DNA of 37,715 bases from Microcaldota archaeon (GTDB lineage Archaea > Micrarchaeota > Micrarchaeia > CABMEP01). The stretch is from the NCBI GenBank assembly GCA_026413625.1, contig JAOAKO010000007.1:1-37715 (forward strand), in the 5' to 3' direction. Both the position numbers and the translations under genes were made by a program. Below are positions 1-37,715 of the stretch, piece by piece; the first letter of the stretch is position 1; each line of letters starts with the position of its first letter. A model generated the notes under the pieces. It searched no databases. It worked only from the letters and a program-made list of their open reading frames with translations, and was not told the DNA's origin.

Positions 1-558
1 CATATACGGAATGAACGGAAATGTTCTGTGGGAATCTGGATTAGGATACCAGGCATAGTCGTCAGTTGTAGGAATGCTGCCCTGCTGAATTATGAATTGG
101 GCAGCCATATTGTACCAATACGGATCAAAGTCATAGTAGTAAGGAGTAAGGCTCTGGATTCTTACCCAGAATGAAAGGAAAAGAACCAAGAGAAGGAGAA
201 GCGGATAGATATAATTTGATTTGCTTCTCTTTTCCTGTGTTTCACTTTCCCCTTTTTCTGGGAGTAAGGATATATTTTCCCTATATAAGTATGCCAGCGG
301 TATGATAGTGACAATTGCAAGGTTTATTAAAGCAAGAGCAGGGGAATATTGGATTCCGATCGTAAATTCAATCAAAGCAAGGAAAGAAGGAACAAACATT
401 CCAAACGGAATTCCAAGGAAAAACATCTCAAGATGAGAGAACTTCTTTGTTTTCTTGAAAAGAGCAAGAGACATGAGGTATCCCGGCACTATTATTGCCA
501 AGAAAATCGGAAAAGACCTTATTAGCATTTCTGCAATCGTCATGCTTATTGTTTCCAT
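1..558 (-). CDS. aglB: Partial (C-terminus off window) STT3/AglB-like oligosaccharyltransferase with extra N-terminal membrane segment
   Basis: Open minus-strand frame from ATG at 558 (upstream AGGTGAA) to window edge; translation contains ...SLTPYYYDFDPYWYNMAAQFIIQQGSIPTTDDYAWYPNPDSHRTFPFIPYM, matching the STT3 first-loop D-x-D/PYW pattern. Not in ORF track because it has no stop. Confidence 0.7.
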   Translation of the reverse strand, partial: METISMTIAEMLIRSFPIFLAIIVPGYLMSLALFKKTKKFSHLEMFFLGIPFGMFVPSFLALIEFTIGIQYSPALALINLAIVTIIPLAYLYRENISLLPEKGESETQEKRSKSNYIYPLLLLLVLFLSFWVRIQSLTPYYYDFDPYWYNMAAQFIIQQGSIPTTDDYAWYPNPDSHRTFPFIPYM

Positions 559-598
559 ATATTCACCTGACTTGATCAAATATTATAAGCAAAATAAA

Positions 599-1204
599 TT
601 AGGCTGCAAACGAGGCAATCGTTCCATAATTAAATAGCATAAGCAAAGAAAGTATAAATGCAGCCAGCCATATCTTAAAATCCCAGTTCATTACCTTGGC
701 CCCGTCCAAAATAAAGATTGGCAGGAGGTTGAACGTTGCAAGCAAGGCATTTATCTGCATTCCTATAACAGCTATCAAGAACACAGGCTCGCTAAGAGCA
801 AAATTAAACACCCCGCTAAGAATCAGGATAGCTGCGAATATCACATAGATCATCATGTTCATGACAGGCCCCGCAAGCGAGACTATCCCATTTTCAACCC
901 TTCCCATTCTCTTGAAGATATAAACTGCACCTGGAGCCGCAAATATGAAACCGAAAGGAGCGAGAAGAAACATCAGAAGCAAGCCCTGGGGCCACATTAC
1001 AAATCTGGAAGGGGAACCGAACTTTTCAGCAGCATACTTGTGCCCCATTTCATGGGTCATAAAACCTATCCCCACCGTAAATCCTATTATCAGAAGCTTG
1101 TAAACAAACCCTGACTGGAAGAACACTCCTATTCCCCACAATGCAATGCTGAATGCAACCATTATGGCAATCATTGAAATTAACATTTCCTCTATTTCAT
1201 TCAT
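599..1204 (-). CDS. Site-2 protease-like membrane metallopeptidase (M50)
   Basis: HEMGH motif (FMTHEMGHKYAAEKFG) and NLLPIFILDG motif; multiple TM segments. Confidence 0.85.
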   Translation of the reverse strand: MNEIEEMLISMIAIMVAFSIALWGIGVFFQSGFVYKLLIIGFTVGIGFMTHEMGHKYAAEKFGSPSRFVMWPQGLLLMFLLAPFGFIFAAPGAVYIFKRMGRVENGIVSLAGPVMNMMIYVIFAAILILSGVFNFALSEPVFLIAVIGMQINALLATFNLLPIFILDGAKVMNWDFKIWLAAFILSLLMLFNYGTIASFAA

Positions 1205-1231
1205 TTTATCACTGCTCTTTTTCCAGCTTCC

Positions 1232-1630
1232 TTACTTTAATTTTGTTATTTCGATTTCTGTAGAGTGCTGCTCTAGCAGCTCAACTTCTGCATGGGAAAG
1301 TATGCCCTGATATCTCACAACCTTTCCGATCCCAATTGTTCCGTCCATAAGCTTCAGTTCAACATATCCGTTCAGCCTTGCATTACTCATTGCAACTGCG
1401 TTAGGAAATGCAAAGAAGAAGGTTAGAGGCTGTCCCCTTACTACAATAGGATCTCCCTTTCTCACTCCCCTTATGTGCGGCCATGCGATTGCATACACTA
1501 TTAATACTCCCCAATTCAATGCAAACAGCTTGAGAAGGTATCCTAGTGTTGCCTCCGGAGTCAACGCATACACTATTAGGGAGATAGCTGTCAGAGCCAG
1601 AAGCATTTTCCATAGTGTATTTATCAGCAT
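1232..1630 (-). CDS. Hypothetical membrane protein with small C-terminal beta domain
   Basis: 132-aa ORF with AGGTGA RBS, two N-terminal hydrophobic segments. Confidence 0.55.
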   Translation of the reverse strand: MLINTLWKMLLALTAISLIVYALTPEATLGYLLKLFALNWGVLIVYAIAWPHIRGVRKGDPIVVRGQPLTFFFAFPNAVAMSNARLNGYVELKLMDGTIGIGKVVRYQGILSHAEVELLEQHSTEIEITKLK

Positions 1631-1694
1631 CTATTCACCTAAAATAATTTATGTTCATAACATTCATGTTCTGTTTTAGTCTTTCAATATAATA

Positions 1695-3845
1695 TTATAC
1701 ATACATCCCTTTTAAGTTTTGCTCAAATTTCCTTATTCTTTCAGTGTGCTCCTTTCTTACAGTCGGAATGACGCTTGCAATCGCCTTTTCAAAATCCTGC
1801 ATCCTAACCCTGTCTCTCTTGGCCCTTATTGCATTCATTCCTGCCTCCCTGACTATTCCTTCAATATCTGCACCGGTTGCATTATTGAGTTTGGACGCTA
1901 TTTCATTAAGATCCACATCCTTGTCAAGAGGCATCCTCTTGGTGTGGACCTTGAGTATTTCCAGCCTTGTCTTCTCGTCAGGCAGCGGAATCTCCAATAT
2001 GTTGTCAAACCTTCCAGGTCTTAATAAAGCAGGATCAAGTATGTCTGGCCTGTTTGTAGCAGCTATCACTACAATGTTCTTTAACTGCTCCACCCCATCC
2101 ATTTCAAGAAGCAGGGTATTTACCATTCTTTCGGTCACCTTTGTTCCCTCGTCAGCTCCTCCCCTAACAGGGGCGATCGCATCTATTTCATCAATGAATA
2201 TAATGCAAGGGGCAGAAAGCCTCGCCTTTCTGAACAGTTCCCTTATAGCTCTTTCGGATTCTCCGACCCATTTGCTCAGAACTTCAGGACCCTTTATTGA
2301 AATAAAGTTAGCCTCGCTTTCAGTTGCTACCGCCTTTGCAAGCAAGGTCTTTCCGGTTCCGGGAGCCCCATAGAGAAGTATTCCCTTTGGCGTTCTTATC
2401 CCCATCTTCTGGAACACCTCTGGATTCTTAAGGGGAAGCTCAACAGCCTCCTTAAGCTTCTGCTTTATTTCATCAAGCCCTCCGATGTCGGACCACCTTA
2501 CATTCGGAATTTCCACGAACACCTCTCTCAATGCAGACGGCTGGATCTCTCTCATTGCGTTTGTAAAGTCATCCATTTTCACAGTTATGCTCTCAAGTAT
2601 TTCTATTGGAATTGTCTCCTCCTCAAGGTTTATTTTCGGCATTATTCTTCTCAGGGCCTTCATTGCAGCCTCTTTGCAAAGAAGTGATATGTCTGCTCCG
2701 GTGTATCCGTGGGTTGCATTGGCAAGATAGTCAAAATTCACATCCTTGTCAAGCGGCATGTTTCTTGTGTGGATGGTAAGTATTTCCTTTCTTGCATCCC
2801 TGTCCGGAATTCCGATTTCAATCTCCCTGTCGAACCTTCCCGGCCTTCTCAATGCAGGGTCTATTGCATTTGGCCTGTTTGTAGCCCCGATTACAATTAC
2901 CTGCCCTCTTGCCTTCAATCCGTCCATCAGTGCAAGGAGCTGGGAAACCATTCTTCTCTCGACCTCTCCAGTGGCTTCCTCTCTTTTCGGAGCGATGGCA
3001 TCTATCTCATCCATGAATATTATAGATGGCGCATTCTCTTCAGCTTCTCTGAAAAGCTGCCTTAGTCTCTCTTCAGACTCCCCTACAAACTTAGAGATTA
3101 GCTCAGGCCCTCCGACATAAATGAAATTCGCATCGCTTTCGTTTGCTACTGCCTTTGCCAATAGGGTCTTTCCTGTCCCCGGAGAGCCGTGAATGAGAAC
3201 TCCTTTCGGCGCTTCTATTCCTAGCCTCTCAAACAATTCCGGGTGCCTCAACGGAAGCTCAACCATCTCTCTTATCTTCCTTATCTCCTCCTTCAGTCCT
3301 CCTATGTCCTCATATGACACGGAAGGTATCTTCCCTGTCTCTTTCAGAGGCTCCTCCTTTATTTCCACCACTGTCTTTTCGCTGATGATTACGGCACCAA
3401 CCGGCTGAGTCAAGGCTACTACCAAAGGAAATGAGGTGCTTCCGATTATGCTGATGAATATAGTGTCTCCTTTCATTACAGGCCTTCCCTCTAATCTTCT
3501 CTTAAGCAACTCGTCAAAACCTGGCGAAAACCTCATTGCCTGGTATGGGGTGAAAACTACCTTTTTGGCAGGTTTTGCCTCAACTTTCTTTATTGTAACC
3601 TTGTCCCCCATTCCAACCCCGGCATTCTGTCTTACCTGCCCGTCCATTCTTATTATTTTATGCCCCTCATCCTGGGGATGGGCAGGCCATACGATTGCAA
3701 CAGTTGTTTTCTTTCCCTTAATCTCAATAACATCTCCAGTAGTGAGCGCAAGCTTATTCATTGTTTCAGAATCAAGTCTGACTATTCCCCTTCCTACGTC
3801 CGATTTCAATGCCTCTGCTACAAACAATTCAGCAACATCACTCAT
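1695..3845 (-). CDS. cdc48: CDC48/VCP-type AAA+ ATPase
   Basis: Two AAA modules ([36 protein letters not shown], both with Walker B and SRH) and N-terminal CDC48 domain. Start moved from 3869 to the ATG at 3845, preceded by GGTGATAAA. Confidence 0.95.
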
Positions 3846-3943
3846 TTTATCACCATGATCAAAAAGCATGAGAAGAAGCTCTCTAATTAATATTGTCTAT
3901 AACAATTTAAGAATTTTACTTATCAAGGCAAGCCGTCAAGATG

Positions 3944-4096
3944 CGAGCCCGAGGGGATTCGAACCCCCAACCTCTTGGTTTCCCCGAAACTTTCTTTCTA
4001 AGAAAGTTTCACCAAAGAATTTACCTTTCTGATGAAACTCTTTTCCTAAAAGAGTTTCTCCGAAGCCAAGCGCTCTATCCGTTGAGCTACGGGCCC
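3944..4096 (-). tRNA. tRNA-Arg(TCG) with 80-nt intron (about 3980..4059) at canonical position 37/38
   Basis: Acceptor GGGCCCG/CGGGCTC, D-arm GCTCAACGGATAGAGC, anticodon stem CTTGG/CCAAG with loop CTTCGG^A, T-arm GGGGG-TTCGAAT-CCCCT. BHB helix CTTC/GGGG (two G-U pairs). Confidence 0.85.
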
Positions 4097-4164
4097 GATA
4101 ATACAATAAAAGTTTAAATTTATAAAACTAAAGAACAGCAAACAATCTTAGTTTTAAGGAAAAG

Positions 4165-4241
<77 letters not shown>

Positions 4242-4305
4242 TTCAATAAAAGCATATAATATATAGAGACAAGAATTTAAATATCTTTTATCATCTTATT
4301 AATTA

Positions 4306-5064
4306 ATGGCATCTCCATGCAATTCCAGAAAGGGAGTGTTTTCTTTTTTATACATATTTGCCATATTTGCATATCTAATTGTTATAATAGGCGTATACAT
4401 GATGATTTACGAAAGAATATCTTACCTAGAAAACAAGATCTTTATTCTCGAGGAGCGAGCAGGCAGGGAGATAGAGCTTAAGCATGCAGTAAAAAGGGTT
4501 ATAATCTACTCAGAGCAAATAAAGTCAATGAAAGACCAAATAAAGACGATGTTTCCAGAATATGCGCCTTTTTTCGATTCTTCATATTCTTTTTACGGAA
4601 TAAATAAGTTGAACGATTTGACAAGCACAGGAGCCCATTCTTACTACCATTGGAGAGATTTTGCTTTGAGATTCTGGTGCGGGTTTCCATTGGAAACAGA
4701 AATAATTGACATGATTGCAATAAAAGGAAGAGGGCCCGAATACTTTAATTCATCTAGGATTTACGAAAGGTCAAACGTTTTTGACTTGGATCGGACCGTA
4801 ATAGTCGGTAGCGAGGCAAGAAATCTTTGCAGCATGTTCCTCTCCTCCTCTATGAATTTTTCAACCACCATAACAAAACCACCAAAGGAAATTTTTCATG
4901 GGTCATCCGGTGTTTCACAAGTCCAAATTTACGATTTGATGAAGTCAAAATACGGAATCATGGTATACGACAGCAAGGAGAACGTTTCATCTGCGGTTAT
5001 TATTCCAGAATCGACAGAGATAATCTGGGACGATTATCTTGGGCTGTTAAGGGTGGCGAAATGA
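4306..5064 (+). CDS. Hypothetical N-terminally membrane-anchored protein heading the pilin-like operon
   Basis: N-terminal TM followed by short coiled coil; stop overlaps the start of the next gene (ATGA). Confidence 0.7.
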   Translation: MASPCNSRKGVFSFLYIFAIFAYLIVIIGVYMMIYERISYLENKIFILEERAGREIELKHAVKRVIIYSEQIKSMKDQIKTMFPEYAPFFDSSYSFYGINKLNDLTSTGAHSYYHWRDFALRFWCGFPLETEIIDMIAIKGRGPEYFNSSRIYERSNVFDLDRTVIVGSEARNLCSMFLSSSMNFSTTITKPPKEIFHGSSGVSQVQIYDLMKSKYGIMVYDSKENVSSAVIIPESTEIIWDDYLGLLRVAK

Positions 5065-5399
5065 AGGCGCAGCTTTCCCTGGAATTTCTATTGGTGATGG
5101 GCGCGTACGCAGTTTTCATATTCATCATTGTTTCTGCCCTAGATTATTCGAATTTGCTAGGCCAGATTCGCGAGCAAGAGTTTTCGCTTCGAGTAAGGTC
5201 GCTGCAGCTTATAGAAACGCAGAGACTGATCAACAATAAGTTCACAGACATGAAACTATTCATGGAGGGGTGCGTTATATCTGAATCAAGCATCAACACG
5301 TCGGTCATTTGCAGGTTGGAAAACATCACCAGATCTGAAAAGATACCTCTAAAAGATTCAGGCAATAGGCTGCTTGCTTTGTACAGGCCGATTTCATAA
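5061..5399 (+). CDS. Pilin-like protein with class III (type IV prepilin) signal
   Basis: N-terminus MKAQLSLEFLLVMGAYAVFIFIIVSA resembles archaeal class III signal peptides (K-x-Q-x-S-x-E-F). The ORF-track start at 4827 is an upstream extension; ATG at 5061 overlaps the prior stop. Confidence 0.75.
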   Translation: MKAQLSLEFLLVMGAYAVFIFIIVSALDYSNLLGQIREQEFSLRVRSLQLIETQRLINNKFTDMKLFMEGCVISESSINTSVICRLENITRSEKIPLKDSGNRLLALYRPIS

Positions 5400-5408
5400 G
5401 GTGTGGAA

Positions 5409-5852
5409 ATGGGGAAAAAAGGATTGTTTAGCATAGATGCCTCCGTGGCAGTAATTGTCGTCTTGACAATCTCAATCCTGTTTTATAGCATAATCCAATC
5501 ATTCATGTCCTCTCTCCATAATTTGGACGTAAGGCAAAGGACAGCTTCCCTGATCATATTTTCAAACCAGATTGTAAGAAACGAAGGCGCATATAAAACA
5601 AATACCGAGACAACTTCAAACCTAATCTCTATGTCAGAATTGAATTCATTTATTTCATCTCTGCAGAAATCTAACGCAAGCGATTATGGATTTGATTACG
5701 TAGAGCTTAATCTTTCAGGAAGGTCCGGTAGCGTCTTGTTCTCAAGCAAGTCGTTTAGGGAAACCGCTAGAAGCGAAACCTTTTGTATTGATAGATTCGT
5801 AGTGATCAAGGACCTTAACGAAGAGGGAATATTGAGGATATGTGCAAAGTGA
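5409..5852 (+). CDS. Pilin-like secreted/membrane protein
   Basis: MGKKGLFSIDASVAVIVVLTISILFYSII: short charged N-terminus followed by a prepilin-like hydrophobic helix; same operon. Confidence 0.6.
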   Translation: MGKKGLFSIDASVAVIVVLTISILFYSIIQSFMSSLHNLDVRQRTASLIIFSNQIVRNEGAYKTNTETTSNLISMSELNSFISSLQKSNASDYGFDYVELNLSGRSGSVLFSSKSFRETARSETFCIDRFVVIKDLNEEGILRICAK

Positions 5853-5856
5853 TAAA

Positions 5857-6258
5857 ATGACAAAGGGAATAGTGTTTACCATCGAAGCTTTGGTTGCGCT
5901 TGCGTTTTTCCTAATCGCAATATCTTCAATAGCATTTGTTACTGATCAAAGAAGGGAGAATCTGCCGTTGTATGAGACAGTCATAATGAACGACATCTTT
6001 CAAGTTCTGGAATTAAAGTATCACACAGAAGTTGCGACATTTATGCGAACAGGCACCGTTTCGCAGGAATTGGATTCGTACCTAAAATTTGTAAAAGAAA
6101 AGACAGGCCATACAGTGTTCTTAAAATTCATGCGTCATTCATATCCATATTCGGGCTGCGATCCATATTTTTCTCAAAAAAGACTAATTGTATATTACGA
6201 CATAAAAGAATCAGAAGTCAGCTATTTCCACGAGTTAACGGTTGGATTGTGCAGATAA
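5857..6258 (+). CDS. Pilin-like secreted/membrane protein
   Basis: MTKGIVFTIEALVALAFFLIAISSIAF prepilin-like N-terminus with Glu at +5-type position; GTGATAAA RBS; overlaps previous CDS in the long form. Confidence 0.6.
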   Translation: MTKGIVFTIEALVALAFFLIAISSIAFVTDQRRENLPLYETVIMNDIFQVLELKYHTEVATFMRTGTVSQELDSYLKFVKEKTGHTVFLKFMRHSYPYSGCDPYFSQKRLIVYYDIKESEVSYFHELTVGLCR

Positions 6259-6528
6259 TCATTTCCTAGCCTTTTTTTTCTCTTTCGCTTCTGCCTTTTT
6301 GTTCACCAGGTTCCTTTTTTCTTGAAGTATTATCGTGGTTGCGAAGCCGCTTGCAACTGCAGAGGCACTCACCAAAGCAGTGCTTACTTCAGGTGAAAAG
6401 AAAGCGCCGATTGTCATCATTCCCAATCCGGCAACAGTTCCGCCAAATACCCCTTCAAGTATCACAGGTACCGATTCCTCAGGTTTCAGTTCTTTCGGAA
6501 ATAGGATTTCCTTTACCATGATATTCAT
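6259..6528 (-). CDS. Small hypothetical membrane protein
   Basis: 89-aa ORF with Gly/Ala-rich hydrophobic core and Lys-rich tail. Confidence 0.45.
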   Translation of the reverse strand: MNIMVKEILFPKELKPEESVPVILEGVFGGTVAGLGMMTIGAFFSPEVSTALVSASAVASGFATTIILQEKRNLVNKKAEAKEKKKARK

Positions 6529-6567
6529 TTGTATTATACTATTTTAATTCTTTCTATTTGCCATTTC

Positions 6568-7074
6568 CTACCCTTTAACGTCCTGTATTGAAGGTATGTA
6601 GAATTTTCCCTTAACCAAACTGCATCTGCCTTCGTGATACATCTTTGCAGTGATAGCGGCAATCTTTGCATCCTGAACATGTCTCCTTATCTTATTTTTT
6701 TCCCTTTCTATTCCGAGTATCTTGGCAGATACAGAAGGGCAGACTTCTATCACCTTATATTCATCCAACCTTTTATCCAGTTCCATGCCCCTGACAGCCA
6801 ATTCCCTCATGGATTTGAAAAAAGGAAACAAATAATGCCCCTCTTTTCTGAGTATCCTCTCCTCATCCCTCATGCTTCCGAAAGAAGGAATTGATAACGG
6901 CGCGTCGATTGCAACAACTTTAGGTTTGTTTCTTTTTACAAAGCCAACGATGCTTCTATCGGAAAACAGTATTCCTTCCTCTATCACATTTCCATCGACG
7001 TCTATGCATGCGACACCGGTGCAGTTTTTCTCCTTGCTTGCCAGGTCAATTCCGCAAAATACGATTTTTTTCAT
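6568..7074 (-). CDS. DUF429-like predicted RNase H-fold protein
   Basis: MKKIVFCGIDLASKEKNCTGVACID... VVAIDAPLSIP ... EVCPSVS; ATG at 7074 preferred over 7116. Confidence 0.65.
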   Translation of the reverse strand: MKKIVFCGIDLASKEKNCTGVACIDVDGNVIEEGILFSDRSIVGFVKRNKPKVVAIDAPLSIPSFGSMRDEERILRKEGHYLFPFFKSMRELAVRGMELDKRLDEYKVIEVCPSVSAKILGIEREKNKIRRHVQDAKIAAITAKMYHEGRCSLVKGKFYIPSIQDVKG

Positions 7075-7129
7075 ATGCAAATAACGCTTATCTTCCTTAA
7101 AATTCTTTCCGTGCATGCATTGGGCTATA

Positions 7130-7139
7130 TTTTATATAT
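7130..7139 (+). promoter_or_regulatory. Candidate TATA box of tRNA-Met gene
   Basis: TTTTATATAT about 28 nt upstream of tRNA position 1. Confidence 0.45.
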
Positions 7140-7166
7140 CTTTTTTCATTATATATTAAAGGGTGT

Positions 7167-7297
7167 GCCAGAGTAGCTCAGTGGTAGAGCGCCAGCGAGC
7201 CAGATTCTAATCGGTTCGGCGACACTCATAAGTCAGATTTCAACTCAAGATCTACTTGGAAATCTGGAGGTCGAGGGTTCAATCCCCTCCTCTGGCA
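7167..7297 (+). tRNA. Elongator-type tRNA-Met(CAT) with two introns: 7196..7223 (28 nt, position 30/31) and 7231..7261 (31 nt, position 37/38)
   Basis: Spliced product GCCAGAG-TA-GCTC-AGTGGTA-GAGC-G-CCAGA-CTCATAA-TCTGG-AGGTC-GAGGG-TTCAATC-CCCTC-CTCTGGC-A is a complete 72-nt cloverleaf. Intron 1 has perfect BHB helix CGCC/GGCG; intron 2 has a relaxed BHB. Confidence 0.85.
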
Positions 7298-7319
7298 TTT
7301 GTTTCAATAAAGTGATTGG

Positions 7320-8462
7320 ATGATTAGCGATCCTGTTTCTTTGGCCTTGTTCTACCACCAAAACCAGCTTATCACAGACTTGTGCATTATTCTAGATAAA
7401 TTCGGAATACTTTTTGCATTTGCATTTTTAGGCCTAGTTTACCTGAATTCAAAGCTCAATCTCCTTGATTCATTTAAGAAAAGAAGCAAGCTAATCATGG
7501 ATTTAGAGCCTACTTTCGGAATTTTGAAAAAAAGGCTTTTCATCGCATTTATAGCCTTATCTCTGGCAATCGCATCCATTCAATTTATAAAGCTGGTATA
7601 TCCGCAAGAGAGACCATGCACAGAAAGCTTAGGGATGCATAAAATCGAATGCCCGATCTCTTCATCATTTCCAAGCACACATACCGCATCGGCAGCGGTT
7701 TTAGTCCCATTCACCATTGGAACTGCGGCATTCATTCCTTCCATAATATATTACATTTTAATGGCATTTTCAAGGGTATACCTTGGAGTGCATTACTTGG
7801 TTGACGTTCTTGTGGCATCGGCATTCGGCTTCTCATGGTATTTCATAGCCCAGCAATTTCTGTCAAAAGGCACTGCAATGAAAATAGCTTCAAAGGCAAG
7901 CAACATCTTTCGAGGTTTCCTGCATCTATTTTTTGGCCTCTTTCTTATGTTCATAGTCATGCTAAGTAGCATGTATTCTCTTTATCCGATCCAGATATCC
8001 CTATCAATATTACTTGTGTTAATGATCGTGATGTTTTACCTGATCCATATATCAGAAAAAGGAAGCTCCACTCTCATCCATGAAATAATGAGCTTTGCGA
8101 GCGCTAGAGACAGCTTCCAAGGTGAAAGCGCAATATGGTTTATGTTAGGGACGATGATTCTAATCGGGTTCACCCAGGATGTAAACAAAATAATAGCCGG
8201 GATATACATCGTTACCATAGGTGACGTTGCCTCCGCCGCGTTTTCTACAAAGCTTAAGCATAGAAAATCAATATTCAAAAACAAAAACATCATTTCCTAT
8301 TTTGCATTCGTATTGGCTTCAATCCCCGCAACCCTGATTTTAGGAATAGGAATGCTTCCGGCAATTTTAATAGCAGCCTTCCTTGAATCGCTGAACATAA
8401 AGATAAACGACAATTTCTTGCTTTTCTCTTTTCTTACTTTTTGGTTTTCTGTTTTCAGCTAA
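7320..8462 (+). CDS. PAP2-family phosphatase fused to dolichol kinase/CTP-transferase-like membrane domain
   Basis: PAP2 motifs KLVYPQERP, FPSTHTAS, SRVYLGVHYLVD; C-terminal half has HLFFGL, GDVASA and AAFLESLNIKINDN resembling the GD...A and E...DDN motifs of SEC59/DolK-type proteins. Confidence 0.75.
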   Translation: MISDPVSLALFYHQNQLITDLCIILDKFGILFAFAFLGLVYLNSKLNLLDSFKKRSKLIMDLEPTFGILKKRLFIAFIALSLAIASIQFIKLVYPQERPCTESLGMHKIECPISSSFPSTHTASAAVLVPFTIGTAAFIPSIIYYILMAFSRVYLGVHYLVDVLVASAFGFSWYFIAQQFLSKGTAMKIASKASNIFRGFLHLFFGLFLMFIVMLSSMYSLYPIQISLSILLVLMIVMFYLIHISEKGSSTLIHEIMSFASARDSFQGESAIWFMLGTMILIGFTQDVNKIIAGIYIVTIGDVASAAFSTKLKHRKSIFKNKNIISYFAFVLASIPATLILGIGMLPAILIAAFLESLNIKINDNFLLFSFLTFWFSVFS

Positions 8463-10267
8463 GAAATCAGGGCGTCTAGCTTGTCAGCAGCCTTTTTCAT
8501 TTCAGATACAATAAATCCTATGCTTTCGCCCTTTCTGATCAAAGAAACCAATATGACAGATCTGCCGTTGTATATTAAAGCATCCCCTTCGGCGCCTTTC
8601 AAAATCGCATACCTGCTCTGCCCCTTTTCAAATTCCATGGACGCCATATCGCTATTTGCAATCACTTTTGCAGCCACCGCAGCTACAAGGTTCGAGTCAA
8701 TTTCTTTTGGAAGCATCGAAGTTATAAGAAGACCGTCTTTTCTTACAGCGGCGACTCCCTCAATCTTCCCGCCGCTTAGCAAACTGTTTAATACCTGTGT
8801 AACTTCGTTTTTGTCTATTACAACGGCCTTTATTCTTTTAAGAGCGCCTTCCTCTATGGTAAGCGACTCTCCGATGTGCTCAGATATGTATCTTGTAAGG
8901 GCCCACTTTCTCCATCTTGCAGGAATGTCTTTCAGCATGCCGATTTCAACCCTGTCATTATCCTTAAGGAGCTCATCGATCTGCATTCTCCATTTTGGCC
9001 AGTTGTTAAGTATTTCGCCCTTTGTCGCCAGTCCGTCAATTGCTGCCTGGATGTCCGCAATCGACTTGTTGATCTGAGCAAGATACTGCTCCGCGTTTTC
9101 CTGCGTTATTTCCTGCATATACCTTTCCATTCTTTTTCTCTCAACCTGTGCGAATATCTCCTCGCTTTCCGTGTCGATTTTATTCTCTGCGGCAGCCATT
9201 ATTTTATCTTCAAGGGCGTCAATGCATGCCATAGCGTCCTTTATTTTTTCTTTTGCCATTTCCATAGGAGACATATAATACCTTTCGCCAAAAATCGCGC
9301 CCTTTATTATGTCCAAGATTGAATAATACAATGAAATTATGCCTATGGATATTGCGAACGCTCCAATAAGCTTAGGAACATTTGAACCCAGTCTTACGAG
9401 AGTTTCCATTTCAGGACTTCCAGGGATCTCTTTTGTAAAGAATATTATAACCAAACCTACAACTATCGCAAATATACCAGTTCCAATCCATATCAAATTG
9501 TCTTTTCTACCGTGGCCTATGAAGTTGTATATTTCGCTCATAAGCGGAGTTTTTTTCAATGCACTGCTCGCATATGCGCCTATAAGAGCAAGCAGCTCTA
9601 GATAAACCAATACTGCTATAAATATCATTGTGCCGTAAACAGCGGAAGCAACATAAAAGTCAAGGTTAGCCTTAAGCACCGAATAAACCGATTCCCCGAA
9701 TTTTGCCACGCTCATGAAAAAAGGCACGTTTTTCGGATCAACTGTACTCAGCTCTAAATACGCGGACTGTACGTACTTTTCAACCCATGCCTTGTTTATC
9801 TCCTGGAAGACGGTTGTCTTGTATATTATAGTTTTACCTATATCCTCGCTTCCGGAAAATGTAAATTTCCAGCTTACGGTTATCGGGGGCTCAGCCCTTA
9901 GGATTTCACTATATTTAGTTACAAATTCCAATTTTTCCAAATTCAGCGCAAGGGAAGCAGGTATTGTTTCCTTAAGGGTTATGTCCGTTATCTTGTCGGT
10001 GGCCTTTGACACCAGGTTTATTTTCACTGTAACTTCATTTCCCATGTTCTTTTGCACTATAATTTCCCTAGTCATTGTTACGGTTTGTATCTCTTTAGGC
10101 GCAAACACATAAATAATTTCGTCAGGTATTCCATCGTTATTTAGATCTACGCTTCTTTCAGTTTGAATCGTTTCCTTCTCTGAAGGATATATATTTTTCT
10201 GTATGCAGCCGCTTGTAAAAATAAGAGCCAGAACCATTATAATCAAGAGAACAAAGCGATTGCCCAT
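8459..10267 (-). CDS. Membrane lipoprotein with C-terminal roadblock/LC7-like domain
   Basis: N-terminal lipobox-like ALIFTSGC, two TM segments, C-terminal VTQVLNSLLSGGKIEGVAAVRKDGLLITSMLPKEIDSNLVAAVAAKVI... roadblock-type pattern. Confidence 0.65.
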   Translation of the reverse strand: MGNRFVLLIIMVLALIFTSGCIQKNIYPSEKETIQTERSVDLNNDGIPDEIIYVFAPKEIQTVTMTREIIVQKNMGNEVTVKINLVSKATDKITDITLKETIPASLALNLEKLEFVTKYSEILRAEPPITVSWKFTFSGSEDIGKTIIYKTTVFQEINKAWVEKYVQSAYLELSTVDPKNVPFFMSVAKFGESVYSVLKANLDFYVASAVYGTMIFIAVLVYLELLALIGAYASSALKKTPLMSEIYNFIGHGRKDNLIWIGTGIFAIVVGLVIIFFTKEIPGSPEMETLVRLGSNVPKLIGAFAISIGIISLYYSILDIIKGAIFGERYYMSPMEMAKEKIKDAMACIDALEDKIMAAAENKIDTESEEIFAQVERKRMERYMQEITQENAEQYLAQINKSIADIQAAIDGLATKGEILNNWPKWRMQIDELLKDNDRVEIGMLKDIPARWRKWALTRYISEHIGESLTIEEGALKRIKAVVIDKNEVTQVLNSLLSGGKIEGVAAVRKDGLLITSMLPKEIDSNLVAAVAAKVIANSDMASMEFEKGQSRYAILKGAEGDALIYNGRSVILVSLIRKGESIGFIVSEMKKAADKLDALIS

Positions 10268-10376
10268 TTACTCACATTGTATATATTTCATTTAAATTAC
10301 TATTCTAAGGAATCTATTTAAATTTATTCATAGAGATTACAACATAGTGATTACAAATTACAATATAGCTGATAAT

Positions 10377-11648
10377 ATGATTATAAATGCAGACTTGCAC
10401 CTCCATGGTAAATATTCGGGCGCAGTGTCCAACGACATGCTTCCTAGGACGATCGGAGAGCAGGCAAAGCTCAAAGGCCTAAATTTGGTTGCAACAGCAG
10501 ACATATTAAACCAAAAATGGATGGCTGAGATTAAAAAAAATCTTAAAGAGGAAGGAGGAGTACTTTCGGATGATTCCGGAACAAAATTCATACTTCAAAC
10601 TGAGATCGAAGACCAAAACAGGGTCCACCATATAATATTATTTCCATCTCTTAGCAAAGTAATGGAAGTCAGAGAAAGAATATCAAGATACGCTAAAGAT
10701 TTGGACACAGAAGGCAGGCCCAAAGTTCATCTGAGCGGAGAGCAGATAGCGGAAATAGCGATTGAAGCAGAATGCATGATCGGCCCTTCACATGCGTTTA
10801 CACCTTGGACGTCTCTTTATAAGGAATACGACTCCTTAAAAGACTGCTATGGAAAATACTCAGATAGAATCTATTTTCTTGAGTTAGGTCTCTCCGCAGA
10901 TACAGATATGGCGGACAGAATATCCGAATTGGAAGACATCACCTTTCTTAGCAACAGCGATGCCCACAGCCCATGGCCAAATAAAATGGGAAGAGAGTTC
11001 ACCTCTTTTGAAGTGAATGAAATTTCATTTGAAGAGCTAAAAAACGCAATAATGAGGAAGAAGGGCAGAAGGCCGATTCTTAATGTTAAATTCGATCCCA
11101 GGGAAGGAAAATACCATAGGACAAGGTGCATGAACTGCCTTGTTTTTTATTCTTTATCAGATGCAGAATCTTTTAAATGGAGATGTCCGATTTGCCGCAA
11201 ACCGATTAAAAAAGGAGTCGCAGAAAGAATAGAAGAACTGGCAAAGGGAAGGAGAACAATACATCCGGATCACAGGCCGAGATGCCTTCACATAATTCCG
11301 CTTTCAGAAATAATTTCATTGGCGTACAACATTAGAACCCCATATTCGCAAAAGGTACAGGAAATTTGGAGGCGGTTTGTGGAGAAATTCGGAACCGAAA
11401 TTGAAATTTTGATAAGGTCTGACCAAGACGAACTCAAAAGGATCGATAAAAATGTGGCTGATCTTATTTCCGCATTCAGAAATAACGAGTTCAAATACGT
11501 TCCGGGTGGAGCGGGCAGATACGGAATTCCCGTGCCGCCTGGTAAAAAAGCAGTGTATAAAGTTTGGAACGGAACAAAAGCTATTGAGGTGGATGTAAGA
11601 GACGAAGAATCCTACCTTTCTCAGCCTTCTATAACTGATTTTATGTGA
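10377..11648 (+). CDS. nucQ: Endonuclease Q-like PHP-domain protein
   Basis: PHP motif NADLHLHGKYSG, NSDAHSP, zinc-ribbon CMNC...CPIC-RKPIKKGVAERIEELA; C-terminal PIP-box-like QPSITDFM. ATG at 10377 or GTG at 10347. Confidence 0.8.
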   Translation: MIINADLHLHGKYSGAVSNDMLPRTIGEQAKLKGLNLVATADILNQKWMAEIKKNLKEEGGVLSDDSGTKFILQTEIEDQNRVHHIILFPSLSKVMEVRERISRYAKDLDTEGRPKVHLSGEQIAEIAIEAECMIGPSHAFTPWTSLYKEYDSLKDCYGKYSDRIYFLELGLSADTDMADRISELEDITFLSNSDAHSPWPNKMGREFTSFEVNEISFEELKNAIMRKKGRRPILNVKFDPREGKYHRTRCMNCLVFYSLSDAESFKWRCPICRKPIKKGVAERIEELAKGRRTIHPDHRPRCLHIIPLSEIISLAYNIRTPYSQKVQEIWRRFVEKFGTEIEILIRSDQDELKRIDKNVADLISAFRNNEFKYVPGGAGRYGIPVPPGKKAVYKVWNGTKAIEVDVRDEESYLSQPSITDFM

Positions 11649-11710
11649 CTCTAGCCACTATTCAAGAATAAAAAACCAGAGCTAAAGGAAGAAAATAAAG
11701 GAAATTAAAA

Positions 11711-11965
11711 TTAGGCAAAACTTTTCTTGTCGACGATTACGTAGTCGGATGCTGCGAGAATTGCAGTGTAAGGTATGTAGATCAAACCCTCTTCCTTCTT
11801 CATTCTTCTCATTGTCGGATTGTCTGGGTTTGGTTCAACCACAAGCGTCTCGAGCTTGCCATTCTTCTCGTTGATCAATATATCAACAAGTCTGCCTATC
11901 TCTTCTCCGTCGTTTGTTATCAATTTTCTGCCTGCCAATTGGCGTGCTAATAGAAGCTTTACCAT
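11711..11965 (-). CDS. PRC-barrel domain protein
   Basis: 84 aa: LAGRKLITNDGEEIGRLVDILINEKNGKLETLVVEP ... IYIPYTAILAASDYVIVD. Confidence 0.75.
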   Translation of the reverse strand: MVKLLLARQLAGRKLITNDGEEIGRLVDILINEKNGKLETLVVEPNPDNPTMRRMKKEEGLIYIPYTAILAASDYVIVDKKSFA

Positions 11966-12109
11966 GCGTCCACCTTTTATTAGTATTTATATGTGAGATT
12001 TAAAAACCTATCTAGATTTTTAATCCCACTCGCCTCTATTTCTTATTTATTGATATACATTTAAAATATTATCTTTTTTCAGCAAATGTGCATCTAACCG
12101 TCAAATAAA

Positions 12110-12120
12110 TTTTTATATTA
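12110..12120 (+). promoter_or_regulatory. Candidate TATA box of tRNA-Leu gene
   Basis: TTTTTATATTA about 29 nt upstream of the tRNA. Confidence 0.4.
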
Positions 12121-12148
12121 TTCACTGCTATATATAAGTATCCTCCAT

Positions 12149-12270
12149 GTGGGGATGGCAGAGCCTGGTCAAATGCGCAGGACTTAAGACCCTGGTGCAG
12201 GCTTACTTCATTTGGAAGTAGGAAATCCTGTGCCGTAGTGGCTACGTGGGTTCAAATCCCACTCCCCACA
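12149..12270 (+). tRNA. tRNA-Leu(TAA) with 36-nt intron (12189..12224) at 37/38
   Basis: GTGGGGA/TCCCCAC acceptor, CAGGA-CTTAAG^A-TCCTG anticodon arm, long variable arm CCGTAGTGGCTACG, T-arm GTGGG-TTCAAAT-CCCAC; BHB helix CTTA/TAGG. Confidence 0.88.
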
Positions 12271-12331
12271 TTTCAATGACCAGAATTCCCAGTTCATACA
12301 ACGTTAATTTTAAATATCTATTAAATATACT

Positions 12332-15300
12332 ATGATTATGTGTTGGTTGGGCAGAATATTTTTATTATTTTTAATAATGTTGTCGATTTCCTTTTCAGTT
12401 TATCCAACGTTGACACAAAATCAAAGGGAAGCAGTCCCTATTAACGAATCTTTAAGAAGCGTCGAAGGAGTCTATTCTATTTTTCCCTTTACATCTTGTT
12501 CTTTAATTCCGGCCAATTACGGAGGCTTCAGTAAATGCAATGATTTCGTCACTGACTTCTGTATGGAGAACTATTTTACCATAAGACAAAGCGTTCAGTC
12601 GCTATCATCTGATGAAATGGCCGAGTTCAGGAAAGCAATAGAAAAAATACAGATTGCTGACAACGAAATTTCAGCGATGAAGTCGAAGCTTACGACTTCT
12701 TTATTGAACAAAAACTGCTCCGTATATTTCAAGATCGCACCGTTGCCTTCCAATATATTGGCCGTAGTGCTGCCGAATACAATAAACTATCTAATGGCAT
12801 TTTCATACGCTGATTACGTCAAATCCCCAATTAAACTTTCGGAAAACACAGTATTCACTAAAGCAGAAATAGACTGTGAGGATCAAATTCCTATAATTTC
12901 AGACATCGCAGACTTATTGATGGACGTAGCAATAAGCTTTGAAAGATACCTTGAAAGACAGCAAAGCGCTTATGAGAATGCAGGAGAGGCAATAAACATA
13001 TTGTTTGACAAGGTTGCAATGCAGGCCGATTCCCTTTATTACGAAGGAGCGGGATACTCGAATTATTCTACGCAAGCACACAAGTTTTATAATGAAAAAA
13101 TTAAGTCATTCATATACAAATCTAAAATAAACCAAAAAGAGCTAACCGATTCCGATCTTAATGCGAAGGATTTCTCAGCTTATTTCATATATATCCGAGA
13201 GACCAGCAAGAAAGTCAGTGCCGAAAGGATAAAGCAACTGAATGATTGCGAAATGGGCGCAATGTTCTCTCCAAGATACATAATTGCATTCAACTATCTG
13301 ATTGACCTTCATCGCAAAATATTGGAAAACAGGGCAAAGCTGAAGGCAGATTACGACATTCTTCTTTCAGAAGCTGAACAAAAGTTCAGAGATGCAGAAA
13401 CAAGGTACAACATCTTAATGAGCGAGGAATACTGGAAAATAAACGCGCCGATTATGCTGTACTCGCTAAATAAATCGCAGGAAACAAGTCTAGAAAGCGC
13501 GTATATGGTGCCTTCAGATTCTATTGCGGAAATCAAGGAGTACTTATACGGCTCTGGCTCTGCGACAAGCGTAAAGAGTTTAATAGATTCTGCAAAAAGA
13601 GATGCGGACAATCGAGTTATGTTTTACTATGCAAAGGGAATGGAAAAGTTCTCTAATTCAATATCAATATCAAATTATTTAATTAATAATTCATATAAGA
13701 TAGAAAAAATTTCAGACGAAGTTTTGCAGTCTTTGAATGAAAAAGTCAGAACAAAACTGGATCTTGCATATGCAAACCTAAGCAAATATCCTGTTTACGA
13801 CACTTCTTCGGCTTCAGCATACGATCTTCTCAATTCAAAATACAATCAGGCTTCTTCGGTATACAATAATTACAATCCAGGCATGACAAGTAAGGGAGAA
13901 AGAGTGGTCCAGCTTTACAATGCAGCAAGAAACTTGGACGAGGTAATCGAAGCTGCATCAGCCAAAGCTTCTGATTTTGCAGAAATAAAAAAGAAGGGTT
14001 TAAGGGAAGCGCTTGCAGAGCTTAATTCGACAATATCCAAAGCGCAATTAGACAAGATAGATACAACTGCAGAGTTAAGTCTTCTAAATTCAAAATCATT
14101 ATTGCTAAGTATGTCCATAAACAACGTCTCTCTCATAGACGAATCAATATATGCAATAAGGCAGGCGATAGAAGGAATATACTTGAAAGCAGAAATTTCG
14201 TTTTCAGACATTCCTGCCTTGAGGGGCAAAACTTATTCAATTCTGTCTTCTCTTTCGAAATATACAAGCACCTACCAGTATGGTTTAAGACTGGATTCTA
14301 TAGAAAAGGTATGCATTGTCAAAGACAAGCTCAATCCGGCAAGATGCCTTGGTAACTATACCGCGCTAAGGTCAGCATACCTATCTGTTTTAGAAGAGCT
14401 AAACAAGAACGCCTCATCAATTTTGTCCGTTTATCTTTCAAACAGATACAGCTCAAAGACTACATTCGATTCCACTCCAGAAGTGGATTCTTTCTTGAAT
14501 ATGACAACATATTTGGAAATCAATAATGATCTGTCTCTTGGGAGCAGCTCGCAAGTTGCAGTCCAGGTCAGAGGAATTCCTTTTGGTCTGAATAGCGTTG
14601 TCGAATCTGAAATTCCCGGAATATATGCAATAAAGGAAAAAGAATATGTTACCGTATATTTCCCACAGGTTAAAGAAAATACCAGTTATCTTCTAAAAAT
14701 AAAATCAAATATGAAGCCAGCCACACTTGTTTCAAGGGAAGTTAAAAGGCAGACACTTACAAATGAAAAACTAACCGAGCAAATAACTTATTTGATCGAT
14801 TCGTCGTATGACATAGATTCGCTATTGCTGAAAGACAGCTATTTCGCTGATAGTTGTTCAGTATTTATGAATAACAGAATGCAAACAGTAAGGTCTTATT
14901 CAAACCTTACAATCTTTCTTTCAAGCGTGAAGACAGGCAGGCAGACAATAATCGCAACATGTACAATAAACAATCCAATAACATATACCACTTCACAATA
15001 TACAAGTTCCGACAATAAAATATCCTATCAGCTGCAATTAAAGAGCACCTATTCTGATCTGAATGACGTCGAGTATATCCTTGAGATTATCGGACCTGCA
15101 GACCAGATCCAATCCGATAGCATAAGGGTTTACGACTCTAACGGCCAAATACCTCAAAGATTTCAATTTTATAGAAGCGGTGACAAATATTATGCAAAAT
15201 GGCTCATACCGCTATTATCCTCGCAGTACATTAATTATACTGTTACTTATATGACTACAGATATCGCTTCCTATTATTCAAAGTTGAAATCAGAAATCGA

Positions 15301-16612
15301 AAACATATCTAAATCCGAATCGATAGACGTATCTTTGTATCTTAGGGATGCGGAATACCGCGCAAATAGAGGAAAATACGATGAAGCGGTCAATTCCCTA
15401 GACAAGGCAAAGAAGGAAATTACAAAAATCCAGTCTCAGAGAGCAGAAAACGCATCCCTTACAGACAGGCTCAATAAAATTTCAAGCCAAATCGCAAGCT
15501 TGAGGAACAAGTCAAAGGAGATATATTCATACTCCGCCAACCTATCTCTTTCCGATGTGAGCGTAGAGGTGGCAAAGCAAATAGCAGAATTCGAAGCAAC
15601 AGAGGCGACGGCAAGGACATATCTTCTTAAGGGAGATTTGGCAAATGCAAAAGCAGTTATTTCGCAACTCGAAAAGCTGATTTCTTCAAATAAAATAGAC
15701 AACGCAATATATTCAAAGGAAAAGAAGATTTACGATTCCCTAAGCCAGATTGAAAGGAAGGTAATCAGCATAGGAAAACTGACGGACGTGTCTGAATTGG
15801 TGGCAAAGCTTAACGAAGTTAAGACACAAATATCTATTGTAGGCCCGGCAACTGCAACACAAGACTATTATTCCGCTCTATTGGGACTCAATAACGCATC
15901 TAGTCTGCTCAACGAGATTGATTCAGAGCTGAAGGACAGTTCAGTAAAAATAAACGCTCAATTGGCGATAAAGCTGAGAAATTCAAAAGAGATTCTTGAT
16001 TTATGGAAGAAAAGAAAATCTGCTTTTCTTACAGCGTTTTCAATAGACAAAAATTCACCGGTCCAACTGCCTCAGTTTGTATCTGAAATCATTGCAAGAA
16101 TAAACTCAACCGATATGCTTGCATCTGAATTGGGAGTAATATATTCAAGAATTAATAGTTATAGCCTTGATGAGAAACTGCTGAATATAGATGATTTTGA
16201 AGAATTAAACGACAAGACTGCAAAAATCAATGATGATATCAGGTATTACGACCATATAACCGAGGAGTACAAACGCTCTTCAGCAGAACTTATAAAAGAC
16301 GCTGGAGCAGTAATGGACGAAAAGATAAATAAGGGCACAGACCTAGAAAAGAAAAGAGCGGTTGAGCTGCAAAAAACGCTGTCATCCGCAAAAGAATCTC
16401 ATTTGGCAGGCAGATATCTAAACTCAATGTTGCTTACTCAATATATACGCGATCAATTTATATCACTGCCGCAAGAACAGCAAGGATTCGATTTTACTCT
16501 TTTAATCTATATAGCGATTGTAATAATCACAGTTCTGGTGCTCTTTTACATTAGTTCTAAACGAGAACCGCCAAAAATAGAAAGAAAAATAGAAAAAATA
16601 AAATTGGACTAA
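12332..16612 (+). CDS. Giant 1426-aa secreted/surface coiled-coil protein with C-terminal membrane anchor
   Basis: N-terminal signal sequence, long heptad-like regions, central beta-rich segment, C-terminal TM (LLIYIAIVIITVLVLFYI) and basic tail; many N-x-S/T sequons. Confidence 0.8.
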   Translation: MIMCWLGRIFLLFLIMLSISFSVYPTLTQNQREAVPINESLRSVEGVYSIFPFTSCSLIPANYGGFSKCNDFVTDFCMENYFTIRQSVQSLSSDEMAEFRKAIEKIQIADNEISAMKSKLTTSLLNKNCSVYFKIAPLPSNILAVVLPNTINYLMAFSYADYVKSPIKLSENTVFTKAEIDCEDQIPIISDIADLLMDVAISFERYLERQQSAYENAGEAINILFDKVAMQADSLYYEGAGYSNYSTQAHKFYNEKIKSFIYKSKINQKELTDSDLNAKDFSAYFIYIRETSKKVSAERIKQLNDCEMGAMFSPRYIIAFNYLIDLHRKILENRAKLKADYDILLSEAEQKFRDAETRYNILMSEEYWKINAPIMLYSLNKSQETSLESAYMVPSDSIAEIKEYLYGSGSATSVKSLIDSAKRDADNRVMFYYAKGMEKFSNSISISNYLINNSYKIEKISDEVLQSLNEKVRTKLDLAYANLSKYPVYDTSSASAYDLLNSKYNQASSVYNNYNPGMTSKGERVVQLYNAARNLDEVIEAASAKASDFAEIKKKGLREALAELNSTISKAQLDKIDTTAELSLLNSKSLLLSMSINNVSLIDESIYAIRQAIEGIYLKAEISFSDIPALRGKTYSILSSLSKYTSTYQYGLRLDSIEKVCIVKDKLNPARCLGNYTALRSAYLSVLEELNKNASSILSVYLSNRYSSKTTFDSTPEVDSFLNMTTYLEINNDLSLGSSSQVAVQVRGIPFGLNSVVESEIPGIYAIKEKEYVTVYFPQVKENTSYLLKIKSNMKPATLVSREVKRQTLTNEKLTEQITYLIDSSYDIDSLLLKDSYFADSCSVFMNNRMQTVRSYSNLTIFLSSVKTGRQTIIATCTINNPITYTTSQYTSSDNKISYQLQLKSTYSDLNDVEYILEIIGPADQIQSDSIRVYDSNGQIPQRFQFYRSGDKYYAKWLIPLLSSQYINYTVTYMTTDIASYYSKLKSEIENISKSESIDVSLYLRDAEYRANRGKYDEAVNSLDKAKKEITKIQSQRAENASLTDRLNKISSQIASLRNKSKEIYSYSANLSLSDVSVEVAKQIAEFEATEATARTYLLKGDLANAKAVISQLEKLISSNKIDNAIYSKEKKIYDSLSQIERKVISIGKLTDVSELVAKLNEVKTQISIVGPATATQDYYSALLGLNNASSLLNEIDSELKDSSVKINAQLAIKLRNSKEILDLWKKRKSAFLTAFSIDKNSPVQLPQFVSEIIARINSTDMLASELGVIYSRINSYSLDEKLLNIDDFEELNDKTAKINDDIRYYDHITEEYKRSSAELIKDAGAVMDEKINKGTDLEKKRAVELQKTLSSAKESHLAGRYLNSMLLTQYIRDQFISLPQEQQGFDFTLLIYIAIVIITVLVLFYISSKREPPKIERKIEKIKLD

Positions 16613-16641
16613 TGCGCAATAATTTCATAAAATAAAAATTA

Positions 16642-16812
16642 TCAGTAGTCTTCGTCTTCGTATTCTTCTTCGTCTTCTACCCAGTCCTCGTCAAATTCTT
16701 CCTCTTCCTCTAACTCTTCTTCGTCTTCATCCTCGTCAAATTCTTCCTCTTCCTCTAACTCTTCATCCTCTTCTTCGTTAGGTTTTTTCTTTTTTGGATC
16801 TTCTTTGGGCAT
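16642..16812 (-). CDS. Small polyacidic protein, 56 aa (MPKEDPKKKKPNEEEDEELEEEEEFDEDEDEEELEEEEEFDEDWVEDEEEYEDEDY)
   Basis: Direct reading of minus strand; ATG at 16812 preceded by GGTGATAAT. Below the ORF-track length cutoff. Confidence 0.65.
   Translation of the reverse strand: MPKEDPKKKKPNEEEDEELEEEEEFDEDEDEEELEEEEEFDEDWVEDEEEYEDEDY
16685..16774. repeat. 45-bp tandem duplication inside the polyacidic ORF
   Basis: TCCTCGTCAAATTCTTCCTCTTCCTCTAACTCTTC occurs starting at 16685 and again at 16730. Confidence 0.85.
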
Positions 16813-16886
16813 ATTATCACCTTATGGAATCAAAATACTGAGGTATATACTTAATTAAGTATTAAAAATCTTTTCAGAAACGAAGA

Positions 16887-17399
16887 TTACAACTGAGCAG
16901 AAGCAACCTTAAAATATTTTATTTTTTTATCCTCTCGCACTATCGCCAACATCAGGTTTTTTCTTGTCAGTTGCGCAGCGCGAACTAAGCGTTGAAGTTC
17001 TAGTAGGCTTATCCGCTTACCGTCTGACATAACTTCTGTGAGAATATGGCTTCTGCCTTCATTCGGCCTTATCCCTTTTTCATATACTCTTAGAGAGGTT
17101 CCAAAACCATATCCTGTCTTAACAATATAGCCTTTGCTTCTCAAATCGGAATATACTGCATATCTTATATCTATGTCTGGTTCCTTAGCAGCGAATTTTT
17201 TCATAAGTGTCGCGAAATCGACCTTTTTTCCACTTGGCGAAGAAACTTCAATTCTCTTGTTTTCTAGAAGATAAAGCGCTTCTAAAGGTGAAAGTACGAG
17301 CCTATGAGTCTTGTCTATAGTGCCGTACCCCCTGTCATAGAGCAGTTTAACCATATTTTCGTTGTCTTCGACTACAAAATTTTCTATAATGTAAGCCAT
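16887..17399 (-). CDS. endA: tRNA-splicing endonuclease, single-unit (about 170 aa)
   Basis: RYAVYSDLRSKGYIVKTGYGFGTSLRVYEKG...RSHILTEVM...LVRAAQLTRKNLMLAIV; Tyr/His/Lys catalytic residues appear present. Confidence 0.9.
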   Translation of the reverse strand: MAYIIENFVVEDNENMVKLLYDRGYGTIDKTHRLVLSPLEALYLLENKRIEVSSPSGKKVDFATLMKKFAAKEPDIDIRYAVYSDLRSKGYIVKTGYGFGTSLRVYEKGIRPNEGRSHILTEVMSDGKRISLLELQRLVRAAQLTRKNLMLAIVREDKKIKYFKVASAQL

Positions 17400-17481
17400 A
17401 GTATCACTCGATCTGCCAATATATACTCATCGCATATTAACCTTTATAAATTTCTCTGATAAAATATATTCGGTGATATTT

Positions 17482-17862
17482 ATGGCAGATGAAGAGATAA
17501 AAGAACCAGTCGAGGGGGAAGAGGCAGAAATACTCCCTGAAGAAGACGAAAAGCTTCCTTTTCCAACAGCAAGAGTTGTAAGGATATTAAAGGAAAATAT
17601 GACAAAACCACATCAGATAAGAGCAGAAGTCAAGATAGCCGCAAATGAATTTTTGGGAGAAATACTTAAAGACATAGCGAAGGAAATGGACAAGGAAGAG
17701 GTGTTTACTCTTTCAACAGAGCATTTCAACAAGGCCATCAAGAAATACAAGATGATAGAATATCAGCAGAAGAGAATTGAGAGAATAAAGAAACTTCTTG
17801 AAAAACAGAAAGCAGAGGTTGAAGAGGTTATAATGGAGATAGATCTTTCAAGAGACCTCTGA
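17482..17862 (+). CDS. Histone-fold protein with acidic N-tail and C-terminal coiled coil
   Basis: LPFPTARVVRILKENMTKPHQIRAEVKIAANEFLGEILKDIAKEMDKEEVFTLSTEHFNKAIKKYKMIE resembles histone fold (H2A/NF-YC-like LPxxRVxxIxK start). Confidence 0.7.
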   Translation: MADEEIKEPVEGEEAEILPEEDEKLPFPTARVVRILKENMTKPHQIRAEVKIAANEFLGEILKDIAKEMDKEEVFTLSTEHFNKAIKKYKMIEYQQKRIERIKKLLEKQKAEVEEVIMEIDLSRDL

Positions 17863-17893
17863 TCTGTTTATCATTTACTAAGCGTGAGCTATA

Positions 17894-19285
17894 ATGGCGG
17901 AAGAGAAGAAAAAAGATTATAGCTTTGAGCTTTTGGGCGCTTTAGTTCTTTTTCTTCTTTTAGCTTTGCTGTGCTACTTTCGCGTCATCTGTCCGCTACC
18001 CTCATGTCCTGAAAATATGGTTCAGTGCGATAATTGCCCTGGAAATTGTTGTTTGCCAGACGGCAGTTGTCCATGCCCTGCAGGTTCAGTTCCGTGTAGC
18101 ACTTATTGCCCGTCTACATTAAATTGTCCTGGCGGTTGTTGCAATATTGACACATGCGCATGCATAGCTACTCCACAATGCCCTCCAAACACAATTTGGA
18201 GCGAAAGCAGGGGATGTTGCTTGCTTATATCGGGGCCCAATGCAGGCAGCTGCGCAGAAATATGCAGCGTAGATCCAAAAAGAATCGCATGCAGCCTTAA
18301 AGGAATAGACGCATGCGATTCAAACAATTGCTGTCCTTTAGGTTCTTTGGGCTGGGATCAAAATCAAAAATGCTGCATAGATTCCGCAGGAAAATGCATG
18401 AATGTTTGCTTATTAGACAATACAAGAACATCATGCCCTAAGCCAACAGTGGGCGGATGTGATACAGTGGGATGTTGTCCCGCAGGTACATACTGGGATT
18501 CTAATAAAGAATGCTGCTTGACAGAAGAGGGATACTGTTACGGAGATCCTTGCGCAGCTAAGACCTGTCCAGTCGGCCAGGTATGCGTTAACGGGGAATG
18601 CAGAACGCAAGGGGATTTGTGTGCAAATGTAAACTGTCCAGAAGGGCAGGTCTGCAATCCGGCAACCGGACAGTGTTCATCAAACCCATGCGAAGGAGTA
18701 AATTGTCCAGCAGGATACATATGTAAAGATGGGGGTTGCATAGAAGATCCTTGCGCAAATGTTCAGTGCTCTACAGGCCAGATTTGCATTAATGGGGTAT
18801 GTAAGGATAAATGCAGCGTTGTGAACTGTCCAGCAGGCCAGGAATGCGATCCGATGACTGGAGAATGCATTTCTTCAAAATGCAGTTCGGGCACTAGATG
18901 TAACGTGTGCAATTTAGAATTAGGTGTTTGCGGGGGAATAATAGGATCAAAGGCTTGCACTTCTGATTCAGACTGCCAAGGATTGGAATGCTTACCTTCT
19001 GGTTTGTGCGGAACTAGCACATCTGAAGGAGGTACCGGAACTCTTGTAAGTTGCAATTACAGGCCGCCATTCACTTCATGCCCGTCTGATATAATATGCT
19101 CTAATGGTTGCGCAGAGGAGATCAAATGTACAGACAAGAGACTTCCTGAAGGCCAGTGCAAGGGTGTAGGAGAACAATGCACGAGTTCTACGCAATGCTG
19201 CTGCGGAACAAGCTGCCAAATGGTAAACGGTCAAGGATTTTGTTGTCCAGGCGGATTGTGGCAGTGCGGTTACCAATTGGATTAA
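17894..19285 (+). CDS. Cysteine-rich, N-terminally membrane-anchored surface protein with tandem CxxVxCPxGQxCxxxxGxC modules
   Basis: 463 aa, one N-terminal TM, very high Cys content; repeats such as CANVNCPEGQVCNPATGQC, CEGVNCPAGYICKDGGC, CANVQCSTGQICINGVC, CSVVNCPAGQECDPMTGEC. Confidence 0.85.
   Translation: MAEEKKKDYSFELLGALVLFLLLALLCYFRVICPLPSCPENMVQCDNCPGNCCLPDGSCPCPAGSVPCSTYCPSTLNCPGGCCNIDTCACIATPQCPPNTIWSESRGCCLLISGPNAGSCAEICSVDPKRIACSLKGIDACDSNNCCPLGSLGWDQNQKCCIDSAGKCMNVCLLDNTRTSCPKPTVGGCDTVGCCPAGTYWDSNKECCLTEEGYCYGDPCAAKTCPVGQVCVNGECRTQGDLCANVNCPEGQVCNPATGQCSSNPCEGVNCPAGYICKDGGCIEDPCANVQCSTGQICINGVCKDKCSVVNCPAGQECDPMTGECISSKCSSGTRCNVCNLELGVCGGIIGSKACTSDSDCQGLECLPSGLCGTSTSEGGTGTLVSCNYRPPFTSCPSDIICSNGCAEEIKCTDKRLPEGQCKGVGEQCTSSTQCCCGTSCQMVNGQGFCCPGGLWQCGYQLD
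18546..18876 (+). repeat. Tandem Cys-rich modules (about 30 aa each) within the 17894..19285 CDS
   Basis: Five consecutive copies of C-x(3)-x-C-P-x-G-Q/Y-x-C-x(3-6)-G-x-C. Confidence 0.75.
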
Positions 19286-19296
19286 AAAGAGAAATT

Positions 19297-20568
19297 TTAC
19301 GTGTTTTCAGACATTATTCTTTTGACAACGTATTCCTTGTCGAATGGGATTAAGTCGTTATATTCCTGCCCTACTCCGATAAACAAAATAGGCACACCTG
19401 TCGCTTTCTTGACAGATATTATTGTTCCTCCTTTCGCATCGATGTCTAGTTTTGTAAGTATCACTCCATCAAGTTTTACAGCTTCGTTAAACTCAGACAC
19501 CTGCGCCAACAACGCGTTTCCGGTTATTCCTTCGCCAACAAACACCTTTTTATTTGGAGACACTACGCGTTCGATCTTCTTCAATTGTTCTATAAGATTC
19601 CTATTTGTTTCCTGTCTTCCAGCACTGTCTATCAATACAACATCCAGTTTCTTTGCTTCCGCATATCTGATCGCATCAAATGCTACAGCCGCAGGATCCG
19701 ACCCATAATCGTGCTTTATATAAGGCATTTCTAGTTTCTTTGCATGCTCGATTGTCTGCTCTATCGCGGCCGCTCTGAAAGTGTCTGAAGCAGAAATCAC
19801 ACATCTCAATCCGTTTTTCTTAAGATAGAATGCAACCTTGGCTATAGTAGTTGTTTTACCGGCCCCATTCGGACCTACAAACAATATTGAATACGGCTTA
19901 CCCTTTTCTTTTACATGCTTTTGTATTTCACCGATCAAATCGATTTGCTCTTGATCGATAATTTCGGCAATTGATTCATAAATTGAATTGAGAACATGTC
20001 TTTCGATTTCGCTAGATTTTACCTTAGTTCCGACGAGCTTTTTCCTTAAGTTTCCTATTATTTCTTCAGCTACGGGGAGTGCGACATCCGCTGTCAAGAG
20101 CTGCATTTCAAAATCCTCCAATGCGCTCTTTACGTCTTCCTCCTTTATAGTGACTTCAGGAGAAATAACAGACTTAACTTTTGTAATGAGGCTAGTTTTT
20201 ACTTTTATTTCCGCCTCTTTTAATTCCTCCCGCCTCTTCGTTTCTTCTGTTTTTTCTTCTCTCTTGTAAGATTCAACCAATTTCTCCTGGTTTTCGAACA
20301 TATCTTTTTTTTCTGTTTCTTTTTCAGACTTCATTTCCGCTGAGACCTTAAGGCCGCTCTTTTCCTCAGACTTTAAAACCAAACGATGCTCTTCAGGCAT
20401 CTTTTCCTTATTCTGCACCGTTTCGTCCCGTACGCTTTCAGCCTTAACCTTTTCTTTAGAAATAGAAGGGCTTTCAGAAGGCTGAACGGTTTCTTCTTTA
20501 TCCTTCGATATCGACTTTGTTATACTGTTGACTAAGCCAGTGATTTTCTTTTTTAAAATCCCGAACAT
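19297..20568 (-). CDS. ftsY: Signal recognition particle receptor FtsY
   Basis: GPNGAGKTTTIAKVA, DTFRAAAIEQ, DSAGRQETN, TKLDIDAKGG; long charged N-terminal region. Start ATG at 20568 preferred. Confidence 0.95.
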   Translation of the reverse strand: MFGILKKKITGLVNSITKSISKDKEETVQPSESPSISKEKVKAESVRDETVQNKEKMPEEHRLVLKSEEKSGLKVSAEMKSEKETEKKDMFENQEKLVESYKREEKTEETKRREELKEAEIKVKTSLITKVKSVISPEVTIKEEDVKSALEDFEMQLLTADVALPVAEEIIGNLRKKLVGTKVKSSEIERHVLNSIYESIAEIIDQEQIDLIGEIQKHVKEKGKPYSILFVGPNGAGKTTTIAKVAFYLKKNGLRCVISASDTFRAAAIEQTIEHAKKLEMPYIKHDYGSDPAAVAFDAIRYAEAKKLDVVLIDSAGRQETNRNLIEQLKKIERVVSPNKKVFVGEGITGNALLAQVSEFNEAVKLDGVILTKLDIDAKGGTIISVKKATGVPILFIGVGQEYNDLIPFDKEYVVKRIMSENT

Positions 20569-20602
20569 AAAATCACTGCAGACCCTCACTTAAGCAGACA
20601 AA

Positions 20603-21022
20603 TTATTCTTTCACTTGCTGCTCTTTCATAATTCGTCTTGCCTCGATGTCTATCTCCTTTAGTCTGTTTGAAATCGCTTCCATGCTCTTAATAAGGTCGT
20701 TCTTTGCGCCTTCAAGCTCCTTTTTCTTGTTCTCAAGGAAACTGATCGTATCCTCAATACTGCTTTCTACAAATACGTTGGCACCTACATTCATAAGTAG
20801 TTTATTCGTCTGCTTAAGCTCCCCTTTTACAAATATTCCTGAGCCAAGATTAAACAAACTTAAGTTGTTTTCCTTCAAAGACTTAAGCGCCTCGATCGTT
20901 TTGTTTATCTCAGCTTCCACTTGTGCAATGGCCCTCATCTGATTTTCTATCTCATGAGCATAATGCTGATGGTAAGAGGCCTCAGCAGCAAGTTGCTCAA
21001 ACTGTTCCTCAACACTTGCCAT
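20603..21022 (-). CDS. pfdA: Prefoldin alpha subunit
   Basis: Coiled coil-beta-coiled coil with LFNLGSGIFVKGELKQTNKLLMNVGANVFVE; neighbour of ftsY as in archaeal operons. Confidence 0.9.
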   Translation of the reverse strand: MASVEEQFEQLAAEASYHQHYAHEIENQMRAIAQVEAEINKTIEALKSLKENNLSLFNLGSGIFVKGELKQTNKLLMNVGANVFVESSIEDTISFLENKKKELEGAKNDLIKSMEAISNRLKEIDIEARRIMKEQQVKE

Positions 21023-21035
21023 ATTATCACTTCAA

Positions 21036-21209
21036 CTACATCTTTTCTACTTTATCCACCACAATATCCTTTCTCTTTAAGCCGTGGGAATTTCCCATCA
21101 CCGAATACAGCTTGTGAAGCGCAAATTTCTCATTTTCCGCTTCAATTATTTTGCTAAATTTTTGCTCTTTGTTTTTCATTTTAATTATTCCGATTATTCT
21201 GAATTTCAT
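21036..21209 (-). CDS. rplX: Ribosomal protein L18a/LX (57 aa)
   Basis: Direct reading: MKFRIIGIIKMKNKEQKFSKIIEAENEKFALHKLYSVMGNSHGLKRKDIVVDKVEKM; missing from ORF track because short. Confidence 0.85.
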   Translation of the reverse strand: MKFRIIGIIKMKNKEQKFSKIIEAENEKFALHKLYSVMGNSHGLKRKDIVVDKVEKM

Positions 21210-21236
21210 AATTTCACCCTCTTAGAAGGACCATAA

Positions 21237-21581
21237 TTAATGAACCCTTAGTCCATTTTCAGTTCTTTCGCTCGTAGTAATTAATACTATTTTTCCAGCG
21301 GCGTCCTCCGCCGCAAGTATCATCCCGTTCGATTCTATGCCTCTTATCTTCCTAGGTTTGAGGTTTGCAACTATGATTATTTGTTTTCCAACAATGTCTT
21401 CAGGCTTATAGTTCTGTGCAATACCTGCGACAAGCTCGCGCTGTTCATATCCTAAATCTATCTTCAGCTTAAGAAGCTTATCCGACCCTTCAACCTTTTC
21501 AGCATCTAAAACTGTAGCGGTCCTAAGGTCAACTTTAAGGAATGTGTCGAAATCTATTTTTTCATTCGTATTTTGTTCCAA
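21237..21581 (-). CDS. Stand-alone EMAP/MetRS-beta-like tRNA-binding domain protein
   Basis: FLKVDLRTATVLDAEKVEGSDKLLKLKIDLG...LVAGIAQNY...IIIVANLKPRKIRGIESNGMILAA. Confidence 0.88.
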   Translation of the reverse strand: MEQNTNEKIDFDTFLKVDLRTATVLDAEKVEGSDKLLKLKIDLGYEQRELVAGIAQNYKPEDIVGKQIIIVANLKPRKIRGIESNGMILAAEDAAGKIVLITTSERTENGLRVH

Positions 21582-21599
21582 ATGATCACCACGATACAG

Positions 21600-22298
21600 C
21601 TACATGAATCCTAAGGCATCAATTATTCTTTGCTGCTCAAAGGCAGTTGTCGTTTCGCCAAAAATGACTGATTTATTATTGCCAACCAGGCAAAGAGATA
21701 TGAACGGAACTCCCCCATTGGCGGTTGCGACGCCTCCGCTTATTTGAAGCGTTTCTTCTATGAGGTCAAGCTCATCTTCAGCCAAACCCGGATGAGCAAC
21801 AAATCCGTTATCGTTTGCGAATATTACGCTCCCTATGACACTGAATTTCTTAAGATGGATTTCGCTTACCTCGACATCTAGGTTGTCCCTTATTTTCTGA
21901 ATGATGTTTTTTTGCTTCATTTTCGGGTTGATTATGCAATGCTTGTTGTTGACAACCATATTGTTCGATAGGGCCGTAAATTCAGTATCAAGCATGTCTA
22001 CATTCAAATCCAATCCAATTTCCTTAATTTTTTGCTTAACAGTCTGAAACTCGTAATCAAGCATTACGTTTGAAAACAATATTCCGTTGTCATTCATAAC
22101 TGTGTAAAGGCCGCTTAGCGGACTTCCGAATATATTTACGTTTATTTCCTTTGTTTCCAGTATATCACAGACCCTTGAAAATTTTTCAGGCCTGTTTATC
22201 GGCATAACGGTCAGAGATGAATTGCTTTTCATGAAGAGGCCAATATACGGGTTTCCATAGAAGCCGATCTTGTTTAATTTTCCAATCATTTTTCTCAC
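21600..22298 (-). CDS. eif6: Translation initiation factor aIF6
   Basis: Fold repeats with NIFGSPLSGLYTVMNDNGILF and SVIFANDNGFVAHPGLAEDELDLIEETL. Confidence 0.92.
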   Translation of the reverse strand: MRKMIGKLNKIGFYGNPYIGLFMKSNSSLTVMPINRPEKFSRVCDILETKEINVNIFGSPLSGLYTVMNDNGILFSNVMLDYEFQTVKQKIKEIGLDLNVDMLDTEFTALSNNMVVNNKHCIINPKMKQKNIIQKIRDNLDVEVSEIHLKKFSVIGSVIFANDNGFVAHPGLAEDELDLIEETLQISGGVATANGGVPFISLCLVGNNKSVIFGETTTAFEQQRIIDALGFM

Positions 22299-22636
22299 TT
22301 GCTACCCTTCTCTTCCTTGTTTTCCTGCTTCTTTTTCTCTTCTTTTTTGCTCTTTTCAGCTTTTTCGTCCTTCTTTGCGCTTGCCTCTGGCAGCGTAACA
22401 ACCACTACCCCGCTTTTTTCGTCTTTGGTTATTTTGATTTTTATTTTTTTAAGAGGAAATCTGCTTCCGTTTTTATAAAGTTCCTTTGTGACTTCATTGT
22501 CTATTTTAACATCAAGGTAATCTGACTTAGAGTGCCTTGCTACGATCTCTTTAAGCAACTTTATAACCACCATTCTTCTCTTTGTTCTTGGCTTTTCATA
22601 TGCCTTTTTTAAATTTGCAATCATGATTTTTTCCAT
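22295..22636 (-). CDS. rpl31e: Ribosomal protein L31e with Lys/Glu-rich tail
   Basis: NLKKAYEKPRTKRRMVVIKLLKEIVARHSKSDYLDVKIDNEVTKELYKNGSRFPLKKIKIKI. Confidence 0.9.
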   Translation of the reverse strand: MEKIMIANLKKAYEKPRTKRRMVVIKLLKEIVARHSKSDYLDVKIDNEVTKELYKNGSRFPLKKIKIKITKDEKSGVVVVTLPEASAKKDEKAEKSKKEEKKKQENKEEKGSK

Positions 22637-22645
22637 TAAATCACC

Positions 22646-22813
22646 TCATTCTTTTTCTCGTGCTCTAAGTTTTTTACTTCTCCAATGCCTTCTTTTCGGA
22701 TTTGTGCTAACTCTTCTACCGGTTTTCAGCCTAACAAATATCGGAACAGGTTTTGCAGACTTGGCTGCGCTCGCCAATCTTCTTTTTTTAACGGCACTTT
22801 TTTTGCTTCCCAT
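22646..22813 (-). CDS. rpl39e: Ribosomal protein L39e (55 aa)
   Basis: Direct reading: [55 protein letters not shown]; absent from ORF track. Confidence 0.9.
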
Positions 22814-22814
22814 A

Positions 22815-23084
22815 TCACTTCCTCCTTATTTGAATTTTAGTTTCAGGCTGCTTTGATACAGCCAAATTCATATTAATTATCGTTATCAGTTCCCTTTCAG
22901 AAACCCTTCTTTTTATTTTCTGATAGTAATGAATGACTGCATTTGCGACTTTTAGATAAAGCTCTGGATTCGACAGCCTAACATTCATCAGACGCTCATA
23001 AGCCTTTTCTTCGAGAACCACACTCAAAGCCTTCTTCAATTGAAGTTCGGCTTGTTGTGCGGCTAAAGCTTTATCCTCTTCCAA
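22815..23084 (-). CDS. PDCD5-related DNA-binding protein
   Basis: Helical core with [21 protein letters not shown], typical position next to S19e. Confidence 0.85.
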
Positions 23085-23096
23085 GGTCTCACCTTC

Positions 23097-23510
23097 TTAT
23101 TGTTTCGCAACTTGCTTTGCAACGCTGTTAAGAAGTGAGATTCCTTTTTTAGTAACAAATCTTCCTTTTTTGTCTTTAGATATCAAATTTGCCTTTTCAA
23201 GCTGCTGCAATGCCTTTCTAATTATTGAACCTCCGGCTTTAGTTGCATGCATTCTCCCGCTTTTGCTTCCAGGCTTTCCTCCAAATCTTTCTCGTAGAGT
23301 GCTGACCCCCATGGGTCCGTCTATGTAAAGGGCTCTGAGTATGGATGCACATCTTACATACCAGAAATCTTCATCTTGCGGCACTCTCTCGCGATGCGCT
23401 CCGCTTTTCACGTAGTAAATCCATTCTGGAGGCATTACAACCTTATCTTGCTTAAGTTTCTCAGCAACTCCTTTTATCAGTTTATTAGGTTCTACATCGA
23501 ACGCAGTAAT
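23097..23510 (-). CDS. rps19e: Ribosomal protein S19e
   Basis: MITAFDVEPNKLIKGVAEKL...PPEWIYYVKSGAHRERVPQDEDFWYVRCASILR. Confidence 0.93.
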   Translation of the reverse strand: MTAFDVEPNKLIKGVAEKLKQDKVVMPPEWIYYVKSGAHRERVPQDEDFWYVRCASILRALYIDGPMGVSTLRERFGGKPGSKSGRMHATKAGGSIIRKALQQLEKANLISKDKKGRFVTKKGISLLNSVAKQVAKQ

Positions 23511-23514
23511 CATT

Positions 23515-23814
23515 TCAATCCCTCTTTTTAGAATAACCAAAACGCCTCAAAGAACCGCATGCGCACACATACTCAACGGCTTTCAGGCGTTTATTTAATC
23601 TTATTTTAACATTATACCCGGGAATCCATATTGTATTACATATCTTACATATTCTTTTTTTAAATCTTTTCGGAATTCCAACTCTATATCTAGAAGAGAG
23701 CTTTCTTGCGAGAAACACATATCTTTTGGTTCTTTCAGGATTTTTTTTTACAAACTGTTCTGCAAGAGCCAACAACCACTCTATTCTCTCCAGAACCAGC
23801 TCTCTTTTATTCAT
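23515..23814 (-). CDS. rnp4: Ribonuclease P protein component 4 (Rpp21/Rpr2)
   Basis: RYVFLARKLSSRYRVGIPKRFKKRICKICNTIWIPGYNVKIRL...CACGSLRRFGY. Confidence 0.88.
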   Translation of the reverse strand: MNKRELVLERIEWLLALAEQFVKKNPERTKRYVFLARKLSSRYRVGIPKRFKKRICKICNTIWIPGYNVKIRLNKRLKAVEYVCACGSLRRFGYSKKRD

Positions 23815-23830
23815 TTTTTAAACCTTTAAG

Positions 23831-23939
23831 TGGGCCGGCGGAGATTTGAACTCCGGACCTACAGTTATCCTAAACCAGTTCTATATATCAGAACGTGCCA
23901 TATAAGACTGTCGCTCTGACCTGGCTGAGCTACCGGCCC
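23831..23939 (-). tRNA. tRNA-Ile(TAT) with 34-nt intron (23867..23900) at 37/38
   Basis: GGGCCGG/CCGGCCC acceptor, anticodon arm ACAGT-CTTATA^A-ACTGT, T-arm CGGAG-TTCAAAT-CTCCG; BHB helix CTTA/TAGG and inner stem GTTCT/AGAAC. Confidence 0.85.
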
Positions 23940-24024
23940 TTATTCTAATAGTTAATTCTGTAGAATAGCAATAAATATTATATTATAAGATATATAATCC
24001 TTTCTGTACAAATGTCGAATAGCT

Positions 24025-24477
24025 TTATTCGCAACCGCTGCAATGGCTACATTCTCTGCAATGCATTTCCTTATAAGCATTAATTGCATCATTTACTATC
24101 TCATTGTGATCAAAGCCAAGCTTAGGCACTTCTTCAAATTCGAATAGCTTTACATCGCATATCTCTTCCCTTTTATAGTTTTTTTCTGTTTTTTTAGGAA
24201 AGGCAAGGAAGGCAACACTTACCGTATGGCGCTTATCCCTAGCCGGCTTTGAGTAGACTCCGACAATTCCGACCAATTCAACATCCATTCCGGTTTCCTC
24301 TTTAGCTTCTCGTATTGCCGCTTGATTTATGTCCTCATTAATTTCTACGAAACCGCCAGGTAAGACCCATTTTCCCTTGAAAGGTTCCGTTTTCCTTTTG
24401 ACAAGAACAACTTTTTCGCCATCTATGATCACTACATCCACCGCTGTCGGCCTGTAAGCACTTTTGCCAATATTCAT
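24025..24477 (-). CDS. NUDIX hydrolase with C-terminal CxxCxxCxxC tail
   Basis: Nudix box GGFVEINEDINQAAIREAKEETGMDVEL; C-terminus HCRECSHCSGCE. ATG at 24477 avoids overlap with upstream gene. Confidence 0.88.
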   Translation of the reverse strand: MNIGKSAYRPTAVDVVIIDGEKVVLVKRKTEPFKGKWVLPGGFVEINEDINQAAIREAKEETGMDVELVGIVGVYSKPARDKRHTVSVAFLAFPKKTEKNYKREEICDVKLFEFEEVPKLGFDHNEIVNDAINAYKEMHCRECSHCSGCE

Positions 24478-24481
24478 ACCA

Positions 24482-25159
24482 TCACTGCTCTCCACGCTCA
24501 ATTCCTTCGCATTCTTGCTTGTATGGACAGAAACTACACATCCAGTTTTTCTTAGCATTTAGTTTTGCCTCCGGTTCGGGCACTTCGTTATTTTTAAGAG
24601 ACAAATGCAATTTTTTGAACCTTTCAATTATACTTTCAGCCATAGACGGATCGTATTCTAAGAAAAAAGCCTTGCTTTTAAGAGTATTCTTCTCTAAATA
24701 AAGTATTGCCCCATTCTTGATTCCAGTAACATGCATGTAGAATTGGAGCTGCATAACATAGGATTCGGAAGGTTCTTTGAGATTTTCTAACGACTTAGTT
24801 GATTTAACCTCTATAAGAACTTTTTCACCGTTATGCTCAAGCTGGATTAAATCGTCAATCCTTCCGCTTATTTCAAAGTCATCTATTTTATATTTTAAAG
24901 GAAGCTCGGTTTCCAAGAGTTTTATTTCTGGATTTTTTTCGCTTTTAAGGACATCCACTATGAATGCATGGAACAGATTTCCTGCTTCGTACACCTTAGT
25001 CACTTCGGGTTCAACAGGTTTAGGCATTTTAATGTTAAACCAGGATTTTCTTAAGCACTGACCGACTTCAGAAGGATAGTATCTGCCTAAAGTTCTTTGC
25101 CTTACTTCCCTATGCAGATGTCGATCGATTAATTTATCGAAGTCAATGTATTCAACCAT
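24482..25159 (-). CDS. Cas4/Dna2-like PD-(D/E)XK nuclease with Fe-S-type cysteines
   Basis: YYPSEVGQCLRKSWF, GRIDDLIQ...VLIEVKSTKS...QLQFYMH, C-terminal CSFCPYKQEC. Confidence 0.82.
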   Translation of the reverse strand: MVEYIDFDKLIDRHLHREVRQRTLGRYYPSEVGQCLRKSWFNIKMPKPVEPEVTKVYEAGNLFHAFIVDVLKSEKNPEIKLLETELPLKYKIDDFEISGRIDDLIQLEHNGEKVLIEVKSTKSLENLKEPSESYVMQLQFYMHVTGIKNGAILYLEKNTLKSKAFFLEYDPSMAESIIERFKKLHLSLKNNEVPEPEAKLNAKKNWMCSFCPYKQECEGIERGEQ

Positions 25160-25294
25160 ATCTCCACATATTTGATTTTCCGCTTATCTTTATATTTGTT
25201 CCTAAGGCATGTTTCCAGTGATTGCCAAAAAGCGAATATTTTTATTCATTACTTCATATTATTTATTACTGCTTATTGCTTTTCTTCATTCTAT

Positions 25295-25369
25295 GGGCCC
25301 GTAGCTCAGTTTGGCCAGAGCGTTCGGCTCTTAACCGAAAAGTCGTGGGTTCAAATCCCACCGGGCCCG
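25295..25369 (+). tRNA. tRNA-Lys(CTT), intronless
   Basis: GGGCCCG/CGGGCCC acceptor, TTCGG-CTCTTAA-CCGAA anticodon arm, GTGGG-TTCAAAT-CCCAC T-arm, G73. Confidence 0.93.
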
Positions 25370-25390
25370 CTTATTGTTGAAGGGGCTTAA

Positions 25391-26329
25391 ATGAAGGTTC
25401 TTGTTACTGGAGGGGCAGGATTTATAGGGTCAAATTTAGTAGACTCTCTAATTTCAAGAGGTAATGAAGTATCTGTAGTAGATAACCTCTCAACGGGAAA
25501 ACTGGAGAATGTGAATAAAAATGCAAAATTCCATAAGATTGACTTGACTGACTTTTCCGGCCTTAATGGCATATTTGAGAAAGAGAGACCAGAAGTTGTT
25601 TTTCATTTGGCAGCCCAGATAAACGTGAGAACTTCGATTAGAGATCCTCTTTTAGATGCAAAATCAAATGTTATCGGATCGATAAATCTAATCGAATGCT
25701 GTATGAGATACGGCGTAAAACGGATAATCTATTCCTCTTCTGGCGGCGCAATATATGGCGATCCAAAACAGTTGCCTGCGCCAGAAACGCATGAAATAAG
25801 ACCCCTTTCACCTTACGGGGCTTCAAAGTTTGCGGCTGAGAGCTATCTATCAGCTTATCATTCTGTTTACGGTTTGGATTATATAACTTTAAGGTATGCA
25901 AACGTATACGGCCCAAGACAGGATGCGCTAGGCGAGGCAGGGGTTATTGCAATATTCATAAAAAATGTATTGAGCGGAAAGCCGATAGTAATATTCGGAG
26001 ATGGCGAGCAAACTAGGGACTTTGTTTTTGTAAAAGACGTTGTGCATGCCAACCTTCTTGCAATTGATTACCGAGGGAAGCATCGGGAGTTTAACATCGG
26101 GACCGGAATCCCTACTTCTGTAAACACAATCAAGGACCAGATAAAAAGCATCCTTGATAAGGAGGTGGAAGTTAACTATTCGGAAGCGATAAAGGGAGAA
26201 GTTAGGGATACGTATCTAGACATCAGTCTCGCAAAAAGAGAATTAGGATTCTCGCCAAAGACTTCACTTTTTGAAGGCATAAGAGAGACAGCGCACTGGA
26301 TGATGGATTACTTAAATTCGAAACGTTAA
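25391..26329 (+). CDS. NAD-dependent sugar-nucleotide epimerase (GalE-like)
   Basis: TGGAGFIGSNLVDSL, DNLSTG, SSGGAIYG, YGASKFAAE, RYANVYGPRQD. Confidence 0.9.
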   Translation: MKVLVTGGAGFIGSNLVDSLISRGNEVSVVDNLSTGKLENVNKNAKFHKIDLTDFSGLNGIFEKERPEVVFHLAAQINVRTSIRDPLLDAKSNVIGSINLIECCMRYGVKRIIYSSSGGAIYGDPKQLPAPETHEIRPLSPYGASKFAAESYLSAYHSVYGLDYITLRYANVYGPRQDALGEAGVIAIFIKNVLSGKPIVIFGDGEQTRDFVFVKDVVHANLLAIDYRGKHREFNIGTGIPTSVNTIKDQIKSILDKEVEVNYSEAIKGEVRDTYLDISLAKRELGFSPKTSLFEGIRETAHWMMDYLNSKR

Positions 26330-26360
26330 TAATAAAATACCTTTTTTCGATATCTATCTG

Positions 26361-27071
26361 ATGCCATCTTTAGCTGTCAAAGAAGAAGAGGAAAAAGAAA
26401 AGAAGCGAAGGGAGGAGGAAAAGAAGAAGAAAGAGCAGGAATCTAAAGAGCAATTGCACCACCATACCGAGGCTAAAAAGGAAGCAGCCAAGGGAGAGCT
26501 TAAAGGAAGCCCTTTTGGAGAGGCAAAACCAATAATTGAAGTAGGCTATATGAAAGTGCACATAAAAGGAACGCTTGCATCAGAAAAATACGAACCTATA
26601 GTTAAGGAATCTCTGGCAGTTAAGACCATAGAAGAAGAAAAGAAGAGGGAAATGCAGAAAGAGCGCGAAAAATTGTCGGATGAAATTCAAAAAATCGAAG
26701 AGAATATAAGGAAGGACGAAGAGCTAATTAAACATATTCAAGAAGAGAGAAAGAAAGAAAGAGAAAAAACAGCAAAGGAAAAGGAATTAAAGGCAAAAGA
26801 ACGCGTGGAAAGGGAAAAAATTCGGGAAAAAATAAAACAGGAAAAAGAACAAATAAAGAAGCTCTTGGAAGAAGCAAAGAAAAAAGGTCTCATAGAGCCC
26901 ATTCAAGATATAGCAAAAGAATTGCTTGAAAGAGAAATTAAGAAGGGAACACCGCCGAGAAAAGCATTGCAAACAGTATTAATAATACTTAAGAGGCTGG
27001 GCCTTGTTAAGACAAAGAAAGAAAAGAAGTCAATATTTTCTTTCCTTAGGTCTATTTTAAAGAAAAAATAA
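26361..27071 (+). CDS. Lys/Glu-rich coiled-coil protein of unknown function
   Basis: 236 aa dominated by E/K heptads, hydrophobic-basic C-terminus. Confidence 0.6.
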   Translation: MPSLAVKEEEEKEKKRREEEKKKKEQESKEQLHHHTEAKKEAAKGELKGSPFGEAKPIIEVGYMKVHIKGTLASEKYEPIVKESLAVKTIEEEKKREMQKEREKLSDEIQKIEENIRKDEELIKHIQEERKKEREKTAKEKELKAKERVEREKIREKIKQEKEQIKKLLEEAKKKGLIEPIQDIAKELLEREIKKGTPPRKALQTVLIILKRLGLVKTKKEKKSIFSFLRSILKKK

Positions 27072-27081
27072 CGGTGTAGAG

Positions 27082-27840
27082 ATGTCCATTTCCGATACAA
27101 GGCAGAGGAAAGTCTTGCAACTGTACGATTCGCTGTTCCGCAAGTACGGGCCGCAAGGCTGGTGGCCGATCAGATCCTTAGCAGGAAAAAAAGGATTCGA
27201 CGAAAACGGATACCACAAAAATATATTCAATTATCCGAAAAAACCATGCCAAAGATTCGAAGTAGTGATCGGCGCAATACTTACTCAGAATACAAATTGG
27301 AAGAATGTGGAAAAGGCTCTCGATAATCTACTAGATTCAAATTTAGCATCACCCGATGCGATTTTAGAAGCCAATGAAAGGGATCTGTCTGAAAAGATCC
27401 GTCCAGCTGGCTATTACAATCAAAAGTCAATAAAGCTGAAAAGCGTCGCAAGATGGTTTACTGAGAATGACAGACATATCGCTAATTTGCACAATGTTGC
27501 AACAAGGTCTTCTCCCTCCTGCACGGATGTGGTGCTGAAAAATATTAATAAGGTAAGAGAGGAGCTTTTAAATGTGCATGGAGTTGGTTTTGAAACGGCG
27601 GACTCTATTCTTCTTTATGCATACAATCTTCCAATATTTGTTGTCGATGCATATACGAAAAGATTATTTAAGGATTTCGACATAATCTCTGCAGATAAGA
27701 TTCCGCATAAAAAAGAATACCATCTGTTACAGCATACTGTGCACGAGTCATTTGCGGATTTATCCCTTGCCCAAAAAACAAAAACATTCAATGAATTTCA
27801 CGCCCTGATAGTCGAATGGGGAAAGAATAACAAATACTGA
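27082..27840 (+). CDS. HhH-GPD family (endonuclease III-like) DNA repair protein
   Basis: FEVVIGAILTQNTNWKNVEKAL, LLNVHGVGFETADSILLYAYNLPIFVVDAYTKR; no C-terminal Fe-S cysteines. Confidence 0.85.
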   Translation: MSISDTRQRKVLQLYDSLFRKYGPQGWWPIRSLAGKKGFDENGYHKNIFNYPKKPCQRFEVVIGAILTQNTNWKNVEKALDNLLDSNLASPDAILEANERDLSEKIRPAGYYNQKSIKLKSVARWFTENDRHIANLHNVATRSSPSCTDVVLKNINKVREELLNVHGVGFETADSILLYAYNLPIFVVDAYTKRLFKDFDIISADKIPHKKEYHLLQHTVHESFADLSLAQKTKTFNEFHALIVEWGKNNKY

Positions 27841-27949
27841 AAAGAAAAACTTTTATATATGCTTGATATTTTAGAAAAGAATTTAAATATGAAAACATAT
27901 TATATATGAGGCGTCATTCAGATACTAAGAATAGAAGGAGCTGGATTAG

Positions 27950-28840
27950 ATGGAGATAGGCATTAAAGATATCAAAGAAGAGGCAATAAAAAGCCAAATC
28001 AAGCTTGAAACACAGCTCCTTTACAATCCACTTGTTACTTCTTATCTCAAATCTAATTTTGGAGAAAATTCAATTAAGGTCATTTCAGCAGCCATGGAAG
28101 AGATGACAGATGACGCTATAGCTGCAAGATGCAAGCTAAAGGTTGCAGAAGTCAGAGCCATTCTTAACAAATTATATAATTATAAAATGGCAGAATACAA
28201 AAGGATCAAGGACAGAGATACAGGTTGGTTCTCATATCTTTGGAAAATAGACGTTTCCAATATACTTGAAATCATCAAGGAACAAACAGCAAATCGAATA
28301 AGCGAACTTGATAGACACATAGAAAAAATGAATACTGAATTCATCTATTATTGTCCCCAGTGTTCAAAGACGAACCTCATTAGTTTCGACTTGGCGGCAG
28401 ACCTAATGTTCAGATGTCCCAACTGCGAGAGCAAATTGCTTGAAAAAGAGAAGGAATCTAAAGAATTTTACGAACAGGAGCTTGTGGAACTAAAGTCAAA
28501 ACACCTTTCTTTGCTTGAAGACATCAGAAAGTTTGAAGAGCTCAAGCGCCAGGAAGAAATCAGATTAAAAGAGCTCCAGGCAAAGATTGCAGAAATGACA
28601 AGAATCGAGGAAATCTCCAAGGCTGAAAGAAACAAAAGAAGGACTGAAAAGAAAAACAAAACAGCATCCAACAAAAAAACACATAAGAAGGTTCAATCTA
28701 AAAGAAATAATGCCAAAAGAGCCAAACAGACCGAACGTCCGCGTCAAAAATATATGGCAATCTCAAAAAAAGAAAAATCAAAAGTAAGCGCGGCTTCAAA
28801 GAAATTTAAGCTTCCAAAAACGGTAAGAAGGAAAAGATGA
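27950..28840 (+). CDS. tfe: Transcription factor E alpha with long basic C-terminal extension
   Basis: Winged helix followed by zinc ribbon YCPQCSKTNLISFDLAADLMFRCPNCESKL; about 70-aa Lys/Arg-rich tail. Confidence 0.85.
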   Translation: MEIGIKDIKEEAIKSQIKLETQLLYNPLVTSYLKSNFGENSIKVISAAMEEMTDDAIAARCKLKVAEVRAILNKLYNYKMAEYKRIKDRDTGWFSYLWKIDVSNILEIIKEQTANRISELDRHIEKMNTEFIYYCPQCSKTNLISFDLAADLMFRCPNCESKLLEKEKESKEFYEQELVELKSKHLSLLEDIRKFEELKRQEEIRLKELQAKIAEMTRIEEISKAERNKRRTEKKNKTASNKKTHKKVQSKRNNAKRAKQTERPRQKYMAISKKEKSKVSAASKKFKLPKTVRRKR

Positions 28841-28916
28841 TATGTTTAAATATTTTAAGATGAGATATCTATTCAATATTTTTGAATCGCATCAGCTATG
28901 GCGATCGGGTGAATTT

Positions 28917-29105
28917 ATGGACTATTCTGAATTTACAAAGTTTGAAATAGCAAGATTAATCGGTGCAAGAGCATTACAGCTTGCGATGGGCGCACCCCCC
29001 ATGATTGAGTTGCCAGAAAATACATTTGAACCCTCGGCAATCGCAAGGCTGGAATTCGAAAAAGGAGTTATTCCTCTTACTGTTTATAGAACAGATAAAA
29101 GTTAA
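28917..29105 (+). CDS. rpoK: RNA polymerase subunit Rpo6/K
   Basis: [32 protein letters not shown]...[21 protein letters not shown] at 28917 rather than 28842. Confidence 0.92.
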
Positions 29106-29113
29106 TAGGTGAT

Positions 29114-29662
29114 ATGATGCTAGAATTGATATTGGGATTGATCGTATTAGTAGCGATAATAGTCGTATTAATATACAACAATTTAATCGTATTGAGAAAC
29201 AATATTGAAAATTCATGGGCTCAGATCGATGTTCAGCTGAAAAGAAGAGCTGACTTAATTCCAAATCTAGTGAATACTGTTAAGGGCTACATGAAGCATG
29301 AGAGGGAAACCTTAGAAAACATAACAAGAGCAAGGGCAGCAATCATGAGCGCTAAGACACCTAAAGAAGCTGCGCAGGCAGACAATATGCTTACTGCCGC
29401 TCTAAAATCTTTATTTGCGGTAGCTGAAAATTATCCAAATCTAAGGGCGAGCGAAAATTTCCTTAGGCTTCAAGAGGATCTTTCAGATACGGAAAATAAA
29501 ATCGCTTATTCAAGACAGATTTACAATGACAATGTCCTTGTATATAATCGAACAATTCAGACAATTCCAAACAATATAATCGCAGGTCTTTTTGGATTTA
29601 AAGAAAAAGAGTACTTTAAAGCGGAGGAAGAGTCTAAAAAAGCGCCCGAAGTGACTTTTTAG
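29114..29662 (+). CDS. lemA: LemA family protein
   Basis: N-terminal [48 protein letters not shown]. Confidence 0.93.
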
Positions 29663-29681
29663 TTTCTATTTTTTAGCATTT

Positions 29682-30605
29682 TTATAACGTTTCAGTGAGT
29701 ATAATTAAACCGTTTCCTTTTCCAACCAATTCTTCTATCCTATTAGAGGCATAAACGGAATCTTGCGGCGTTTTATAGACTCCAAATACTGTACCTCCAG
29801 AACCAGCTAGAAGGGCGCATTCCGCCCCTGACTTTTTATAAACTTCCTTCACTTTGTGCAATATGGGATAAAGCTTGAATGCTACAAACTCAAAATCGTT
29901 GTGAGCAAGTTCGCCTATTCTTTTCCAGTCGCCACTTTTCAGCGCCTTTTTCATAAGACACAACTTCGCCATCAAAGCCTTGTCCAAATTTTCTCCATAT
30001 TCTTTTTTAATTTCGTCAATCATATTGTATAATGTAGCAGTTTTTGACGGGTATTCTGCCATATAGCCGGTTGGGATATAAAGAGATACATATCGTTTAG
30101 GCAAATGATATTTCTCTTTTATCTTATCCCCATATCTCTCAGCATAGGTTGTACAGCTGTACATTGCCTGGGGTACGTCCGCCCCTACTGTTGCACCGAT
30201 TTCATCCAATTCATCTTCGCTAAGTCCTAATTTAAAACGCTCATTTATAAATCTAATAACCGGCGCGGCATCCACTGCGCTTCCACCAAGTCCGCTGGCA
30301 ATAGGTATGTTTTTTTCTATATGTATCTCGTAATTGAGGCATTCAAACTTCAGCGATGTTCTTTCGCATATTTTTTGAATTGCCTTGTATACGCTATTGC
30401 TTTTGTCAAGTGGTATCGGCTTGTCACTTGTGATTTTTATTCCACTTCTTCCTTCTCTTATAATTATTCGATCTGATAGGTCTAAAGGTTGGAATACTGT
30501 GTTCAAAAGGTGATATCCTTTTTCGTCCTTGTTTTTAACATGCAAAAATAGATTCACTTTAGCATTAGCCCTAAAAACCACGGCGTTTTGTTGCGCGTTA
30601 AGCAT
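29682..30605 (-). CDS. ispE: GHMP kinase, IspE-like (CDP-ME kinase family)
   Basis: RANAKVNLFLHVKNKDEKGYHLLNTVFQPLDLSDRI; IPIASGLGGSAVDAAPVI; GADVPQAMYS; LLAGSGGTVFGV. Confidence 0.75.
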   Translation of the reverse strand: MLNAQQNAVVFRANAKVNLFLHVKNKDEKGYHLLNTVFQPLDLSDRIIIREGRSGIKITSDKPIPLDKSNSVYKAIQKICERTSLKFECLNYEIHIEKNIPIASGLGGSAVDAAPVIRFINERFKLGLSEDELDEIGATVGADVPQAMYSCTTYAERYGDKIKEKYHLPKRYVSLYIPTGYMAEYPSKTATLYNMIDEIKKEYGENLDKALMAKLCLMKKALKSGDWKRIGELAHNDFEFVAFKLYPILHKVKEVYKKSGAECALLAGSGGTVFGVYKTPQDSVYASNRIEELVGKGNGLIILTETL

Positions 30606-31274
30606 TTATTCACCTATTTCTTCCTCAAAGGGACCCAAAGTAAATCTCTTTTTAGGCGTTGACTTTTTAGTTTCTTTTTCCTTTACAACTTTCTTAAATT
30701 CCTCTACAAGGCCCTTCAATTCAGTCATTTCTTTTTTCAGCTCTACTATTTCTTCAGATAGCACAGAGATAGGATCTACTTTTTTTTCTTTCCTGCTCGA
30801 AATACTAGTTTTCATTTCTTTAACGATGTCATCTGCATTGAGTATACCTGGGAAATAAAAAGTGTCCGTTCCATGTATCTTAATTACCTTTATTTTGAAA
30901 ATTTTATCTATCAACGCAAGATTATCTTCATCACAATGTGCATCTGTTATCTGCACATAATCTATATACTTCTCTTTCTTATTTAATATTCCTTCTGATA
31001 TTTTAATCCCACGCTCGTCAATATACAGCGTCTTTGGTTTGATTATGAACGTATAAAACAAAAAGGCACCTATACCTGCAATTGCAAAAGTGATTATAAG
31101 CAATGTAAATATAACAACAGAGTTGTTTTGGCCAGAGGACAATTCTATTTTCAATCCTACTGAATCAAGCAGGTTTAGAATCATGTGTACTGTTCCCCAA
31201 AATATAATCAAAACTAAAAGTATTTTCAACCAAAGGGAAAACAGGTAGTATTTTGATGCGCAGACCTCTTTCAT
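30606..31274 (-). CDS. Membrane protein with PH-like domain and C-terminal coiled coil
   Basis: Two TM segments then LYIDERGIKISEGILNKKEKYIDYVQITDAHCDED pattern; overlaps upstream CDS by 4 nt. Confidence 0.55.
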   Translation of the reverse strand: MKEVCASKYYLFSLWLKILLVLIIFWGTVHMILNLLDSVGLKIELSSGQNNSVVIFTLLIITFAIAGIGAFLFYTFIIKPKTLYIDERGIKISEGILNKKEKYIDYVQITDAHCDEDNLALIDKIFKIKVIKIHGTDTFYFPGILNADDIVKEMKTSISSRKEKKVDPISVLSEEIVELKKEMTELKGLVEEFKKVVKEKETKKSTPKKRFTLGPFEEEIGE

Positions 31275-31897
31275 TCCATTCCACCCTTAATCTGATTATA
31301 ATGTATATTGTTGAATTCATATATATCTTTTTCTTCAGACATCCATTTTTGAACCAATTCCTCCTTTTTTCCAGATATCATTTCACTTCCAGTAGGATCA
31401 ACAAAATACCAGGTGTCCTTAAATTTAAATGAAACCGCTACTTTTGTGCCGTCATTTATTCCAACAACTACAAAACTATCGTAGTTATCAAGTGCAATAA
31501 GCAATGAACAAAGGAAAATAGACTTATCCATTGGATCCCCGCCCCTAAGTTTCATAATATCTTTAGGGGCCAACCAAAAGTCTATTGGTGTACGTATGGT
31601 CCTTATCCGCCTTATACACTCATGCGCCTCTTTTGCAGCAGCTAGAAAATCACGCTCATATATATAAGGCTTAAATTTAGTTTTTATCTCCTCGCTTAAT
31701 TGCTTTACCTCTGTATCTTTAGGATTAACCATAGCTTTTATATCCGCTATGGTCTTTGTTTCGCTTTGCTCTATTGTAGATCTGTATCTATCTATTATTA
31801 GCTCAAGCAGCTTTATTTTGTCTTTTAGTATGTTTATTTCATTTCTTCGCTCTATGAATTCTCCGCTTTTCGAAATGGGTTTAAATTCATCTGTCAT
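31271..31897 (-). CDS. Transglutaminase-like protein, probably lacking the catalytic cysteine
   Basis: IMKLRGGDPMDKSIFLCSLLIAL...WYFVDPTGSE; expected GGDCxDK Cys is Pro. Confidence 0.6.
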   Translation of the reverse strand: MTDEFKPISKSGEFIERRNEINILKDKIKLLELIIDRYRSTIEQSETKTIADIKAMVNPKDTEVKQLSEEIKTKFKPYIYERDFLAAAKEAHECIRRIRTIRTPIDFWLAPKDIMKLRGGDPMDKSIFLCSLLIALDNYDSFVVVGINDGTKVAVSFKFKDTWYFVDPTGSEMISGKKEELVQKWMSEEKDIYEFNNIHYNQIKGGME

Positions 31898-31944
31898 ATT
31901 AATCTAATGGTTGTGAGTATTAAAAACCTTCTCCCTGATAATCT

Positions 31945-32817
31945 TCAAACGCCAAGTGCGATTCGCAATAGATTTCTTAGACCGGGGGCAAGGCCAAATA
32001 TTATTATTAAAAGATACAAGAAATATCGTTCATTCTCATTGCCGGCTTCCTTTTCAATAATGTAAGAAGCGAAAACCGCAAAGGCAATTTTCGCAAAAAG
32101 ATATATTACAGTACCGTATGTTATAATTTCGCTTAAGAATCTTTCTATTACATGTTGCCCAAAATAACATATTCCTTGTTGAACACACAATGGAGAGAAT
32201 CTATTGAATATCTCTATGGCAACAAAACTAGAAACGCCATCTAATATATGGGCCAAAACTGCAAATCTGGGTATTATCCCATTTAGCGAATATCTCTTTA
32301 ACAATAAGTGTGCCATAATCGCAAACAACAAAGTAAAAGTCAAGATAATTGTCAAATATGTAAATTCCTTAAGCATGCTCAAAACAAGTATTACATGTGG
32401 GACAGCCAGTATTAATCCTATCAAAGGATATATCATAGGCCTCTTTAATTTTATACTTATGTATAGGGAAATAATAGCAATGGAACCAACCAGTACATAT
32501 ATTCCCGGCGTGACAGTCAGAAATCCATAATCGTAAATTCCACTTTCCAAGAAAGGGCCAAATAGCCAATAAAACGTATACTCTTTCCAGTTTATGCCAG
32601 ATTCTGTAGCATCGGTTATAACCCTAACAGTTGAGCCAAGCAGTATAAACGGAATGGTATATATGATCAGCTCTTTAGTGAAATGTTTTTTGAATTTTCG
32701 GTATATCAGAAATGCAACCAATATCGCTATAATGGCGTAGATCAATGTGTTGATTATATTGTAGCCACTTTTTTCAACTATAGGGTTAATGAAATAATCC
32801 TGAATTATGTCCGTCAT
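31945..32817 (-). CDS. DUF63-type archaeal membrane protein
   Basis: Multi-TM, NTLIYAIIAILVAFLIYR...LLGSTVRVITDATE, SFVAIEIF. Confidence 0.7.
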   Translation of the reverse strand: MTDIIQDYFINPIVEKSGYNIINTLIYAIIAILVAFLIYRKFKKHFTKELIIYTIPFILLGSTVRVITDATESGINWKEYTFYWLFGPFLESGIYDYGFLTVTPGIYVLVGSIAIISLYISIKLKRPMIYPLIGLILAVPHVILVLSMLKEFTYLTIILTFTLLFAIMAHLLLKRYSLNGIIPRFAVLAHILDGVSSFVAIEIFNRFSPLCVQQGICYFGQHVIERFLSEIITYGTVIYLFAKIAFAVFASYIIEKEAGNENERYFLYLLIIIFGLAPGLRNLLRIALGV

Positions 32818-32828
32818 TGCAAATCACG

Positions 32829-33608
32829 TTATATCCGCTTATATTCCATTCCATATTCATTAATAAATCCAATGATCTTTTTCCTTTGCTCCTGTCTGAG
32901 TCCTTTCCAATCTATATAAACACAATCTATCTCCTCCGTGGTTCTTTCAAACGCCTGAATAAAAGTCTCGTATTCTAAGGAATCTATAGCGTAATTCGGT
33001 ACGATATGTGCAAACGCAACGTTTCCTTCAAATTCGTGTTTATTAAACGCAGGGCAATAATGCCCGCCCCCTACTCCGATGCATATCTCATTAACATCTA
33101 TTTCTTTAACATTGTCTTCATATTCGCTTATAACCTCTCCAACTATCTTCCCATATTTTTCGATCTTCCATTCCCTTTCACTGCTACCTATCTCTATGAA
33201 TGCGCACGGTGTTGCGCAAAATGGACCGTGGTGATCCACTTCAAGAGTGACATTTAAATCAGCGCCCATTTCTTTGTTCTTTTCTTTAATTAACACAGCC
33301 ATAGATTTCATTTTTACAGGATCGCTAAATGATATTTCTCTATCCTTTCCACCCATCTCCGCTTTTCCCCAGTTTCCAGGCACGTGGATTGTAAAGGATG
33401 GCTTTCCGCTTTCACTTTTATGCTTACTTGCAAAAATAATAAATTCATCTTCTATTTTTTTAACTATCGAATCTGAATACAGCAACGATCCTTCTATCTG
33501 GACAAGGTCTTTTTCAGAGATGCCTGTTTTTCCATTTTCAATCATAGAAGAGAGGCGTAACGCCACGTTCGTTCCAGCCGGATCCTGCTTCGAATATAAA
33601 ATACGCAT
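32829..33608 (-). CDS. dtdA: D-aminoacyl-tRNA deacylase (archaeal type)
   Basis: EVDHHGPFCATPCAFIEIGSSEREW, GVGGGHYCPAF. Confidence 0.92.
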   Translation of the reverse strand: MRILYSKQDPAGTNVALRLSSMIENGKTGISEKDLVQIEGSLLYSDSIVKKIEDEFIIFASKHKSESGKPSFTIHVPGNWGKAEMGGKDREISFSDPVKMKSMAVLIKEKNKEMGADLNVTLEVDHHGPFCATPCAFIEIGSSEREWKIEKYGKIVGEVISEYEDNVKEIDVNEICIGVGGGHYCPAFNKHEFEGNVAFAHIVPNYAIDSLEYETFIQAFERTTEEIDCVYIDWKGLRQEQRKKIIGFINEYGMEYKRI

Positions 33609-33620
33609 TCGCTCACACCG

Positions 33621-34427
33621 CTAGAATGAAATCAGTCCAATAATAAGATATACGATTAGTCCTATAAATATAAAGGGAAGAAACATAGGCATATCTAATA
33701 CCGGCCATTTTCTTCGAAGTTTATTAAGGGTTTTTGCCTGCTTTTCGTCAGTCAGTCTTTTAATTCCGTATTTTCTAACCGTATTTTCATCTATTTTTTC
33801 AACTGCGAGAACATCTTCCGGCTCAATTTTGCTCTTCATCAGGATCATTTCTTCAACAAGATGCTCTTTAAATATTATAAAGAAAACAGATTCTACGAAC
33901 AAGAGAATCGCGACTAAAAATATCCAGAACGGAAAGAATGGAAACAGAACGAATAAGTATGACAATATGGCAAAGGAAATTGCGAGGGCAACAACTTGCA
34001 GCCATTGCAATACATTTACCTTTACTTTTCGTTCCATGAATTTTCTAGCCATCTTTGGCAAGTATTTGAGCATTATCCAAATCGAGGCAAGCATTGTCGC
34101 TATTGCCAAGATCATTAATATCGAAGGCATAATTCTTTCCTCTGCCATCGGGAAAACCGGGACTGCGGCGTATATCGCAGCTATTACAAAAACATCTGCC
34201 CCACCCAATTGTCCACTCTTATACAGCAGATAAAGAACCATCAACAACGGCAGAGCTATCGGAAGGAATTGCAAAAACAAGTTGTATTCAAATATATTTA
34301 CGACAAGCGAGATTGCAAGAAACAAATAAAGGAAAGCTTCAGGAACATTTTTTCTATTGAAAATATCATAGTAAGCTGCGATCCCAGTGCCACAAACAGC
34401 AATCAATATTCTTAATATTTCTATCAT
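33621..34427 (-). CDS. Prepilin peptidase-like A24 aspartic protease
   Basis: YYDIFNRKNVPEAF and GQLGGADVFVIAAI (GxGD-type) in multi-TM context. Confidence 0.75.
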   Translation of the reverse strand: MIEILRILIAVCGTGIAAYYDIFNRKNVPEAFLYLFLAISLVVNIFEYNLFLQFLPIALPLLMVLYLLYKSGQLGGADVFVIAAIYAAVPVFPMAEERIMPSILMILAIATMLASIWIMLKYLPKMARKFMERKVKVNVLQWLQVVALAISFAILSYLFVLFPFFPFWIFLVAILLFVESVFFIIFKEHLVEEMILMKSKIEPEDVLAVEKIDENTVRKYGIKRLTDEKQAKTLNKLRRKWPVLDMPMFLPFIFIGLIVYLIIGLISF

Positions 34428-34473
34428 CTTTACACCTTTGCATATTTAAATATCAATTTTAGTAGCATCTTTC

Positions 34474-35598
34474 TCACCAGAAGTCATCAAGCCATTCGCT
34501 ATGTATCGATGTTACGTTTAATTGCTGGCAAACCGCTTTTCGATTCAGAAGAGACGAAACGCTCGGCTGCGTTCTGCCGTCATCTCCGCTAATGAATTCC
34601 TTTATATAGGTTCCAGACTGCGACAATATTTTAAGTTTTATCGTCTTTTCATCAACAAGCTCGCTTTCAAGATTTTTTATCCATCTTTTTCTGATCTTAT
34701 CCGCCCTTCTAATCAATACTCTTTTAGGGGTTCTTTGCATAAGAAGTATTTGATTAGGAAGAAGTTTAAGTTCTTCTTTTTCGATAGGCGCATCAAGTCT
34801 TACTATCGCTTCGTATTCCTTGTCAAATTTTGCCCTTTTTATTATTTTTACAAATTCCTTATCTACAACTCTTTTAAGATCAACCTTAATTTTGCCGCAA
34901 TTACCATTTATCTTTCTACTTATTTCTTCAAGTTCTTTTCTATTCAAATCTCTTTTTATAGGATTGGTTATTTCCGCAACGAACGGCCTTCCACTTCCTA
35001 GCATCAAAACATCTATATCCTCCCTGCCGCTTCCATGAAGGATGACCTTGCTTCCTTTGGTCCCGACTTCATTTGCCAACACTCCCTCTATAAGCCCTTC
35101 GACAGACTCTTCCTTGCTGCCTTTCTTTTTTGTCTGTCTTATCCCTCTTTCTAATTTGTTATATGTGCCATATAAATAAAGAGGGGTTAGACATTTTATT
35201 ACGCTTCCGTTTTCAACATTATAAATTATTTTTATATCGGGATTCGGATCAAACTTATATTTGCTTTTCTTTTCTATTTTTTTCCCTATTTCTGCATTCA
35301 ATTCAGGCTTGATGCTTTTTGCGTTCTTTATATTCAAGTAATCCCAAATTTGCTCTTCTAACACCTCTGAAGCCTTCGGGATGGAAGTACCAATGCTAAA
35401 TGTACGAATTTCTCCCGTCGAGTTAATTTCCTTTAATATGCTATCAACTATTTCATCTAATTTAAGAAATAAACCGCGGCATAGTTTACAGTGTGATTCT
35501 TTTTCCATAAATTCTTTGCTTATTTTTTTAATACCGTTTCTTGACCAGCATCTTTTGCATACTCTAGGCTTGGCAAATTTGATTTTAGACATTTTCAT
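34474..35598 (-). CDS. pus10: tRNA pseudouridine synthase Pus10
   Basis: N-terminal zinc cysteines CKRCW...CKLC; GSGREDIDVLMLGSGRPFVAEITNPIKR; SQSGTYIKEFISGDDGRTQPSVSSLL. Confidence 0.9.
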   Translation of the reverse strand: MKMSKIKFAKPRVCKRCWSRNGIKKISKEFMEKESHCKLCRGLFLKLDEIVDSILKEINSTGEIRTFSIGTSIPKASEVLEEQIWDYLNIKNAKSIKPELNAEIGKKIEKKSKYKFDPNPDIKIIYNVENGSVIKCLTPLYLYGTYNKLERGIRQTKKKGSKEESVEGLIEGVLANEVGTKGSKVILHGSGREDIDVLMLGSGRPFVAEITNPIKRDLNRKELEEISRKINGNCGKIKVDLKRVVDKEFVKIIKRAKFDKEYEAIVRLDAPIEKEELKLLPNQILLMQRTPKRVLIRRADKIRKRWIKNLESELVDEKTIKLKILSQSGTYIKEFISGDDGRTQPSVSSLLNRKAVCQQLNVTSIHSEWLDDFW

Positions 35599-35687
35599 CC
35601 CATAAGTATAATTTACAGAATAATTTTAAATTGTATTTTACATATATAAATAAGCGATATATTAAATATGTGCTATTCAGGGATAAT

Positions 35688-37244
35688 ATGCAAGAAGGAT
35701 TGAACGAAGAGAAAATTTCTGAACATTGGGTCTCGGTTTTAGTTAAGGAAATATTGGATTCAACAAAACCGCCATTTGTAGTTGCTTCAGGCATAACAAC
35801 AAGCGGTCCCACGCACATTGGAACAGCAAGTGAGTTCATATACCCAAATGCAATAGTTACATTTTTCAAAAATAACGGATATGACGTAAGGTTCATATTT
35901 ATAGGCGACATTATGGACGCATTCGATGCGATTCCAAAGCCATTAGAACAATACAGGTCTGTTTTAGAACCACATCTTGGAAAACCGCTTGTTCACGTTC
36001 CAGATCCTTACGGATGCCATAAGTCTTATGGAGACCATTTCTTATCAGAGGCATCTGTATTGATGGAAAAATTTAAGGTATTCCCAGAGATAATAAGAAA
36101 TAGCGATCTTTACGCGCAAGGGCTATACGACAAATACGCCATAAAATATCTCAATGAAAGAGATAAGGTAAGGGATGTTGTTTTTGAGTCGTCATTAAGA
36201 AAGAAAGAGGGTCCGGAATGGGAAAATTGGTATCCTATCGCACCGATATGCGAGAAATGCGGAAAAATTTCAACATGCACGGTAACCAAATTTGATGGCG
36301 AGCACTATCATTACAAATGTAACAAGGATGTGGAATACACAAAGGGATGCGGATATGAAGGAAAATCAAAAATTTCAGATCATAAGTATAAGTTGATCTG
36401 GAGAGTGGAATGGCCGTCAAGACAAGATTTTCTGAATGTCACAATAGAGGGTTTCGGGAAGGACCATGCAACAAGAGGAGGTTCTGCAGACACGGCAAGG
36501 GAGATGCATATAAAGGTTCTTGGGAGGGAGCCGCCGTTTTATTATAGATATGGATTTTTCCTCTTAGGGGGAAAGAAATATTCAAAGTCTAAGGGAATCG
36601 GCTTGGATGTCAATACTGTTTTAAAGCTAATGCCGCCGGAAGTTATTAAATATTTCATATACAGGGCGGATTCTCAAGAGGATAAGAATTTCGATCCCAC
36701 GGGTCAAAACATGCTTCTAATTTATGAAGACTATGAATATGCAAGCAGCCTAACTCAACCAAAGGAATCCCTGAGCAGAGCTGACAGAAAGAAAAGAATT
36801 GCCTATGAAATCAGCGGAGAGCGAAAATGGAAGGCAAAATATCTGGACGTTCTTCTTCACTATCAGATATATAAAGATTGGGAAAAGGTCAAAACGCTCC
36901 TTAAAGATCCTGAAGGAGTAGAATATATTAAGCCCTATATAATGTACTGGATAGAAAATGCGTTTGTTCCGGAGGAATACTCCTTTTCGGTGAATCCTCA
37001 GCGACCATCAGATGCGACCGGACTTAAAGAGTTTGCCGAAAGGCTCGATGACAGCATGGACCAATTAGCGATTCATAATCTAGTGTTCGATACTGCAAAA
37101 TCTTTAGGGATAGAACCTAAAGTTTTCTTTAAGACACTATACACTGCAATAATAGGAAAAGACAGAGGTCCGAAATTAGGGAAGCTCATATATGCAGTCG
37201 GCCCCAGTAAAATAAAGCAAATCATATTCGATCTGTTGAAATAG
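35688..37244 (+). CDS. lysK: Class I lysyl-tRNA synthetase
   Basis: SGPTHIGTASEF, FGKDHATRGGSADTA, KKYSKSKGIG; ATG at 35688 preceded by GGATAAT. Confidence 0.93.
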   Translation: MQEGLNEEKISEHWVSVLVKEILDSTKPPFVVASGITTSGPTHIGTASEFIYPNAIVTFFKNNGYDVRFIFIGDIMDAFDAIPKPLEQYRSVLEPHLGKPLVHVPDPYGCHKSYGDHFLSEASVLMEKFKVFPEIIRNSDLYAQGLYDKYAIKYLNERDKVRDVVFESSLRKKEGPEWENWYPIAPICEKCGKISTCTVTKFDGEHYHYKCNKDVEYTKGCGYEGKSKISDHKYKLIWRVEWPSRQDFLNVTIEGFGKDHATRGGSADTAREMHIKVLGREPPFYYRYGFFLLGGKKYSKSKGIGLDVNTVLKLMPPEVIKYFIYRADSQEDKNFDPTGQNMLLIYEDYEYASSLTQPKESLSRADRKKRIAYEISGERKWKAKYLDVLLHYQIYKDWEKVKTLLKDPEGVEYIKPYIMYWIENAFVPEEYSFSVNPQRPSDATGLKEFAERLDDSMDQLAIHNLVFDTAKSLGIEPKVFFKTLYTAIIGKDRGPKLGKLIYAVGPSKIKQIIFDLLK

Positions 37245-37715
37245 TCATTTTGCTGTTTTTTTGTATATTTCTTCTAATTCCTCGATTGTTAAGGTAAAAA
37301 CCCTCCTTTTCCCAATATTTTCGTTTTCTACAATGCGGAGCATATTCGGATATCCTTCGGCCATTTCTTTTGCCTTTGCAGCTGCAGCTAAAGTATTCTT
37401 TCTATGGGAAAATAGTTTTTCTATAAATTTATCAAATCCATAATTGGGTTTTCTGTCTTTTTTGAAAAGCATAACAATTGCAGAATCTACTTCCGGGATC
37501 GGTCTAAAACTTCCTTTCGGCACCTTTTTCAAGTATATTGGCTTGAAGTAGTAATTAGTCATAACGCTCAATCTTGACCAATCTTTGCTACCGGGCTGTG
37601 CAACCATCCGCTCTACGAATTCTTTTTGGAGGCATAGAATCGCCTTTTCAAAATTATATTCTTTGAGTTTGAATAAAAGGGGAGATGAAATTGAGTAAGG
37701 AACATTGCTTATTAT
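37245..37715 (-). CDS. ksgA: Partial (N-terminus off window) rRNA adenine dimethyltransferase KsgA/Dim1
   Basis: Open frame to window edge: IISNVPYSISSPLLFKLKEYNFEKAILCLQKEFVERMVAQPGSKDWSRLSVM... FSHRKNTL. Confidence 0.88.
   Translation of the reverse strand: MISNVPYSISSPLLFKLKEYNFEKAILCLQKEFVERMVAQPGSKDWSRLSVMTNYYFKPIYLKKVPKGSFRPIPEVDSAIVMLFKKDRKPNYGFDKFIEKLFSHRKNTLAAAAKAKEMAEGYPNMLRIVENENIGKRRVFTLTIEELEEIYKKTAK

Follow-up and report, generated by a model that had tools for sequence, protein, structure and literature searches.

We consider it likely that a dispersed palindromic repeat of DPANN archaea supplies archaeal tRNA introns, and that the intron of a tRNA-Arg(TCG) gene from a Micrarchaeota genome is one copy of it. 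The origin of archaeal tRNA introns is an open question, and this repeat shows how new introns can arise from a spreading repeat. The element is defined here to the base, is found both inside and outside RNA genes, is missing from orthologous sites in relatives and resides in hosts with a broad-specificity splicing endonuclease (EndA), a combination that makes intron birth testable. The tRNA-Arg(TCG) gene lies in the window, the whole 37,715-nt stretch of contig JAOAKO010000007.1 (assembly GCA_026413625.1) that was analysed. The genome to which the window belongs (G000; 484 kb, 54% complete) was compared with a genome of the same genus (G001; 92% complete) and with an outgroup of the same family (G002).

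Removal of the single intron at position 37/38 restores a normal 73-nt tRNA-Arg(TCG), the first exon of which is almost the same as that of the G002 tRNA-Arg(TCG), which is uninterrupted at this position (Table 1). Splicing is predicted at 3980/4059, where the strand reads cttgg[CTTC]gg^a(GAAACT...AGTTTC)[GGGG]aa^a ccaag and forms a strict bulge-helix-bulge (BHB) motif with two 3-nt bulges and a 4-bp central helix, two of whose four pairs are G-U. An earlier note on this DNA had described two perfect 11-bp hairpins, 23 nt apart, within the 80-nt intron. Both are confirmed, and their arms do cross-pair with one mismatch each, as the note had claimed, each helix containing one C-A mismatch and one G-U pair. 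Apart from H1 and H2, the window contains no perfect hairpin that has a stem of 10 bp or more and a loop of 3-8 nt; a first-order Markov model predicts 0.45 such hairpins per window. No Rfam model matched inside the intron; group I and group II introns and other known RNA families were ruled out, RF00005 alone being found over the locus. A box C/D guide was also dismissed on direct reading, as the 80 nt hold neither the C box RUGAUGA nor the D box CUGA. Three more tRNA genes of the window (7167-7297 and 12149-12270 on the plus strand and 23831-23939 on the minus strand) have introns without the hairpin element.

Table 1. Features of the tRNA-Arg(TCG) locus and of a second EndA-family gene, in window numbering.
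Feature	Position	Strand	Basis or remark
tRNA-Arg(TCG) gene, single intron at 37/38	3944..4096	-	Rfam RF00005, 53.2 bits; spliced 73-nt tRNA
5' exon, nt 1-37; central-helix strand CTTC at 4062-4065	4060..4096	-	
80-nt intron, A + palindromic element + GGGG + AA	3980..4059	-	Strict BHB
Hairpin H1, GAAACTCTTTT-AGG-AAAAGAGTTTC, then ATCAGAA	4034..4058	-	
Spacer ATCAGAAAGGTAAATTCTTTGGT, small hairpin (ATC-AGAA / TTCTTTGGT) linking the two tails	4011..4033	-	Fold and family consensus
Hairpin H2, GAAACTTTCTT-AGA-AAGAAAGTTTC	3986..4010	-	
GGGG, intron strand of the 4-bp BHB central helix	3982..3985	-	
3' exon, nt 38-73	3944..3979	-	
170-aa EndA-family tRNA-splicing endonuclease paralogue	16887..17399	-	PF01974, 81 bits; PF02778, 54 bits; PDB matches

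The repeat unit is a hairpin of the form GAAAC-(4-6 bp)-loop-(4-6 bp)-GTTTC followed by ATCA(A/G)AA, and it is often present as an inverted pair. Two facing units with a small hairpin between them make up the ~75-nt element of the tRNA-Arg(TCG) intron. In a covariation test in which only GAAAC and GTTTCATCA were held fixed, 127 of the 136 inner stem pairs were Watson-Crick, against a mean of 95.8 and a maximum of 108 in 2000 shuffles, and at several positions of the hairpin T-A is swapped for C-G on both sides of the stem. Complementarity of the arms so far beyond that of the shuffles argues for selection on a folded strand, either RNA or single-stranded DNA, and not for a double-stranded binding site; on this sequence evidence, the hairpin itself is under constraint.

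The same unit is present in the introns of four other tRNA genes of G000, which answers the proposal in the earlier note to look for the hairpin elsewhere in the genome; in a DNA search of G000, the intron sequence recurs only in other tRNA genes. The tRNA-Ala(CGC) on contig C13 and the tRNA-Gly(CCC) on C11 contain three hairpins each, and related copies are found in tRNA-Ala(TGC) on C9 and in the T loop of a tRNA-Leu on C8. About ten tRNA genes of G001 carry the element in introns, including Ala(TGC), which sits in the 16S-23S spacer, Ala(CGC), Thr(TGT), His, Arg(TCT), Glu(TTC), Glu(CTC) and Ser(CGA), the last of which has it at two sites, the anticodon loop and the T loop. Introns of different tRNAs in one genome are 82-94% identical. 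In most double-hairpin introns of the two genomes the outer arms provide 5-8 bp of helix beside the bulges, and in tRNA-His 3 bp only. On contig C1 of G001 (locus L063), the 3' part of a tRNA-Ser and its element-bearing T-loop intron are duplicated ~1.7 kb away, as is seen for the attachment sites of integrated elements.

The locus is syntenic in G002, where tRNA-Met and tRNA-Arg(TCG) are followed by a CDC48-like ATPase gene, and the tRNA-Arg(TCG) of this outgroup has no intron at 37/38 (CCTGGCTTCGGACCAGG) and an unrelated intron in the T loop. A split tRNA-Arg in G002, considered in view of two half matches, was rejected; the gene is whole with its T-loop intron, and the second match is another tRNA gene. 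The empty syntenic site and the occurrence of the unit at many unrelated sites bear out the suggestion in the earlier note of a duplicated or inserted inverted repeat. The note had also counted relatives with unrelated intron sequence as evidence against its reading, and G002 is such a relative; its unrelated intron refutes a conserved function specific to tRNA-Arg, yet it fits insertion. The intron in the window is likely to be a gain, the comparison being with G002, as contig C7 of G001 stops at the 3' end of the tRNA. Glu(TTC) and His carry the element in G001 and have no intron in G000 or G002, and the 37/38 site of Thr(TGT), occupied by the element in G001, is empty in both other genomes; by parsimony, these three introns would be gains in G001. 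Very similar introns in different tRNA genes within a genome, together with relatives that have empty sites, are the combination that marks intron transposition of the Thermoproteales type, and both are seen here.

Among contigs of one genome per species, the pattern GAAACTYTTTN{1,8}AAARAGTTTCATCA matched 88 stretches. Among the 80 of these matches listed, 69 are archaeal, nearly all from DPANN lineages (Micrarchaeota, Woesearchaeota, Pacearchaeota, Diapherotrites, Aenigmatarchaeota, Nanohaloarchaeota and others), and 11 are from Oscillospiraceae or other Firmicutes. In the Oscillospiraceae and other Firmicutes, GAAACTTTTT..AAAAAGTTTCATCAAAAACTT lies between genes (L082, L102, L103, L108, L121, L132, L142, L144, L153, L154 and L158), and the Oscillospiraceae matches may be convergent or may stem from transfer. 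The hairpin comes after stop codons at L083, L089, L118, L159 and further loci of Woesearchaeota, where it is part of a larger conserved composite, AAC-NN-TTCCG-NN-GTTGACGGCGG, possibly a separate RNA element. A related 40-nt version with a variable interior, GAAACTTT(CCTCC...CTCCGGTT)AAAGTTTCATCA, was observed at L310-L315 (G069, G122, G124, G140 and G209); it reaches up to ~20 copies per genome and also occurs within an intron of tRNA-Gly and at duplicated 3' ends of tRNAs. The hairpin pattern had no match in IMG/VR, and a viral origin of the repeat was rejected on this ground. No description of the hairpin repeat was found in a literature search that covered few subscription journals.

Of 295 Micrarchaeia genomes, 44 contain exact matches to a slightly looser pattern, 78 in all, and the reversed-pattern control gave 0. 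On reading the flanks of these 78 matches by eye, ~38 were assigned to tRNA genes or tRNA fragments, in which the element occupies the anticodon loop at 37/38, the D loop (L215, L219-L221 and L233) or the T loop (L063, L237 and L246). Three are in rRNA (two in 23S and one at the 3' end of 16S), five lie between boxes D' and C' of C/D guide RNAs, where four seem to represent one guide (L205, L208, L226, L213 and L227 being double-hairpin guides), two fall in frame within a pilin gene's leader and the remainder are mostly intergenic. As tRNA genes account for well under 1% of such genomes, the bias towards tRNA is strong; alone, it cannot separate targeting from survival. Hairpins in frame in pilin-like leaders were noted at L248 (400-460), L240 (400-440) and near the end of L167, and the processing-site segment is repeated along with the hairpin (QSAMEH/QSAMEY/QSAMEY in L248 and AQGTIG/AQGTIEY in L167). 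Strict BHB motifs are formed at tRNA copies (the window, the Ser T loop, Arg-TCT, Val and Glu) but at 0 of 26 copies outside RNA genes. Under a relaxed rule (central helix, 3' bulge and 5-bp exon stem), the motif is found at 13 of 29 tRNA-locus copies versus 1 of 26 outside RNA genes. Each tRNA copy has a 4-nt complement to the exon that is specific to its site and absent from the repeat itself; either rare fitting insertions were retained by selection or the copies were tuned later.

We infer splicing, with insertion preceding it, as follows. The element would insert into an RNA loop, a copy with complementary outer arms would present a BHB, and the host EndA, which is of the epsilon type with broad specificity, would excise the element, allowing the tRNA to survive. 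Where a copy lacks a full BHB, EndA would recognise and remove it as a relaxed motif. G000 encodes, on another contig, an epsilon-type EndA of 381 aa (414.8 bits to ARMAN-2 EndA; PDB 4fz2/9w2k), and enzymes of this type accept relaxed motifs (PMC12397907). In the 170-aa EndA paralogue encoded in the window, the position aligned with the catalytic His holds Arg in G000 and in G001, and His in G002; in this genus the paralogue may be a structural or altered subunit.

The folding of the intron was evaluated with ViennaRNA. The isolated 73-nt core gives -22.7 kcal/mol as tandem hairpins versus -21.4 kcal/mol as one long stem; the optimum of the whole pre-tRNA (-60.1 kcal/mol) contains the long stem, and that of the excised intron (-24.2 kcal/mol) contains the two hairpins. 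In the global minimum of the pre-tRNA, TTC/GAA is paired beside the splice sites, which is not the exact BHB register. The earlier note had held that the long stem, and only the long stem, directly supports the BHB. This exclusivity is too strong, as the exact register CTTC/GGGG gives -57.0 kcal/mol with the tandem hairpins and -55.4 kcal/mol with the long stem; according to these models, folding as tandem hairpins does not prevent the central helix from forming as a relaxed splice motif. The switchable pairing proposed in the note is physically possible in this intron, but it is not conserved, as sister introns of the element family often favour the long stem when free (Arg-TCT, Ser T loop, Thr-TGT and Ala-TGC of G001). 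It is probably an incidental by-product of the presence of two copies of one palindrome. The isolated core folds lie just 1.3 kcal/mol apart, and the opposite preferences of the pre-tRNA and the free intron would suit a bistable fold selected as a switch controlling splicing; such a switch is nevertheless highly improbable, since the sister introns do not keep the balance and bistability is automatic when one palindrome occurs in two tandem copies. A conserved bistability of the riboswitch kind was rejected because the sister introns do not keep this balance.

Several other explanations of the repeat were weighed. The inverted hairpin pairs and the many dispersed copies correspond to the terminal inverted repeats and multiple copies by which a MITE is recognised. 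Were the repeat a MITE- or REP-like DNA element mobilised by a hairpin-acting transposase of the IS200/IS605 or RAYT type, it would have a hairpin with a conserved single-stranded tail, dispersed copies and inverted pairs, as are seen here, with both orientations outside RNA genes, and hairpin-recognising HUH enzymes act on such DNA. We regard this explanation as rather unlikely, however, because no Y1 (IS200/IS605) transposase is present in G000, G001 or G002, even though G001 is 92% complete, no such hairpin pair surrounds the gene at the eight Y1 loci examined and a fixed target tetranucleotide was not seen. Y1 transposase is present in 45 of 147 class members; as a mobiliser acting in the same genome it was rejected owing to its absence from the three genomes and to the Y1 loci without the hairpin pair. 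An autonomous relative with a transposase and the same ends was not seen in the 8-kb neighbourhoods scanned, nor was a transposase or other mobilising enzyme identified for the repeat. Flanking direct repeats match the shuffled control except at a few loci, and a general target-site duplication of constant length was rejected as not above this control. The long direct repeats around the hairpin comprise 18 nt of the tRNA-Gly 5' end (L081) and ~20 nt of the pilin cleavage-site region (L248 and L167); at L246 the hairpin is surrounded by the direct repeat GGGTTCGAA. Long direct repeats at these few loci may be a clue to movement or may reflect later tandem duplication. At L081 (4740-4860, minus strand), three tandem copies of the first 15-18 nt of a tRNA-Gly, separated by two different hairpins, lie just ahead of the complete gene.

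The hairpin could instead be a functional RNA module kept by selection at many RNA loci (a protein-binding or guide scaffold, or an intron RNA that is circular and has a role of its own), and not a selfish or mobile repeat. Covariation of the arms, conservation of GAAAC/GTTTC and of the ATCA tail, and residence in tRNA loops, D'-C' spacers of guide RNAs and 23S rRNA are consistent with such a module; on the other hand, single tRNAs differ in its presence or absence between species of the same genus, copies are also intergenic and inside a pilin reading frame and no shared partner feature is known, which makes this reading unlikely. Spread at the RNA level, in which the excised and perhaps circular intron re-enters RNAs by reverse action of EndA and ligase and is then copied to DNA, would explain the strong bias to tRNA, rRNA and guide-RNA genes and the copies placed exactly in BHB position with an exon-complementary 4 nt. 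It is quite improbable given the intergenic and protein-coding copies and the 4 nt, which differ at each site and would need to evolve afterwards. An ordinary inherited tRNA intron whose A+T-rich hairpins are alike by chance or structural convergence is very improbable: an internal stem is common in archaeal tRNA introns and A/T-rich perfect hairpins are also found in Oscillospiraceae, but the matches between unrelated loci contradict this reading, and the conserved GAAAC...GTTTCATCA with its reversed-pattern control of 0, the 82-94% identity that introns of different tRNAs share within a genome and the empty orthologous site in G002 speak against it.

A dispersed repeat as the source of the introns is the reading that we prefer. 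We further propose, tentatively and at somewhat less than even confidence, that this mobile palindromic element of DPANN is a portable intron, its inverted ends building the EndA helix and each insertion into an RNA loop being nearly spliceable at birth. It would be the archaeal counterpart of introners, active across phyla and also entering rRNA, C/D guide RNAs and pilin leaders.

The intron of tRNA-Arg(TCG) resembles the archaeal BHB tRNA introns cut by EndA in its 37/38 position, two 3-nt bulges, 4-bp central helix and normal tRNA product, and positions in the D loop and T loop are also known in archaea (PMC4090602). It differs in that its body is a copy of a dispersed repeat and is palindromic and 80 nt long, compared with median lengths of 12-25 nt (PMC4090602). 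Eukaryotic introners likewise make spliceable introns at many sites from dispersed copies of an element (PMC9860276); they are spliceosomal, in contrast to the EndA/BHB system here, in which no transposase has been shown. The bacterial REP/BIME and MITE repeats are also short dispersed palindromes, single or in inverted pairs, whereas the DPANN family is enriched in RNA genes as introns and is without an associated Y1 (RAYT) gene. In Thermoproteales, transposition by an unknown mechanism was inferred from repeated introns in different tRNAs, with no element identified (PMC4090602). In Caldiarchaeum, one tRNA intron gain is linked to an integrative element (PMC3293823); the present case similarly has presence and absence at one tRNA locus tied to mobile DNA, with duplicated tRNA pieces at L081, L246 and L311, but no integrase is linked to the copies and the repeat is just 25-80 nt. 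Unlike the Thermoproteales introns, the repeat belongs to DPANN, what the copies have in common is a defined hairpin with covarying arms and a conserved tail, and some of them lie in genes for rRNA, guide RNA or protein or in the intervals between genes. Compared with both Thermoproteales and Caldiarchaeum, the present case differs in that the palindromic repeat is defined, is spread DPANN-wide and is also present in genes other than those for tRNA.
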